Assembly (NCBI RefSeq): GCF_004959925.1
Contig: NZ_SPUW01000001.1
Coordinates: forward strand, 372,001-436,000
Length of the DNA: 64,000 nt
Direction: 5' to 3'
Source of the DNA: Pseudooceanicola onchidii
GTDB lineage: Bacteria > Pseudomonadota > Alphaproteobacteria > Rhodobacterales > Rhodobacteraceae
Below are positions 1 to 64,000 of the stretch, one piece after another; positions within the stretch are counted from its first letter, which is position 1, and every line of letters begins with the position of its first letter. The translations under genes and the position numbers were made by a program. Below the pieces are notes generated by a model, which did not search any database, had not been told where the DNA came from, and saw only the letters and a list, made by a program, of their open reading frames with translations.

Positions 1-606
1 GCGGTTCATGTCGGACGCAAAGGCGCCCGGCGCGATGCAGTTGACCAGCACGTTGTCTTCAAGCAGGCGGGCGGCAACGCGGCGGGTCAGGTAGATCAGC
101 CCGGATTTCGACGCGTGATAGGCGTAGGTTTCCCACGGGTTCAGCCGCAGCCCGTCGATCGAGGCGATGTTGATGACCTTGGACGGCTCGTCGGCGGTCG
201 CGTTCTTGGTCAGCAGGTCGTGCATCTTCTGCGTCAGGAAGAACGGCGATTTCAGGTTGAGATCCATGGTCTTGTCCCAACCGGCCTCGGAGTATTCGAG
301 GTAATCCTCGCCCCAGGCGGCGCCGGCGTTGTTGATCAGGATGTCGACGTGGTCTTCGTGGTTCTTCAGGTCGGCGACAAAGGCGTCGATGCCGTCCAGC
401 GTCGACAGGTCATGCGGCAGGGCGATGCATTTCTCACCCAGCTCTTCGGCGGTGTCGACGCAGGCCTGGGCCTTGCGCGCGGTGATATAGACCTTGGCGC
501 AGCCAGCCTCGATGAAGGCGCGGGCAAAATGCTTGCCGATCCCGCGAGAGCCGCCGGTGACGACGGCGACCTTGCCCTCGAGCGAAAAGAGCGTGCTGAT
601 GTTCAT
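1..606 (-). CDS. SDR family NAD(P)-dependent oxidoreductase, C-terminus beyond the window edge
   Basis: The first 202 residues of a classical short-chain dehydrogenase/reductase are visible; the gene runs off the left edge. It has the Rossmann cofactor motif TGGSRGIG (residues 17-24), the NNAG motif (92-95) and the catalytic Ser149, Tyr163 and Lys167 (YHASK). Family members reduce or oxidise hydroxy/keto groups, often 3-ketoacyl or 3-hydroxyacyl substrates in the cytoplasm. The general shape resembles RhlG/FabG-type reductases, but the substrate cannot be read from sequence. The ATG at 606 has a GGGAGGA ribosome binding site. It lies downstream of glpD-glpK on the same strand, separated by about 50 bases with a small inverted repeat, so a role linked to glycerol use is possible but unproven. 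Confidence 0.9.
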   Translation of the reverse strand, partial: MNISTLFSLEGKVAVVTGGSRGIGKHFARAFIEAGCAKVYITARKAQACVDTAEELGEKCIALPHDLSTLDGIDAFVADLKNHEDHVDILINNAGAAWGEDYLEYSEAGWDKTMDLNLKSPFFLTQKMHDLLTKNATADEPSKVINIASIDGLRLNPWETYAYHASKSGLIYLTRRVAARLLEDNVLVNCIAPGAFASDMNR

Positions 607-622
607 GGTGTTCCTCCCGTTA

Positions 623-641
623 TGCGGAAACGAATTCCGCA
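623..641 (-). other. Inverted repeat between glpK and the SDR gene
   Basis: TGCGGAA (623-629) and TTCCGCA (635-641) form a 7-bp stem with a 5-base loop between glpK and the SDR gene. There is no U-run, so it may be a weak terminator or an operator for the SDR gene. Function is not determined. Confidence 0.3.
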
Positions 642-657
642 CGGATCGGGGCGGGGG

Positions 658-2148
658 TCAAGGCGAAAGCGGGCCGGCGGCGATCGTGGCCTTCACGGCG
701 GCGGTCCAGCGGGCATAGCGCGCGTCACGCTCGGCCGTGTCCATCTGCGGTTCGAACCGGCGGTCCAGCGCCCAGCTGTCGCCGATGGTGTCGGGGCCGG
801 GGCAGAGGCCCGCCGACCAGCCCGCCAGCCAGGCCACGCCAAGCGCCGTGGTTTCCAGCACCTCGGGCCGGTCGACCGGCGCGCCCAGGATGTCGGCCAG
901 GTATTGCATCGTCCAGTCCGAGGCGGTCATGCCCCCGTCCACCCTCAGCACCGTGTCGCCCGGATCCCAGTCGGCGCGCATCGCCTCCAACAGGTCGCGG
1001 GTCTGGAACCCGACGCTTTCCAGCGCGGCCCGGGCGAAATCGGCGGGGCCGGTCGCGCGGGTCAGGCCAAAGATCGCGCCCCGGCAGTCGGCCTGCCAGT
1101 AGGGCGCACCAAGGCCGGTGAAGGCGGGGACCATGATGACCTGCTGCGCGGGATCGGCGGCTTCGGCCAGCGGCTGGGTTTCCCCGGCCTCGCGGATCAT
1201 CTTGAGCCCGTCGCGCAGCCATTGCACCACCGCACCGGCGATAAAGATCGATCCCTCCAGCGCATAGGTCGTCTGCCCGTCGAACTGGTAAGCCACGGTC
1301 GTCAGCATGCGGTTCTGCGACCGCACCTTTTCCCGCCCCGTATTGAGTAGCGCAAAACATCCGGTGCCGTATGTTGATTTCATCATGCCGGGTTCGAAGC
1401 ACGCCTGCCCAAGCGTCGCGGCCTGTTGATCGCCTGCCACGCCGAGGATCGGGATGGGGCGACCGAAGAGATCCGCGCGGGTTTCCCCGAAGCCCGCGTT
1501 GCAATCGCGCACCTCTGGCAGCATCTGCTGGGGGATGTCGAAGAGACGGCAGAGGTCGGGACACCATGCGCCCTTGCCGATGTCATAGAGCATCGTGCGC
1601 GAGGCATTCGTGGCGTCGGTCGCATGCACCGCGCCGCCGGTCAGTTTCCAGATCAGGTAACTGTCGACGGTCCCGAACAGCAGATCCTCGGCCTTCGCCC
1701 GCGCGCCGTCGACATGATCGAGAATCCAGCGGATCTTGGTGGCTGAGAAATAGGGATCGAGCAGCAGACCGGTCTTGTCCGTCACCTCTTCCTCGACACC
1801 CTGCGCCTTGAGGTCATTGCAATACGCTGCCGTACGGCGATCTTGCCAGACGATCGCGTTGTGCACCGGCGCGCCGGTGGTGCGATCCCAGACCAGCGTG
1901 GTTTCGCGCTGGTTGGTGATGCCGATCCCGGCGATGTCCTGCGCGGTCACGCCCGCGCGTTCGATGGCCGACCGCGAGGTCGCGGCGACGGTGCCCCAGA
2001 TGTCGCGTGGATCGTGTTCGACCCAGCCCGAGCGCGGGAAGATCTGGCGGAATTCCTCTTGCGCAGAGGCGACTGGGGTGAGCGCCTGATCGAAGACAAT
2101 CGCGCGGCTGGACGTGGTGCCCTGGTCGATGGCCAGAATATGGGTCAT
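658..2148 (-). CDS. glpK: Glycerol kinase
   Basis: A 496-residue protein, the normal length for FGGY-family glycerol kinase. It phosphorylates glycerol with ATP to sn-glycerol 3-phosphate in the cytoplasm. The N-terminus carries the phosphate-binding DQGTTSSRA signature (about residues 8-16), and the second ATPase half contains GLGAPYW and the DGGMTASDW motif near residue 400. The ATG overlaps the glpD stop as ATGA, and a GAGGAG ribosome binding site lies inside the end of glpD. The two genes therefore form a translationally coupled operon that turns glycerol into dihydroxyacetone phosphate. No glycerol transporter or GlpR repressor is in this window. Identification is secure. Confidence 0.97.
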
Positions 2149-3752
2149 GTGCTCTCCTCAGCCGCGCTTTGTGCGGCCTGCGCCATGAAGGCGTCAAGCG
2201 CAGCGATCTGGTCGGGGGTCATGCGCAGGCCCAGCTTGGTGCGGCGCCAGACGACATCCTCGGCACTCTGCGCCCATTCGCGGGTCATCAGCCAGCGGAC
2301 CTCGGCCTCGGTCAGGGTTGCGCCGAAATCCCGGCCCAGATCGGCGAAGCTTTGGGCGGTGCCAAGGATCTGCCGCGCCTCGGTGCCATAGTGGCGGATC
2401 AATCTTTCTGAGATTTCAGAATTCATAAACGGGTAGTCGCGGGCAAGGTCTGCCGTGACCTGCGCCGTGTCCTGAACCGCGAAATCGCCCCCGGGCAGGG
2501 TCGCGCCGGCGGTCCAACCCGCGCCCATGGCGGGGAAGGTTTTGCCAAACTTCTCAAGCGCATGTTCGGCGAGGCGGCGATAGGTTGTGATCTTGCCGCC
2601 AAAGATATTGAGCAGCGGTGCCTCCTGCGCCGTGCCTTCCAGCTTCAGCACGTAATCGCGGGTGGCGGCGGTCGCGGACCCTGCGCCGTCGTTATAGAGC
2701 GGCCGGACGCCGGAGTAGGTCCAAACGACGTCTTCAGGCTTTACAGGCGTTTCGAAATATTGTGACGCGAAGGTACAAAGATAGGAAATCTCCTCCTCCG
2801 AGCACTCCGCCTCGCCCGGCGCACCGTCATGATCCTGATCGGTCGTGCCGATCAGCGTGAAGTGCTGTTCGTAAGGAATGGCAAAGATGATCCGCCCGTC
2901 CGCACCCTGAAAGAAATAGCAGCGGTCGTGATCGAAAAGCCGCCTAGTCACGATATGGCTGCCCCGCACCAGCCGGATGTTCTGGCGGTTCGACTGCCCG
3001 AGTGCGCCCTGGATGACGTCGTCGACCCAGGGGCCCGCGGCGTTCACCAGCGCGCGGGCGATCACGCGCGCGGGGCCGCCCGGCCCCTCCAGATCGATCT
3101 GCCAAAGACCGTCCTCGCGCCGGGCCGAGGTCACGCGGGTGCGCACCATGATCCGCGCACCGCGCGCCTGCGCATCGCGCGCGTTCAGCACCACAAGCCG
3201 CGCGTCCTGCACCCAGCAATCCGAATATTCATAGGCAAAGCGCATGTCGTCCTGCAGGGCCGCGCCCACGGGATCGCGCGACAGATCCACCTTTCGCGTG
3301 CCGGGCAGGATCTGCCGGCCGCCAAGCGTGTCATAGAGAAACAGACCCAGCCGGATCAGCCAGGCGGGGCGACGGCCCTTCATCCAGGGCATGACAAACG
3401 ACAGAAGGCGCGAGGTCGGCGTGTCGCTGTCGAACCGCATGTCCGCGCGGTAGGGCAGCACGAACCGCATCGGCCAGCTGATGTGCGGCATGGCGCGCAG
3501 CAGGGTCTCGCGTTCCTGCAGGGCTTCGCGGACGAGGCGGAATTCGAAGAATTCCAGATACCGCAGGCCGCCATGGAACAGCTTGGTCGAGGATGACGAG
3601 GTCGCCTGCGCCAGGTCCCCCATTTCCGCCAGCGCGACCGACAGCCCGCGCCCGGCGGCGTCACGCGCGATGCCGCAGCCGTTGATGCCGCCGCCGATGA
3701 TGAACAGGTCGACAGGATCGGTCGGCGGGGCGGAGGAGGGCTGGGCGGTCAC
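2145..3752 (-). CDS. glpD: Aerobic glycerol-3-phosphate dehydrogenase
   Basis: FAD-dependent enzyme that oxidises glycerol 3-phosphate to dihydroxyacetone phosphate and passes electrons to quinone at the inner membrane face. The dinucleotide-binding motif GGGINGCG lies near residues 20-27, followed by the family-typical [15 protein letters not shown] segment. A C-terminal helical domain ends in an acidic tail. A longer frame opens with TTG at 3782, but the GTG at 3752 is preferred: it has AAAGGG at the right spacing and leaves the usual short leader before the FAD motif. That gives 535 residues, normal for the family. First gene of the glpD-glpK operon, divergent from the YdcH-like gene. Confidence 0.96.
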
Positions 3753-3928
3753 GGGGATCCCTTTCTTGTCGGCGCCACCCAAGCGCGGGGCGGCGGCGGT
3801 GTCAAAGGAAAGGCGGGCGGTTTTTGGCCGTGTCCGGGCCTGTGGATGGAAAAATTTGATCTGGCGCAGCTTGGAAAGGGGCGACTCGCGCTATTGTAAG
3901 ATTGGGTAGAGGAGGAAAGGACGAAGCC

Positions 3929-4168
3929 ATGGCGCATACACCCCATGAACTGCACGAAGAATTTCCCCGACATGCTGAGGTCATCAGCTCTCTGAGGCAG
4001 GTGAACGCGCATTTCGCGCGCATGACCGAAGAATACCACCTGCTGAACCGCCGCATCCACCGGGCGGAAACCAACGTCGAACCGCTTGCCGATCTGGCGA
4101 TGGTCCATATGCGCAAGCAGCGGGCCGCCTTGAAGGACAATATCTACAGCGTGTTACGCCGACATTGA
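3929..4168 (+). CDS. YdcH/DUF465 family small protein
   Basis: A 79-residue, highly charged, predicted all-helical protein of the YdcH (DUF465) family. It shows the family pattern with HLLNRRIHRAE in the middle and a Lys/Arg-rich KQRAALKDNIYSVLRRH end. Such proteins are common in proteobacteria and their function is unknown; a coiled-coil hairpin fold is known for relatives. The ATG at 3929 follows a strong GAGGAGGAAAGG ribosome binding site, so a TTG nine codons earlier is rejected. It converges with pccR, only three bases separating the two stops. Confidence 0.85.
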   Translation: MAHTPHELHEEFPRHAEVISSLRQVNAHFARMTEEYHLLNRRIHRAETNVEPLADLAMVHMRKQRAALKDNIYSVLRRH

Positions 4169-4171
4169 CCG

Positions 4172-5572
4172 TCAGCCGACGTCGTAGGGCAGGGTGCCCC
4201 GCGCGTTCGGGTCGATGGTCAGCTTACGCTCCAGCGGGGGGACGGACCGCTGGTGGCAGTGTTCGCGTTCACAGATCCGGCACGAGATTCCGATGGGTTC
4301 GAAGGTGTCGGGCCGGGTCAGATCCAGATCGTCGGCATAGACCAGCGCGGGGGCATGCGTGACCTCGCATCCAAGCGCGATGGCGAACCGGCGGTCGGGC
4401 GCGCCCCAGGATCCGCCGGGCTTGCTGACATCGCGCGCGATCGAGATATAGCGCACCCCGTCGGGCGTTTCGGCCAGCTGCCGCAGGAACCGCCCCGGCG
4501 TTTCGAACGCCCGGTGCACGTTCCACAGCGGACAGGCGCCGCCAAAGCGGGCGAACTGCAACCGCGTGGCCGAGTGCCGTTTCGTGATCGTGCCGGCCTG
4601 GTCGACGCGCACGAAGAAGAACGGGATCCCCTTGGCGCCGGGGCGCTGCAGGGTCGACAGCCGGTGCGCCACCTGTTCGATCGAGGCACCGAACCGCAGG
4701 GCGAGGATTTCGACGTCATGCCGGACCTCGCGCGCGGCGTCGAGGAAGGTGGTGTAGGGCATCAGCGCGGCGCCGGCGAAATAATTGGCCAGCCCGATCT
4801 TGGCGATGGCGCGGGCGGCGTCGGACTGGAATTTCGCGAAATCCAGCGTCGCCTCAAGCAGGGGGTCGTGCTGCAGCAGCGCCATTTGCAGCAGCAGCTG
4901 GAAGGTCTGGGTTTCAGGCGCGGCGCGGCGCGACAGGGTCAGCCGCCGGGTTTCGGGATCATAGCTGCGCAGCGTCTTGGTGTCGGCGAAGCTGACGGAA
5001 ATCCCCTGGTTGCCCAGCTTGCTGACGGCGCGGACGCGGATGTTCTTTTCCGGCTGTGACGGCGAGGCAAAGTTTTCCGCCGCCCGGTCCACCGCGTCGA
5101 TGTAGTTGTCGCAGTAATGGAAGAAATCCCGCACCTCGTCCCAGGGCGAAGGCAGGGTGCGCGCATCTTCGCGCCCCAAGGCTTCGTCGAGCGAGGCAAG
5201 CCGTTCATGCGTCTGCCGGTAGGCGCGGTGCAGGTGCAGGAAGGCGCGGGCCAGCGCGGGCGCATTCGAGGCGGTCAGGCGCAGGTCGGCCAGGGGCGGC
5301 GCGACGTCGGCCAGGATCGGGTCGGCCATGGCTTCGCGCATGTCCGAGACCAGCCGTTCGCTGTCGCCGGTCGACAGTTCGGTGACGTCAAAGCCGAATT
5401 CCTGCGCCAGGGACAGGACAACCGTGGTCGACACCGGCCGGTTGTTGTTTTCCATCTGGTTGAGATAGGGCAGCGACACGCCCAGCTTGGCCGCGAATTC
5501 CTTCTGCGTCAGCCCCAGCTTCTGGCGCGTTTCCCGCAGCTTCGCCCCGGCGTAGAGTTTCTTGGTGCCCAT
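4172..5572 (-). CDS. pccR: Short-chain fatty acyl-CoA regulator (ScfR family), PccR-type
   Basis: A 466-residue XRE-type regulator. An N-terminal helix-turn-helix (about 9-65, with GLTQKEFAAKLGVSLPYLNQ) is followed by an ImmA/IrrE-like and DUF2083-type region. The C-terminus has clustered Cys/His residues (CRICEREHCHQR). In Rhodobacter sphaeroides the homologue PccR activates pccB during growth on propionate or acetate by binding TTTGCAAA sites. Here the same motif lies upstream of this gene and of pccB, which supports orthology and suggests autoregulation. The inferred ligand is an acyl-CoA of the propionyl/methylmalonyl route. The MFS gene lies upstream on the same strand, with a 64-base gap that holds the motif. 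Confidence 0.93.
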   Translation of the reverse strand: MGTKKLYAGAKLRETRQKLGLTQKEFAAKLGVSLPYLNQMENNNRPVSTTVVLSLAQEFGFDVTELSTGDSERLVSDMREAMADPILADVAPPLADLRLTASNAPALARAFLHLHRAYRQTHERLASLDEALGREDARTLPSPWDEVRDFFHYCDNYIDAVDRAAENFASPSQPEKNIRVRAVSKLGNQGISVSFADTKTLRSYDPETRRLTLSRRAAPETQTFQLLLQMALLQHDPLLEATLDFAKFQSDAARAIAKIGLANYFAGAALMPYTTFLDAAREVRHDVEILALRFGASIEQVAHRLSTLQRPGAKGIPFFFVRVDQAGTITKRHSATRLQFARFGGACPLWNVHRAFETPGRFLRQLAETPDGVRYISIARDVSKPGGSWGAPDRRFAIALGCEVTHAPALVYADDLDLTRPDTFEPIGISCRICEREHCHQRSVPPLERKLTIDPNARGTLPYDVG

Positions 5573-5582
5573 GCAGGTGCTT

Positions 5583-5620
5583 TTTGCAGATTTACACTAA
5601 CACAAGCCTAACTTTGCAAA
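5583..5620 (-). promoter_or_regulatory. Candidate PccR operator upstream of pccR
   Basis: A perfect TTTGCAAA lies at 5613-5620 and a degenerate TTTGCAGA at 5583-5590, between the MFS stop and the pccR start. TTTGCAAA is the published PccR recognition element in Rhodobacter sphaeroides. The position, within 50 bases of the start codon, suggests autoregulation. Confidence 0.65.
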
Positions 5621-5636
5621 CCTGCCCGCGCAAGCG

Positions 5637-6851
5637 TCAGCCGCGCAGCTGACGTTCGCGCAATAGCACCAGCAGGATCGACAGCAGCCCGGCCGTGCAG
5701 GTCATGGCCATCAGCACCAGCACCGGCATCTCTGTCGCGCCCGGCACCAACAGCAGCCCCGCCACCGCCGACAGGATGGCGCCGCCGCCGATCTGCATCG
5801 CGCCCCCCAGCCCCGAGGCCGTGCCGGCCAGGTGCGGGCGTACCGACAGCATGCCCGAGGTCGCCGAGGGGATCGTCAGCCCGTTGCCGACACCCACGAA
5901 GGTCATGCAGCCGAAGAAGATCCACTTGCCGCCCAGGCCCGCCATGGTCAGCGCGATGGCCGCCAGCACGCCAAGCGCCGCGACCAAGGTGCCCATGATG
6001 ATCATCCGGTTCATTCCGATCCGCGCCGCGGCCGCCCCGGTGATCCAGTTGCCCAGGAAATAGCCGATCGCCGGTGCGCCGGTGAAATAGCCGAACTCGG
6101 CCGGGGACATGCCGAAGACCTCGCTTGCCACGAAGGGGGCGCCGCCAAGGAACACGAAGAAAGCACCCGAGGTGAAGGCCGAGGTCATGCAGTATCCCCA
6201 GAAGCGCGGCGAGGTCAGCAGTTCGGGGTATTCGGCAAACTGCTGGCTGGTCGACAGGTCCGAGGGCGTGCCGGTTTCGCCCAGGTCGGCCCAGGTGATC
6301 GCGACGACGATCACGCCGCCGACAAACAGCGCCCAGAAGGTCGCCTGCCAGCCGTAGGCCTCGCTGAGCACGCCGCCGATCGCCGGGGCGATCATCGGCA
6401 CGACAGACATGCCCATGATGACGTATCCCATCTTGGACGCGGCCTGTTCCGGCGTGTTCATGTCGCGCACCACCGCCCGGCTTAGCACCATGGCCACGGC
6501 GACCGAAGCCTGTATGACCCGGAAGATCAGGAAGACCGTCACGTTGGGGGCGAAGAGGCAGCCAAGCGTCGCCACGCAGAAGATCGCCAGCCCCGACAGG
6601 ATGACCGGCCGCCGCCCGAACTTGTCGGCCAGCGGGCCGATGAAGATCTGCAAAAGACCGTTGCTGGCCAGGAAGATCGCCACTGACAGCTGCATCACCC
6701 GATAGGGCGTGTCAAAGTGCTCGGCCATCTGTGGCAGGGCCGGCAGGAAGACGTTCATCGTCAGCGCGGTCATGCTGGCAAGCAGGATCAGCGTCGACAG
6801 GTGCGGCGCAGAGCGGTGATCTAGGTAACGGGGTGCAGGGGCCATGGTCAT
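5637..6851 (-). CDS. Bcr/CflA-type multidrug efflux MFS transporter
   Basis: A 404-residue major facilitator protein with about 12 hydrophobic segments. Between TM2 and TM3 it has the MFS motif A as [12 protein letters not shown], which with the overall pattern matches the Bcr/CflA drug:H+ antiporter subfamily. It would export small molecules across the inner membrane by proton antiport; the substrate is unknown. GTG (6854), ATG (6851) and ATG (6845) are clustered start choices and 6851 is used here. It is divergent from pccB and shares with it a region holding PccR-like motifs, so it may be co-regulated with propionyl-CoA metabolism, for example to expel organic acids. That link is inference. 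Confidence 0.9.
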
Positions 6852-6921
6852 CACTGTGCGCTACTCTTGGCCGTGGGGCGAGTCTATGCTTCGAACTGCA
6901 AGGGCGGGATTTATTAGCTAC

Positions 6922-6969
6922 TTTGCACTTTGCTCGCCGCGCTGTGCCAATAGTTTGCAAATTTGCTCA
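6922..6969 (+). promoter_or_regulatory. PccR operator array upstream of pccB
   Basis: The region contains TTTGCAC-TTTGCTC (6922-6935) and a perfect TTTGCAAA followed by TTTGCTCA (6954-6969). This makes two direct pairs of TTTGC half-sites 32 bases apart. PccR of Rhodobacter sphaeroides binds paired TTTGCAAA sites upstream of pccB. The array lies about 90-135 bases before the pccB start, fitting activator control, and is shared with the divergent MFS gene. Confidence 0.7.
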
Positions 6970-7057
6970 ATATCCCTTTGGTCTGGCGGCGGAAGTGCCT
7001 ATGGTCGCGCCAGATTGCTGCGCCCGCGAAGGGCCTGTCCGAGAGGGAGATCACGCC

Positions 7058-8590
7058 ATGAAAGACATCATCCAGGAACTCCACGATCGCCGGGAAGCTG
7101 CCCGGCTGGGTGGCGGCCAGAAACGGATCGACGCGCAGCACGCCAAGGGAAAGCTGACCGCCCGCGAGCGGATCGAACTGCTGCTGGATGCCGACAGCTT
7201 TGAAGAGTTCGACATGTTCGTGGCACACCGATGCACCGACTTCGGCATGGAAGAACAGCGCCCGGCAGGCGACGGCGTGGTCACCGGCTGGGGCACCATC
7301 AACGGCCGCATGGTCTATGTGTTCAGCCAGGACTTCACCGTCTTTGGCGGGTCGCTGTCGGAAACCCACGCACAGAAGATCTGCAAGATCATGGACATGG
7401 CGATCCAGAACGGCGCCCCGGTCATCGGGCTGAACGACTCGGGCGGCGCACGGATCCAGGAAGGCGTCGCCTCTCTTGCCGGGTATGCCGACGTGTTCCA
7501 GCGCAACATCATGGCATCCGGCGTGGTGCCGCAGATTTCCGTCATCATGGGGCCCTGCGCCGGCGGCGCGGTCTATTCGCCCGCGATGACCGACTTCATC
7601 TTCATGGTGAAGGACAGCTCTTACATGTTCGTGACCGGTCCCGACGTGGTGAAGACCGTCACGAACGAGGTCGTGACCGCCGAGGAACTTGGCGGCGCCT
7701 CGACCCACACGAAAAAATCCTCGGTTGCCGACGGTGCGTTTGAAAACGACGTCGAGGCGCTGGCCGAGGTCCGCCGTCTGGTCGATTTCCTGCCGCTCAA
7801 CAACCGCGAAAAGCCGCCCGTGCGGCCCTTCTTCGACGCGCCGAACCGGATCGAGGACAGCCTTGATACGCTGATCCCCGAAAACGCCAACACGCCCTAC
7901 GACATGAAGGAATTGATCCTCAAGGTCGCGGACGAGGGCGATTTCTACGAGATCCAGGAAGACTACGCCAAGAACATCATCACCGGCTTCATTCGTCTGG
8001 AAGGGCAGACCGTGGGCGTCGTGGCCAACCAGCCGATGGTGCTGGCCGGGTGCCTGGACATTGACAGCTCTCGCAAGGCCGCGCGGTTCGTCCGGTTCTG
8101 CGACGCCTTCGAGATCCCGATCCTGACTTTCGTCGACGTGCCCGGGTTCCTGCCCGGCACGGGCCAGGAATATGGCGGCGTCATCAAGCATGGCGCGAAG
8201 CTGCTGTTCGCCTATGGCGAGGCGACGGTGCCCAAGGTCACGGTGATCACCCGCAAGGCCTATGGCGGCGCCTATGACGTGATGGCCTCCAAGCACCTGC
8301 GCGGCGATTTCAACTATGCTTGGCCGACCGCGGAGATCGCGGTGATGGGCGCAAAGGGCGCGGTCGAGATCCTCTATCGCTCGGAACTGGGCGACAAGGA
8401 AAAGATTGCCGAGCGGACGCAGAACTATGAAGACCGCTTTGCCAACCCGTTTGTCGCCGCTGAAAAGGGGTTCATCGACGAGGTGATCCAGCCGCGCAGC
8501 ACCCGCCGCCGGGTGGCCCGCGCCTTTGCATCGCTGCGCGGCAAGAAGCTGACGAACCCCTGGAAAAAGCACGACAACATTCCGCTGTGA
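7058..8590 (+). CDS. pccB: Propionyl-CoA carboxylase beta (carboxyltransferase) subunit
   Basis: A 510-residue carboxyltransferase of the crotonase-like biotin-dependent family. It transfers CO2 from carboxybiotin to propionyl-CoA, giving (S)-methylmalonyl-CoA. N- and C-terminal CoA-carboxyltransferase domains are evident, with the acyl-CoA pocket glycine motifs [10 protein letters not shown] and [12 protein letters not shown] in the first half. [17 protein letters not shown] and [11 protein letters not shown] in the second half are typical of PccB rather than AccD. The ATG at 7058 has a GAGAGGGAGA ribosome binding site; a longer upstream frame has no such signal. The biotin carrier subunit pccA lies 2.3 kb downstream on the same strand, and the upstream region carries PccR sites. 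Confidence 0.97.
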
Positions 8591-8593
8591 TCC

Positions 8594-8941
8594 ATGGGAA
8601 CCACCGGCTGGCATATCCTGCGTGACGACACGTCGGTCACGGTGGCGCGGCATCTGCCCGCCCGCTTCGACCTGTGCGTGACGACGCGCATCGCGGCGCC
8701 GCAGGGCGTGTCGCGCACGGCCCTTGCGCAGCAGGTGCGGCAGGATCTGTGGCGCGCGGCGCAGCGGCTGCGGGGCTTTTCGCCGGTGGTCCGCGTCGCA
8801 GGGGCCGAGGGTGCGCTGGTAATCGAGGCCGGTGGGCGGTGTGACGGGGCCACGGGCGGCGCGCAGGCGCGCATCGCCGAGGTGCTGGAAAGCCCCGCCA
8901 ACCGCCGCCGCTGGCTGGCCCACGCGGGGCGTCGGGCATGA
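8594..8941 (+). CDS. Conserved small protein of the pcc cluster, function unknown
   Basis: A 115-residue Arg- and Ala-rich protein without signal peptide or membrane segment. I do not recognise a domain. It begins three bases after the pccB stop at the junction TGATCCATGG and its stop overlaps the next start as ATGA, so it is almost certainly co-transcribed with pccB. Its position between the two carboxylase subunits suggests an accessory role or simple hitch-hiking; nothing in the sequence decides between them. Confidence 0.7.
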   Translation: MGTTGWHILRDDTSVTVARHLPARFDLCVTTRIAAPQGVSRTALAQQVRQDLWRAAQRLRGFSPVVRVAGAEGALVIEAGGRCDGATGGAQARIAEVLESPANRRRWLAHAGRRA

Positions 8942-9339
8942 ACGTGCATTGGAGACATGTCGCGGCACTGGGGGCGCTCTGCGCCGCCGCGACCACGGTG
9001 CGGGGGCAGGAGGAGTCCCCGTCCGTGCCCTCGGGGATGCATCTGACCCTTCAGGAAGTTCTGGAAGACCTGCAACCCGACGGCGCGCTCTGGCTGCGGT
9101 TGCGCTATGTCGCGCCCGACATGACGCGGGACTCGCGCGCCGCCATGGAAGAGGATTTCGAAGCCCTGTGCCTGTCGCAGGCCCTTGCCTATCAGCCCGT
9201 ATCAGGCGAAGCGGCGGCAGAAACCGTCATCTCCATCGCCTCGGCCCCGGTCGAGTTCGGGGCCAACGCGCCGGAGGTGATCCAGTTCTTCGAAGTCTTC
9301 CGCCTCGCGGATGGCACCTGCATATGGGAGGGCTTTTGA
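8938..9339 (+). CDS. Exported small protein (DUF6497-like)
   Basis: A 133-residue protein with an N-terminal signal peptide (about residues 1-23, hydrophobic core AALGALCAAATTV). The mature part is mixed alpha/beta with two cysteines (ALCLSQAL and GTCIWEGF), which could form a disulfide in the periplasm. It overlaps the preceding gene by four bases (ATGA). It resembles the family annotated as DUF6497 in Rhodobacterales, though this assignment is from memory of the pattern. The function is unknown. Confidence 0.75.
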   Translation: MNVHWRHVAALGALCAAATTVRGQEESPSVPSGMHLTLQEVLEDLQPDGALWLRLRYVAPDMTRDSRAAMEEDFEALCLSQALAYQPVSGEAAAETVISIASAPVEFGANAPEVIQFFEVFRLADGTCIWEGF

Positions 9340-9550
9340 TGCCCGCACAATATCTAGCTTTCGCGCGGATTTCCGCCGTTTCCCCTGCGTCTTTCGCGTC
9401 ACAGGCTGCGGGGGGCACGCGCAAGTCGTATGAAGTCACACGGAATTGCGCTATGTTTGATCAAGGCGTTTCCCAAGACACGCCGATGTGTGGGGGGACC
9501 CGGGATGACACCGGGGCCCGTCCGCATGGCAGACTTAACAGGAGTTACAG

Positions 9551-9691
9551 ATGTCCAAGAGCATCAAAATTGTCTTCGCGCTGGGCCTGGTGTCCTTCGC
9601 AGCCGCTTGCGCTCAGCCCGAGCCGGAATACGTTGAAGTTCAGCCTGCGCCGATCTCCAGCGAACCGGTCTACACCGGCAAGTACAAGTAA
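9551..9691 (+). CDS. Small lipoprotein, 46 residues
   Basis: A very short secreted protein: a basic N-terminus (MSKSIK), a hydrophobic core and the lipobox FAAAC with the lipidated Cys at residue 20. A Pro/Glu-rich tail of 26 residues ends in VYTGKYK. GGAGTTACAG precedes the ATG at 9551 as ribosome binding site. Small lipoproteins of this kind are common in Rhodobacterales; the function is unknown. A GC-rich inverted repeat follows the stop, and about 210 bases of non-coding DNA before it probably hold its own promoter. Confidence 0.8.
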   Translation: MSKSIKIVFALGLVSFAAACAQPEPEYVEVQPAPISSEPVYTGKYK

Positions 9692-9699
9692 GATCAATC

Positions 9700-9725
9700 G
9701 GGGCGCGGCCGTCCGGCCCGCCCCG
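9700..9725 (+). terminator. GC-rich hairpin after the small lipoprotein gene
   Basis: GGGGCG and GGCC pair with GGCC and CGCCCC across a four-base loop, with one bulged C, just after the stop at 9691. No clear U-run follows, so this is a probable but weak terminator. Confidence 0.45.
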
Positions 9726-9760
9726 GTTACCCCCCGCGGTCCCCGGATGGGGGACGCATC

Positions 9761-10150
9761 ATGCTGAAGCATCGCGGGTTTCCCGGTCGCCTGACCGGCA
9801 CGGATTTCCAGTTCACAATCCGACGCGCCAACCCCAAGGGGGTCACCGCCATCACCCGGCGCGAACGCTATCGCGACCGCCGTCCCGCTGATCGCCGCGC
9901 GGACGAGGCCTTCATGGCCGCGCTTTGGGAACATTTCGGAGATGAGCCTTTCGAACGTGGCAACCTGGATGCCGGTCGCCTGTCGTGGCTGTTCGGTCGC
10001 GAGGTCGTCCCGGCGCAGGAGCCCTTCGACCCGTCGGATTACGAGGCGCTTCTGAAGATCGACGAAGCCGTGGCCCGCCGCAGCTTCCCGCAGGTCTTCG
10101 AGGCCGATGCGCCCTGGGAAGACGATGAAGACGACGAGGAAGACTGGTGA
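9761..10150 (+). CDS. Conserved hypothetical protein with acidic tail
   Basis: A 129-residue soluble protein without signal peptide. The N-terminal half is basic (ITRRERYRDRRPADRRADEA) and the C-terminus is strongly acidic (PWEDDEDDEEDW), a dipolar layout. No domain is recognised. Codon usage and GC match the neighbours, so it looks like a real gene. It stands between two small lipoprotein genes, with about 390 bases of non-coding sequence behind it. Confidence 0.65.
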   Translation: MLKHRGFPGRLTGTDFQFTIRRANPKGVTAITRRERYRDRRPADRRADEAFMAALWEHFGDEPFERGNLDAGRLSWLFGREVVPAQEPFDPSDYEALLKIDEAVARRSFPQVFEADAPWEDDEDDEEDW

Positions 10151-10541
10151 TGTCCGTCCGCCTCATGCCTGCCCGCCCTCACACTTCTGAGTTGAGCGTT
10201 TTTTTGCCGAACACGCGCGGATTTGCGCGGGTTCCGGCTCAGGTTTCGGCATCGGCGGAAAACACGTTTTCGATTTCTGAAAAGCCTGTCACGGTCATGG
10301 ATATCGCAGAAGGGTCTGTCCTAGCCCGGACCGCGATGTGTCAATACCGTTACCCTTCCCCAATTGGGCGGTCTGGTTCCCCCAAGGCCAGACCGCCCGC
10401 CCTTTTTCCCCGCCATGCGCAGCCGTCTACACTTCCGCGTGATCGCGGGCGTTTTTCCGCCTGTCGTCAAACTTTTGCGGAACATTCCCCGACCTCGCGT
10501 GTTATCGTGGGGATACGCATTAATCGAGGAGTAACGGAACG
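10151..10541. other. 391-base intergenic region with a strong terminator
   Basis: No convincing gene. A T7 tract lies near 10200 and a perfect 11-bp terminator hairpin at 10366-10398. The terminator is more than 200 bases from the upstream stop, which leaves room for a long 3' UTR or a small RNA. The last 100 bases probably hold the promoter of the lipoprotein gene at 10542. Confidence 0.5.
10366..10405 (+). terminator. Rho-independent terminator, 11-bp stem
   Basis: GGGCGGTCTGG (10366-10376) pairs perfectly with CCAGACCGCCC (10388-10398), followed by GCCCTTTTT. It is a strong intrinsic terminator on the plus strand, ending the transcript of the acidic-tail protein or a separate small RNA. 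Confidence 0.8.
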
Positions 10542-10751
10542 ATGCGCAGAGCAAAAATCATTGCAGTGGCAGCACTTGCCCTCGGCGGTCTCACGGCTTG
10601 TGGACAGACGGTCGGTGAGCAGGCCCTCGTGGGTGGCGCGGCCGGCATCGGCACCGCTGCTGTCACCGGCGGCAACATCGGCACCGGCGCCATCATCGGC
10701 GGCGCGGCCAACGTCGCCTACTGTCAGACCAACCCCGGCAAGTGCCAGTAA
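10542..10751 (+). CDS. Glycine-rich small lipoprotein
   Basis: A 69-residue protein with a signal peptide and lipobox (GLTAC, Cys20). The mature part is rich in Gly/Ala with repeated GG-x-A/I-G steps (VGGAAGIGTAAVTGGNIGTG), like glycine-zipper proteins that insert into or pack against membranes. Two cysteines near the end (YCQTNPGKCQ) could form a disulfide. CGAGGAGTAACGGAACG before the ATG holds the ribosome binding site. It is followed by two hairpins, the second a clear terminator. The function is unknown; comparable small lipoproteins are frequent in Rhodobacterales. Confidence 0.8.
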   Translation: MRRAKIIAVAALALGGLTACGQTVGEQALVGGAAGIGTAAVTGGNIGTGAIIGGAANVAYCQTNPGKCQ

Positions 10752-10768
10752 GTCTGACCTGATCTTCA

Positions 10769-10790
10769 CCCGTCAGAGCGATCTGACGGG
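10769..10790 (+). repeat. Perfect 9-bp inverted repeat
   Basis: CCCGTCAGA (10769-10777) and TCTGACGGG (10782-10790) flank a GCGA loop, 18 bases after the lipoprotein stop. There is no U-run; it may stabilise the 3' end together with the terminator that follows. Confidence 0.6.
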
Positions 10791-10803
10791 CCAGAAATCT
10801 GTG

Positions 10804-10839
10804 AAACCCCGTAGCAGCCCTGCTGCCGCGGGGTTTTTG
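10804..10839 (+). terminator. Rho-independent terminator before pccA
   Basis: AAACCCCG (10804-10811) pairs with CGGGGTTT (10829-10836), with an inner GCAG/CTGC stem and a T5 run. It separates the small lipoprotein gene from pccA, so pccA is probably transcribed from a promoter at or after this point. Confidence 0.85.
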
Positions 10840-10891
10840 CGTTGCAATATGCCCCGGGTGCTCCGGGGCCAGGAACCGGGAAGGGACTGAC

Positions 10892-12937
<2,046 letters not shown>

Positions 12938-12940
12938 TCC

Positions 12941-13057
12941 ATGGGCTTCGTCGTCACCCCAGTTGCGACCCCGGCGGATCAGCGCGAGGCGCTGATCTGT
13001 TCCGTGGGCGCGTCCGGGGGGGCCGCGGATAAGACGTCGTGGCGGACCATCTGGTGA
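12941..13057 (+). CDS. Possible 38-residue ORF directly after pccA
   Basis: Three bases after the pccA stop an ATG opens a 38-codon frame ending at 13057, using the same junction TGATCCATGG that links pccB to its follower and the XRE gene to sdhE. It has no recognised motif and no independent ribosome binding site, so it would rely on translational coupling. It may be a real small protein, the remnant of a longer gene, or chance. Confidence 0.3.
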   Translation: MGFVVTPVATPADQREALICSVGASGGAADKTSWRTIW

Positions 13058-13079
13058 CCGGTCCGGGGCATAACCCGGG

Positions 13080-13565
13080 CTACCGCCCGACGGCCACGCC
13101 CCCGCGCTGGCCCAGGTCGCGCAGTTCCTGCTGCCGCAGCGGGGTCTTGTCGATCGCGCGCGAGATTTCCCGCACGTCCCAGGGCTGGGGTTTGCGCAGC
13201 TTGATCTGGCCGTCCTTGCCGACCAGCACCATCATGAACCCGCGCGGCCGGAAGGTCTGGCGCAGCGCGGTTTCGGCGGCGGGATCGGTGTCGGTCACCA
13301 CGACCACGTCGCGGAAGGCGAGCGGGCCGGGATCGGCGCGCAGGGCCTCCATCTGGCGGCGGAAGTTCGGATCGTTCGGGCTGTCGGCAAAGACCGCCAC
13401 GACCCGTTTGACCCACCTGAGGTCCTCCAGCGCCTCGGGCGCCACATCAAGGAAAACGCCATCCGTCGCCTCGGCCGCCGGGGCCGGGGTGGTGGCGGCG
13501 CCTGCATCCTGGGCCGCCAGCGGTGCGGCCAGCAGAAGCAACAGTGAGGTCAGTAACTTGCGCAT
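13080..13565 (-). CDS. DUF4174-type periplasmic protein
   Basis: A 161-residue secreted protein with signal peptide MRKLLTSLLLLLAAPLAAQ. An Ala/Pro-rich linker is followed by a thioredoxin-like fold segment (VVAVFADSPNDPNFRRQ...VGKDGQIKLRKPQPWDVREI) that fits the DUF4174 family. It lacks the CxxC of true thioredoxins, so redox activity is unlikely. GGAGGA precedes the ATG at 13565; the longer upstream frame is rejected. It points opposite to pccA and is divergent from the sulfotransferase-like gene. The role is unknown. Confidence 0.8.
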   Translation of the reverse strand: MRKLLTSLLLLLAAPLAAQDAGAATTPAPAAEATDGVFLDVAPEALEDLRWVKRVVAVFADSPNDPNFRRQMEALRADPGPLAFRDVVVVTDTDPAAETALRQTFRPRGFMMVLVGKDGQIKLRKPQPWDVREISRAIDKTPLRQQELRDLGQRGGVAVGR

Positions 13566-13697
13566 GTGTCGCGGGTCCTCCGTTGTTCCAGATATAGGGT
13601 GTAAAACCGCCCAAGTCACCGGCACCCGCCCGATTTGTCGCAACCCCCTGTGGTTGGCCCCGGCCCGCGTTAAGCACTTTGTCAGAGGTCCCCGGTC

Positions 13698-14720
13698 ATG
13701 ATGCATCGCATGATCGACACGCACCGCCGCATCGCCGCGCGGCGCAGAGGGGCCAGACAGATGGACGTGATCCTGCATATCGGGGCGCATCGCACAGCCA
13801 CGACAAGCTTTCAGCACTACTTGCGCCTGAATGGCCCGGCCCTGCAACGCCGCCGCGTCGGGTTCTGGGGGCCGCTGCGCACGCGGGGCGCATTGCTGGC
13901 CGGGGTGCTGCCCGCGACGAACGAAGTGGTGGACCCAAAGGCCCGCGACACCGCACGCCGCCGGATCGAAACCGCGCTGCGCCGGGCCGAGGCCGCGGGC
14001 CTGCGCCACCTGGTGGTGAGCGAGGAAAACCTGCCCGGAACCCCCGCGCACAACATGCGTCAGGCGCAGCTTTACCCCGATGTCGGTGCCCGGATCGCGC
14101 GGGTCTCAGAGGCTTTCGGCCATCGGATTAGCCGCGTCGTGATGACGTTACGGCCGCAACCGGGCTACTGGCCCTCGGCCCTGGCCTGTGCGGTCGAACG
14201 CGGCCATCCGCTGCCCGCCCGCGCGCAGCTGGACCGGATCGCCCGGGGCCCGCGCCTTTGGCAGGACGTGGTGCGCGATCTGGCGTCCCACCAGGGGGCG
14301 CCGATCGTGCTGCTGCGCCACCGGACCGCGCCGGACGACATGCTGACGGCGATGACGGCGAGGGCTGTCGCAGCCCCGCAGGATCACACGGACCACTGGC
14401 TGAACGCCGCCCCCGACCGCGCAGAGCTGCGCGCCGCGCTGGACGCGCGCGGGGCCATGGCCTGTGCCATCCCTGCGGGTGAAGGGGCCTGGCAGCCCTT
14501 CACCCCCGATCAACGCGCCCTGCTGGCCGAGGCCTGGCAGGACGATGAATTCTGGCTGGCCGCAGGGGCAGGGGGTCTGGCGACCTATCTGCCCACGGGC
14601 CGGTCAGGTTTGAGGAAGACGGAACAGTCCGAGAGAGCGGGGCAACACCTGCCGCCCGGGCGTCACCAGAGAGGACAAGCACATGGGATCGAAAAAAGAC
14701 GAATGGTCGGCCATCGCTGA
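13698..14720 (+). CDS. Sulfotransferase-like protein
   Basis: Up to 340 residues. The N-terminal motif [18 protein letters not shown] is the P-loop-like 5'-phosphosulfate binding element of PAPS-dependent sulfotransferases. A later [18 protein letters not shown] stretch fits the second (3'-phosphate) element with its Arg. The enzyme would move sulfate from PAPS to an acceptor that the sequence does not reveal. ATG 13698 gives the longest form; ATG 13761, just before MDVILHIG, is equally plausible and neither has a strong ribosome binding site. The last 38 bases overlap the start of methylmalonyl-CoA mutase in another frame, so the C-terminal tail may be an extension acquired by loss of an earlier stop. 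Confidence 0.75.
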
Positions 14721-16812
14721 GAAAGAGCTGCGGGGAAAGCCGCTCTCTGATCTCGATTGGGAGACGCTTGAGGGGATCACCGTCAAGCCGATCTATACCG
14801 AAGAGGACACCGAGGGGCTGGATCACCTGGGCTCCATGCCCGGCATGGCCCCCTTCACCCGTGGCCCCAAGGCGACGATGTATGCGGGCCGCCCCTGGAC
14901 GATCCGGCAGTACGCGGGCTTTTCCACGGCCGAGGAATCCAACGCCTTCTACCGCCGCAACCTGGCCGCCGGTCAGCAGGGCGTCTCGGTCGCCTTCGAC
15001 CTGGCGACGCACCGCGGCTATGACAGCGACCACCCCCGCGTGGTGGGCGACGTCGGCAAGGCCGGCGTGGCGATCGACAGCGTCGAGGACATGAAGATCC
15101 TGTTCGACGGCATCCCGCTGGACAAGGTGTCGGTGTCGATGACGATGAACGGCGCGGTGATCCCGATCCTCGCCAGTTTCATCGTGACGGGTGAGGAACA
15201 GGGGCATGACAAGTCGCTTCTGGCCGGCACGATCCAGAACGACATCCTGAAGGAATTCATGGTGCGGAACACCTATATCTATCCGCCCAAGCCTTCGATG
15301 AAGATCATCTCGGACATCATCGAATACACCAGCAACGAGATGCCCAAGTTCAATTCGATCTCGATCTCGGGCTACCACATGCAAGAGGCCGGCGCGAACC
15401 TGGTGCAGGAGCTGGCCTATACCCTGGCCGACGGCCGCGAATACGTCCGCGCCGCGATCGAGGCCGGCATGGACGTCGACAAGTTCGCCGGGCGGCTGTC
15501 GTTCTTCTTTGCCATCGGCATGAATTTCTTCATGGAAATCGCCAAGCTGCGCGCCGCGCGGACGCTCTGGCACCGCATCATGACCGAGTTTGGCGCCAAG
15601 CAGGAAAAATCCAAGATGCTGCGGACGCACTGCCAGACCTCTGGCGTGAGCTTGCAGGAACAGGACCCCTACAACAACGTCATCCGAACGGCGTACGAGG
15701 CGATGAGCGCGGTTCTTGGCGGCACCCAGTCGCTGCACACCAACGCGCTGGACGAAGCCATCGCGCTGCCCACGGACTTCTCGGCCCGGATCGCGCGGAA
15801 CACGCAGCTGGTCCTGCAGGAGGAAACCGGCGTCACCAAGGTCGTCGATCCGCTGGCGGGGTCCTATTACATCGAAAGCCTGACCAACGAGCTGATCGAA
15901 AAGGCCTGGGCCCTGATCGAAGAGGTCGAGGAGATGGGCGGCATGACCAAGGCCGTGGCCTCTGGCATGCCCAAGCTGCGGATCGAGGAATCGGCGGCGC
16001 GCCGTCAGGCCATGATCGACCGCGGCGAAGAGGTCATCGTCGGCGTCAACAAGTACCGCAAGGACAAGGAAGACCCGATCGACATCCTCGACGTCGACAA
16101 CGTCAAGGTGCGCGAGTCACAGGTCGCGCGGCTTGAAAAGATCCGCGCGACGCGGGACGAGGCCGCCTGCACGGCGGCGCTGGACGAACTGACCCGCCGC
16201 GCCAAAGAGGGCGGCAACCTTCTGGAAGCGGCGGTCGAAGCCGCGCGTGCCCGGGCCAGCGTGGGGGAGATCAGCATGGCAATGGAAAAGGAATTCGGCC
16301 GCCATCGCGCCGAGGTGAAAACCCTGGCGGGAGTCTACGGCGCGGCCTACGAGGGCGACGAAGGGTTCGCCGCCATCCAGCGCGATATCGAGGCCTTCGC
16401 CGAAGAAGAAGGCCGCCGCCCCCGCCTGCTGGTCGTCAAGATGGGCCAGGACGGGCATGACCGGGGCGCCAAGGTCATCGCCACGGCCTTTGCCGACATC
16501 GGCTTCGACGTCGACGTCGGCCCGCTGTTCCAGACCCCCGACGAGGCCGCGCAGGATGCAATCGACAACGACGTGCACGTGGTGGGGATTTCCAGCCAGG
16601 CGGCTGGCCACAAGACGCTGGCCCCGCAGCTGATCGAGGCGCTGAAGGAAAAGGACGCGGGCGACATCATCGTGATCTGCGGCGGGGTCATCCCGCAGCA
16701 GGACTATGAGTTTCTGAAGAAAGCCGGTGTGAAAGCGATCTTCGGCCCCGGGACCAACATCCCGACGGCGGCACAGGACATCCTTCAGCTGATCCGGGCC
16801 GCGCGGGCGTAA
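14683..16812 (+). CDS. scpA: Methylmalonyl-CoA mutase, adenosylcobalamin-dependent
   Basis: A 709-residue single-chain mutase that rearranges (R)-methylmalonyl-CoA to succinyl-CoA, linking propionyl-CoA to the TCA cycle. The N-terminal TIM barrel includes [18 protein letters not shown] near residue 70. The C-terminal B12 domain has the cobalt-ligand motif DGHDRG (Asp590, His592, Gly595) and then [12 protein letters not shown]. The ATG at 14683 follows AGAGAGGACAAGCAC. With pccA and pccB it completes the methylmalonyl-CoA route, except for the epimerase, which is not in the window. A strong terminator follows. No TTTGCAAA motif was found directly upstream. Confidence 0.97.
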
Positions 16813-16835
16813 CGACCCCGACGGTGCAAGACGGG

Positions 16836-16868
16836 AAACCGCCGCGTGTGATGCGCGGCGGTTTTCGT
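16836..16868 (+). terminator. Rho-independent terminator after methylmalonyl-CoA mutase
   Basis: AAACCGCCGCG (16836-16846) pairs with CGCGGCGGTTT (16854-16864) and is followed by TCGTTT. The 11-bp stem 24 bases after the stop marks the end of the mutase transcript. Confidence 0.88.
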
Positions 16869-16918
16869 TTGGGCGGCGTCGGTTGTCCGATGACGACGGT
16901 TCGCAAGGGCAGGGGGCA

Positions 16919-16995
16919 AAGGGGCTGTCTGCCCCTTCTTGAGCCTGCGGCTCAATTCATCCCCGAGGATATTTTCGGCAACGAGAAGACCGGGG
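16919..16995. repeat. Intergenic repeat element with two tandem hairpins
   Basis: AAGGGGC-TGTCT-GCCCCTT (16919-16937) is followed at once by TTGAGCC-TGC-GGCTCAA (16939-16955) and the conserved-looking string ATCCCCGAGGATATTTTCGG. Strings of this type recur between genes in Rhodobacterales genomes, so this is probably one copy of a dispersed REP-like element. No second copy of this variant was found in the window. Confidence 0.5.
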
Positions 16996-17069
16996 CGGGC
17001 CATGGGACGCGGCCCCTTGCCTTTTCCCGGCGCACAGGGAGATTGGGCACCTGACCCAGGAGGTACCCC

Positions 17070-17561
17070 ATGCCGACCATCCGACCCGTCGCGCCGGACG
17101 ATTATCCCGCGATCCAGGCGATCTGGACGCCGATCATCCGCGACACGACCGTCACCTTTGCCTCCGCCGAAAAGAGCCTTGAGGACATCGCGGGTTATGT
17201 CGCGGACAGACAGGCGCGGGGCCGAGCGTTTTTCGTGGCCGAGGTGGCGGGCGCGGTCGCAGGGTTTGCCAGCTATGATCAGTTTCGCGGCGGCAACGGC
17301 TATGTGCATGCGATGGAGCATACGGTGATCCTGGGCCCGGCCGCGCGGGGGCAGGGGATCGGGCGCGCGCTGATGCAGGCCGTCGAGGATCATGCCCGGG
17401 ACGCGGGCGCGCACACCATGGTCGCGGGGGTGAGCGGCGAGAACGCGGCCGGCATCGCCTTTCACACCGCCATGGGCTATGAGACCTGCGGGCGGATGCC
17501 GCAATCGGGGCGCAAGTTCGGGCGGTGGCTGGACCTTGTGCTCATGCAGAAAATTCTCTGA
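17070..17561 (+). CDS. GNAT N-acetyltransferase, phosphinothricin acetyltransferase-like
   Basis: A 163-residue GNAT-fold enzyme. The sequence from IRPVAPDDYPAIQAIW to the acetyl-CoA loop ARGQGIGRALM (about residues 90-100), and the ending HTAMGYETCGRMPQSGRKFGRWLDLVLMQ, match the Pat/Bar/YncA group that acetylates the amino group of methionine sulfone, methionine sulfoximine or phosphinothricin. The real substrate is not known. A CCAGGAGGT ribosome binding site precedes the ATG. It stands alone after the mutase terminator, and the TerB-DnaJ gene follows 31 bases on. Confidence 0.88.
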   Translation: MPTIRPVAPDDYPAIQAIWTPIIRDTTVTFASAEKSLEDIAGYVADRQARGRAFFVAEVAGAVAGFASYDQFRGGNGYVHAMEHTVILGPAARGQGIGRALMQAVEDHARDAGAHTMVAGVSGENAAGIAFHTAMGYETCGRMPQSGRKFGRWLDLVLMQKIL

Positions 17562-17592
17562 CAGCCGCGCTGCAGCGCGATAAGGTGCGCCC

Positions 17593-18294
17593 ATGTCGAT
17601 CTGGAGCCGAATATCGGAAGCGGTTGGAAAGCTGGCGCGGGGGGAAAGCCTGTCGTCGGTTTTCGAGTCGTTGCGCACGCCGCCCGAACGGTCAGTCGCC
17701 TTTACCATCGCCGTGATCGCCCTGGGCGCCAAGATGGCCAAGGCCGACGGGCAGGTGACCCGTGACGAGGTCACGGCCTTTCGCGAGGTGTTCCAGATCG
17801 CCGACCGGGACGAGGCCGAGGCGGCGAAGGTCTTCAACCTGGCGCGGCAGGACGTGGCGGGGTTCGACGTCTATGCCCGGCGGATCGCCGACATGTTCGG
17901 CCCGGCAAGCGAGACGCTGTGCGATATCATGGACGGGCTGTTCCACATCGCCATGGCCGACGGCGGCTATCACCCGGCCGAAGACGAATTCCTGGCCGAG
18001 GTGGCCCGCATCTTCGGCATGAGCGAGGCGCGCTTCCGCAACCTTCGCTTCCGCCATGTGCCCGACGCCATGGCCGACCCCTATTCCATCCTCGGGCTTG
18101 ATCCCGGCGCCACCTATGACGAGGCGCGCGCCGCCTGGAAGCGGCTGGTACGCGAAAACCATCCCGACCGCCTGGCGGCCCGGGGCCTGCCCGAAGAGGC
18201 GCTTGGCATGGCAGAGCGCCGGATGATGGACCTGAACCGCGCCTGGGAGGAGATCACCGCCAAGCGCAGCCGCGCGGACGCGCCGGTGGCCTGA
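17593..18294 (+). CDS. TerB/DjlA-type co-chaperone with C-terminal J domain
   Basis: A 233-residue soluble protein. Residues about 33-150 form a TerB-like tellurite-resistance domain with two ADG-type acidic loops (KADGQVTRDE and MADGGYHPAEDE). Residues about 162-225 form a J domain with the essential HPD motif at 190-192, which stimulates DnaK ATPase. The order matches DjlA, but the N-terminal membrane anchor of E. coli DjlA is missing, so it is probably cytosolic. It is followed after three bases by the EEP-family gene, suggesting an operon. Role: recruitment of DnaK to unknown clients. Confidence 0.85.
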   Translation: MSIWSRISEAVGKLARGESLSSVFESLRTPPERSVAFTIAVIALGAKMAKADGQVTRDEVTAFREVFQIADRDEAEAAKVFNLARQDVAGFDVYARRIADMFGPASETLCDIMDGLFHIAMADGGYHPAEDEFLAEVARIFGMSEARFRNLRFRHVPDAMADPYSILGLDPGATYDEARAAWKRLVRENHPDRLAARGLPEEALGMAERRMMDLNRAWEEITAKRSRADAPVA

Positions 18295-18297
18295 GCC

Positions 18298-19308
18298 ATG
18301 CGGATCGCCGCCTACAATGTCGAATGGTTCGATGCGTTGTTCGACGACGCCGGGCGGCTGCTGGTCGATGACCGCTGGTCCGGTCGGCGCGACGTGACGC
18401 GGGCGCAGCAGATCGAGGCCCTGGGGCTGGTCTTTTCCGCCATCGACGCGGATGCCATCATGGTGATCGAGGCGCCCGACACCAACAGCCGCCGGTCGAC
18501 GATCCGCGCGCTGCAGGGCTTTGCCGAGGCCTTCGATCTGCGCGCGCGGCGCACCGTCACCGGCTTTCCCAACCAGACGCAGCAGGAAATCGCGCTGATG
18601 TTCGACCCCGATGTGCTGGTGGCGCAGCACAGCCCGCAGGGTCTGGCCGATGCGCCCCATGCGCCGCGGTTCGACGGGCGGTTCCGGATCGATCTGGATG
18701 TCGACGCCACCCAGGACGAGGTGGTCTTTTCCAAGCCCCCGCTTGAACTTGCGGTGACGACGGCCGCCGGGCGGGCGCTGCGCATGATCGGCGTGCACCT
18801 GAAATCCAAGGCGCCGCACGGGGCCGTGGGGCGCGATGCGGTCATGCGCCTGTCGATCGCCAACCGGCGCAAGCAGCTGGCGCAGGCGATCTGGCTGCGC
18901 CAGCGCGTGGCGCAGCACCTGGGCAGCGGTGAAAGCCTGATCCTGATGGGCGATCTGAACGACGGGCCGGGGCTGGACGAATACGAACATCTCTTCGGGC
19001 GATCCTCGGTCGAGATCGTGATGGGCGATTCCGAGCCGCGCCTTTATGATCCGCACGCCGAAGAGGCATTGCAGGCCAGGCTGACCGCCCCGCCGTCGAC
19101 GGCGCGGTTCTACATCCAGCCCGAACGGCGGTTCCTGCAGGCGCTTCTGGATTACGTCATGGTGTCGCCGGACCTGCGCGCGGCCAACCCGCGCTGGCGG
19201 ATCTGGCATCCCTTTGATGATCCTGATTGCTGGGGCCGTGTGGAACTGCGCGAGGCGCTGATCGCGGCCTCGGACCATTTTCCGGTGGTGTTGGACATCG
19301 ATCTCTGA
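18298..19308 (+). CDS. Endonuclease/exonuclease/phosphatase family protein
   Basis: A 336-residue member of the EEP superfamily, Mg-dependent phosphodiesterases and nucleases. Visible signatures are the N-terminal AAYNVEWFD, an acidic site near VIEAPDT, the central VHLKSKAPHG, the MGDLNDGPG catalytic Asp/Asn pair, and the terminal ASDHFPVV with its catalytic Asp-His. There is no signal peptide, so it is probably intracellular. The substrate is unknown: nucleic acid, phospholipid or inositol phosphate are all handled by this fold. It starts three bases after the TerB-DnaJ gene. Confidence 0.85.
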   Translation: MRIAAYNVEWFDALFDDAGRLLVDDRWSGRRDVTRAQQIEALGLVFSAIDADAIMVIEAPDTNSRRSTIRALQGFAEAFDLRARRTVTGFPNQTQQEIALMFDPDVLVAQHSPQGLADAPHAPRFDGRFRIDLDVDATQDEVVFSKPPLELAVTTAAGRALRMIGVHLKSKAPHGAVGRDAVMRLSIANRRKQLAQAIWLRQRVAQHLGSGESLILMGDLNDGPGLDEYEHLFGRSSVEIVMGDSEPRLYDPHAEEALQARLTAPPSTARFYIQPERRFLQALLDYVMVSPDLRAANPRWRIWHPFDDPDCWGRVELREALIAASDHFPVVLDIDL

Positions 19309-19345
19309 CCTTCCTTGGCGGACGCGCGGCCCTATATTGAGGGGC

Positions 19346-19705
19346 ATGAGACATCTTGTGCTGATCCTCGCCCTTGCCGCGCCCGCGCCTGCCCTTGCGC
19401 AGGACGAAGACGGGCCGTCGCTGATGGAACGCGGCGCGCGGCTGTTCTTTCGCGGGCTGATGGAGGAGATGGACCCGGCCATGGACCGGCTGCGCGCCTT
19501 TGCCGAGGACGCGGGCCCCGCGATGGACAGCTTCCTGCGGGAGATGGGCCCGGCGCTGATGGAGCTGATGCAGGACGTGAAGGACTTCAGCGCCTATCAC
19601 CCGCCGGAAATCCTGCCGAACGGCGACATCATCCTGCGCAAGAAAGTCCCGGACGAGGTGGAAGAGAAGCCGGAGCCGGGGCCAAACGGTGAGATCGAGC
19701 TGTAG
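19346..19705 (+). CDS. Small exported acidic protein
   Basis: A 119-residue protein with signal peptide MRHLVLILALAAPAPALAQ. The mature region is acidic and helical (MDPAMDRLRAFAEDAGPAMDSFLREMGPALMELM) and then carries a short, charged tail. Homologues in Rhodobacterales are sometimes labelled AAA+ ATPase, but no Walker A or B motif is present, so that name is not supported. The ATG at 19346 follows TTGAGGGG. The function is unknown; it is likely periplasmic and follows the EEP gene by 37 bases. Confidence 0.75.
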   Translation: MRHLVLILALAAPAPALAQDEDGPSLMERGARLFFRGLMEEMDPAMDRLRAFAEDAGPAMDSFLREMGPALMELMQDVKDFSAYHPPEILPNGDIILRKKVPDEVEEKPEPGPNGEIEL

Positions 19706-19751
19706 AGGGCGCCCCATCCGGGATCCCGAGGGGCGGGGCAGGCGTCGGCCC

Positions 19752-21305
19752 TCACCGCATCATGCTGACGTCCAGTTCGGCGTTCAGCGACGAGGCCAGC
19801 GATTTCAGCCGCGCCATGGCCACCTCGCCCAGCAGCGGCCAGGCGGCTTCGGTGACGCGAAGTTCCAGCACCTTTTTCTTCGGGAACCAGCGGAATTCAC
19901 CGGGGATCGTGTCGCGTTCCAGCCAGAGCATTGCGCCGAAGCGCATGGCCTTGCCGACGACCTCGGCCTGTTGCTGTTCGACGGGATCGAGGAAGGGGTA
20001 GAGCCCTTCGAAAGACGTCCCCTCGCGCTTGTTGCGATAGCGGTGCAACAGGGCGAGACCGAGGAAGATCCGTTCGGAATGCTTCAGCCCGCCCAGGTTG
20101 GCGCGGGTCGCGTTGTCGAAACAGACCTCGGCGCGGTAGTCGGGGTGCGCCCGCCAGGTCACGTCATGCAGCAGGCAGGCGGCGCGGATGATGCGCTTTT
20201 TCTCGGGCTTGGCGGATTTGAAGATCGGCAGGATGAAATTGTAGAGCGTCCGGCCAAATCCGGGCATCCGCGCATCCTTGGCCTCGGCAAAGCGGCAGGC
20301 CTCGATCAGGGGATCGCGGTCGCGCAGGGCCTGTGGCATCTGCTGGTACAGCATCCCCTCGCGGATCCCGTAGGAGGACACGGCGATGTCATGCGGGCGG
20401 AAGGCGGTCACGACCTCGGACAGGACCTCGGAGGCGAAGGGCACCAGGTCCATCCGCGCCGAGGAGATCGAACAGCGCGCGCGCAGGGCCGCCAGGTCTT
20501 CCTCGCGGATGTACTTGGTGGTGGCGCGCACGGCCTTGGGCGACATGCGGTATTCATGCAGCACGTGCAGCGGATAGTTCAGGCGATCCATGTCGATCCG
20601 GGCGATGGCCCGCCACGATCCGCCGACCAGGAACAGGCGGTCGCGCTGCGCGCCCATTTCCGCGGCCAGTTTCGACACCTGTTCCTTGATGAAGGCGCGG
20701 CGGCCCTTGCGCCCGCCCGGCACCTCGCGCAGTTTCAGCGGCCCGAGCGGAGAAGTCACGCGCCGCCCGACCTGGCCGCCCTTGATCTCGGCCAGCTCCA
20801 TCGAGGACCCGCCGATGTCGCAGACAAGGCCATAACTGCCGGGCCAGCCCAGCATGACGCCCTGCGCCGACAGCCGCGCCTCTTCCTCGCCGGGGATGAC
20901 CTGGATCTTCAGCCCGGTCAGGCGTTCGACCTCGGCCACGAATTCGGGTCCGTCTTCCGCGTCGCGCACGGCGGCGGTGGCCACGGCGGTCAGCGGCGTC
21001 GCGTCCATGCCATGGGCCAGAAGCTGGAACCGGTGCAGCGCGGCCAGCGCGCGCTTGCGCCCCTCGGGGTTCAGGCGGCCGGTGTCCGACAGGCCCGCGC
21101 CCAGGGCGCACATGATCTTTTCGTTGTAGAAATAGGCGGGGCTTCGGGCCGCGCCGTCAAACACGACAAGCCGGACCGAGTTCGATCCGACATCGACCAC
21201 GCCAACGCGGCTCAGGTGGCGGACGGAGGGGTCGGCGAAGAGTGGCCGCTGAAACGGGCCCCAGTCGTGGTCGTCGCCAATGCCCGGGTCGGAGGTGCCA
21301 TCCAT
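19752..21305 (-). CDS. ppx: Exopolyphosphatase, Ppx/GppA family
   Basis: A 517-residue phosphatase of the actin-like ASKHA fold. VGVVDVGSNSVRLVVFDG (about 34-51) and VCDIGGSSMELAEI (about 161) are the two phosphate-binding motifs, and the C-terminal part forms the helical HD-like domain. It removes terminal phosphate from polyphosphate and may also act on pppGpp. An extra N-terminal stretch of about 30 residues precedes the family core. It converges with the small acidic protein gene. Together with ppk1, 0.6 kb upstream on the same strand, it sets the polyphosphate level. Confidence 0.93.
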   Translation of the reverse strand: MDGTSDPGIGDDHDWGPFQRPLFADPSVRHLSRVGVVDVGSNSVRLVVFDGAARSPAYFYNEKIMCALGAGLSDTGRLNPEGRKRALAALHRFQLLAHGMDATPLTAVATAAVRDAEDGPEFVAEVERLTGLKIQVIPGEEEARLSAQGVMLGWPGSYGLVCDIGGSSMELAEIKGGQVGRRVTSPLGPLKLREVPGGRKGRRAFIKEQVSKLAAEMGAQRDRLFLVGGSWRAIARIDMDRLNYPLHVLHEYRMSPKAVRATTKYIREEDLAALRARCSISSARMDLVPFASEVLSEVVTAFRPHDIAVSSYGIREGMLYQQMPQALRDRDPLIEACRFAEAKDARMPGFGRTLYNFILPIFKSAKPEKKRIIRAACLLHDVTWRAHPDYRAEVCFDNATRANLGGLKHSERIFLGLALLHRYRNKREGTSFEGLYPFLDPVEQQQAEVVGKAMRFGAMLWLERDTIPGEFRWFPKKKVLELRVTEAAWPLLGEVAMARLKSLASSLNAELDVSMMR

Positions 21306-21443
21306 GGTCTTCGGCCTGCGGTTGATCGTTCCTCTTAATTGCAGCGCATGTGCGGCACGTCAACCTGCGCCGGGGCCGCGCAGGATCGGGGGTGACGCTT
21401 GGTCAGCTGTCTGGCAAGCTGCCTTCCGATGCAGGAGGACCCC

Positions 21444-21857
21444 ATGCAACCCATTCCTTACATTTTCTTTCCCGGCAGCTGCCGCGAGGCGATGACCTTC
21501 TACGCGGGGCTCTTCGGAACGCCGGACAGTCTTCGGATCATGACCATGGGCGAGATGCCCGCCGAGGCCCGCGCGGGGGCGGGCGATTTCAATCCCGATG
21601 CGGTCATGCACGCGGCGCTGGCCGTGGGAGAGGGGTGGATCTATGCCTCGGACGATCCGGATCCGACGACCGCCATGGCCGGCGTGAACCTGAGCCTCGA
21701 CTTCCCGACCGAGGCCGAGGCGCGCCGGGTCTTCGATGCCCTGGCCCAGGGCGGAGAGGTGCGCATGCCCCTGTCGCCGATGTTCTGGGCGCCGCTTTTC
21801 GGGATGCTGACCGACCGCTTCGGCGTGCGCTGGATGATCGGACAGGCGGCGGGGTGA
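21444..21857 (+). CDS. VOC family protein, PhnB-like
   Basis: A 137-residue protein with the PhnB/3-demethylubiquinone methyltransferase-like pattern of the vicinal oxygen chelate fold: PYIFFPGSCREAMTFYAGLFG at the start and WAPLFGMLTDRFGVRWMIG at the end. Two beta-alpha-beta-beta-beta modules form one domain. Metal-dependent enzymatic activity is uncertain in this subgroup. The ATG at 21444 follows GCAGGAGGA; the longer frame is rejected. It is inserted on the opposite strand between ppx and ppk1. Confidence 0.88.
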   Translation: MQPIPYIFFPGSCREAMTFYAGLFGTPDSLRIMTMGEMPAEARAGAGDFNPDAVMHAALAVGEGWIYASDDPDPTTAMAGVNLSLDFPTEAEARRVFDALAQGGEVRMPLSPMFWAPLFGMLTDRFGVRWMIGQAAG

Positions 21858-21874
21858 CTTGGCGCGCGCGGGGC

Positions 21875-24049
21875 TCAGTCCGCCTCGTGCGTCAGCTGCG
21901 GCACGTCCTTGGCCCCGGCGGATCCCCGGCCCGACAGTGACGGGTTTTCCATGAAGAACCGGTGGCAGTTGAAGGCGAACTGCCCCTCGGGGACGACCGC
22001 GCGGGCGAAATGGCCGTCGGGCTGCATCACCCAGCTTTGCGCCTGATCGGCAAGGTTCGCCGCCATGATCTGGCTGACGATCTGCGCCTTCACGGTGGCG
22101 TTGGTGATTTCGACCAGTGTCTCGACCCGGCGGTTCAGGTTGCGGCCCATCCAATCGGCCGAGGAGATGAACACCCGCGATCCCTTGGACGGCAACCCGT
22201 GGCCATTGCCGAAACAGACGATCCGGCTGTGTTCCAGGAACCGGCCCACGATGGATTTCACGCGGATGTTTTCCGACAGTCCCTTCACGCCGGGCCGGAT
22301 GCCGCAGATGCCGCGGATCACCAGGTCGATCTTCACGCCCGCCTGTGATGCCCGGTAAAGCCCGTCGATGATGTCAGGCTCGATCAGCGAATTCATCTTG
22401 GCCCAGATCTGCGCCGGGCGGCCCGCGCGGGCGTGCTCGGCCTCGGCCTCGAACTGTTCGAGCAGGAAGTCCTTCATGCGGTGCGGCGAGATCTGAAGGT
22501 TTTCCAGCACCTCCGGCTGGGCGTAGCCCGAGAGGTAGTTGAAGACCTTCGTCGCATCGCGCCCCAGCTTGGCATCGCAGGTGAAGAAGCTGAGGTCGGT
22601 GTAGATCCGCGCCGTGATCGGGTGATAATTACCGGTGCCGTAGTGGGTGTAGGTGACCAGCTGATCGCCTTCGCGCCGCACCACGGTGGAAATCTTGGCG
22701 TGGGTCTTCCAGTCGACGAAGCCATAGACCACATGCGCGCCGGATCGTTCCAGTCGCCGCGACTGGCGGATGTTCGCGGCCTCGTCAAAGCGCGCCTTCA
22801 GTTCGACCAGCGCGGTGACGGATTTGCCGTCCTCCGCCGCCTCGCACAGCGCATCGACGATCGGCGAATTCTTGGACGTCCGGTACAGCGTCTGCTTGAT
22901 CGCCACCACGTCCGGGTCATGCGCCGCCTGATCCAGGAACCGCACCACCATGTCAAAGGTCTCATACGGGTGGTGCAGCAGCATGTCCTTCTGGCGGATC
23001 GCCGCGAACATGTCGCCTTCGTGGTCCTGCACCCGTTCGGGCACGCGCGGCGTGAACTGCGGCCACAGAAGGTCGGGCCGTTCGTCGATCACCAGTTCCT
23101 TCAGGTCCGAGATCCCGATGATGCCGTCGACCTCGATCACCTCTTCCTCGCGCACGTGCAGTTCGCGCATGATGATGTTGCGCAGCGCGGCGGGGGCATT
23201 GGCCGAGATCTTCATCCGCACGACCTCGCCCCGGCGACGCCGTTTGAGCGCGGTTTCGAATTCGCGCACCAGGTCCTCGGCCTCTTCCTCGACCTCGAGA
23301 TCGCTGTCGCGCAGCACGCGGAAGGTGCAGAAACCGGTGGTGCGATAGCCGGGAAACAGCTGTTCGATGTTCAGCAGCAGCAGTTCTTCCAGCGGCAGAA
23401 AGCGATACGCGGTGCCTTCGGTCGGCAGGCGGATGAACCGGTCGATCTGGTGCGGGATGGGCAGAAGGGCCTGCAACACCCGCCCGTCACGCTTGCGTTC
23501 CAACATCAGCGCGAACGAAAATCCGGTGTTCGGAATAAACGGGAACGGGTGCGCGGGATCCACGGCCAGCGGCGACAGCACCGGGAAGACGCGGTAAAGG
23601 AACACATCCGCCAGGAAGGCCTTGTCGTCTTCGGTCAGTTCGTCCTGGCCCAGGATCGACAGGCCGGCCTGCCGCATTTCAGCCTGCAGCTTGTCCAGCA
23701 TGTCCTGCTGCCGCAGCATTAGCGCCCGGGCGTCGGCGTCGATCAGGCGCAGCTGTTCGGCCGGGGTCAGCCCGTCGGCGGCAGGGGTCTGGTTGCCCTC
23801 GCGCACCAGTTCGCGCAGGCCCGCGACGCGCACGGTATAGAATTCGTCAAGGTTGGTGGCGCTGATCGACAGGAACCGAAGGCGTTCCAGCAGGGGAACC
23901 CGGGGGTTCTCGGCCTCCTCCAGCACCCGCCAGTTGAAGCCAAGCCAGGACAGTTCGCGGTTCACAAATCGGCCGGGGCCGGTCAGCTGCGCGTCTTCAA
24001 GGACCTGCGGGGCGGGAATGTCGGAATGGAGGAAATCGGCGTTGGTCAT
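21875..24049 (-). CDS. ppk1: Polyphosphate kinase 1
   Basis: A 724-residue enzyme that polymerises the gamma-phosphate of ATP into inorganic polyphosphate. The N-domain (FVNRELSWLGFNWRVLEEA) is followed by the head domain and two PLD-like catalytic domains with the KQTLYRTSKNSPIV stretch and VDWKTHAKISTVVRRE, which carries the phosphorylated His. A TTG 11 codons upstream is possible, but ATG 24049 gives the normal start just before the FVNRELSW core. Together with ppx it makes a polyphosphate synthesis/degradation pair; hdaA lies 54 bases upstream on the same strand. Confidence 0.96.
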   Translation of the reverse strand: MTNADFLHSDIPAPQVLEDAQLTGPGRFVNRELSWLGFNWRVLEEAENPRVPLLERLRFLSISATNLDEFYTVRVAGLRELVREGNQTPAADGLTPAEQLRLIDADARALMLRQQDMLDKLQAEMRQAGLSILGQDELTEDDKAFLADVFLYRVFPVLSPLAVDPAHPFPFIPNTGFSFALMLERKRDGRVLQALLPIPHQIDRFIRLPTEGTAYRFLPLEELLLLNIEQLFPGYRTTGFCTFRVLRDSDLEVEEEAEDLVREFETALKRRRRGEVVRMKISANAPAALRNIIMRELHVREEEVIEVDGIIGISDLKELVIDERPDLLWPQFTPRVPERVQDHEGDMFAAIRQKDMLLHHPYETFDMVVRFLDQAAHDPDVVAIKQTLYRTSKNSPIVDALCEAAEDGKSVTALVELKARFDEAANIRQSRRLERSGAHVVYGFVDWKTHAKISTVVRREGDQLVTYTHYGTGNYHPITARIYTDLSFFTCDAKLGRDATKVFNYLSGYAQPEVLENLQISPHRMKDFLLEQFEAEAEHARAGRPAQIWAKMNSLIEPDIIDGLYRASQAGVKIDLVIRGICGIRPGVKGLSENIRVKSIVGRFLEHSRIVCFGNGHGLPSKGSRVFISSADWMGRNLNRRVETLVEITNATVKAQIVSQIMAANLADQAQSWVMQPDGHFARAVVPEGQFAFNCHRFFMENPSLSGRGSAGAKDVPQLTHEAD

Positions 24050-24103
24050 CGTCTTGGTTTCAAAGGGTTGGGACTGTCCCAATATGGGAAGCGTAAGACA
24101 GAT

Positions 24104-24784
24104 TTATGACTCTCGGGCCTCTTGCTTGTCCATGACTTCGGCGGCAAGCCGCGTGGTGATTGCGCGGGTCTGCGCCAGCGATGCCTGATCCAGCGCCGCC
24201 ACCAGTCGCCGCGCGCCGTCAAAGCTGCGATCCATCCGGCGGATCAGATAGTCGATCACGGCCCGGGGCACCTGCAACTGGCGTTCGACGAACAGTTTGG
24301 CCAGCAGGGTTGCCAGCAGCGCATCGTCCGGCGCCTCGAGCACGGCGGACTGCGCCTGCTGCAGGCGTGACCGCAGGTCCGGCAGGGTCAGGGGCCATCC
24401 CGCCACCGCCCGCGCGCCCGTCAGCAACAGCGGGTGCCCTTCGACCAGCATCAGGTTGTGCAGGTGAAACAGCGCCTCTTCATCGGCGGGGTCGGTGATG
24501 TCGTCGACGTCTTCGACCACCAGTGGACCGGCGGCCAGCGCGGGGATGTCCCGCGCGGCAAGGCCTGTGCCCGGCACGATGCCTGCGCCCGTGTCCTCGG
24601 CCCAGATATGCGCCAGGTGGGTCTTGCCCGCGCCCGCGGGTCCGGTCAGCACCAGCTTGCCGCGCGGCCAGCTGGCCCAGCCGTCCAGCATCGCCAGCGC
24701 GACGGCATTGGACGGCGCGATGATGAAATCACTGCGGCCAAGCCCCGCGATGCGGGGGTGGGTCAGGGGAAGCGGATCTGGCAT
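24104..24784 (-). CDS. hdaA: DnaA-like regulatory inactivator HdaA
   Basis: A 226-residue AAA+ protein homologous to the ATPase domain of DnaA but lacking the DNA-binding domain IV. Walker A is GPAGAGKT (48-55) and Walker B is VVEDVDD (89-95); a sensor region follows. In alphaproteobacteria such as Caulobacter, HdaA works with the beta clamp to drive ATP hydrolysis on DnaA and prevent over-initiation. It lies three bases after the AI-2E permease gene and upstream of ppk1, an arrangement seen in related genomes. Assignment rests on length, motifs and context. Confidence 0.9.
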   Translation of the reverse strand: MPDPLPLTHPRIAGLGRSDFIIAPSNAVALAMLDGWASWPRGKLVLTGPAGAGKTHLAHIWAEDTGAGIVPGTGLAARDIPALAAGPLVVEDVDDITDPADEEALFHLHNLMLVEGHPLLLTGARAVAGWPLTLPDLRSRLQQAQSAVLEAPDDALLATLLAKLFVERQLQVPRAVIDYLIRRMDRSFDGARRLVAALDQASLAQTRAITTRLAAEVMDKQEARES

Positions 24785-24787
24785 CGA

Positions 24788-25861
24788 TCACTCGGCGTCG
24801 GAATAGGGGGTGTCGAGCCCACGATACAGCCGACTGTCCTTGTAGCGCGAGATGATAAACCGCATCACCACGCCGATCGCCGCCGCCACCGGCACCGCGA
24901 CCAGCATCCCCACGAAGCCGAAGAGCGACCCGAAGACCGACAGGGCGAAGATCAGCCAGACCGGGTGCAGCCCGACCGAATTGCCGACCAGCTTGGGCGT
25001 CAGCACGTTGCCTTCGATCACCTGGCCCAGCACGAAGATGCCCGCGACCAGCCCGATCGACACCCAGTCGCCCCAGAACTGGAACAGCGCCAGACCGATC
25101 GCCAGTGCCCCGCCCAGAAGTGCCCCGACGTAGGGAATGAAGGTGATCAGCCCCGCGAAGGCCCCGACCACGAGGCCGAACTGCAGCCCCACGAGCATCA
25201 GCGCCACCGCGTAATAGGTGCCGAGGATCAGGCAGACGGTGCCCATGCCACGGATGAAGGACGCCAGGGTGCTGTCGATTTCGCGGGCCAGCTGCCGGAT
25301 CGTCGGGGCGTGGTCGCGCGGCAGCAGGTCGTCGATCTTGGCGACCATGCGGTCCCAGTCGAACAGCAGGTAGAAGGCGACCACGGGCACGATCACGAAC
25401 AGCATCACCACGTTCAGCAGCGACCCGACCGAGGTCAGCGCCGTCTGCAGAAGCTGCCCGCCCTTGGACTGGATCGTTTCGCCCACGGCCGTCAGCGACT
25501 GGCGCAGGGTCGATCCCTGGTCCAGCAGTTCGGGGAATTTCGCGGTCAGGAACGCCTGCAGGTTCTGCAGCACCTTGGGCGCGGTGTCGAACAGCGCCAC
25601 CGCCTGGTTGATCAGCGTCGGCACCACCAGCAGTGCCAGCAGGACGAAGATCAGGATGGCGCCAAGCGTGATGATCGCCGTGGCCAGCGCCCGGCTGGCG
25701 CCCAGGCGTTCAAGCCGGTCCGCGACGGGATCCAGGAAATAGGCCACCGCCCCACCCAGCACGAAGGGCAGGATCACGTCGCCCAGCCACCAGAGCGCCA
25801 CAAAAAAGACCGCCGCGGCGATCCCCCAGTACTTGAGCTGCTGCCTGACCGGCAATGCCAT
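24788..25861 (-). CDS. AI-2E family transporter (PerM-like)
   Basis: A 357-residue polytopic membrane protein with about eight hydrophobic segments and the family layout: two N-terminal helices, a long amphipathic linker (about 75-170), then a helix-rich C-terminal half containing GLITFIPYVGALLGG, the usual signature. Relatives include TqsA (autoinducer-2 export) and Na+/H+ antiporter-like PerM proteins; the substrate here is unknown. The ATG at 25861 has GGAAGGA. First gene of a likely operon with hdaA and possibly ppk1. Confidence 0.9.
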   Translation of the reverse strand: MALPVRQQLKYWGIAAAVFFVALWWLGDVILPFVLGGAVAYFLDPVADRLERLGASRALATAIITLGAILIFVLLALLVVPTLINQAVALFDTAPKVLQNLQAFLTAKFPELLDQGSTLRQSLTAVGETIQSKGGQLLQTALTSVGSLLNVVMLFVIVPVVAFYLLFDWDRMVAKIDDLLPRDHAPTIRQLAREIDSTLASFIRGMGTVCLILGTYYAVALMLVGLQFGLVVGAFAGLITFIPYVGALLGGALAIGLALFQFWGDWVSIGLVAGIFVLGQVIEGNVLTPKLVGNSVGLHPVWLIFALSVFGSLFGFVGMLVAVPVAAAIGVVMRFIISRYKDSRLYRGLDTPYSDAE

Positions 25862-26060
25862 GCATGATCCTTCCCGTTTGCGGCGCGGGCACCGCGTGCC
25901 CGTCGCGGGCAAGTCTTGCCGCTTGGGCCTTGAGGATCAAGTGGCCTTGCCGGGCAGCGGGGTCAAGGGGCTGGGCGCAATTGCTGCCCCATTGACCCCG
26001 CCGGGCCCGGCAGGTAGCCGTGGGCTGTCTGAAACAGGTTAGGTTCGGGACGGTTGGCCC

Positions 26061-26136
26061 GGCCCCCGCGATGCGGGTCCTTCCGGCGGTCTGCGTCGGC
26101 CCAAGACTGTTCTGGCCCGCGCATCCTGCGGGGGCC
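26061..26136 (+). repeat. Long-range inverted repeat before the VOC gene
   Basis: GGCCCCCGC (26061-26069) is an exact inverted match to GCGGGGGCC (26128-26136), with related flanking bases. A folded leader could form 20 bases upstream of the VOC start. Function is undetermined. Confidence 0.35.
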
Positions 26137-26155
26137 GATAGCTTGGAGTCTCGAC

Positions 26156-26578
26156 ATGAAACCCCGGATTACCGTTCTTACACTGGCCGTCAGCGATCTT
26201 GCCCGCTCGGTCGCCTTCTACCGGGACGGGCTTGGCCTGCCGACCGACGGCATCATCGGTCAGGAATTTGACCATGGCGCCGTCGCCTTCTTCGATCTTG
26301 CGGGCGGAATGAAGCTGGCGCTTTGGGCACAGGTGGATCTTGCGCATGACACGGGCCTGCCCGCGACCCCGATCAGCACGACGGCGCTGAGCGTCGCCCA
26401 GAACGTCCTGACGAAGGCCGAGGTCGACGCGGTCCTGGCCGAGGCCGAGGCCGCCGGGGCCGGGATCATCCGCCGTCCGTCCGACACCTTCTACGGCGGC
26501 TACGCGGGGTATTTCACCGACCCCGACGGCCACCTGTGGGAGATCTGCTGGAACCCCGAGATGCTGCCCGAGGCCTGA
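26156..26578 (+). CDS. VOC family protein, glyoxalase-like
   Basis: A 140-residue single-domain vicinal oxygen chelate protein: RITVLTLAVSDLARSVAFYRDGLGLP at the start and the C-terminal GYFTDPDGHLWEICWNP with the typical metal-ligand Glu. Members include glyoxalase I-like enzymes, dioxygenases and binding proteins; the substrate cannot be told. The ATG at 26156 follows CTTGGAGTC. It is monocistronic, followed by a palindromic repeat and then the convergent DoxX gene. Confidence 0.87.
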   Translation: MKPRITVLTLAVSDLARSVAFYRDGLGLPTDGIIGQEFDHGAVAFFDLAGGMKLALWAQVDLAHDTGLPATPISTTALSVAQNVLTKAEVDAVLAEAEAAGAGIIRRPSDTFYGGYAGYFTDPDGHLWEICWNPEMLPEA

Positions 26579-26583
26579 GGTCG

Positions 26584-26610
26584 GTAGGGTGCGTGCTTGC
26601 ACGCACCGCC
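26584..26610. repeat. Palindromic intergenic repeat, copy 1
   Basis: A 27-base string that starts GTAGGGTGCGTGC and contains the palindrome GGTGCGTGC-TT-GCACGCACC. The same 27 bases occur in reverse orientation at 61147-61173. Both copies lie just after a gene stop, between convergent genes, as expected of REP-type elements that may act as bidirectional terminators. Confidence 0.75.
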
Positions 26611-26624
26611 AACGAGGTTGGCGC

Positions 26625-27020
26625 CTAGTCGGTCGACTTGCTGCGCATGGCATCGACGCTCCAGACGCCGGGGCCCGAGAAGACGAAGTAGAGGAAGACA
26701 AAGCAATACAGGATCGCCGCATCGCCGCCGTTCAGCGCGGGGAAGGGGCTTTGCGGCGCGTGGGCCATCCAGTAGGCCGCCGCCATCAGGCCCGACAGCA
26801 CGAAGGCCACCGGACGGGTGAACAACCCGACGATCAGCAGGGCGCCACCGAAAAGTTCAAGCATTCCGGCGATCCAAGGCAGCGAAAAGGCGGCCGGGTT
26901 CATCTCGGACGCGGGGAAGCCAAGGATCTTCTGCGTGCCATGGGCAAAGAAGATCAGGGCAGAGACGATGCGCAGCACGCTGAGCATCTTGGGCGCGTGG
27001 GCCGTCAGGGAAGAGGTCAT
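26625..27020 (-). CDS. DoxX family membrane protein
   Basis: A 131-residue protein with four hydrophobic segments and the DoxX signature LRIVSALIFFAHGTQKILGFP at the start. DoxX-like proteins are inner-membrane subunits or chaperones tied to quinone and thiosulfate oxidation or stress defence; the role here is unknown. The ATG at 27020 is chosen over a TTG 11 codons upstream. It is unrelated in context to the second DoxX protein in the window, the bufferin-linked one at 57086. Confidence 0.87.
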   Translation of the reverse strand: MTSSLTAHAPKMLSVLRIVSALIFFAHGTQKILGFPASEMNPAAFSLPWIAGMLELFGGALLIVGLFTRPVAFVLSGLMAAAYWMAHAPQSPFPALNGGDAAILYCFVFLYFVFSGPGVWSVDAMRSKSTD

Positions 27021-27152
27021 CAGGAAAGGGCCTTTCAGGTTGGCAAGGATCAAGCTGGCTGGGCCTGCGCCGGAACGACGCAGGCTGGCTTGTCTTGCCA
27101 GTTGGGTGATTTAGTTGACCGTGGCAATCAACGCCCGGTCACATCTGCTTTA

Positions 27153-27836
27153 TCAGCCGGTTACCAGCTGTCCGGCTTCAAGCCGCACCACCCGGTCCAT
27201 GCGCGCGGCGAGCTCCATGTTATGGGTGGCGACCAGCGCGGCAAGCCCGGTCTGGCGCACCAGGTCCATCATCGCCCCGAACACCCGGTCCGAGGTTTCA
27301 GGATCCAGGTTGCCGGTCGGTTCATCCGCCAGCAACACGCGCGGGCTGTTGGCCAGCGCGCGGCAGAAGGCGACCCGCTGCTGTTCCCCGCCCGACAGCG
27401 CGGCGGGCCGGTGCCCTGCGCGGTCCGACACGCCGACGGAGCCCAGCAGATCCGTCGCCCGCGCCCGCGCGGGGGCCCGCGCAACGCCATTGGCCAGCTG
27501 TGGCAGCACGATGTTTTCCTCGGCCGAGAATTCCGGCAGCAGGTGGTGGAACTGGTAGACGAAGCCCACCTGGTCGCGGCGCACGGCGGTGCGGCGGCGG
27601 TCGGGCTGGTCGTGCATGGCCTCTCCGCCGATGCGCACCGTGCCGGTGTCGGGCTGATCCAGCAGCCCCGCGATGTGCAGCAGCGTCGATTTGCCCGCCC
27701 CCGAAGGCGCGACAAGGGCCACGGCCTCGCCTGCCTTGAGGGTCAGGTCGATGCCACGCAGAACCTGCACCTCGCCCGCCTTGCCCCGGTTGTAGACCTT
27801 TTCGATCCCCGACAGTTCAAGTGCGATGTCACTCAT
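27153..27836 (-). CDS. lolD: Lipoprotein-releasing ABC transporter ATPase LolD
   Basis: A 227-residue ABC ATPase: Walker [10 protein letters not shown]-type loop ([12 protein letters not shown], about 44-55), signature [15 protein letters not shown], Walker [13 protein letters not shown] and the H-loop (VATHNMELA). It powers extraction of lipoproteins from the inner membrane for delivery to LolA. The ATG overlaps the end of the lolC-type permease gene by eight bases, so both subunits are made together. Length and motif order are standard for LolD. Confidence 0.95.
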
Positions 27837-29115
27837 AGCGCAGCGCCTCCACCGGGTTCATCCGTGCGGCGCGGCGCGCGGGAAAGATCGTGATGATGAA
27901 AGACAGGCCAAGCGACAACGCGATGGACGACACCACGTCGCCCACCTGAAGTTTGGCCGGCAAGGCATAGATTCCGCGAATGGACGGATCCCAGACGCCG
28001 CCGCCCGACATCCGGTCGACCAGCGCGAAGATCGGGTCGATGTAGATCGCGAAAAGACAACCAAGGATCAGGCCAAGCGCGGTGCCGATCAGCCCGGTTG
28101 ACGCGCCGCAGAGGAAGAACACCCGCAGGACCGAGCTTTCCGTCAGCCCCATGGTGCGCAGGATGCCGATGTCGCGGCCCTTGTTCTTCACCAGCATGAT
28201 CAGCCCCGAGACGATGTTCATCGAGGCGATCAGCACCAGCACCGACAGGATGATGAACATCACGTTGTCCTCGATATCCAGCGCCCGCAGGAACGACCCC
28301 GAAGCATCCCGCCAGGTCCAGATCAGCGCCCGGTCGCCCGCGGCCTGCAACAGCGGCAGGGCCATGGCGTCGACACCCTCCGGGTCTTCGACCATCACCT
28401 CGATCTCGTCCGCGGCATTCTCGCGGTTGAAATAGCTCTGCGCCTCGGTGAAGGGCATGTAGACGCGGGTCTGGTCGATGTCGTAGCGCCCGGCGGTGAA
28501 GATATAGGTGATCTCGTAGGTCTTGACGCGGGGGCTGGTGCCGAAGGCCGTTTTGACCCCGTCGGGCGAGATCAGCTTGATCCGGTCGCCGATCGTCAGG
28601 TTCAGGTCGCGCGCCACGCCCGACCCCAGGGCGATGCCGTCGTCGAACCGGGCCAGGTCGCCCTGCGATGTCTCGGGGTTCACGATCCGGGGAATGTCGG
28701 CCAGGTCATCGGCGGCGATGCCATAGACCTGCACCCCGGCGGTGTTTCCCTGCGCCGAGGCCATGACCTGCCCCTTGATCAGCGGCGCGGCATGGGTGAC
28801 GCCCGGCACCTGCGCGATGCGGTCGGCCATCTCGGTGTAATCGGCGATCGTCCGGTCCAGGCGGCCGTTCGCATCCGGCGCCCCGGCGTTGTAGACGGTG
28901 ACATGGGCATTGGCCCCAAGGATCGTGTCGACAAATTCGGCGCGGAACCCGGCCCGGACGGCCAGCGTGATGATCAGCGCGGCCACCGCCAGCGCGATGC
29001 CGATCAGGCTGATCCAGGTCATCACCGACACGCCGCCTTCGGCCCGGCGGGCCCGCAGGTAGCGCCAGGCGATCATCCATTCGAACGGGGCAAAGGGGGG
29101 CGGGCTGGCCTGCAT
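27829..29115 (-). CDS. lolC: Lipoprotein-releasing ABC transporter permease LolC/E
   Basis: A 428-residue permease with the LolC/E/FtsX layout: N-terminal [29 protein letters not shown] leading into TM1, a large periplasmic domain (about 55-275), and three C-terminal membrane helices ending in [18 protein letters not shown]. Many alphaproteobacteria have one hybrid permease (LolF type) that forms a homodimer instead of LolC plus LolE; only one is present here. The ATG at 29115 follows GGAG; the longer frame is rejected. Forms an operon with lolD. Confidence 0.93.
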
Positions 29116-29230
29116 GGGGGCTCCTGTTGCGCGGTCGGAGGAGATGTGCGGCGCGACGACCGTCAGGTCAAGCGAAGATCGGATGGACCTTTGGCCGGGC
29201 CACGCCGTTGTGACCGGGAAAGGAGCCGCC

Positions 29231-29875
29231 ATGCTGGATTGGATCGAAAGCCACGCCACCCTGATCTCGGCCGGGGTGCAGATCGTCACGGCGCTTGTCT
29301 GGGTCGTCTATCTGCAGGTCTTCGTCGTCAGTTTCCGACGGCAGAGACGGTCGAACATCCTGATCAACCGGGTCGCGGGCAACCACGACCGGGGGCATCT
29401 GCTGGTCGGCAACATGGGGGCCGAGCCGATCTATGTCTCGGCCGTGATGGTCGAACCGCGCATCGGCGGTCAGTTGCGTCGCGCCATGGTCACCGACAGC
29501 CTGACCGGGTCGGACGGCCTGGCCGAGGATCAGGCGGTCAGCCAGTCCCGTCAGGGTCCGCTGAACAGTGCGGAAACCCGCGATATCGGGGCGCTTGGCG
29601 ATCTGCTGGATGTTGCGCTGGCCGACATGGGCTGCGCGGATCGGATGGACGAGGTCGATCAGGTGACGATCACCGCCGTCGCAGAAGGCACCTTTGACCG
29701 GCATCTCGTGGCCGGGCAGCGGGTGTTCGGCGTGCATCACGACGGCGACCGCCGCAGGTTCCTGCCAACGCAAAGCCAGACCCGGCAGATCCGCAGCCGC
29801 CGCGCCCGCCGGGCTCTGTCGGCGCGGCTGGACACCGCCCTGCGAGAAGAAGCCGAGGCGGTGCGATCGGGATGA
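29231..29875 (+). CDS. Membrane-anchored hypothetical protein
   Basis: A 214-residue protein with one N-terminal transmembrane segment (about residues 12-34, SAGVQIVTALVWVVYLQVFVVSF). A cytoplasmic or periplasmic domain of mixed alpha/beta character follows, with an Arg-rich C-terminus (QIRSRRARRALSARLD). No known domain is recognised. AAAGGAGCCGCC gives a strong ribosome binding site for ATG 29231. It is divergent from lolC and converges with the serine hydrolase gene. It is probably a real gene of Rhodobacterales with unknown role. Confidence 0.65.
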   Translation: MLDWIESHATLISAGVQIVTALVWVVYLQVFVVSFRRQRRSNILINRVAGNHDRGHLLVGNMGAEPIYVSAVMVEPRIGGQLRRAMVTDSLTGSDGLAEDQAVSQSRQGPLNSAETRDIGALGDLLDVALADMGCADRMDEVDQVTITAVAEGTFDRHLVAGQRVFGVHHDGDRRRFLPTQSQTRQIRSRRARRALSARLDTALREEAEAVRSG

Positions 29876-29884
29876 GGTGCGCCG

Positions 29885-30862
29885 TCAGGGCGCGTAGGCG
29901 ATCTGCACCATGGTGCGATCCAGGTCGGCCATCTCCTGCCCGGTGATGCAGGCGTCGTACCAGGCGGTCAGCGTCCAGCCAGAGCGCCAGTGCACGGCGT
30001 AGCTGCCAAGGTTCGGACCGTCGAGGAAGCAGAGCGCGCCGAAATGCCAGACATTCCGGCCGTCCCCCATGTCGCGCTGGATCATCCCCATGCCATAGCG
30101 GACGGGGCCGTCGATCACGACCTCGGGCAGGGTGGCCAGGCGGTCGGTCAGAACGCCGCCGGGGCCGAAGGCATGATCGACGAACCGGGCATAGTCGCCC
30201 ATGGTCATCTGCCAGCCGCCCCAGGGCATGTAGGCCGCGAAGCGATCCGACGGTGCGCCGGACACGCCGACGGGATCCAGCACGCGGGCCCGGCAGGCGT
30301 CGGTGTAGGGCATACCGGCAACGGCTTCGATCACCGTGCCAAGGACGGCATAGTTTTCGTTGGAATAGTAATAGCTTCGCCCACCCGTCAGCCGGGCGGG
30401 ATCCAGTGCGCGGGGGGTGATTTCTGCCCACCTCGGGTCTGGCCGATCCTTCCAGAAGGCCATCGGGCCCTGGGTATAGTCCTTCTGCAGCCCGGTCGCA
30501 TGGCTCAGCAGGTCACCGATGGTGACGGGGGCGGCATCGGGCAGGTCCAGCACCGCACCTGCGCGGCTGTCGTAGGCAAGGCGCCCTTCGTCGACCAGTG
30601 CGGCGATGCAGGTGGCAGTGATGGCTTTCGACAGCGAGGCAAGGGGGACCGGATCATCGGCATCGCGCCCGCGCGCCCACGTGGCGACAGGCTGGCCGTT
30701 GTAGCGCAGGGCGAGGACGCCGGTCCGGGCACCGACCTGATCGAGCCAGCCGTCAAAGGCCGCCTCGAAGGCCGGAACCCTGTCCATGGCTGCGGCGTCC
30801 GCCAAGCCCTCGCTTCGGGCGACCGTGGCGGTCAGAGCGAGGACAAGGACCAGACGCAGCAT
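29885..30862 (-). CDS. Serine hydrolase, beta-lactamase/class C-like
   Basis: A 325-residue exported protein: signal peptide about 1-18 (MLRLVLVLALTATVARSEG) and a beta-lactamase-related fold. The catalytic SxxK is SLSK (Ser76-Lys79) and the YxN motif is YSN (Tyr166-Asn168). The family covers class C beta-lactamases, D-alanyl-D-alanine carboxypeptidases and esterases; lack of a clear KTG box leaves the substrate open. The ATG at 30862 lies five bases after the proS stop, so it is probably transcribed with proS. Confidence 0.87.
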   Translation of the reverse strand: MLRLVLVLALTATVARSEGLADAAAMDRVPAFEAAFDGWLDQVGARTGVLALRYNGQPVATWARGRDADDPVPLASLSKAITATCIAALVDEGRLAYDSRAGAVLDLPDAAPVTIGDLLSHATGLQKDYTQGPMAFWKDRPDPRWAEITPRALDPARLTGGRSYYYSNENYAVLGTVIEAVAGMPYTDACRARVLDPVGVSGAPSDRFAAYMPWGGWQMTMGDYARFVDHAFGPGGVLTDRLATLPEVVIDGPVRYGMGMIQRDMGDGRNVWHFGALCFLDGPNLGSYAVHWRSGWTLTAWYDACITGQEMADLDRTMVQIAYAP

Positions 30863-30867
30863 CGCGA

Positions 30868-32205
30868 TCAGAGCGCGGCGTAGATCGCCGCGACGCGTTT
30901 GACGGCCTCTTCGGGCGACAGTTCCTCGCTTTCGCCGGTGCGGCGCGAGGTCAGTTCGACCACCCCGTTCTTGAGCCCGCGCGGGCCGACGGTGATCCGC
31001 CAAGGCAGGCCGATCAGGTCCATCGTCGCGAACTTGCCGCCCGCGCGTTCGTCGCGGTCGTCGTACAGCGGTTCAAGCCCGAGCGCGGTGAAGGCGTCAT
31101 AGAGCGACTGGCACGCCGCGTCCGCCTCGTCATCGCCCTGCTTGAGGTTCACGATGCCGACGTGGAAGGGGGTCACGCCCTCGGGCCAGATGATGCCCTT
31201 GTCGTCATGGCTGGCCTCGATGATCGCGCCCAGCAGACGCGACACGCCGATCCCGTGCGAACCCATGTGCAGCGGGGCTTTCTCGCCCTCGGCGGTCTGG
31301 ACGTAGGCGCCCATCTTTTCCGAATACTCGGTGCCGAAATAGAAGATCTGGCCGACCTCGATCCCCCGGGCCGAGCGGCGCCGCTCTTCCGGGATCTCGT
31401 TGAAGACGGCTTCGTCATGGGTTTCGTCGGTGCGGGCATAGCGCGAGGTGAACTCTTCCAGCACGGCCTGGCACTGGGCCTTGTCGTTCGGGTCGACCTC
31501 GCGGTCGCCGAAGGTCAGGTCGGTGATCGCGCTGTCGTAGAAGACCTCCGACTCGCCGGTGTCGGCCAGCACGAGGAATTCATGGGTGTAATCGCCGCCG
31601 ATCGGGCCGCTGTCGGCCCGCATCGGGATCGCCTGAAGGCCCATGCGTTCATAGGTGCGCAGGTAGCTGACCAGGTGGCGGTTGTAGGCGTGCAGCGCGT
31701 CTTCCTTCGTCAGGTCGAAGTTGTAGCCGTCCTTCATCAGGAATTCGCGGCCGCGCATGACGCCGAAGCGGGGGCGGACCTCGTCACGGAATTTCCACTG
31801 GATGTGGTAGAGCGTCAGCGGCAGCGCCTTGTAGGAGGTGACGTAGTTGGCGACGATCTCGGTGATCATTTCCTCGTTCGTCGGGCCGTACAGCATCTCG
31901 CGGTCGTGGCGGTCCTTGATGCGCAGCATCTCGGGGCCGTAGGCGTCATAGCGGCCGGACTGGCGCCAGAGATCGGCTGATTGCAGCGTCGGCATCAGCA
32001 TCGGGATGTGGCCGACGCGCTGCTGTTCCTCGTGCACGATGTTCTCGATCTTGCGCAGGACCTTGAAGCCGAGAGGCAGCCAGGAATAGATGCCGGCCGA
32101 CTGCTGGCGGATCATGCCGGCGCGCAGCATGTAGCGGTGGCTGACGATCTGGGCGTCGGCGGGGGTTTCCTTGAGAACGGGCAGGAAGTAGCGGCTCAGG
32201 CGCAT
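30868..32205 (-). CDS. proS: Prolyl-tRNA synthetase, short alphaproteobacterial type
   Basis: A 445-residue class II synthetase that charges tRNA-Pro. It lacks the large editing insertion found in the 570-residue bacterial form, as is normal for alphaproteobacteria and mitochondria. Class II motifs are visible: motif 1 region [17 protein letters not shown], motif 2 around [21 protein letters not shown], and motif 3 [13 protein letters not shown], followed by the anticodon-binding domain. The ATG at 32205 has AAAGGA; an upstream frame of 20 codons is rejected. It is followed closely by the serine hydrolase gene. Confidence 0.96.
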
Positions 32206-32300
32206 GGGGGTGTCCTTTGGATCGGCATTCCCAAGCGGTTTACTGGCGCGGCATGTGTGAGACAAGGGGCGGCGCGTCCCGGCGCACCGCCATCCCGCGT

Positions 32301-33596
32301 TCAGTAGGCGAGCCGGAAGTAGGGCACCTCGAAGTTGTCTTCCATCCCCGCGCCGCAGAATCCCATGGTCATGTTCGACGTCCCCGAGATCGTGCTGCCC
32401 GAGATGATCGAGGCCCCCTGGATGCCGCCCGCGTTGGCCGCGAAGGACACGGCCTTTTTCGCGATCACCTGGCCGCCGAAGAACCGCAGGTCACTGGGCA
32501 CGTCCATGCCGCCGTAGGTGATGATCTGCGCGCCACCCCCTTCGGCACAGTTGTCGTTCTTGCCGATCTGAAGCGAAGAGGCCGCATAGATGCTTTTGTT
32601 GTCGGTCGACCGGCTGAAGACCACGCTGTCTTCAAGCGTCACGCCATTGCCGAACTTCACCGGACAGTCGGTGACGATGACCACGTATTGCAGAACGGTG
32701 CCGGCGGTGATCTGGATGTCGTGGTTGCTGCAGCTGACCCGGTGCACCCGCCCCGGCACAAAGTCGGATGCGTCAAGCTTCCAGTCCGTCAGCACGACCG
32801 GCGCCGCACCCGAGATATAGTCGGGCAGGAAGGCGCCCGAGGCGAGGTACAGATCGTCGTAGATCCGGTCGATCTGGCCCAGCACGCGCAGGCGGTAGTA
32901 CCCGTTGCGCAATGCCGCCTGCAGGCCTTCGTTGGTCACGAAGCCCGAGCGGGGCAGGTCGATTTCGCTGGAATCGGGCATCGACACGACCGTGCCCGCC
33001 TCCCAGGTGTTGTTCGAGTTGACCGAGACATAGCGGTTGGAATGCACGCAGAAGCCGTTTTCGAACCCGTTGTTCGATTGGATGTCGACCACGTCCTCGC
33101 CGATGAAGCCTTCGCGGAAGCAGGGCGGTTCGAAGGCGACGAAGATCGCCTGCGCCGACAGGTCCCAGAAGGGCCGGTCGATCATCCGGAACAGGTAGGC
33201 CGCCACCGAATTGCCGCGCGCCGCCGTGCGCCCCGGCCGGACCCGCACGGCCGACATCGAATAGGGGTTCGGCGTGAAGGTCCTGGTCGCGTAGTCCCAG
33301 TATCCGAATTCGACATCCTCGGTGCGCAGCACGGCCCCGTAGGAGGCCTGCGGCATCGAATGCTGGGCCAGTTCGACCGCCTTGATCTTGGCCGAGCTCG
33401 CCGAATTGCGTTCGCGATGATACAGCGCCGCATGGGCCGCCGCATCCGCCGCGACCTGCAACTGGTTGCGCGCGGCCAGAAGGTGGCTGAAGTCCACCGC
33501 GAGCGCACTGACGGCCAGGATCCCGGCCAGCAGGTACAGCGACAGAAGCGTGATGCTGCCGCGATCGTCCCGTCCAAGGCGAAGCAAGCGGCGCAT
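32301..33596 (-). CDS. TadG-like pilus assembly protein with large C-terminal region
   Basis: A 431-residue protein beginning with a short basic leader ([14 protein letters not shown]), then the hydrophobic segment [44 protein letters not shown], the TadE/TadG pseudopilin-like N-terminus. The remaining 350 residues are extracellular or periplasmic, rich in beta structure and Asn/Ser/Gly, with several cysteine residues (CFREG, FCVHSN, SCSNHD, DCPVKF). The start lies two bases after the stop of the TadE-like gene. No tad ATPase, prepilin peptidase or secretin genes are nearby, so the pair is orphan and may use a Tad system elsewhere in the genome. Confidence 0.8.
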
Positions 33597-33598
33597 CC

Positions 33599-33991
33599 TC
33601 AGTACTCCATGAAGTGCTGGGACGAGATGTTGATGGTGATGTCCATCAGGTCGTCGACCACATGCGGCATGAACAGCGTCGACACCCGGTAGCTGACCGA
33701 AGAGGTCACGACCCCGTCGTCGATGCTGGTCGTCACCAACGCCTCGGGGGCGAAGGTGGCGATCTTGTCGGCGATGTAGCTGCGCGTCTGATCGGCGGTC
33801 TGCATGTATCCGGTCGACAGGATCCGGTTCGCGTTCTGCACGACCCTGAAGGCCTGGTTCTTCTGGAACAGCACCAGCGTGGTGTTGAGGATCATGACCA
33901 GCACCCACACGAAGATGGGCAGCCAGATCAGGGTTTCGATGGTCGCCGACCCCTCTTCCGAGGTGCGGAAGCGCTTGAGCAGTTGTTTCAT
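33599..33991 (-). CDS. TadE-like pseudopilin-family protein
   Basis: A 130-residue protein. After a basic leader (MKQLLKRFRTSEEGS) comes the TadE-type hydrophobic helix ATIETLIWLPIFVWVLVMILNTTLVLF with the conserved Glu early in the helix, then a soluble C-terminal domain. TadE/TadF proteins are minor pseudopilins processed by a TadV-type peptidase and needed for Flp pilus assembly. The ATG at 33991 has a GGGGGA/GGGA leader. It is followed by the TadG-like gene after two bases, a tight two-gene operon. Confidence 0.8.
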   Translation of the reverse strand: MKQLLKRFRTSEEGSATIETLIWLPIFVWVLVMILNTTLVLFQKNQAFRVVQNANRILSTGYMQTADQTRSYIADKIATFAPEALVTTSIDDGVVTSSVSYRVSTLFMPHVVDDLMDITINISSQHFMEY

Positions 33992-34458
33992 TCCCAGGTC
34001 CCCCGGACGTTCTTCGCCCGTTTCCAAGGCTGCCAGAGTCGTTGCGAAAAAAGGCGCAAGGGTGGCGGAAAGACGCGCGCCTTAAGACTTACGCAAGAAA
34101 TTGGAGGGAATTGTTTCTGGTTAATGGAAGGTTAAGCCGGGGAAGTAACCTTTGTGCCGTAACGCGATTGCGGCGGGTGCGTGACGCGTTTCGGCGTCAG
34201 GGGTGCAGGGCGATTCTCGGGCAATCGGGCGGGATTGCGGCAACCGTCGGCCGCGGACAATGGACGGCTGGGATCGGGTGCCCCATTTGTGGCGTGGCAA
34301 TTGCCGTGGATTCACTGCGCGGTGTCTGGCGCGCGCCCGGGCAGCGGCCCGGCGTGGCGTCCGACAAACGAAACCGCCCCGGCCGATGGTCGGGGCGGTG
34401 TGATGTGCAGGGATTTCCCTCCGTCAGAGTCGTGACTCGCGCAGGGCGTCCGCCGGAC
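33992..34458. other. Intergenic region between parE and the TadE/TadG operon
   Basis: 467 bases without a supported gene. The left part is the promoter region for the TadE operon and is relatively AT-rich around 34090-34150. The parE terminator lies at 34363-34399. A very long antisense frame crossing this region is a high-GC artefact. Confidence 0.55.
34363..34399 (-). terminator. Rho-independent terminator of parE
   Basis: On the minus strand the stem ACCGCCCCG (34391-34399, reverse) / CGGGGCGGT (34373-34381, reverse) has a 9-base loop and is followed by TTCGTTTG. It lies about 60 bases after the parE stop. Confidence 0.8.
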
Positions 34459-36417
<1,959 letters not shown>

Positions 36418-36531
36418 GGACTGCTCTTTGCTGGATTGGCCCGCATTATGGCAGAGCAGCCCACGGGGACACAAGCACTGGTGGTGCGGCGCAGGCCATC
36501 ACCGGCGCATTGCGATGAAATGACCCGAGAT

Positions 36532-37185
36532 TCAGCGCGAAAGCTCGTCTGCCAGCGGCTCGAACGCGGGCCAGAGGCGCTGGAACTCGGTCATCAGGGC
36601 GTCGGGCAGGTCGGACTCGGGGCGGGGCAGGGTGCGGAACAGGGCCATCCCCTTGCGCCTGAGGAAATCCGCCTGCGGGTGATCCTGCGCGTAGGGCGGG
36701 GGGACGCGCTTCAACGCGGCCTCGCGCATGGTGGCGCCGCGATCCAGCTGCGCGTTCAGGCCTGCCGCGATGTCCTCTCCGGCCGGGCCTGCCATGGTTT
36801 CGCGCCAGCGGGTCAGCGCGTCGCCGTCGAAGCCCATGAAGCCGGCGCCGACTCGGACCGTCGTCGTCTCGATCCCGAAGAACCAGCCCAGGGGGGCGAC
36901 GCCGCCAGAGGGCGCGTACCACAGCATGTGCATGTAGTCCTTGTAGGGTGGCATCCCCTTGGCGAACCGCAGGTCGCGGTTGATCCGGAACAGCTTGGTC
37001 GTCACGTTGCCGCCGGTCATCTGGCCCAGTCGCGGGGCCAGGGTCTCAAGCAGCAGTTCGGCCGGGCGTTTGAGATTCGCCAGGTATTCCTCCTTGTGCG
37101 CGTCGTACCATTCCTTGGTATTGTCCGCGGACAGGCGGCAGCAGAAATCCTGCGCCTCCGGAATCAGCCGGTCGAATGCGTCCAT
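36532..37185 (-). CDS. DUF2461 domain-containing protein
   Basis: A 217-residue soluble protein covering the whole DUF2461 family domain: LSADNTKEWYDAHKEEYLAN at the start, FRINRDLRFAKGMPPYKDYMHMLW in the middle and RWRETMAGPAGEDI later. The family is widespread in bacteria and fungi with no known biochemical role. The ATG at 37185 has an AGGGGA ribosome binding site; the 13-codon extension is rejected. Upstream of parE on the same strand with a 114-base gap. Confidence 0.88.
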   Translation of the reverse strand: MDAFDRLIPEAQDFCCRLSADNTKEWYDAHKEEYLANLKRPAELLLETLAPRLGQMTGGNVTTKLFRINRDLRFAKGMPPYKDYMHMLWYAPSGGVAPLGWFFGIETTTVRVGAGFMGFDGDALTRWRETMAGPAGEDIAAGLNAQLDRGATMREAALKRVPPPYAQDHPQADFLRRKGMALFRTLPRPESDLPDALMTEFQRLWPAFEPLADELSR

Positions 37186-37284
37186 GGGTCTGTCCCCTGC
37201 TGTGTCCCCCCACTGTGGCCGCAATGACCTGTCAGGCCAAGTATTCTATCGCAGAGGGTCGTCCGGGCGCGTCGGGCTGAACAC

Positions 37285-38163
37285 TTAGGGGGCGGTGGCC
37301 AACCAGCCGCGAATGATCTGCGCGACCTCGTCAGGGCGCTGGTGCACGATCCAGTGGTCGGCCTGGTCCATCTCGACCCGGGTCAGCGCGTCGCAATAGG
37401 TCTCGAGCCCCTTGGTCGAGGACGGCAGAAGCGCCGTGTCACCCAGCCCCCAGATCAGCAGGTGCGGCATCCGCACGCGGAACTTGTCGGTCGGGAAGGG
37501 CCGCACCTCGGCGCGCTCTCCGGTCTTCGGCACGACAAGCGAGGTCGCGCGATACCAGTTGAGCATGCCGGTCAGGCGCCCGGGGCGGGACCATTCCGTC
37601 AGGTAGTCCTGCGCCAGGTCCTCGGTCATCCAGGACATGTCCATGTCTTCCGCAAACAGCCGCCGCAGCTTGTCGTACCCGTTGGCCGACAGCCGGTCCT
37701 CGGCATCGTCGCGGCGCAGGAAGGTCATGTATTGCGAGGCTTCGGTCTGCTTTCCCCCCATGGCCAGCGCACGCTGGAAGGGACCGGGATGCACACCGTT
37801 CAGGATCACCAGCCGGTCCACCAGGTCGGGCCGCGCCATCGCCAGACCGTAAGCCACGGCCGACCCCCAGTCGTGGCCGACCACCGTCACGGGGCCGCCG
37901 ATCTGGTCGATCAGCGCCACCATGTCGCCGACAAGTTCGGCCAGCTTGTAGGCCTCGACCTCTTGCGGGGCATAGCTTTGGCCATAGCCGCGCTGGTCGG
38001 GTGCAATGCAGCGATAGCGATCCCCCAGCCGCCCGGCCAGCCCTTCCCAGGCCCTGCCATATTCCGGGAAGCCATGAAGCATCAGCAGGACGGGCGCGGT
38101 TTCCTCACCCCATTCCCTGAGGTGAAAATCTTGGCCGTTCAGTTGAATCGTTCTCTCGCGCAT
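37285..38163 (-). CDS. Alpha/beta hydrolase, epoxide hydrolase/haloalkane dehalogenase-like
   Basis: A 292-residue alpha/beta hydrolase. The oxyanion-hole motif LHGFPEYGRAWEGLA, the acid nucleophile elbow GHDWGS (Asp in place of Ser) and the terminal DQADHWIVHQRPDEV with its catalytic His are those of soluble epoxide hydrolases and haloalkane dehalogenases. It would open epoxides or cleave halides by a covalent aspartyl ester; the true substrate is unknown. The start ATG 38163 lacks a strong ribosome binding site. Divergent from ridA. Confidence 0.87.
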   Translation of the reverse strand: MRERTIQLNGQDFHLREWGEETAPVLLMLHGFPEYGRAWEGLAGRLGDRYRCIAPDQRGYGQSYAPQEVEAYKLAELVGDMVALIDQIGGPVTVVGHDWGSAVAYGLAMARPDLVDRLVILNGVHPGPFQRALAMGGKQTEASQYMTFLRRDDAEDRLSANGYDKLRRLFAEDMDMSWMTEDLAQDYLTEWSRPGRLTGMLNWYRATSLVVPKTGERAEVRPFPTDKFRVRMPHLLIWGLGDTALLPSSTKGLETYCDALTRVEMDQADHWIVHQRPDEVAQIIRGWLATAP

Positions 38164-38282
38164 GGCCGCACCGTGCAGGCCATGGCCCGGGGGGGCAAGG
38201 CGGAATTGGTTAACAGTCTGTATTTCCAGATTTCGCAATGGCGGCGGTGATTTGCCGGTTGATCGCAAAGTATCGGCGGGTT

Positions 38283-38335
38283 CCTGACAGGATGCTGTCA
38301 GGAGGGGTGTGGTTTCTGGTGTCAGACACCAAACC
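38283..38335 (+). promoter_or_regulatory. Two adjacent palindromes upstream of ridA
   Basis: CCTGACAG-GATG-CTGTCAGG (38283-38302) and TGGTGTC-A-GACACCA (38317-38331) lie 18-66 bases before the ridA ATG. The second is a 15-base odd palindrome of the TGGT...ACCA kind bound by GntR/FadR-type repressors, so operator function is plausible. As RNA both could form hairpins. Confidence 0.45.
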
Positions 38336-38348
38336 GAAAGGACATTTC

Positions 38349-38744
38349 ATGGAACGCACCGCAATCAACCCCTGGGACTGGTCGCTCAAGGTCGGCTACA
38401 ACCAGGCCGAGATCGTCACAGGCGCGACCCGCCAGATCACCGTCTCGGGCCAGACCTCGGTCAATGCCGCCGGAGAGGTGCAGCACCCGGGCGACATGCG
38501 GGCACAGCTGGCGCTGGCGCTCGACAACCTGGCGGCGGTGCTGGACGCCGCGGGTGCCGGGCCGCGCGACGTGACGCGGCTGGGGATCTACACCACGGAC
38601 ATGGAGCAGGCGATGGCCAACTTCGACCTGCTGGGCGCGCGCTTCGGGGCGCAGGGGGCCACCCCGCCGACGACCCTGCTGGGGGTCGCGGCGCTGGCCA
38701 TGCCCGGCCTGATGATCGAAATCGAGGCCACCGCCGCCACCTGA
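38349..38744 (+). CDS. RidA family protein
   Basis: A 131-residue RidA/YjgF-type protein. RidA enzymes hydrolyse reactive enamine/imine intermediates from PLP enzymes to ketones. The sequence has NPWDWSLKVGYNQAEIV, GQTSVNAAGEVQHPGDMRAQ and a C-terminal PTTLLGVAALAMPGLMIEIEATA, fitting one of the Rid subgroups. The usual Arg in the VARVQ-type motif is not obvious, so enzymatic deaminase activity is uncertain. ATG 38349 follows AAAGGA. It is preceded by two palindromes and convergent with the cyclase gene. Confidence 0.88.
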   Translation: MERTAINPWDWSLKVGYNQAEIVTGATRQITVSGQTSVNAAGEVQHPGDMRAQLALALDNLAAVLDAAGAGPRDVTRLGIYTTDMEQAMANFDLLGARFGAQGATPPTTLLGVAALAMPGLMIEIEATAAT

Positions 38745-38760
38745 TCGCCCGGGTTCCCAG

Positions 38761-38791
38761 CAAAAGCGGGCGGCCCCGAAGGACCGCCCGC
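38761..38791 (-). terminator. Terminator of the cyclase gene
   Basis: GCGGGCGG (38766-38773) pairs with CCGCCCGC (38784-38791). Read on the minus strand the stem is followed by TTTTGC, which makes it a Rho-independent terminator for the cyclase gene. It may also stop ridA transcription. Confidence 0.75.
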
Positions 38792-38816
38792 CACACCTGC
38801 CGCGCTCCGTAGCCTC

Positions 38817-39785
38817 CTACCGGATCGCGACCGGATTGATGATCATCTGAACGGCGCCGCGCACCTTGGCCTGGCCGAGCACGAACATGAACTCGGTCAC
38901 GCCATCGGCGGCCATCTCTTCAGTGACCATGTTTTCAAGGATGTAGATACCGTTGTGCGCCAGCAGGATCTGGTGCACCTCGAAGACGCCGACGCCTTCC
39001 TCGAAGGGCACGGCCTCAAGCCCCCAGGTGTCGGCCCCCACGGCAACCACGCCGATTTCCGCCAGGTATTCCGCGCCGGTCTTGCCCAGCCCCGGCTCGA
39101 CCGACCCATAGCGGGTGGCGTCGCGGGTTTCTTCCTTCAGCAGGTCCAGCCAGCCCGAGTGGAACAGCACCACGTCGCCTTCGCGGATCTCGACGCCCTG
39201 CTGCTCGGCGGCGGCCGTGATGTCTTCGCGCGTGTAGGCGGTGCCTTCGTCAAGGATGTCCTTGCCGTAGAACTTGGCCATGTTCAGCAGCACACCGCGC
39301 GTGACCATCGGCGGTACCTTTTCGATGCCCAACTTGGTCATCCCGTCGGCCATCACGAAGTCCGACCCCTTGTTGCCGTTGTAATAGGTGTGGTCGTCCC
39401 CGATATGGCCCAGCCCGTCGATCTGGCTGCCGATGCCCAGCCAGCCCATGAAGATGTCATCGTTATAGGTCGTGTTGGTCGGCCCGAGGCCCGAGTTGTT
39501 GACCTGACCCGGCTGCAGGATGGCGATCGACATCGACCGGGGCGCAAAGGCCGGGACCGAACTGTCCAGCGTCAGGCCAAGCGAATAGGTCTTGCCGGTC
39601 GTCACCAGCCCCGCCGCCGCCTTGGCGCGGTCCGGGGTCAGAAGGTTGGCTGCGCCGATTTCGTCATCCGGGCCGTATTTGCTTTTGGTCCAGTCCATGC
39701 TGGCGTGGCTTTCGGCAACCGCGCCGCCTGACAACAGCGCGCACAAAGCCAGTCCGGCCGCAGCCGGTTTCATCTTTGAAATCAT
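38817..39785 (-). CDS. Exported cyclase family protein (kynurenine formamidase-like)
   Basis: A 322-residue protein with signal peptide (MISKMKPAAAGLALCALLSGGAVAES). The PF04199 cyclase/formamidase fold shows in GSQIDGLGHIGDD, a variant of the HxGTHxD metal motif, and in VVLFHSGWLDLL and GVEVFEVHQILL-type segments. Family members are Mn/Zn-dependent hydrolases such as kynurenine formamidase and isatin hydrolase. Secretion and the altered metal motif make a standard tryptophan role unlikely. ATG 39785 has an AGCGGAGGAGA ribosome binding site. Confidence 0.88.
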   Translation of the reverse strand: MISKMKPAAAGLALCALLSGGAVAESHASMDWTKSKYGPDDEIGAANLLTPDRAKAAAGLVTTGKTYSLGLTLDSSVPAFAPRSMSIAILQPGQVNNSGLGPTNTTYNDDIFMGWLGIGSQIDGLGHIGDDHTYYNGNKGSDFVMADGMTKLGIEKVPPMVTRGVLLNMAKFYGKDILDEGTAYTREDITAAAEQQGVEIREGDVVLFHSGWLDLLKEETRDATRYGSVEPGLGKTGAEYLAEIGVVAVGADTWGLEAVPFEEGVGVFEVHQILLAHNGIYILENMVTEEMAADGVTEFMFVLGQAKVRGAVQMIINPVAIR

Positions 39786-40027
39786 GTGGTCTCCTCCGCT
39801 ATCTGTCACGCGGCCCGTCTCCTCCCGAAGGGCAATTCCCCCACGGGGCCGCGCACAGGACTGACCTTAGGTAAGCGCGGGGCCCTTGTCACGCCGCGGC
39901 GCGGCAGATCGGCGGGGCTCGGCGCCTGGGCGCGCGAGGTGGCACACCGATGGCAAACCCCGGCCTCGCGCAGCCGTGACACGCGCCCGATCTTGCCTGT
40001 CGCCCGCGCTCTGGCTAGGGCTTGCAC

Positions 40028-40672
40028 ATGCGCGCCTTTCTTCGCCTCTCGACGCTCTGCCTTGCCCTGACCGCCCCGGTCGGCCTGGCCGCGCATCCGC
40101 ATGTTTTCGTCGATACCGGCCTGACCCTGATCTTCGACAGTCACGGGCAGGTGACGGGGGTCGAGGTGACGTGGAAATACGATGATCTCTATTCGCTGCT
40201 GATCCTGCAGGACATGGGGCTGGACGACGACGGCGATGGCGTTCTGACCGAAGCCGAGAAGCCGCAGATCGACGGCTGGGACATGCAGTGGATGGAGGGC
40301 TACGAGGGCGACCTCTACCTCACCGACGCCACTGGCCAGCCGGTGGCCCTGGCCGCCCCCGTGCCGCTGTCGACCGATACGCAGGACGCCCGGCTGGTGT
40401 CGCGCCACCGCCGCGATCTGGTGACGCCCGTGCCCGCCGAGGGGCTGGTGCTGCGCGCCTTCGATCCCGAATTCTACACCGCCTATGACCTGACCCTGGG
40501 CGTGACCCTGCCACCCCCCTGCCAGGCCAAGGTTACGCGCCCCGATCAGGACACCGCCTATCGCGAGGCGCAGGATCTGATGTCGGAATTCCCCGAGGAT
40601 GCGGAAGAGGTGCCGTTGCTGGGCCATGTCTTTGCCGAGACGGTGACGATCACATGCGCGCCCGGGGGCTGA
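40028..40672 (+). CDS. DUF1007 periplasmic protein of a Ni/Co export pair
   Basis: A 214-residue exported protein. A signal peptide ends near LAAHPHVFVD, so the mature N-terminus would begin with His-x-His, a potential metal site. An EF-hand-like stretch DDDGDGVLTEAE follows near residue 75, and a C-terminal pair of cysteines is present (PPPCQAK, TITCAP). DUF1007 proteins are nearly always encoded next to NicO/RcnA-type permeases and are thought to be their periplasmic partner. The next gene starts inside this one (19-base overlap), supporting joint function in nickel/cobalt or zinc homeostasis. Confidence 0.85.
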   Translation: MRAFLRLSTLCLALTAPVGLAAHPHVFVDTGLTLIFDSHGQVTGVEVTWKYDDLYSLLILQDMGLDDDGDGVLTEAEKPQIDGWDMQWMEGYEGDLYLTDATGQPVALAAPVPLSTDTQDARLVSRHRRDLVTPVPAEGLVLRAFDPEFYTAYDLTLGVTLPPPCQAKVTRPDQDTAYREAQDLMSEFPEDAEEVPLLGHVFAETVTITCAPGG

Positions 40673-41601
40673 TCTGGACCCTGCCGCTTGTCGTGGCGGC
40701 GGGTGTGGCGCTGTGGCTCTGGATGTCCGGCGGGCTGGATTCGCTGGCCGTCTGGGCCGCCGAGGGGCAGCGCGAGGCGCAGAATGCCATCGCCCGAGGC
40801 GTCCGCGCGATCAAGCAGGGCGACCCGGGGGCGCTGGCCGGGCTGATGGGCGTCGCCTTCCTCTATGGTCTGTTCCATGCCGCCGGGCCGGGGCACGGCA
40901 AGCTGCTGATCGGCGGCTACGGGCTGGGCCGTGCGGTCCCGGCGCTGCGACTGTCGGCACTGGCGCTGGCGTCGTCGCTGGCGCAATCAGCCATGGCGGT
41001 CCTGATGGTCGGCGCGGGCCTCGGCCTGCTGGCCTGGACGCGCACGCAGGTGACCGGGCTGGCCGACGGGGCGCTGTCGCTGGTGTCTTACCTCGCCGTG
41101 GCGGGGGTGGGGCTGTGGCTGGTGCTGCGCGGGGTGCGGGGATTGCGGCGACCGGGTGCGGCCTGCGGGCACGCGGCTCACCACGACCACGACACCCCCC
41201 ATCATCACCATCATGACGAGACCTGTCCGACCTGCGGCCACGCCCACGGCCCGACACCCGCGCAGGCAGAACAGGTTCACAGCCTGCGCGATGCCCTGGT
41301 GCTTGTGGGCGCGGTGGCGATCCGGCCCTGCACCGGCGCGCTGTTCCTGCTGATCATCACCTGGCGGATGGGGATCTTTCCGGCCGGGATCGCGGGCACC
41401 TTCGCCATGGGGCTGGGCACCGGGCTGGTCACGGTGATTGCCGCGCTCGCCTCGGTCTGGCTGCGCCGCGCCTCGGTCGACCGTCTGCGTGCCGCCCTGC
41501 CTGATCCCGCCACCGCAGCCCGCATCGCGGCGGCGACCGAACTGGCGGCGGGCGCGCTGGTGGCCTTCGCCGCGCTGTCGCTGGCCATACGGTTGCTTTA
41601 A
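40654..41601 (+). CDS. Nickel/cobalt efflux permease, NicO/RcnA family
   Basis: A 315-residue membrane protein with six to seven hydrophobic segments. The signature FLYGLFHAAGPGHGKLLIGGYGLG is in the first third. A long His-rich cytoplasmic loop (HAAHHDHDTPHHHHHDETC, followed by CGHAHGPTP) lies near residues 173-205, and a second signature AIRPCTGALFLLIIT follows. RcnA-like permeases export Ni2+ and Co2+; the loop probably senses or buffers metal. Overlap with the DUF1007 gene indicates an operon. No metal-responsive repressor gene is adjacent. Confidence 0.9.
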   Translation: MRARGLIWTLPLVVAAGVALWLWMSGGLDSLAVWAAEGQREAQNAIARGVRAIKQGDPGALAGLMGVAFLYGLFHAAGPGHGKLLIGGYGLGRAVPALRLSALALASSLAQSAMAVLMVGAGLGLLAWTRTQVTGLADGALSLVSYLAVAGVGLWLVLRGVRGLRRPGAACGHAAHHDHDTPHHHHHDETCPTCGHAHGPTPAQAEQVHSLRDALVLVGAVAIRPCTGALFLLIITWRMGIFPAGIAGTFAMGLGTGLVTVIAALASVWLRRASVDRLRAALPDPATAARIAAATELAAGALVAFAALSLAIRLL

Positions 41602-41691
41602 GGCCACCATCGGGCGCGCAAGAACGCCCGTGCACCCCGGGCAGGGCGTCCCGTGCTGGACGCATCCCCTGCGCCACCGTATGGGGTCGGC

Positions 41692-43053
41692 ATGATCACC
41701 GCCGCCGCCTTCCGCACCCATGTCCGGGCCCTTCTGACGCTTGGCCTGCCGCTTGTCGGCAGCCACGTCGCGCAGTTCGCGATCACCCTGACGGATGCGG
41801 TGATGCTGGGCTGGTACGACGTGACCGCACTGGCCGCGCAGGTGCTGGCGGGCGGGTTCTTCTTCATCATCTTCATCACCGGGTCGGGCTTTGCCTGGGC
41901 CGTGACGCCGCTGGTGGCCGAAGCCGAGGGGCGCGGTGACACCACGCAGGCCCGGCGCGCCACGCGCATGGCGCTGTGGCTGGTGACGCTTTACACCGCG
42001 CTGACCTTCCCGGTCATGTTCTTCTCGGAACCCATCTTCCGCGCCATCGGTCAGGAAGAGGAGATCGCGATCAGCGCGGGCCTCTACCTGCGGATCGCCG
42101 GCTTCGGGCTGCTGCCCGCCGTCGTGGTCATGGTGTTCAAGAGCTTCCTTTCGGCGCTCGAGATGACTCGGGTGATCCTCTGGGTCACCATCGCGGCGGT
42201 CTTCGTGAATGCGGGCGTGAACTGGCTGCTGATCTTCGGCAACCTCGGCTTCCCCGAACTGGGCATCCGCGGCGCGGCCTGGGCGTCGGTGGTGACCCAG
42301 CTGGCCTCGATGCTGCTGCTGGTCGTCTACATCGTCCGGCGCCTGCCGGAACACACCATGTTCCAGCGCATGTGGCGCCCGGATTGGGAGGCCTTCGGCC
42401 GTGTCTTCGCCCTGGGCGTGCCGATCGGGATGACGACGCTGGCCGAGGTCGGGCTCTTCTCGGCCTCGTCCGTCATGATGGGCTGGCTGGGCGAGGTGCC
42501 GCTGGCCGCGCATGGGATTGCGCTGCAGATCGCCTCGGTCACATTCATGGTGCACCTGGGGCTGTCGAACGCGGCCACGATCCGCGCCGGGCGGGCCATG
42601 GGGCAGGCGGACTGGACCGGCCTGCGCGAAGGCGCGATCACCGCGACGGCCCTGTCGCTCGCGGCGGTCGGGGTGACGGTGGTGATCTTCCTGACCCTGC
42701 CCGAGGCGCTGATCGGCCTGTTCCTGGATCCCGCCGACCCGCAACGCGGCGCGGTGATCGCCATCGGCACCGTGCTGCTGGCGGCGGCGGCGCTGTTCCA
42801 GCTGGTCGATGCGCTGCAGGTACTTGCAATCGGGATCCTGCGCGGCGTTCAGGAAACCCGCGTGCCCATGGTCATCGCCTCGATCAGCTACTGGATCGTC
42901 GGCCTGCCGATCGCCTATGGCCTGGGCTTCCCGGCGGGGCTCGAGGGCGTTGGCGTCTGGCTCGGCCTGGCCGCGGGCCTCGCGGTGGCGGCGGTGCTGC
43001 TGATGCTGTGGTTCTGGCGGCGGGTCTATCCCGGGCTGGTCGCGCGCGGCTGA
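41692..43053 (+). CDS. MATE family multidrug/cation antiporter
   Basis: A 453-residue, 12-helix MATE transporter (NorM-like). It shows LTLGLPLVGSHVAQFAITLTDAVMLGWYD at the start, the typical internal duplication, and GVQETRVPMVIASISYWIVGLPIAYGLGF in the second half. These pumps expel cationic drugs or organic compounds with Na+ or H+ as counter-ion. The GTG-initiated longer frame is rejected in favour of ATG 41692 just before the conserved core. It follows the NicO gene by 90 bases and may share its transcript. Confidence 0.92.
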   Translation: MITAAAFRTHVRALLTLGLPLVGSHVAQFAITLTDAVMLGWYDVTALAAQVLAGGFFFIIFITGSGFAWAVTPLVAEAEGRGDTTQARRATRMALWLVTLYTALTFPVMFFSEPIFRAIGQEEEIAISAGLYLRIAGFGLLPAVVVMVFKSFLSALEMTRVILWVTIAAVFVNAGVNWLLIFGNLGFPELGIRGAAWASVVTQLASMLLLVVYIVRRLPEHTMFQRMWRPDWEAFGRVFALGVPIGMTTLAEVGLFSASSVMMGWLGEVPLAAHGIALQIASVTFMVHLGLSNAATIRAGRAMGQADWTGLREGAITATALSLAAVGVTVVIFLTLPEALIGLFLDPADPQRGAVIAIGTVLLAAAALFQLVDALQVLAIGILRGVQETRVPMVIASISYWIVGLPIAYGLGFPAGLEGVGVWLGLAAGLAVAAVLLMLWFWRRVYPGLVARG

Positions 43054-43072
43054 AGCGCGGCGCGCACCGGCC

Positions 43073-43486
43073 TCAGGCCATGCCGCGCGACTTGAGCACC
43101 CGATCCGCCTTCTTGCGCACCAGCACCGTGCGCAGGTCGTGCATCGCCAGCAGCATCGCGTCCGTCACCAGATCAAGCTGTTCGTCCGTCGCCTTGGACT
43201 GCGCCCAGTGCGCGGTCTGGTTCAGGGTGTCGACGGCACGCAGGATGTCGTCGATGTCGCGGTAGGCGAGCGTTTCGATCCGGTCGTCGACCCAGGTCCG
43301 GATCGCCGCCATGTCGGCCTCGGTCAGCTCTCGGTCACCGTTGGGCTTGATCTCTCCGTTGCGGGTGTTGACGACGGCGATCTGGTCCATCTCGATCCGG
43401 CGGGCGCGGTCGGCGGCGGTGACGCGGAAGACGAAGGCCCCGTTTTCGCGAACGCGGAAGAAATACGGGGGAAGTTCGGTGCTCAT
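43073..43486 (-). CDS. Conserved hypothetical protein, 137 residues
   Basis: A soluble, mostly helical protein without signal peptide. The N-terminal half contains a short beta-rich part (PPYFFRVRENGAFVFRVTAADRARRIEMDQIAVVNTRNGEIKP), and the C-terminal half is helical with a basic end (VRKKADRVLKSRG). No domain is recognised and the function is unknown. It converges with the MATE gene, with 19 bases between stops. Base use matches the neighbours. Confidence 0.7.
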   Translation of the reverse strand: MSTELPPYFFRVRENGAFVFRVTAADRARRIEMDQIAVVNTRNGEIKPNGDRELTEADMAAIRTWVDDRIETLAYRDIDDILRAVDTLNQTAHWAQSKATDEQLDLVTDAMLLAMHDLRTVLVRKKADRVLKSRGMA

Positions 43487-43587
43487 CGCTCGGATCCGTG
43501 TGGTGTCTGGCTACTGTGGCTTTCTGCTATCAGGCCGTCAGGTCCAGTGCCAGCCCGCCGTGCAGGGGCCGGGCGACTGCGTGGGGA

Positions 43588-44172
43588 TCAGCGCCGCTGT
43601 GCCCGCCTGCGCAGCAGACCGACACCGGCAAGGGCCGTCGCCAGCAAAGGCAATCCGGCAGGCAGCGGGACACCGGGCAGGGCGTCGACGACCGTTCCGA
43701 TCAGCTGATGCGGTCCCGAGGTGGTCACGCTGTAGCGGGTCGTGAAGGTATCGCAGGGCGCGGTGGTGCACGTCGACAGGTACACGGAATCCAGATCAAG
43801 CGTCAGCGCGCTGCCGAAGAAGTTCGGTGAATGCAGCCAGACCATATGCTCTTGCGTGAAGTCCGGCCCGGTGCCGGTGCGGGTGAAGCCCACGTATCTC
43901 GGGTAGGTCTGGACCAGTGTCGTGTAGGTGCCTGCACGGCTGTTGTCGCCCGTGCCTGTATCGCCGGTGCCGGTGACCGTGAAAGTCCCGTGCGACGCCA
44001 CGCCGGTCGCCGTGTCGTAATAGAACGACCCACTGAGCGTACCGGGCAACCGGTAGCTGTCGCCGCCAAAGTCCACGGTACTGTCGAGCTTGTAGTGATA
44101 GATCGTCGCCTGCGCCACGGAGGCAACGCAAAGCAGGGCGAGGGCGGGAAGGATCCCGTGAAATAAGCGCAT
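43588..44172 (-). CDS. VPLPA-CTERM sorted exported protein
   Basis: A 194-residue exported protein: signal peptide about 1-22, then a Thr/Gly-rich beta-type domain (TFTVTGTGDTGTGDNSRAGTY) with one pair of cysteines (CTTAPC). The C-terminal tripartite sorting signal is VPLPAGLPLLATALAGVGLLRRRAQRR: VPLPA motif at 168-172, a hydrophobic helix and a basic tail. This is the VPLPA subtype of PEP-CTERM signals recognised by an exosortase in Rhodobacterales. No exosortase is in the window. AGGAGAT precedes the ATG. The biological role is unknown; it is probably surface or matrix associated. Confidence 0.85.
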   Translation of the reverse strand: MRLFHGILPALALLCVASVAQATIYHYKLDSTVDFGGDSYRLPGTLSGSFYYDTATGVASHGTFTVTGTGDTGTGDNSRAGTYTTLVQTYPRYVGFTRTGTGPDFTQEHMVWLHSPNFFGSALTLDLDSVYLSTCTTAPCDTFTTRYSVTTSGPHQLIGTVVDALPGVPLPAGLPLLATALAGVGLLRRRAQRR

Positions 44173-44359
44173 CTGAAATCTCCTGATCGACGGCGCCCGA
44201 AATATGGGGCCTGCCTTGGTCCTAGCAAAAAACGGCATCGCGCGCGACCCTTTGTGAACCGGCGTGGGGGACGGATCATCATGGAATATGTCGCGTGGTG
44301 GCGGATCAGGGTGGTGCGCTGGAAAACCGGACGACGCGGCGCATCACACCGCACTGAAA

Positions 44360-44748
44360 TTATGCGGTCGCAGACGTCTTGTCGTTCTCAAGCACCCGCA
44401 GAAGCGATCCGTCCGCGTCGATCAGGGCGAACATGCGTGGCACCGGCGGGCGGTCCATGATGCCAGTGATCCGGGGAATGGAGGTGTGATCGCGCGGCAG
44501 GTCGAGCGCGCGCCATTCCGCGTGAAACGCCTCGAGATCATCGACCCGGATGCAGGCGCTGAACCAGCTGGATTTCGGGTCGACCTCGGGATGCGGGAAG
44601 AACTCGATCTCCAACGCATCGCGCCGCAGGATCAGCCAGTGATCGTCGCGGTAGTCGACATCGAAGCCCATGCGACCGTAGAAATCCACGGTCGCATCGA
44701 AATCTTTCGCGGGCAGATTGGCGGTGACCCGATCGCCCGCGCCTGCCA

Positions 44749-44749
<1 letters not shown>
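44360..44749 (-). CDS. VOC family protein, bleomycin-resistance-like
   Basis: A 129-residue VOC-fold protein of the Ble/BRP type: VTANLPAKDFDATVDFYGRMGFDVDYRDDHWLIL and the ending RMFALIDADGSLLRVLEN. Ble proteins bind and sequester bleomycin without metal; many chromosomal relatives have unrelated roles. Its ATG overlaps the aspartate aminotransferase stop by one base (TGATG), so it is translated from the same transcript. A resistance function is not implied by sequence alone. Confidence 0.85.
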
Positions 44750-45987
<1,238 letters not shown>

Positions 45988-46038
45988 TCATAGAAGCATC
46001 TGCAAGGCCCCTCAAGCGGGTTCGGAGAGGAAGACGGC

Positions 46039-46434
46039 ATGACCAACGATTCTTACGACTGGTTCAGCGCGGACAGCGCCACCTTCGGCGACAGGCTGGC
46101 CGCCGCGCGCGACGCCGCGGGCATGTCCCAGGCCGACCTCGCCCGCCGCCTGGGTGTCAAGGCCTCGACCCTGCGCGGCTGGGAGGAAGACCAGTCCGAA
46201 CCGCGTGCCAACCGCCTGTCGATGCTCAGCGGCCTTCTGGGCGTATCGCTGCCCTGGCTGCTGACCGGCGAAGGCGAGGGCGTCGAACCGCCCTCGGAGG
46301 CGAGCGAGCTGTCGGGCGACGTATCGGCGATCCTGGCCGAACTGCGCGACCTGCGCGCCGATCTGGACGCCAAGGTCGGCCGGCTCGCGATCCTGGAAAA
46401 GCGCCTGCGCGCGAAACTGAAAGAGGAAGCCTGA
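46039..46434 (+). CDS. XRE family helix-turn-helix regulator
   Basis: A 131-residue regulator. The HTH domain covers about 16-72 (FGDRLAAARDAAGMSQADLARRLGVKASTLRGWEEDQSEPRANRL). A Ser/Glu-rich linker and a C-terminal helix with coiled-coil character (ILAELRDLRADLDAKVGRLAILEKRLRAKL) follow, probably for dimerisation. The target genes are unknown. The stop is linked to sdhE by TGATCCATGG, so both are co-transcribed. It is divergent from aatA, so autoregulation and control of aatA are possible. Confidence 0.87.
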   Translation: MTNDSYDWFSADSATFGDRLAAARDAAGMSQADLARRLGVKASTLRGWEEDQSEPRANRLSMLSGLLGVSLPWLLTGEGEGVEPPSEASELSGDVSAILAELRDLRADLDAKVGRLAILEKRLRAKLKEEA

Positions 46435-46437
46435 TCC

Positions 46438-46707
46438 ATGGCAGAGCCCCGCGAAACCCGTCTCAAGCGGATGCGCATGCGTTCGATGCGCCGGGGCACC
46501 AAGGAAATGGACATCCTGATGATGCGCTTCGCCGAGGCGCATCTGGATGCGATGGACGAGGCCGAGTTGGACCTTCTGGACCGTGTCCTTGAGGAAAACG
46601 ACCAAGATCTCTATCGCTGGATCACCGGCCAGGATGGCGCCCCGGGCGACCTTGCCCCGTTGATCGCGCGCATCGCCGCCGAGGCCGAGCGCGGGCCCGC
46701 TGCATAA
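46438..46707 (+). CDS. sdhE: Succinate dehydrogenase assembly factor SdhE
   Basis: An 89-residue protein of the SdhE/YgfY/SDHAF2 family. The conserved RGTKEMD motif (Arg19-Gly20-x-x-Glu23) contacts the FAD site of SdhA and promotes covalent flavin attachment; a five-helix bundle (LDAMDEAELDLLDRVLEENDQDLYRWITG) follows. It starts three bases after the XRE gene. The sdh operon itself is not in the window. Start and length agree with family standards. Confidence 0.9.
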   Translation: MAEPRETRLKRMRMRSMRRGTKEMDILMMRFAEAHLDAMDEAELDLLDRVLEENDQDLYRWITGQDGAPGDLAPLIARIAAEAERGPAA

Positions 46708-46709
46708 AC

Positions 46710-46786
46710 CGGTTTCGGTTTAACGGTTTTTTCGGTTTTTTCGGTCAGTTTCGGTCCTGCAGCAAGTGACGGAAACGGAAACTGAC
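46710..46786 (+). promoter_or_regulatory. Repeated CGGTTT tract and inverted repeat upstream of ldtR
   Basis: The region has about five CGGTTT-like units (46710-46755). GTCAGTTTC (46744-46752) is an exact inverted match of GAAACTGAC (46778-46786), which ends one base before the ldtR ATG. The arrangement is typical of an autoregulated MarR-family operator overlapping the ribosome binding region. Confidence 0.5.
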
Positions 46787-46787
46787 G

Positions 46788-47288
46788 ATGTCGATGTATG
46801 ACCCCGCGCCGCGCCCGGCAGGACAAGAGGCCTTTCTGGCGACCTATCTGGATTGTCTTTCGCTGGTCGAACGGCTGCACCGGCTGTTGCTGGATGTGAT
46901 CAAGGACGAATTCGAGCGGGTCGGCGTGCTGGACATCAACGCGGTGCAGGCGCTGCTTCTGTTCAACATCGGCGACAACGAGGTGACGGCAGGCGAACTG
47001 CGGACGCGGGGCTACTACCAGGGCTCCAACGTCAGCTACAATCTGAAGAAGCTGGTCGAGATGGGTTACATGCACCACCAGCGGTGCGAAATCGACCGTC
47101 GCTCGGTCCGCGTCCGCCTGACCCCCAAGGGTCGGGAGGTGCGGGAAACCGTCTCGGAACTCTTTGCCCGCCACGCTGACGAAATCGCGCGGCGCGAAAT
47201 TCTGGACGCCGGGGGGATCGACCTGATCACATCCTCCCTCCGCCGCGTCGAACGGTATTGGTCCGATCAGATCCGGTACATCTACTGA
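46788..47288 (+). CDS. ldtR: MarR-family transcriptional regulator LdtR
   Basis: A 166-residue winged-helix protein of the MarR superfamily. It matches LdtR of alphaproteobacteria: LEVRLHR-type N-helix (SLVERLHRLLLDVIKDEFE), recognition helix region ELRTRGYYQGSNVSYNLKKLVEMGYMHHQRCEIDRRSVRVRLTPKG and a C-terminal dimer helix. In Liberibacter, LdtR controls the L,D-transpeptidase gene ldtP and osmotic stress tolerance. No ldtP is adjacent here. An inverted repeat covers its start region. A terminator follows about 120 bases after the stop. Confidence 0.88.
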   Translation: MSMYDPAPRPAGQEAFLATYLDCLSLVERLHRLLLDVIKDEFERVGVLDINAVQALLLFNIGDNEVTAGELRTRGYYQGSNVSYNLKKLVEMGYMHHQRCEIDRRSVRVRLTPKGREVRETVSELFARHADEIARREILDAGGIDLITSSLRRVERYWSDQIRYIY

Positions 47289-47413
47289 TCTGACACGGAC
47301 CCCAGGTCCACCCTTGGTTGGTGTCTGTCCAGAAAGGACTTTGGGAAATGGTTGTGCAGGCACATCCAGTTGGGGCCGTCGCGGGGTGCGATGGCTACGT
47401 GAGTGAAAGGTAG

Positions 47414-47443
47414 CGGGCCGGTGTGTTGACACCGGCCCGTTTG
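47414..47443 (+). terminator. Rho-independent terminator after ldtR
   Basis: CGGGCCGGTGT (47414-47424) pairs perfectly with ACACCGGCCCG (47429-47439) around a GTTG loop and is followed by TTT. It terminates the ldtR transcript; the converging DUF1194 gene lies 100 bases on. Confidence 0.85.
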
Positions 47444-47474
47444 CTGTTGGGCTGTTGGGCTGTTGGGCTGTTGG
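47443..47474. repeat. Four tandem copies of GCTGTTGG
   Basis: Exact 8-base unit repeated four times, followed by degenerate GGTCCGGTGGTCCTG triplet-like sequence, in the 258-base gap between ldtR and the DUF1194 gene. It is a simple tandem repeat prone to slippage and not part of any gene. Confidence 0.9.
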
Positions 47475-47546
47475 GTGGTCCGGTGGTCCTGTGGTCCGGT
47501 GCTTAAGTGACCCGGTGTGTCTCGGCGGGGTTGCTCCGCTCGGTGC

Positions 47547-48278
47547 TCACCGCTCCTGCAAACGCCGCGTGTCGATGTCCGACACGGCCACCACCTGAAG
47601 CTCGCGCAGCAGTTTGCGGACCATCGCGGCCTCGAAGGCCTCGAACCCGGCCGCCGTTTCCAGAAAGGCATCCTCGCCGCGCAGGACGTAGGCGCGGTAA
47701 TAGGCGGTCAGCGCCGCGATCCCCTCGCTGCGGCCTTCGCCGGCCGTGGGCACGGCCTCTCCGATCACCAGGCCATTGACCGTGACCCCGTCCAGCACCG
47801 CGCCGACGGAGCCGGGCAGGGGGCCGGTGTTGGACTTGCCGTCGCCCGACACGTCGATCACCCGCCGCCAGCAATCGGATTGGGCCTGCACCTCGGCCCC
47901 CGCCCGAAGCAGCGCCGCGCCGATGGCCGTCGACAGGTCGGCCTCGACCCGGGCGGTCGCGCGCAGCCGTGCGGCCAGGGCCATCACTGCGGCCACGTCC
48001 GGCAGGTCGACCCAGGGCTGCACGATCCGCTGGAAATCGGGCCCCGACCATTCCATCACGGCTAGCCGGACCGGCGCGCCGGGCATCGCCTCCAGCGCCG
48101 CGACGACCTGCGGATCCAGAAGTGCATTGGCCAGCCCGTCCAGCTGAAGCCGATATTCGCGCTGATCGACCGACCCCGACACATCCAGCGCCAGCATCAG
48201 GGCCTGCCGACACTCCGCCACCGCGCCCGAGGCCGCACCCCAGAGCATCAGCGCGATCGCAGCTAACCGGGCGGCCAT
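47547..48278 (-). CDS. DUF1194 domain protein (VWA-like), second of a tandem pair
   Basis: A 243-residue exported protein: signal peptide about 1-21 and a von Willebrand A-like fold with the MIDAS start DVSGSVD, as in the DUF1194 family, and a later VIDVSGDGKSNTG. It is probably a periplasmic or surface metal-dependent adhesion domain; no function is established. It overlaps the upstream paralogue by 16 bases, so the two form an operon created by duplication. Identity between the pair is moderate, so the duplication is old. Confidence 0.85.
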   Translation of the reverse strand: MAARLAAIALMLWGAASGAVAECRQALMLALDVSGSVDQREYRLQLDGLANALLDPQVVAALEAMPGAPVRLAVMEWSGPDFQRIVQPWVDLPDVAAVMALAARLRATARVEADLSTAIGAALLRAGAEVQAQSDCWRRVIDVSGDGKSNTGPLPGSVGAVLDGVTVNGLVIGEAVPTAGEGRSEGIAALTAYYRAYVLRGEDAFLETAAGFEAFEAAMVRKLLRELQVVAVSDIDTRRLQER

Positions 48279-48961
48279 GCTTGGCCTCCGGTCGATCCCA
48301 GGATCATGCCGCCGACCTCGCGCAGCAGCTTGCGGGCCATTGCGGCCTCAAACTCGTCAAAGGTGCGGGCGACCTCGAGGAACGCGCCCGGGCCGCGCAG
48401 GACCTGGGCCCGGTAGAAGTCGATCAGGCCCGCATCCGCGCCCTCGATGACCAGGCCGTTGACTGTGACATCGTCCAACGGGAAATGCGCATAGGCGCGG
48501 TCGGGCAGGAAGCCTTCGTTGTTCAGCCCGTCGCCCGACACGTCGATCACCCGGCGGTCGCAGGGTGGGGCGGTTTCAAACAATCGTGCTGCATATCCAA
48601 GGGCATAGCCCATGGCGGTCGGGTAATCCTTCCACGACCGCCGCGCCCCTGCGACATGGGCCACCACGCGGTCCAGCGCGGCGGGGCTGTCCAGCGTCGT
48701 CCAATCGAGCATGACGGTCTGCTGGTACCGTCCGCTCCATTCATAGATGGCGAGGCTCACGTGGCCGGGTGCCCCGGTCAGGATCGCCTCGCGGATGTCG
48801 GGGGCATCCAGCGCCCGGGCCAGTCCGTCGCGTTGCAGGGCGTATTCCTGCGCGTCGACCGAGGCCGAGACATCCATCGCCAGCACCAACGCCAGCCGAC
48901 ACTGCGCCGCCGCGGCCGAAGCCTGCAGCACCAGCAGTGCGGCGGCGAGGGCGTGGATCAC
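48263..48961 (-). CDS. DUF1194 domain protein (VWA-like), first of a tandem pair
   Basis: A 232-residue paralogue of the neighbouring gene: signal peptide about 1-20, MIDAS motif DVSASVD, VIDVSGDGLNNEG and the shared ending FDEFEAAMARKLLRE. It begins at GTG 48961 in a GTGA overlap with the glyoxalase-like gene, so three genes are translated in series. The function is unknown. Confidence 0.85.
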   Translation of the reverse strand: MIHALAAALLVLQASAAAAQCRLALVLAMDVSASVDAQEYALQRDGLARALDAPDIREAILTGAPGHVSLAIYEWSGRYQQTVMLDWTTLDSPAALDRVVAHVAGARRSWKDYPTAMGYALGYAARLFETAPPCDRRVIDVSGDGLNNEGFLPDRAYAHFPLDDVTVNGLVIEGADAGLIDFYRAQVLRGPGAFLEVARTFDEFEAAMARKLLREVGGMILGSTGGQAWPPG

Positions 48962-49386
48962 CAGTGCCCCGTGTTTTCCATGCTGGCCCAGGGCTCGGCC
49001 GGTTCAAGCGATCCGCCCTCTTGCAGCAGCTCGATCGAGATATTGTCGGGCGAGCGGACAAAGGCCATGTGACCGTCGCGCGGCGGGCGGTTGATCGTGA
49101 CCCCGGCGTCCATCAGCCGCTGGCACATGTCGTAGATATTCTCGACCCGGTAGGCGAGGTGTCCGAAATGGCGGCTGTCCGAGGGCAGGGCATCGTCGCC
49201 GTCCCAGTTGTAGGTCAGTTCGACCGGCGTGTCCGGCTGACCTTCGGCCGCCATGAAGACCAGCGTGAACCGGCCCTGTTCGTTGTCGATCCGGCGGGTT
49301 TCCTTCAGCCCGAGCAGTTCGAAGAAGGCCATGGTTTTCTCAAGGTCCTTCACGCGGACCATGGTGTGCAGGTAACGAACTTTCAT
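48958..49386 (-). CDS. gloA: Lactoylglutathione lyase (glyoxalase I)-like
   Basis: A 142-residue VOC enzyme. It closely follows glyoxalase I: YLHTMVRVKDLEKTMAFFELLGLKETRR, ELTYNWDGDD, FGHLAYRVENIYDMCQRLMDAGVTINRPPRDG and the final metal-site segment ISIELLQEG. It converts the methylglyoxal-glutathione hemithioacetal to S-lactoylglutathione, using Ni or Zn. The expected metal ligands (His6-type, Glu in ELTYNW, His in FGHLAY, Glu in IELLQ) are visible. ATG 49386 has AAGGAG. First gene of the operon with the two DUF1194 genes. Confidence 0.92.
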   Translation of the reverse strand: MKVRYLHTMVRVKDLEKTMAFFELLGLKETRRIDNEQGRFTLVFMAAEGQPDTPVELTYNWDGDDALPSDSRHFGHLAYRVENIYDMCQRLMDAGVTINRPPRDGHMAFVRSPDNISIELLQEGGSLEPAEPWASMENTGHW

Positions 49387-49456
49387 TGCGGGCTCCTTGT
49401 TGCCGTATCCCACGCAGGATAGGCCCCTTTGCCCGGCTGTCGAGGGGGCAGCGGCG

Positions 49457-50818
49457 TCAGAAGGCCGACCGGATACCCAGGCTGATCGCCATCTGGCTGC
49501 TGGTGAAATGCGACACGTTCGACGTCGTGCGCTGCGCCGACAGCGTGACCGACGGGGCAAAGCCGCCATAGTCGTACTCGGTGAAGACCATGTCGACATT
49601 GGCGAACCAGGTCTGGTCGTTGCGGCCCCCCGGCACGGCGAAAAGCCCGACGGCATAATCGGGAAACCCTTCGCCCGCCGCGCCCAGCCGCAGGGCCACG
49701 TCCGCAGGGCCGATGCTGTCCTTGGGGCGATAGCTGGCGTAGGCCAGCCAGCGGTCGGACCGTCGGTTGGCGTCACCGCTGTCGGCCACGCGGTAGGTGA
49801 CGGCCAGGTCCAGCTTGCCGCCCTGCGCCAGCGCAAAGCCCAGACCGCCGCGCGCGGTCCAGCCCTGCTGGTCCTGGGCGCGGTTCGGTTGCACGATCCG
49901 CCAGTCGCGGCTGATTCCGCCCTGCAGGCTGAGGCCGTCGCTGATCGCCCGCCCGAAGGTCAGGCCGGTGGTGACGACATCCTGGCGGGGGGCGCCATTC
50001 TGCCAGCTGCGCGCGACGCTGGCTTCGCCGCGCAGACTGACCGGGCCCAGCTTGCGCAGGTGGGTCAGCCCGACCTCGGCGGTGATCGAGGACAGGTCGT
50101 CGTCGGTCACAGTAGGCGCCGCCGCGCGCGACGCCGCGTTCAGCCGCACCTGCCGCGTGCCAAGTGTGACCGAGGCATCCGTGCGCGCCTGTGGTGATCC
50201 GGCCAGCCGGAACCTCACCCGCGCCTCGGCCGTCGCCACCGTACCCGCCAGCGCCTGGGCCGAGGGGCTCAGCTGCCCGACGAAAGGAAGGCCCTCGATC
50301 ACCGACACCGCGCTTTCCGCCCCGTTGTTCACGTTCGACGATGGCGCGATCGACACGTCCATGTCGAAGTGCAACGGGTTCTTGGCGCGCAGGATGCGAT
50401 AATCGCGCACCACCACCTGTTCGTGCTGCTTCGTCGGCGCGAAGGCCAGCGACCGCCGCAGCCAGATTTGCGCCGCCGTCAGGCTGTCGTCTTCATAGGC
50501 CAGGCGGGCCGCCATCTGGGCCGCCTGGAACTTGTGCATCGGCTTGTCGGCCGCGCGGAAGGCATGGCGCAGGGCGCGCCGGGCCTCCTCGGGGCGGTTC
50601 TGCGCGGCCCGGACGCGGGCCAGCAGAAGGTGGGCAAAGGCGTCTTTCGGGTCGCGCTGCAGCAGGCCTGTCGCGACCTCCTCGGCCAGGTCGGTGCGGC
50701 CCTGCATCAGCGCCGTCACCCCGATCTCGCGGGCCTGCGCCACGCTGACCTGGTCCGCCCGGGCAGGCGTCACTGCCAGCCCGGCCAGAACCGTCAGGGC
50801 AAGCGCGAGGCGTCGCAC
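49457..50818 (-). CDS. Slam-like outer-membrane protein (surface lipoprotein assembly modifier, DUF560 type)
   Basis: A 453-residue protein: signal peptide about 1-22, a TPR-containing periplasmic region about 25-125 ([40 protein letters not shown]), then a beta-barrel from about 150 to the C-terminal Phe. In Neisseria, Slam proteins move specific lipoproteins such as TbpB across the outer membrane (type XI secretion). The gene starts at GTG one base after the stop of a TbpB-like lipoprotein gene, the exact organisation of Slam-substrate pairs. Low similarity to studied Slams is likely, so function is inferred from architecture and context. Confidence 0.8.
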
Positions 50819-50819
50819 C

Positions 50820-51815
50820 CTAGTTCACGTTGTTGCAGATCGGATCGTCGTTAGCCGTACCGCAGCGATCAAGCACGAAGACACCGCGTTCGAATTCGTT
50901 CTCGAGCCCGAGTCCATCGCTGATGTCGATCTGGTCGACCGTCACGACACCGCCGACGGCCGTGGCAGCCACGCCGCCAAAGATCCCGCCGAAGCCGCCG
51001 ATGGTGGTCCCGGTGCGTCCGGCATGTTCCACGGACCCCGTGAAGGTGCCTGTCGTCCCGTCGATTTCGCCCTGGACCAGCACGATGTCCGGCACGGCCA
51101 GGATTCCGCCGTTCACCGCCGGATCGCCGTCAAGGATCTGGCGGTTGCTGATGCTGCCGTTGACCGAATTGTCGCCGAAGCTGACGTTCAGGAAGATGTC
51201 GCCGGTCACGCGCCGCGCCTGGCTGGGCCGGTTCACGGTCGGCACGGTCGGATCGGCAACCGTCTGCAGGTCGTTGGCGGGCGAGGCGGCATCGACGTTC
51301 AGGTTCGTGACCCCGACGTAGTCCCCCGCATAAGACACCAGCCCCTGCGGCTGGCCGCCCGAAGACGGCGCGCTGTAGGTGCCCGAGCGTTCATAGTAGC
51401 CGCCCGAATAGAAATAGTTGAACTGGCCGCCATCACCCGCGACCCCGGCCTTCACCGATTGGCCCGGGTCGGTCGACCGCCGGGTCAGCGCGGTAAAGTG
51501 GCGGTCCAGCGGGTCATCCTGCAAGGTGTAGGCCTGGTAGCCGTTCACATCGAGCGCCGCGTTGCGCTGAAAGCTCGCCACGATCGGGGTGGCGTCAAAG
51601 CCTTCAAGCGTCAGGCTCAGCGTGCCACTGTCGGGATCGTAGACCGCGTTTGTCAGATTGTTCGCAAGCGACGCGGGGATGCCGTTGACGGTGTCATCGC
51701 CCGGGGTGCCCGTGCCGCCGCCATCGTCGGTGTTGTCGAACGGATTGGTGCCGTTGCCTCCGCAGCTCGCCATGGCGAGCATCGCCAGCAGAGCTGCCGT
51801 TGTTTTCCTGATCAT
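50820..51815 (-). CDS. TbpB-like surface lipoprotein, predicted Slam substrate
   Basis: A 331-residue lipoprotein: lipobox MASC (lipidated Cys18), then a long disordered Gly/Thr/Asp linker ([23 protein letters not shown]). Beta-rich sequence in the C-terminal half (about 190-310, with [16 protein letters not shown] and [17 protein letters not shown]) resembles the transferrin-binding-protein beta-barrel lobe. The GFGG-type motif is usual in these lobes. It is followed by the Slam-like gene in an overlapping-type arrangement. The ligand is unknown; iron or a host/environmental protein would be guesses. ATG 51815 is preceded by GATGAGGCAG. Confidence 0.82.
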
Positions 51816-52022
51816 ATGCCTGCCTCATGTGCCATTTGCGGCGCATTGTTTTGCAGGCAAGATCAACCGGATGTGCCGCAAAGTCAATCCTGCAAGGGTG
51901 AATGCGCCATGGTGCGGCCCAAATGCCCTACCGTATCTGGTGGTGATTGCCCGGGCGCCCCGCTATATACTGTAGCTATCGCCACCCTTGGGAATCACCA
52001 GACGCCGCCGGAGGATCCGTTC

Positions 52023-52814
52023 ATGCGCCAATACCACGACCAGCTTCGCACCGTGCTGGAGCATGGCACCCCCTCGACCGACCGCACCGGCACCGGCACG
52101 ACCTCCTATTTCGGGCTGCAGGCGCGCTATCCGCTGTCCGAGGGCTTTCCGCTGGTCACCACCAAGAAGCTGCACCTGAAATCCATCGTTCACGAGCTGC
52201 TCTGGTTCCTGTCGGGCGACACCAACATCCGGTATCTCAAGGAAAATGGCGTCTCCATCTGGGACGAATGGGCGGATGAGAACGGCGACCTCGGCCCTGT
52301 CTACGGCTACCAGTGGCGCCACTGGCCCACTCCCGTGGGCGAGGTCGACCAGATCGCCAAGCTGGTCGAGATGATCCGCAAGACCCCGGACTCGCGCCGC
52401 CTGATCGTCTCGGCCTGGAACCCGGCCGAGGTCGACCAGATGGCGCTGCCGCCCTGCCACACGCTCTGGCAAGTGCGGATCGCGGGAGGCAAGCTGCACC
52501 TCCAGCTCTACCAGCGCTCGGCCGACATGTTCCTGGGCGTGCCCTTCAACATCGCCTCCTACGCGCTGCTGCTGGTGATGCTGGCCCATGTCACGGGCTA
52601 TGAGCCCGGCGATTTCGTGCATTCCATCGGCGACGCGCACATCTATTCCAACCACATGGACCAGGTGGCCCTGCAGCTGACCCGCACGCCGCATCCGCTG
52701 CCGACCATGCGGCTGACGCGCGAGGTCTCGTCCATCTTCGACTTCAGGTATGAAGATTTCGTGTTCGAGGGTTACGCCCCCGACGCGGCGATCAAGGCCC
52801 CGGTGGCGGTATGA
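52023..52814 (+). CDS. thyA: Thymidylate synthase
   Basis: A 263-residue enzyme, the length of E. coli ThyA. It methylates dUMP to dTMP with methylene-tetrahydrofolate. The catalytic Cys145 lies in LPPCHTLWQ, and the folate and dUMP signatures ([44 protein letters not shown]) are intact. ATG 52023 has GGAGGATCC. A frame that opens 1.5 kb earlier is an artefact of the antisense strand of the Slam-like region. It overlaps folA by four bases, coupling it to the enzyme that regenerates tetrahydrofolate. Confidence 0.97.
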
Positions 52815-53281
52815 TCACCCTCATCGTCGCCCGCGACCGCAACGGCGCCATCGGTCGGGACGGGGACATCCCTTGGCACCTGCCGGGCGATCTGAAGATG
52901 TTCCAGCGCGAAACCACCGGAGGCGCCGTCATCATGGGCCGCGCCACATGGGAAAGCCTGCCGGTCAAGCCTTTGAAGGGGCGCCTGAATATCGTCGTCT
53001 CGCGGGATCCTTCGTTGGCCGAACACGTGGTCGGATCGGTGGCCGAGGCCGTCGCGCTGGCCCGTGCAGAGGGCTATTTCCGGCTGTACGGGATCGGAGG
53101 GGCGGGGATCTATCGCGAGATGCTGCCGCTGGCGCACCGGCTGCTGCTGACCGAGGTCGACTGCGCGGTCGAGGGCGCGGATACGTGGTTTCCCGAGGTG
53201 GATGAGGGAGAGTGGCGGGAGATCTCATCCCTGCCGGGCGAGGGGGAATTGGGATATTTGGTAAGGGAGTTGGGGAGGTGA
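52811..53281 (+). CDS. folA: Dihydrofolate reductase
   Basis: A 156-residue DHFR that reduces dihydrofolate with NADPH. The catalytic acid is Asp27 in [12 protein letters not shown]; the cofactor motif GRATWESLP and the loop [12 protein letters not shown] are present. The start overlaps the thyA stop as ATGA. The last bases of folA overlap a GTG that opens the AT-rich DUF6602 gene, which may therefore be co-expressed. The trimethoprim target of this organism. Confidence 0.96.
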
Positions 53282-54108
53282 GTGGTCTAAGGGATTATCT
53301 GAAATCGGAGTCCGATGAGCTGCGAATGTTCTTTCAACGAGCCAGTTTCGAAGGCAGAGGCACGCCCTCCGACGTCTCTGATAGAAGGGAAGGGCATTTT
53401 CAGAGAGTCCTATCGCGCTACCTTATGCCGGGCCAAAGAATTGCAAAAGGAGGTTTGGTTGGGGTTGATGGTTATAAGTCACAATCCATCGATTGTGTGG
53501 TTTTGAGTTCTGGTCATCCCTCTTTGGTTGATCAGAACGGTGACATCAGTTTGATTTTGGCCGAAGGTGTAGATGCCGCCATAGAAGTAAAGCCTGATAT
53601 ATCTAATAAGGTTGAGCTTAGGCGTGCGTTGGCGCAAGGGATTTCGGTGAAGAAAATATTTAGGCAACGCACTGGTCTATTGGATTTGACTTGGGCGTTT
53701 GAAGGGCGTGAAGACATGTCCGCAAAAGACTTTGCTCATAGAATTCCATTTATCATATTTGCTACTCGCACATACTCAGATTACGAGAAGCTAATTCGCG
53801 AGGTGTGCGATTATTACTTGGAGTTCAATGTTCCGAGGTCTCAGCAGTTCGATATGATTGTTGTCAATCATGGCGGAGTATTGATAAACGTGGCTCCGAA
53901 CAGCTTGCACATCAACGATAAGCAGAGATCAATGATTTGGGTTCCGGTTTCAGAAAATTCATTTGGTTTTTTTCTTTCAATCTTCCTGAAGTACCCGATG
54001 AGTGAGGCCGCTATTGGAGGAAACGTCCTTTCGAGTTACATTAGCTTTGGGACGCAAAGCGCTAAGCACGTCCCTGAAGTAGACGAAATCCTTCTTCAAC
54101 TTGGTTGA
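53278..54108 (+). CDS. DUF6602-type protein with PD-(D/E)xK-like motif, probably imported
   Basis: A 276-residue protein with base composition far more AT-rich than its neighbours, a sign of transfer. The segment SIDCVVLSSG followed by EGVDAAIEVKPDIS gives the D-x(n)-ExK pattern of PD-(D/E)xK nucleases, as in the DUF6602 family often found near defence genes. An upstream YLMPGQRIAKGGLVG-type strand is typical of the fold. It begins at GTG 53278 overlapping the folA stop (GTGA). There is no partner methylase, helicase or toxin-antitoxin in view, so its role, solitary defence nuclease or otherwise, is undetermined. Confidence 0.72.
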   Translation: MSGLRDYLKSESDELRMFFQRASFEGRGTPSDVSDRREGHFQRVLSRYLMPGQRIAKGGLVGVDGYKSQSIDCVVLSSGHPSLVDQNGDISLILAEGVDAAIEVKPDISNKVELRRALAQGISVKKIFRQRTGLLDLTWAFEGREDMSAKDFAHRIPFIIFATRTYSDYEKLIREVCDYYLEFNVPRSQQFDMIVVNHGGVLINVAPNSLHINDKQRSMIWVPVSENSFGFFLSIFLKYPMSEAAIGGNVLSSYISFGTQSAKHVPEVDEILLQLG

Positions 54109-54141
54109 AGAGATTTTGAACACTTTATCTTTAGGCGATTT

Positions 54142-54162
54142 CCCGGGGCGACCAGCCCCGGG
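54142..54162 (+). terminator. Hairpin after the DUF6602 gene
   Basis: CCCGGGGC (54142-54149) pairs with GCCCCGGG (54155-54162) around GACCA, 33 bases after the stop. There is no U-run, so termination is uncertain. Confidence 0.4.
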
Positions 54163-54173
54163 CCGCGCCCGAC

Positions 54174-54465
54174 CCTCCCCCGGGAGGGCGCATTGGCGAC
54201 GTCTCCCGCCGCAAAACCCCAGCTATAAGCTTTTGAGATAAAACGCAGACCACAATCGCCCCGAAGCGCCCTCCCAGGGTCGCGCGCGACCCTCACCGCC
54301 TCTGACCCGCGCCCGCCGGGGCTCCGCCCGTTTGGGCCTCGGTCCGTCCACTGGACGGCCCTCCGCTACGCGGACCGGCCCTCACCCCTCCCCCGGGAGT
54401 GCGCATTGGCGACGTCATCCACGACTCAACCAAACCAAAATGCTTCTGAGATAAACCGCAGACCA
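54174..54465. repeat. Direct duplication of an intergenic block, period 213 bases
   Basis: Copy 1 starts at 54174 and copy 2 at 54387. The first 30 bases (CCTCCCCCGGGAG...GCGACGTC) differ at one position, and a second block with TGAGATAAA..CGCAGACCA (54231 and 54444) keeps the same offset. A third, looser match to AGGGTCG follows at a longer offset. Confidence 0.75.
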
Positions 54466-54608
54466 GAAGCGTCCTAAAGCACTCCCCTGCGCTTCGCGCG
54501 TTCGAGGCGGAAACGCTCCGCCGGAGCGTTTCCGAGACGCCTCTCACCCCAGGGTCGGGCGCGGCCCTCATCGCTTTTGGCGAACGTCCGCCGCACGCTC
54601 CGATCCGT

Positions 54609-54674
54609 GTAGGGCGGGGTTCACCCCGCCATGGCCCCGCTCGCATCGCGTCGGCGGGGTAAACCCCGCCCTAC
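54609..54674. repeat. Inverted pair of REP-like units
   Basis: A 22-base unit beginning GTAGGGCGGGG (54609-54630) is followed 22 bases later by its near-exact inverse (54653-54674). Each unit is itself palindromic (CGGGGT/ACCCCG). The same unit occurs exactly at 59311-59332 and 59347-59368. Confidence 0.85.
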
Positions 54675-54802
54675 CGGGCATCGGCGACACAAGCGGTATT
54701 CGCGTGATGCCGCGCTGCAAGGTTCGACGCGGTGCCAGCCAAGGATCAATCCACTTTTCCGTCCCGGCCGTACACAGTGTGACACCATCGGAAAAATCGC
54801 CC

Positions 54803-55216
54803 ATGCAAACCCTGACACTCTACCTTTCCACCGCGCTGATCTTCCTCGGCCTCGATGCGATCATGCTGAAGAACGTGATGCGGCCGCTGTTTGAGACGCG
54901 GATCTCGGACCTGCTGCTCGAGGATCTGCGGCTGGCCCCGGCGGCCGTGTTCTACCTGTTCTACGTCGGTGGCGTGATCTGGTTCGTGTCGCTGCCCGCG
55001 CTCAAGCAGGATGTGCCGGTGCAGGCGCTGTTGCAGGGGGCCCTGATCGGGGCGATGGCCTATGGCACCTACGAATTCACGAATTACGCCACGCTCAAGG
55101 ACTGGGCGCCCAAGATGGTCGCGGTCGACCTGATCTGGGGCACGGTGCTGACCGGCACCTCGGCCTGGCTGGGGGTGCTCATCACCCGGGCGATTTTCGG
55201 CGGCGCGCCCGACTGA
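54803..55216 (+). CDS. DUF2177 family membrane protein
   Basis: A 137-residue inner-membrane protein with four hydrophobic segments. LTLYLSTALIFLGLDAIMLKNVMRPLFETRI, PAAVFYLFYVGGVIWFVSLPAL, GALIGAMAYGTYEFTNYATLKDW and VDLIWGTVLTGTSAWLGVLI all fit DUF2177, a family of unknown function. ATG 54803 is chosen because it begins the first helix; the longer frame adds an implausible Arg/Ser-rich leader. It follows the repeat region and is probably monocistronic. Confidence 0.85.
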   Translation: MQTLTLYLSTALIFLGLDAIMLKNVMRPLFETRISDLLLEDLRLAPAAVFYLFYVGGVIWFVSLPALKQDVPVQALLQGALIGAMAYGTYEFTNYATLKDWAPKMVAVDLIWGTVLTGTSAWLGVLITRAIFGGAPD

Positions 55217-55297
55217 CGCATTTGCTTTTGCCTTTTCGGAGGGGGCTGTTAATCTGGCGCCAATCAGCCAGACGGCATTTCCGACGAGGGCAGCCAT

Positions 55298-55582
55298 ATG
55301 AAGAAACTCTTTATCACCGCGGGCTTCGGGCTTTTGGCCATGGCCGCACCGGCGGCCGCGGACGCCAAGCTTTTCCCCTATCCCGCCAAGGCGAACTACT
55401 GCCCCGAAGGGCTTCAGCCCATCCAGATGGGCGGCGTGATCTGCTGCGGCGTGCCGAACCAGTCGGTGACCTATTCGCAGTACCAGGCCCATCCGGCCCC
55501 CCGCCGCGTCTATCGCGCGCAGCACTGGGACGGATCGAAGTCGCCGCAGGGGTGGGACGGGTCGAAATCCCCCCGCTACTGA
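55298..55582 (+). CDS. Small exported protein with WDGSKSP repeats
   Basis: A 94-residue protein: signal peptide about 1-22 (MKKLFITAGFGLLAMAAPAAADA), a short domain with cysteines (NYCPEGLQPIQMGGVICCGVP), and a C-terminal tandem repeat WDGSKSP-QG-WDGSKSP. The CC pair and the spacing hint at disulfide bonding or metal binding in the periplasm. No family is recognised. It is followed by a strong terminator, so it is probably expressed as a single gene. Confidence 0.75.
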   Translation: MKKLFITAGFGLLAMAAPAAADAKLFPYPAKANYCPEGLQPIQMGGVICCGVPNQSVTYSQYQAHPAPRRVYRAQHWDGSKSPQGWDGSKSPRY

Positions 55583-55603
55583 CGCGGTCGCGACTGTTGC
55601 TTC

Positions 55604-55628
55604 AAGGCGCCCTCCGGGGCGCCTTTTT
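55604..55628 (+). terminator. Rho-independent terminator
   Basis: AAGGCGCCC (55604-55612) pairs with GGGCGCCTT (55617-55625) around TCCG, followed by TTT. It ends the transcript of the WDGSKSP-repeat protein. Confidence 0.88.
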
Positions 55629-55721
55629 CATGTGCGCTTTTCGGGGGCGCAGGGTGGCGATTTTCTTCGCCCGGGTGTCTTGAATCTGTTACATTGGGGC
55701 TGAACCGAAAGCAGGCCCAAG

Positions 55722-56012
55722 ATGTTGCGTCCCGTTTGTCTGACCCTGACCCTGGCGTTGTGCAGCCCCGCGATGGCCAACCCGATCGCAGAGGTGATCT
55801 GCGAGCCGACCGCGCGGATGAAGGAAAAGCTGACCCGCCAGCTGCGCAGCGAACGTCAGAGCATGGGCCTGCGCGGCCCCGAACAGGTGGTCGAGGTCTG
55901 GACCGACCAGCGCGGAGACTGGACGATGGTCATCACCTATGCCAGCGGTCAAAGCTGCATCGTGGCAATGGGAGAGGCCTGGACGGACACCGGCCGAAAA
56001 GACCCGGCCTGA
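55722..56012 (+). CDS. Small exported hypothetical protein
   Basis: A 96-residue protein with a signal peptide (MLRPVCLTLTLALCSPAMA). The mature domain of about 77 residues contains two cysteines (EVICEP and QSCIVA) and a beta-type segment (EQVVEVWTDQRGDWTMVITYASGQSC). No family name is certain, although similar small periplasmic proteins occur in Rhodobacterales. No strong ribosome binding site precedes ATG 55722. It converges with cspA, 51 bases between stops. Confidence 0.7.
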   Translation: MLRPVCLTLTLALCSPAMANPIAEVICEPTARMKEKLTRQLRSERQSMGLRGPEQVVEVWTDQRGDWTMVITYASGQSCIVAMGEAWTDTGRKDPA

Positions 56013-56063
56013 AGCGCCCGGGTCACGCGTTGGGCATGAGGTCACGCACAGGGCATGACGATA

Positions 56064-56270
56064 TCACAGGGGCTTGATGTCTCCGGCCATCTTGCGGCCA
56101 TCGCGCCCGTCGAGAAGTTCGAACGTGACTTTCTGATTGTCCGCCAGGCCCGTCAAACCGGACCGTTCCACGGCGGAGATATGGACGAACACGTCCTTGC
56201 CCCCGTCTTCCGGCTCAATAAAGCCGTAGCCTTTTGTCGTGTTAAACCACTTTACGGTGCCATTCGGCAT
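56064..56270 (-). CDS. cspA: Cold-shock domain protein
   Basis: A 68-residue single cold-shock domain. RNP1 is KGYGFIEP and RNP2 is DVFVHIS, both needed for single-stranded RNA/DNA binding; it acts as an RNA chaperone that melts secondary structure. GAAGGAGACGCGGC before ATG 56270 is a good ribosome binding site; the 26-codon upstream extension is rejected. It is divergent from the ArsC-like gene, with a 180-base shared upstream region. Cold inducibility is typical of the family, but not all alphaproteobacterial copies respond. Confidence 0.93.
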   Translation of the reverse strand: MPNGTVKWFNTTKGYGFIEPEDGGKDVFVHISAVERSGLTGLADNQKVTFELLDGRDGRKMAGDIKPL

Positions 56271-56450
56271 GCCGCGTCTCCTTCTGGTACTTCGATACTT
56301 CCCCTGCAGATCAGCGAAGGGGGACCGGGCCGCAAACGTCCCGATCACGGACAGGAGACTGCGGAGCCCATGTAAAAATCAAGCAAAACGGTGATGAATT
56401 CGGGCCGATTGTTACCTATGTCATCACAAACGCCCAAACGGACGGAAACA

Positions 56451-56765
56451 ATGCAGCTCTATGGTCTGAAAAATTGTGACACCTGCCGCGCCGCGCGCAA
56501 GGCGTTGCCGGATGCGGAATTCGTCGATGTCAGGGATTCGGGCGTGCCGCCTGCGATTCTTTCCACCGCGCTCGACACCTTCGGAGAGGCGCTGGTGAAT
56601 CGCAAATCCACCACCTGGCGGGGGCTGGACGATGCCGCCCGCGCCCGGCCCCCGCTGGAGCTACTGCAGGACAATCCGACCCTGATGAAGCGCCCGCTGA
56701 TTGTCGACGGCGACCGGATGGTGCTGGGCTGGACCAAGGCCGCGCAAACCGAAATGGGCGTCTGA
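56451..56765 (+). CDS. ArsC/Spx family thioredoxin-fold protein
   Basis: A 104-residue protein of the ArsC/Spx/YffB family. The N-terminal YGLKNCDTCRAA carries a CxxC (Cys9, Cys12), and RPLIVDGDRMVLGW near the C-terminus is typical of YffB/ArsC-like proteins. True arsenate reductases need an Arg trio and a single Cys, so arsenate reduction is not assured; a thiol-oxidoreductase or regulatory role is likelier. ATG 56451 starts the fold correctly. It overlaps no gene and is followed after one base by the four-helix membrane gene. Confidence 0.87.
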   Translation: MQLYGLKNCDTCRAARKALPDAEFVDVRDSGVPPAILSTALDTFGEALVNRKSTTWRGLDDAARARPPLELLQDNPTLMKRPLIVDGDRMVLGWTKAAQTEMGV

Positions 56766-56766
56766 G

Positions 56767-57135
56767 ATGCGCAGCGCGGCGCTGATCCTTGGCCTGATCG
56801 GTGGTTTGATGGGGCTGCTCGTGGGGATCGTCAGCTATGGCTACACCACCGCGATCGACCACTTCGGTGAGGTCGAGGGGCTGTTCGAACAGGTGGCCAA
56901 CGTCGATGCGATCCGCGCCGCTTCGGTGATCGCGCCGATATTGGCCCTGGCCGGGGCAGGCATGGCGCCGCATCGCGCCCTTGTCGGCGGGTTGCTTCTG
57001 ATCGTGTCGGTCGTGGGCATGTACATGGGGATGGGCCTTGGGTTCTTCACCCTCTGGCCCATGGCCTTCTGCGGCGTGGCCGGGATCATGGCGTTGGCTG
57101 CAGGGCGCCCGGATGAACCGAAGGCGCATTTCTGA
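56767..57135 (+). CDS. Four-helix membrane protein of unknown function
   Basis: A 122-residue integral membrane protein with about four hydrophobic helices (AALILGLIGGLMGLLVGIVSYGY, IAPILALAGAGMAP, ALVGGLLLIVSVVGMYMGMGLGFFTLWP, AFCGVAGIMALAAG). Its start is one base after the ArsC-like stop, so the two are probably co-transcribed. Its last 50 bases overlap the 3' end of the bufD gene on the opposite strand, so RNA from both could base-pair. No family is recognised. Confidence 0.7.
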   Translation: MRSAALILGLIGGLMGLLVGIVSYGYTTAIDHFGEVEGLFEQVANVDAIRAASVIAPILALAGAGMAPHRALVGGLLLIVSVVGMYMGMGLGFFTLWPMAFCGVAGIMALAAGRPDEPKAHF

Positions 57136-57649
57136 AGACCAGCCGGTCCAGCGACAGCACGCCGCCGCCCAGCACGACAAGCGTTGCCAGCAGCGTCACC
57201 CAGAAGGCCCGCTGATCCAGGATCAACGCATCCGGCACCTTGTCGAACCACGCCCCAAGTGTTTCGGGATGCGCGATCGCGCCGTGCCCGTAAAGGTCGG
57301 TGAGGCTTTGCACCACCACGAAACCGATCATGCCAAGCGCGGCAAGCCGGGTCAGCAGGCCCAGAACAATCAGCGCGGGCAGGATGAATTCGGCCCAGGT
57401 GCCCGCCGTGACCACGGCCCAGTGGAAGACACCAAGGTTGTCTGGGTTATAGCCCGCGGCCTCGGTCGCCTTGGGAAAGATCTGTGCATAGGCCCCGAGC
57501 GAGGGCGAGAAGATCCCGAACAGACCCGACCCCAGCTTGGTCAGTCCCGAGGCCCAGAAATAGGGCAGCAGCACGGCGGCAAAGGTGAAACGGGCCAGAA
57601 GCGGCAACAGCGGGCTGAGCCGGGCAAGGGGGGCTGTCGGGTCGGTCAT
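57086..57649 (-). CDS. bufD: DoxX family protein of the bufferin operon (BufD)
   Basis: A 187-residue membrane protein with four helices. The DoxX signature FTFAAVLLPYFWASGLTKLG is at the start, a loop of about 40 residues follows, then helices about residues 80-100, 105-120 and 145-165. In bufferin and Hvf-type operons this is the fourth gene, a DoxX protein of unknown but linked function. The start overlaps the stop of bufC by four bases. The 3' end overlaps the convergent membrane gene by 50 bases. Confidence 0.85.
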   Translation of the reverse strand: MTDPTAPLARLSPLLPLLARFTFAAVLLPYFWASGLTKLGSGLFGIFSPSLGAYAQIFPKATEAAGYNPDNLGVFHWAVVTAGTWAEFILPALIVLGLLTRLAALGMIGFVVVQSLTDLYGHGAIAHPETLGAWFDKVPDALILDQRAFWVTLLATLVVLGGGVLSLDRLVFRNAPSVHPGALQPTP

Positions 57650-58401
57650 CTGGGGCCTCCGGGGGCTTGGATCAGGGCGTTCGATTGCATCAGCAGCGTG
57701 AGGATCGCGGTCGGGTCGTGGTCAGGGGCCACGGCGCAGGCGGCCTCGGCGGCCGTGGACAACGGCGACCCTTGGGCGAGGGCGTCGATGAACTCCGCAT
57801 CCCCCGTCGACAGCAGGTGTGGCGCGGGGTCATAGCCGGGGCGCAGGATCACCACGTCCTGCGCGCCCGGCGTCGCCTGCGGCGCCTCTGTGTCCCGGGT
57901 GCGCTGCCAGATCGACCAGACGGGCCAGTCGGACCGGATCAGCCGCAACGACTGGGCAAGCGCAAACCGCGTGTCGCCCAGATCCTCGGGCGGGATCGCA
58001 GATAACATCGCAGGTGTCAGGGCGTCCGCATCGGCGGCGTGATAGCTGTCGCGCAGGGCAAGCTCCAGCCGGGCCAGATCCCCGATCCAGCGCATCCGCG
58101 CAACCTGAGGCGCGGCATCAAGAAAGGCGGGCAGCGCCATGCCGAACCGCGCCATGAGAGGAGATTCCGGGGGGTGGGCCCGCAGGTAGACCGCCGCCAT
58201 CCCCCGGAACTGATCGTCACCAAGCACCATGTAACAAGCTGGAAATCCGTCGATCAGCGCCTCGGTCAGGCTGACCGCGACGTTGTTGCGATAGACCGCA
58301 AAGCGCCGCCCGGCGGGCCGCCCCGTGCCATCGGTCAGCGTGGGCGGGACCGGCATTCCGGGATCGCTCAGCGCCGCGCGGAATGTGGACTGGTCCGTCA
58401 T
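57646..58401 (-). CDS. bufC: DUF2063 family protein, HvfC/BufC-type
   Basis: A 251-residue protein with the HvfC/BufC N-terminal domain (DUF2063): [71 protein letters not shown]. BufC/HvfC partners bind the MNIO enzyme BufB and are thought to present the precursor leader or core to it. ATG 58401 overlaps the bufB stop as ATGA, and AAAGGG lies upstream. The longer frame is rejected. It is required with BufB for maturation of the copper-binding peptide in related systems. Confidence 0.9.
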
Positions 58402-59249
58402 GCGGCGGCCCTTTCGGCGGCCCGTGACAGCGCGTTCTCTGCGCGTGTGGCCTCGGCCGCCAGAACGGACCAGTCGGGCACGTCTGTGTCCCATTCGATC
58501 AACAACGGCGCAGGTCCGCGCCGGGCCAGCACGTCGTCCAGCAAAGCCCAGACCGGATCCGCGACCGCGCGCCCGTGGCTGTCGATCAGCAGCGGCGCGC
58601 CGTGGTCGTCTTCATCCTCGTCATGGCCGCCAAGGTGCAGCTCTCCGACCGCGTCCATGGGAAAATCGGCGATGTACTGCCGGGCATCCAGACGCAGGTT
58701 CGTGGCCGAGACGAAGACGTTGTTCACGTCGAGCAGCAACCCGCAACCGGTGCGGCGCACGACCTCGGCCAGAAACTCGGTCTCGGTCATCGTGCTCTCG
58801 GTGAAGGCGAGATAGCTTGAGGGGTTTTCCAGCAGCATCTGCCGCCCAAGCATCTCTTGCAGCTCGTCGATGTGATCGGCCACCCGGGCGACCGTTTCTG
58901 CGGTGTAGGGCAGGGGCAGCAGGTCGTTCAGGAAGGCCCCGTCATGCGTCGACCAGGCCAGGTGTTCGGAAAAACTGGCGGGGTTCAGCCAGTCGCACAG
59001 GTGTTTCAGCCGCGCCAGGTGGTCCGGATCCAGGCGCCCCTCGCCGCCGATCGACAGGCCGACGCCATGCACGGAAATGGGAAATCGCTCGGCCAGGTGA
59101 CGCAGCTGCGCGATCGGACGGCCGCCATCGCCCATGTAGTTCTCGGCGTGAATTTCCAGCCATCCGACGGCACCGGGATCAGCCATGATGTCGGCATAGT
59201 GCTGCGGTTTGTACCCGACGCCGGGCGCGGGGGGCAGGGGGTGATGCAT
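58398..59249 (-). CDS. bufB: MNIO family enzyme (DUF692), bufferin maturase BufB
   Basis: A 283-residue TIM-barrel multinuclear non-heme iron oxidase. Candidate metal ligands sit where the family places them: His61 (SVHGVGL), His96 (SEHLAW), Glu141 (ENPSSY), Asp174/Asn176 (LDVNNVFVS), His205/His209 (ELHLGGHD), Asp223/His225 (DSHGR) and Glu252 (IEWDTD). MNIOs of this group convert cysteines of the BufA precursor to 5-thiooxazoles, using O2. It forms an operon with bufC (ATGA overlap). It is separated from bufA by 175 bases that contain an inverted pair of REP units, so its expression may be lower than that of bufA. Confidence 0.92.
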
Positions 59250-59310
59250 CGGGGTCTCCTGTCTGGGCGCAAGATCAGTGGCGGGTGGAGGAGTGGCTGC
59301 GGGGAGTAGC

Positions 59311-59368
59311 GGCGGGGTGAACCCCGCCCTACGAATGCGCTGGCGTGTAGGGCGGGGTTCACCCCGCC
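59311..59368. repeat. Inverted pair of REP-like units between bufA and bufB
   Basis: Two 22-base units lie head to head: 59311-59332 is the exact inverse of 59347-59368. Both match the units at 54609-54674. Spaced by 14 bases, they can fold into a stem of more than 20 base pairs in the intercistronic mRNA, a possible attenuator or mRNA stabiliser. Confidence 0.85.
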
Positions 59369-59424
59369 GACCGCGTCGCCGAAGCCACGGGGCGGAGGAT
59401 CATCCCCGCCCCGCGCCAAAGGCC

Positions 59425-59748
59425 TCAGCCTTCCATCGGCAGGTCGCGGTCCAACTCGCTCAGGCTGCCCATCTTGCCTTCGGGCAGCATGACCTTGGTG
59501 CCGTCGGCCAGGACCGGTTCCGCGCTTTCGCAGGTGCCGTCCTGCACCAGCGTCCAGGCGTTGCCCTGGTAGTCGACCTTGGAGGTGCCGGCGCAGGTCG
59601 TGCCCGGGCCCGCGGCGCAGTCGTTCTTGCCGGCCATCGACACGCCGAAGCACTTGACGTTGTCGGCCGCGCTTGCCGGAACGGCAGCGGCGGTGGCGGA
59701 CACGGCGGCGGCGAATGCGGTCAGGACGAGGGCTTTGTTCGTTTTCAT
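59425..59748 (-). CDS. bufA: Bufferin precursor BufA (DUF2282 family copper-binding RiPP)
   Basis: A 107-residue exported precursor: signal peptide about 1-28 ([17 protein letters not shown]), then a small core with four cysteines: Cys33 (VKCFG), Cys44 (NDCAAG), Cys52 (TTCAGT) and Cys73 (GTCESA). This is the BufA1/DUF2282 pattern. In characterised bufferins the two central cysteines are turned into thiooxazoles by BufB/BufC and the peptide binds copper in the periplasm to protect the cell. ATG 59748 has CGGAGGA. It is transcribed leftward, toward bufB-bufC-bufD, from a SigF-type promoter and stands head to head with sigF. Confidence 0.93.
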
Positions 59749-59809
59749 GATTTCCTCCGTTGGAAACTTGCAAAGGTGCGGCACCGGAATTGGCGACCGT
59801 GCTATCCCA

Positions 59810-59835
59810 TTCGCGGGCCGGGGAGGGTCCGTTAC
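59810..59835 (-). promoter_or_regulatory. SigF-type ECF promoter of bufA
   Basis: Read on the minus strand: GTAACG (59835-59830), exactly 16 bases, then CGAA (59813-59810). This matches the Caulobacter SigF consensus GTAACC-N16-CGAA closely. Start of transcription is expected near 59803, about 55 bases upstream of the bufA ATG. Confidence 0.75.
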
Positions 59836-59883
59836 ATCGCTCACGAACGAGTGAAGGATATTTCCAATTTTAATCGGTTCGCT

Positions 59884-59909
59884 GTAACGATTGCCCCGGG
59901 ATGCGCGAA
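59884..59909 (+). promoter_or_regulatory. SigF-type ECF promoter of sigF-nrsF (autoregulatory)
   Basis: GTAACG (59884-59889), exactly 16 bases, then CGAA (59906-59909), the mirror image of the bufA promoter. The sigF ATG is only 12 bases after CGAA, so the mRNA would have a leader of about 5 bases. Confidence 0.72.
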
Positions 59910-59920
59910 TGGAGAGGGGA

Positions 59921-60481
59921 ATGCCGGATCGCAACGACCGTTGGAGCGATCTTCTGCGCCGGGGCCTGCGCGGGGACGGTGCCGCCTATGGGGCCTTCCT
60001 TGGTGAAATCGCCCCGGTCATCCGGGGCATCGTGCGCGCCCGCACCGGCGGTGCCGAAGATGCCGAGGACATCGTGCAGGAGGTGCTTCTTGCGGTTCAC
60101 GCCAAACGCCATACATGGCGCGAGGACGAACCGGTGACGCCGTGGCTTTACGCGATCGCGCGCTACAAGGCGGCGGACGCGGGGCGCAGGCGGGGCCGTC
60201 AGGGGCCGCAGGTGCCGATCCACGACCTGGCCGAGATCCTGCCCGAAGAGGCCGGAGAGGCCACCGCCGCCCGCGACCTGTCGGTCCTGCTGGACCGGAT
60301 CGACGACCGGTCGGCCCGGATCGTGCGGGCCATGGGGGTCGAGGGACGCAGCGCCGCCGAGGTGGGCGCCGAGATGAACATGACGGACGGCGCGGTCCGG
60401 GTGGCCTATCACCGCGCGCTGGTCCGGTTGAAGGACCTGGCGGAGGGCGATGCCCACCCGCATCTGGACAAGACGAGCTGA
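59921..60481 (+). CDS. sigF: ECF sigma factor of the SigF (metal/redox stress) type
   Basis: A 186-residue group IV sigma factor: region 2 about 20-85 ([56 protein letters not shown]) and region 4 about 120-175 ([51 protein letters not shown]). In Caulobacter SigF governs the response to chromium, cadmium and copper, and activates bufferin genes. The gene overlaps nrsF by one base (TGATG), so sigma and anti-sigma are made in step. ATG 59921 has GGAGAGGGG; the TTG start further upstream would lie inside the promoter. Confidence 0.9.
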
Positions 60482-61122
60482 TGAAGACCGATGACCTGAT
60501 CTCCCTGCTGGCCCAAGACGCCGCCCCGCCCCCCGCCGCCCCCGTGGCGCAGCAGGCCGTGCTGGGCGTGGCGTTCGGGTTTGTCGGGGCGCTGATCCTC
60601 TACCTGCTGGCACTGGGCCCCCGCGCGGACCTGATGATCCGCTGGCAGGATCCCGTAGTGCTGGCCAAAACCTTGCTGCCGCTAGGGCTTTTTGCCCTCG
60701 CGCTGGTGCTGAGCCTGCGTCGCGTGCGCCCCGGCGCCGCCATGGGCAAGGCCGCGCGGCTGGTCTGGCTGGTACCGCTGATGGCCGCAGCGCTGTTTGT
60801 CTGGGCCTTTGTTGCGACGCCCCCGGGCGAACGGCTGGTGGATTTCCTGGGCCATTCGATCCCGGTCTGCCTGCCTGCGATCAACGTGCTGTCGCTGCCG
60901 ATCCTCGGCGGGCTGATCTTTGCCCTGCGCCGGGGCGCGCCGGTCGATCCGCAACTGGCGGGGGCGCTGGCCGGGCTGGCGTCGGCGGGGCTGGCGACGG
61001 CGCTCTATTCGACCTTCTGCACCGAGGACAGCCCGCTGTTCTACGCGACGTGGTATTCGCTTGGCATCATCTTCACCGCCGGGCTGGGCGCCTGGGCGGG
61101 CGGCAAGTGGCTGCGCTGGTAG
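60481..61122 (+). CDS. nrsF: DUF1109 anti-sigma factor NrsF
   Basis: A 213-residue membrane protein with six predicted helices and a short cytoplasmic N-terminus ([18 protein letters not shown]) that probably binds SigF. It has only two cysteines: Cys130 (SIPVCLPAI) and Cys180 (STFCTEDSPLFY). In Caulobacter NrsF two cysteines at comparable positions are required for sensing metal. It overlaps sigF by one base. The inferred mechanism is that metal or oxidant reacts with the cysteine pair, NrsF releases SigF, and sigF-nrsF and bufABCD are transcribed. Confidence 0.9.
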   Translation: MKTDDLISLLAQDAAPPPAAPVAQQAVLGVAFGFVGALILYLLALGPRADLMIRWQDPVVLAKTLLPLGLFALALVLSLRRVRPGAAMGKAARLVWLVPLMAAALFVWAFVATPPGERLVDFLGHSIPVCLPAINVLSLPILGGLIFALRRGAPVDPQLAGALAGLASAGLATALYSTFCTEDSPLFYATWYSLGIIFTAGLGAWAGGKWLRW

Positions 61123-61146
61123 GGCGACGGTCGGACGGGTGACGGG

Positions 61147-61173
61147 GGCGGTGCGTGCAAGCACGCACCCTAC
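61147..61173. repeat. Palindromic intergenic repeat, copy 2
   Basis: The 27-base element of 26584-26610 in reverse orientation, with the same GGTGCGTGC...GCACGCACC palindrome. It lies 25 bases after the nrsF stop, between nrsF and the convergent thrS. Confidence 0.75.
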
Positions 61174-61235
61174 GGGCGCCTGAGGGGCATCAAGGCGGCG
61201 TCGCAGGAGAACGTTCATGACTGCGAAAGGGCAGC

Positions 61236-61265
61236 AAAAAGGCCGGTCGCGGGACCGGCCTTTCC
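61236..61265 (-). terminator. Rho-independent terminator of thrS
   Basis: AAAGGCCGGTC (61238-61248) pairs with GACCGGCCTTT (61253-61263). On the minus strand the stem is followed by TTTTTGC, a clear intrinsic terminator for thrS; on the plus strand it could also stop nrsF transcription. Confidence 0.88.
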
Positions 61266-61287
61266 TGAAACATCGGGGATCTGACGC

Positions 61288-63267
61288 TCAGCGCATGTCC
61301 GGCGGGGTCGCCTCGCCCTTCAGCTGCGCGACGATCTCGTCAAGGCTGGCGGCGAAGGTCTGTTTCTCGCCCAGCTTGCGGACCGAGACCGACCGTTCCT
61401 CGACCTCGCGCGCGCCGACGGCAAGGATGTAGGGCACCTTGCCAAGCGAATGCTCGCGGACCTTGTAGTTGATCTTCTCGTTGCGCAGGTCCGCCTCGGC
61501 GCGGACACCGGCGGCGGTCAGGGCCGCGACGACCTCGCGCACGTAGTCATCCGCATCCGACACGATCGAGGCCACGACGACCTGGCGCGGGGCCAGCCAC
61601 ACGGGCAGCTTGCCTGCGTGTTCCTCGATCAGGATGCCGATGAAGCGTTCGAACGACCCAAGCGTCGCACGGTGCAGCATGTAGGGGCGGTGCTTGTCGC
61701 CATCCGCCGCGATATAGCTGGCGTTCAGGCGTTCGGGCAGGTTCGGGTCGACCTGGAAGGTGCCGCACTGCCAGACCCGGCCGATCGCGTCGGTCAGGTA
61801 GAAGTCCAGCTTGGGCCCGTAGAAGGCGCCATCGCCGGGTTCCAGAGTATAGTCGCGGCCCACGGCCTTGATGGCGTTTTCCAGCGCGTTCTCGACATAG
61901 TCCCAGCTTTCCTCGGTGCCGACCCGCTTTTCGGGGCGCGTGGCGAACTTGATCTCGAATTCCGGGAAGCCAAGCTCGGCATAGATATTGGCGAGGAAGT
62001 CGATGAACCGGGCGCATTCGGCCTGGATCTGGTCTTCGGTGCAGAAGATATGCGCGTCATCCTGGGTGAACCCACGCACCCGCATGATCCCGTGCAGCGC
62101 GCCCGAGGGTTCGAACCGCGCGCAGGATCCGAATTCGGCCAGCCGCAGCGGCAGGTCGCGATAGGATTTCAGACCCTGGTTGAACACCTGCACGTGGCAG
62201 GGGCAGTTCATCGGCTTGAGCGCGTTGATGCGGGTGTGTTCGCGGCTCTTGGCCTCCGCATCGTCGTTTTCGCCGTCACGGCTTTCGTCGACTTCGACGA
62301 CGAACATGTGGTGCTGGTACTTGTCCCAGTGGCCCGAGGCCTCCCACAGCTTGCGGTCGACGACCTGCGGGGTGTTGATTTCGCGATAGCCGCCCGCGCG
62401 CTGCTTGCGGCGCATGTAGTCCTGAAGCTCGGTATAGATGGTCCACCCGTTCGGATGCCAGAACACCTGGCCCGGGGCTTCTTCCTGCATGTGGAACAGG
62501 TCCATCTCGCGGCCAAGCTTGCGGTGGTCGCGCTTTTCGGCCTCTTCCAGCATCAGCATGTGCTGTTTGAGCGCCTTGCGGTCCTTGAAGGCCACGCCGT
62601 AGATCCGTTGCAGCATCGGCCGGGTGCTGTCGCCCAGCCAGTAGGCGCCGGCCACGTGGGTCAGCTTGAATCCGTCGGCGGGCACCTGGCCGGTGTGCTG
62701 CAGGTGCGGGCCGCGGCACAGATCCTGCCAGTCGCCATGCCAGTACATGCGGATCGGCTCGTCCCCGGGGATGCGGTTGATCAGCTCGACCTTGTAGGGC
62801 TCGCCGGTCTTCTCGTAATGCGCGATGGCATCGGCGCGCGACCAGACCTCCGTCTTCACCGCGTCGCGGGCGTTGATGATGTCCTTCATCTTGGCTTCGA
62901 TCTGGCCAAGGTCCTCGGGGGTGAAGGGCTCGGCCCGGTCGAAATCGTAGAACCAGCCATGATCGCGGACCGGGCCGATGGTGACCTTCACGTCCGGCCA
63001 GATCTCCTGCACGGCGCGGGCCATGATGTGGGCCAGGTCGTGGCGGATCAGCTCTAGCGCCTGATCGTCGTCCTGCAGGGTGTGGATGGCAATCTCGGCG
63101 TCGTCCTCGATCGGCCACTGCAGATCGTAATGCGCGCCGTTCACGGTCGCGCTGATCGCCTTCTTGCCAAGCGAGGTCGAGATGTCAGAGGCCACCTGCG
63201 CGGGCGTGATGCCGGCGTCGACCTGTTTGGAGTTGCCATCGGGGAAGGTGAGGGTGATCTGGGACAT
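61288..63267 (-). CDS. thrS: Threonyl-tRNA synthetase
   Basis: A 659-residue class II synthetase. In order: TGS domain (1-62, [14 protein letters not shown]), editing domain with [11 protein letters not shown] (about 90-100), catalytic core with [37 protein letters not shown] and [18 protein letters not shown], and the C-terminal anticodon-binding domain ([13 protein letters not shown]). The zinc Cys in MNCPCH is present. ATG 63267 has GACGAGGAGGACAG. No leader regulatory structure is evident, as expected outside gammaproteobacteria. A terminator follows. Confidence 0.97.
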
Positions 63268-63691
63268 GTCTGTCCTCCTCGTCGGTTTGGCGCCCACGGA
63301 ACGCCCGGTTGCGGGTATGGTTTCGCGGGCATAGGTGCGCGGACGGCGCGGTCTTGTCAACACGCGATTGCCTGTGCAACCACGGCATGGCGTCGGTTTT
63401 GCCGCGTGCAACGGCCTCACCTGACAGTGTTTTTCGGTTTTCTGCCCCTTCGGCGGGAACCTGCCCTTGGCCGTGGCGTTGCCCTTGCGAAGGCAGGGTG
63501 CTGTGGAAGACGGGACGCGCCACGGTCCGTGATGAGCGGAGCAACCGGGGCGCTACGGGTATTTCAGAGTTGATTTCAAGACCGCCGCGGCGACCCGCGG
63601 TTCAGAACGACCCACTCCATTTCGATGACGACAGCCCGTCATCCGCCCACCCTGTCTTCACGAATTTCAGCCAGCCGCGAAGGCAAGCCCG
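63268..63691. other. 424-base intergenic region between thrS and the last gene
   Basis: No gene is supported; only short shadow frames occur. The left part should hold the thrS promoter and the right part the promoter of the transporter-like gene. No repeat or strong hairpin was seen, apart from CGCGGCGACCCGCGG near 63585. Confidence 0.55.
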
Positions 63692-64000
63692 ATGACCCAG
63701 ACCGACCTGTCCGCCGACACCACTCCCGACACCCGGGCCGAGACCGACCTGTTCACCCGCATTGCCGGGGCCGACGGTGATGACAGGCCGGACGGGCAGG
63801 AAAGCCGGAACGGCCTGCGCTTCATCGGTAGCCTCAGCCTCTCGAAGGTCTCGGACGGGCTGATCGACCCCAAGCTGGTGCTCAGCTGGCTGATGACCGC
63901 ACTTGGCGCCCCCGCCGCGCTGGCCGCAGCACTGGTCCCGATCCGCGAGGCCGGGGCGCTGCTGCCGCAGGTCTTCTACGCCGGGCTGGTGCAGCGGATG
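63692..64000 (+). CDS. Membrane protein (possibly MFS transporter), N-terminal part only
   Basis: The first 103 codons of a gene that continues past the window. A long Asp/Thr/Glu-rich cytoplasmic leader (about 1-55) precedes a first hydrophobic helix (VLSWLMTALGAPAALAAALVPIREAGALLPQVF). The string APAALAAALVPIREAGALLPQ resembles the first helix of certain Rhodobacterales MFS transporters, but the visible part is too short to be sure. ATG 63692 has AAGG upstream. It is divergent from thrS. Confidence 0.5.
   Translation, partial: MTQTDLSADTTPDTRAETDLFTRIAGADGDDRPDGQESRNGLRFIGSLSLSKVSDGLIDPKLVLSWLMTALGAPAALAAALVPIREAGALLPQVFYAGLVQRM

Follow-up and report, generated by a model that had tools for sequence, protein, structure and literature searches.

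The bufABCD genes of Pseudooceanicola onchidii stand back to back with genes for a sigma factor and an anti-sigma factor, and this arrangement raises the question of whether the block is a self-contained, mobile metal-stress island, as a preliminary description had proposed, or a long-standing part of the chromosome, and of how its expression is controlled. The following genes, and one region between two of them, are considered here; the window is the whole stretch of DNA that was analysed (64,000 nucleotides).

59921..60481, plus strand: sigF, ECF sigma factor of 186 aa (Sigma70_r2, 4.5e-12; Sigma70_r4, 1.9e-7)
60481..61122, plus strand: nrsF, membrane anti-sigma factor (Pfam NrsF, 8.5e-54)
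59425..59748, minus strand: bufA, bufferin precursor of 107 aa, DUF2282 (Pfam DUF2282, 7.1e-22)
59250..59424, minus strand: region between the bufA and bufB cistrons, containing two strong hairpins, of which one is a genome-wide REP-like repeat
58398..59249, minus strand: bufB, MNIO enzyme, the bufferin maturase (Pfam PF05114, MbnB_TglH_ChrH, 8.7e-105)
57646..58401, minus strand: bufC, DUF2063 partner protein of BufB (Pfam PF09836, 1.1e-22)
57086..57649, minus strand: bufD, DoxX-family membrane protein (Pfam PF07681, 2.6e-7)

The families assigned earlier to the four buf genes, their common direction (from 59748 down to 57086 on the minus strand) and their two overlaps of 4 bases, between bufB and bufC (58398-58401) and between bufC and bufD (57646-57649), were confirmed base for base from ORF coordinates and Pfam matches. 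The translated BufA contains exactly four cysteines, at positions 33, 44, 52 and 73, all of which are kept in an alignment with three distant relatives, and its N-terminus has a stretch that, judged by eye, is signal-like. BufB scored 379.8 bits against the NCBIfam model for BufB (NF050167; cut-off 310), and it has relatives among solved MNIO structures, PDB 3bww and 8hci; BufC scored 80.5 bits against PF09836 (cut-off 27.2) and fell below the cut-off of the NCBIfam equivalog. DUF2282 and MNIO are each represented by a single gene in the P. onchidii genome, and a search of it for a second MNIO gene found none. Since the four-cysteine DUF2282 precursor with a signal-like N-terminus, the MNIO BufB and the DUF2063 BufC that mark a Buf1 operon are all present, the locus is, on the evidence of its sequence, a complete and well-formed bufferin operon of the Buf1 type, accompanied by a SigF/NrsF pair. 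The intercistronic region of bufA and bufB has a fold z-score of -7.0 and includes a perfect 23-nt inverted repeat; 33 arms of its REP-like repeat occur in the genome, and no Rfam RNA family was found between positions 56700 and 61400.

The sigF and nrsF genes overlap by 1 base and, as described before, are divergent from bufA, with 172 bp between; the domains found were Sigma70 regions 2 and 4 and NrsF. The NrsF protein has exactly two cysteines, Cys130 and Cys180, which are conserved in a comparison among relatives, and it scored 103.5 bits against the NCBIfam equivalog, below the cut-off of 300. An ECF sigma factor gene followed by a gene for NrsF with two conserved cysteines is what characterizes the SigF-NrsF pair of Caulobacter crescentus, where the same six genes (sigF-nrsF and CC3254-CC3257) have the same divergent layout (PMC3511200, PMC8224329). 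In that six-gene unit (CC3252-CC3257) the promoters have been mapped and both tested by lacZ fusion, and C131 and C181 of NrsF, the counterparts in our comparison of Cys130 and Cys180, matter for repression (PMC3511200). Copper induced the Caulobacter SigF regulon under every condition tested, and disruption of the sigma factor gene (sigF::Tn5) left the mutant copper-sensitive (PMC8224329). The gig/dax operons of Cupriavidus and Legionella are, by their description in PMC8224329 and PMC5413113, a homologous metal-induced cassette. The coupling of the two modules had been called rarely discussed; it is in fact already described and not new, having been published for Caulobacter (PMC3511200) and noted for Buf1 clusters, not Buf2, in a survey according to which Buf1 clusters resemble the window in their four-cysteine DUF2282 precursor, MNIO, DUF2063 and DoxX genes and in their sigma factor and NrsF genes (PMC12452194). 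Many NrsF loci of a class-wide sample likewise have bufA close to sigF.

Within the 172-bp gap, three further elements can be placed, among them two SigF-type promoters, one per strand, that the preliminary description did not mention.

59810..59835, minus strand: SigF-type promoter facing bufABCD, GTAACG-N16-CGAA
59884..59909, plus strand: SigF-type promoter facing sigF-nrsF, GTAACG-N16-CGAA, with autoregulation predicted
59841..59854, no strand: TCAC-N6-GTGA palindrome 5 bp upstream of the bufA -35, a putative operator for a second regulator

Promoters of the form GTAAC-N16-CGAA on both sides are common to the window and the Caulobacter unit, although the -35 here is GTAACG on each side, one base off the GTAACC of the Caulobacter consensus GTAACC-N16-CGAA (PMC3511200). 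From the distance between the -10 and the start codon, the bufA leader is estimated at about 55 nt, close to the mapped start of Caulobacter CC3254 at -61. A loose SigF pattern is expected 0.35 times per 64 kb by chance, and at least two matches arose in 5 of 100 shuffles. The extent of the regulon was approached by pattern searches of the genome: the strict pattern TGTAAC-N17-CGAA occurs exactly twice in 3.67 Mb, once facing bufA and once facing sigF, and the four other GTAACS-N16-CGAA sites, each inside a coding region or at its beginning, were rejected as signs of a wider regulon. With only these two strict sites and single DUF2282 and MNIO genes, the SigF circuit appears to be confined to its own locus, and to this extent 'self-contained' was an apt description. 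The targets of SigF in Caulobacter further include another bufferin operon (CC2907-CC2905) and msrPQ; given the single MNIO gene and the lack of other strict SigF sites, the regulon of P. onchidii would be smaller.

For the comparison among relatives we examined 80 loci from named genomes, a set biased by its selection for similarity to the window BufB, and 60 loci from family genomes taken one per genus, the unlinked part of which was not so selected, together with the window. Addresses were counted over the 135 loci having both bufA and bufB, 21 of them linked to sigF and 114 unlinked. The window bufABCD lies between thrS and arsC, an address that is constant across the family, and bufABCD adjoins thrS in 111 of the 135 loci, including 34 of the 40 unlinked loci in the one-per-genus sample. 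DUF2282 was present in 107 of 150 genera and NrsF in 23. Most Rhodobacteraceae carry, as do loci L028-L073 and others, the operon and address of the window, but with neither sigF-nrsF nor a SigF promoter; genomes differ at the thrS address in whether the sigF-nrsF pair is there. A SigF motif directed at bufA is present in 17 of the 21 linked loci versus one of the 114 unlinked loci, and the relatives that lack the switch, which are the majority, appear to use another promoter.

The third element of the gap bears on what that promoter may be. A single palindrome, (T/A)CAC-N6-G(T/C)G(A/T), lies no more than 34 nt ahead of the SigF -35 of bufA in 20 of the 21 linked loci, the window included (0.3 in shuffles), and takes the strict form TCAC-N6-GTGA in 13 of the 21; in two or three of these loci a fallback rule served to position the -35, and the pattern was found in and fitted to the loci in which it was counted, so that the counts are descriptive and do not form an independent test. 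Upstream of bufA, SigF-free genomes can instead carry the palindrome in doubled form (ACG-N4-CGTGA-N2-CACG-N4-YGTGA, one mismatch allowed), as 47 of 93 SigF-free and none of 14 SigF-linked genomes do (Fisher P of 2e-4, a value that is too small since related genomes are not independent). This doubled form is followed at a fixed spacing by a TANNN(T/G) hexamer, which stands at a single position in 59 % of 79 loci and at the adjacent one in a further 14 %; a sigma-70-type -10 would be expected at such a spacing if an activator site adjoined the -35. In about half of the loci of the L028-L073 type, the doubled palindrome and the sigma-70-like -10 replace the SigF promoter of the window. A different proposal, that the TGTAACA strongly over-represented upstream of bufA in SigF-free loci (81 of 102) is a changed ECF promoter, was dropped because most of these sites belong to thrS itself, at the 3' end of its coding part (codons ...SVTSL..., GTG-TAA stop). 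Matches to the doubled palindrome elsewhere did not define a regulon, with 13 of 60 genomic matches lying away from bufA as against 8 for a reversed-pattern control.

We consider the chances about even that a putative second DNA-binding regulator acts at TCAC-N6-GTGA upstream of bufA. The wider proposal, that in Rhodobacteraceae this undescribed regulator is accompanied by a repeated exchange, at one address, of an ECF promoter with one operator for a sigma-70-type promoter with a doubled operator, the window keeping the older double control, seems to us equally balanced between being right and wrong. It is possible, though we think it rather unlikely, that the palindrome instead belongs to the SigF promoter as an accessory element maintained by contacts with RNA polymerase. 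Its start lies at a near-constant distance from the -35 (19-20 nt before GTAAC in 18 of the 21 linked loci), no binding protein is known for it, and the neighbours of relocated bufABCD loci offered no consistent candidate for one; yet the doubled form is kept at a fixed distance from a sigma-70-like -10 where SigF is absent, the sigF promoter, which is of the same class, is not preceded by the palindrome, and SigF-linked loci outside the family seldom have it.

Protein trees bear on which state at the thrS address is the older. In the BufB tree, SigF-linked units split into a small set beside thrS (the window, Pseudooceanicola, Oceanicola sp. 22II-s10i, Primorskyibacter flagellatus, Tropicimonas sp. 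IMCC6043 and genome G010) and another set, with a separate BufB group, at scattered addresses. The thrS-linked SigF set is supported at 99/97 in a BufB+BufC tree and is grouped again in a SigF+NrsF tree with support of only 67/68; the regulator and operon trees are broadly congruent. The simplest history compatible with these trees would be an ancestral unit beside thrS in the ancestor of the thrS-linked bufferin lineage, with sigF-nrsF lost repeatedly elsewhere and kept in the window. A small number of gains of sigF-nrsF at the spot between thrS and bufA, the SigF-free state being older, would fit the scatter of SigF-linked thrS loci, which occupy some four positions in the BufB tree, interspersed with many unlinked loci, and given the SigF+NrsF support of 67/68 we prefer loss to a few gains only tentatively. 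We regard such gains as rather improbable, as the pair occupies the identical spot in the identical divergent orientation every time, and as the thrS-linked SigF and NrsF proteins group together and track the branching of the operon (L086 and L107 outside the other seven). Locus L123 also speaks against gains: it has no sigF at the thrS address (a sigF-nrsF pair lies elsewhere in its genome, as L124) but retains, upstream of bufA, CGTTACAG directed away from that gene, together with a degenerate promoter for it, remnants that hint at loss.

The block is best read as an old chromosomal locus that looks vertically inherited, not as a mobile unit. That the whole sigF-nrsF-bufABCD block was acquired horizontally by this genome as a mobile metal-stress island is very improbable, for although sigF-nrsF is patchy among genera and SigF-linked units found at different chromosomal positions within the family (L106, L108-L115, L118-L120) indicate that the cassette can relocate over evolution, a genomic island would have a variable address and a history unlike that of its surroundings, whereas this one has the address shared by most loci, its BufB groups inside the thrS-linked clade and not with the scattered units, and the selected neighbours scanned (thrS, ArsC family, cold-shock) are housekeeping genes. 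Of the metal-stress island first proposed, the complete operon with its own, self-contained SigF/NrsF switch stands; the novelty of the coupling and the mobility do not.

Our current working hypothesis, in which we have considerable confidence, is that the locus is a chromosomal Buf1-type bufferin operon, probably ancestral at thrS, under a dedicated ECF sigma/anti-sigma switch with predicted metal release of SigF and, more tentatively, with a putative second regulator at the palindrome. Its basis observed here is the set of genes and promoters, the absence of any further such promoter from the genome and the conserved address; metal sensing, SigF release, cysteine modification and copper binding are extrapolated from Caulobacter. 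In the unstressed cell, the membrane protein NrsF would hold SigF; excess copper or another thiol-reactive metal would lead to its release, and free SigF would transcribe the sigF operon and bufABCD from the two divergent promoters. BufB with BufC may then convert cysteines of the BufA precursor to thiooxazoles, and the modified BufA may be exported to buffer periplasmic copper, with BufD, the DoxX protein, probably having an accessory membrane role.

A plausible over-reading of the locus is thereby corrected to a known coupling with apparently vertical inheritance, and what is new is the comparative picture of a SigF-free majority at the thrS address and of doubled versus single palindromes. 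The thrS-side address and the palindrome are Rhodobacteraceae features, unlike the Caulobacter unit, and neither the address, the loss of SigF nor the palindrome is discussed in the parts of the Buf1 survey consulted here (PMC12452194). One operon at one address, with or without its ECF switch, forms a natural series in which the loss of an ECF circuit and its takeover by another promoter are open to study, and the palindrome points to a further candidate regulator behind the copper-peptide genes of this large and mainly marine family.

The region between bufA and bufB in the window contains a REP-like element, a second pair of which lies outside this gap at 54.6 kb, and a DUF6602 gene is found near the bufferin locus:

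59310-59369, REP-like element in the bufA-bufB gap, a perfect 23-nt inverted repeat (GTAGGGCGGGGTTCACCCCGCCG)
54609-54674, second pair of the REP-like element, outside the bufA-bufB gap
53212-54108, DUF6602 protein of 298 aa, near the bufferin locus

Across the whole genome, 33 arms match the REP-like repeat. We hypothesize that the hairpin of this element may protect the bufA mRNA and in this way determine how much BufA is made relative to BufB. In six related loci (L038, L048, L061, L083, L099 and L103; approximately 5060-5960 in each), two tandem copies of bufA precede bufB. The DUF6602 gene is possibly an accessory gene amid housekeeping neighbours.

The -10 element of sigF (CGAA) ends 11 nt ahead of the sigF ATG (59906-59921), and the expected sigF leader is therefore only a few nucleotides long; translation of sigF is possibly near-leaderless, or the start codon may lie further downstream. 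A further TCAC-N5-CGTGAG site in the genome is present in L241:2370-3043 (G000:C2, about 731.4-732.0 kb), approximately 100 bp ahead of a gene whose product, judged by eye, is fasciclin-type-like, a placement that may be due to chance.

Pairs of sigF and nrsF are located away from any bufA in four genomes of the family (L117, L122, L124 and L125). In genome G057 (L147:4078-8147), bufABCD lies directly downstream of genes for an ECF sigma factor and an anti-sigma factor of the ChrR type, recognized by Pfam Cupin_7 and sigma-region matches; bufferins in this genus may thus be controlled by another ECF system.
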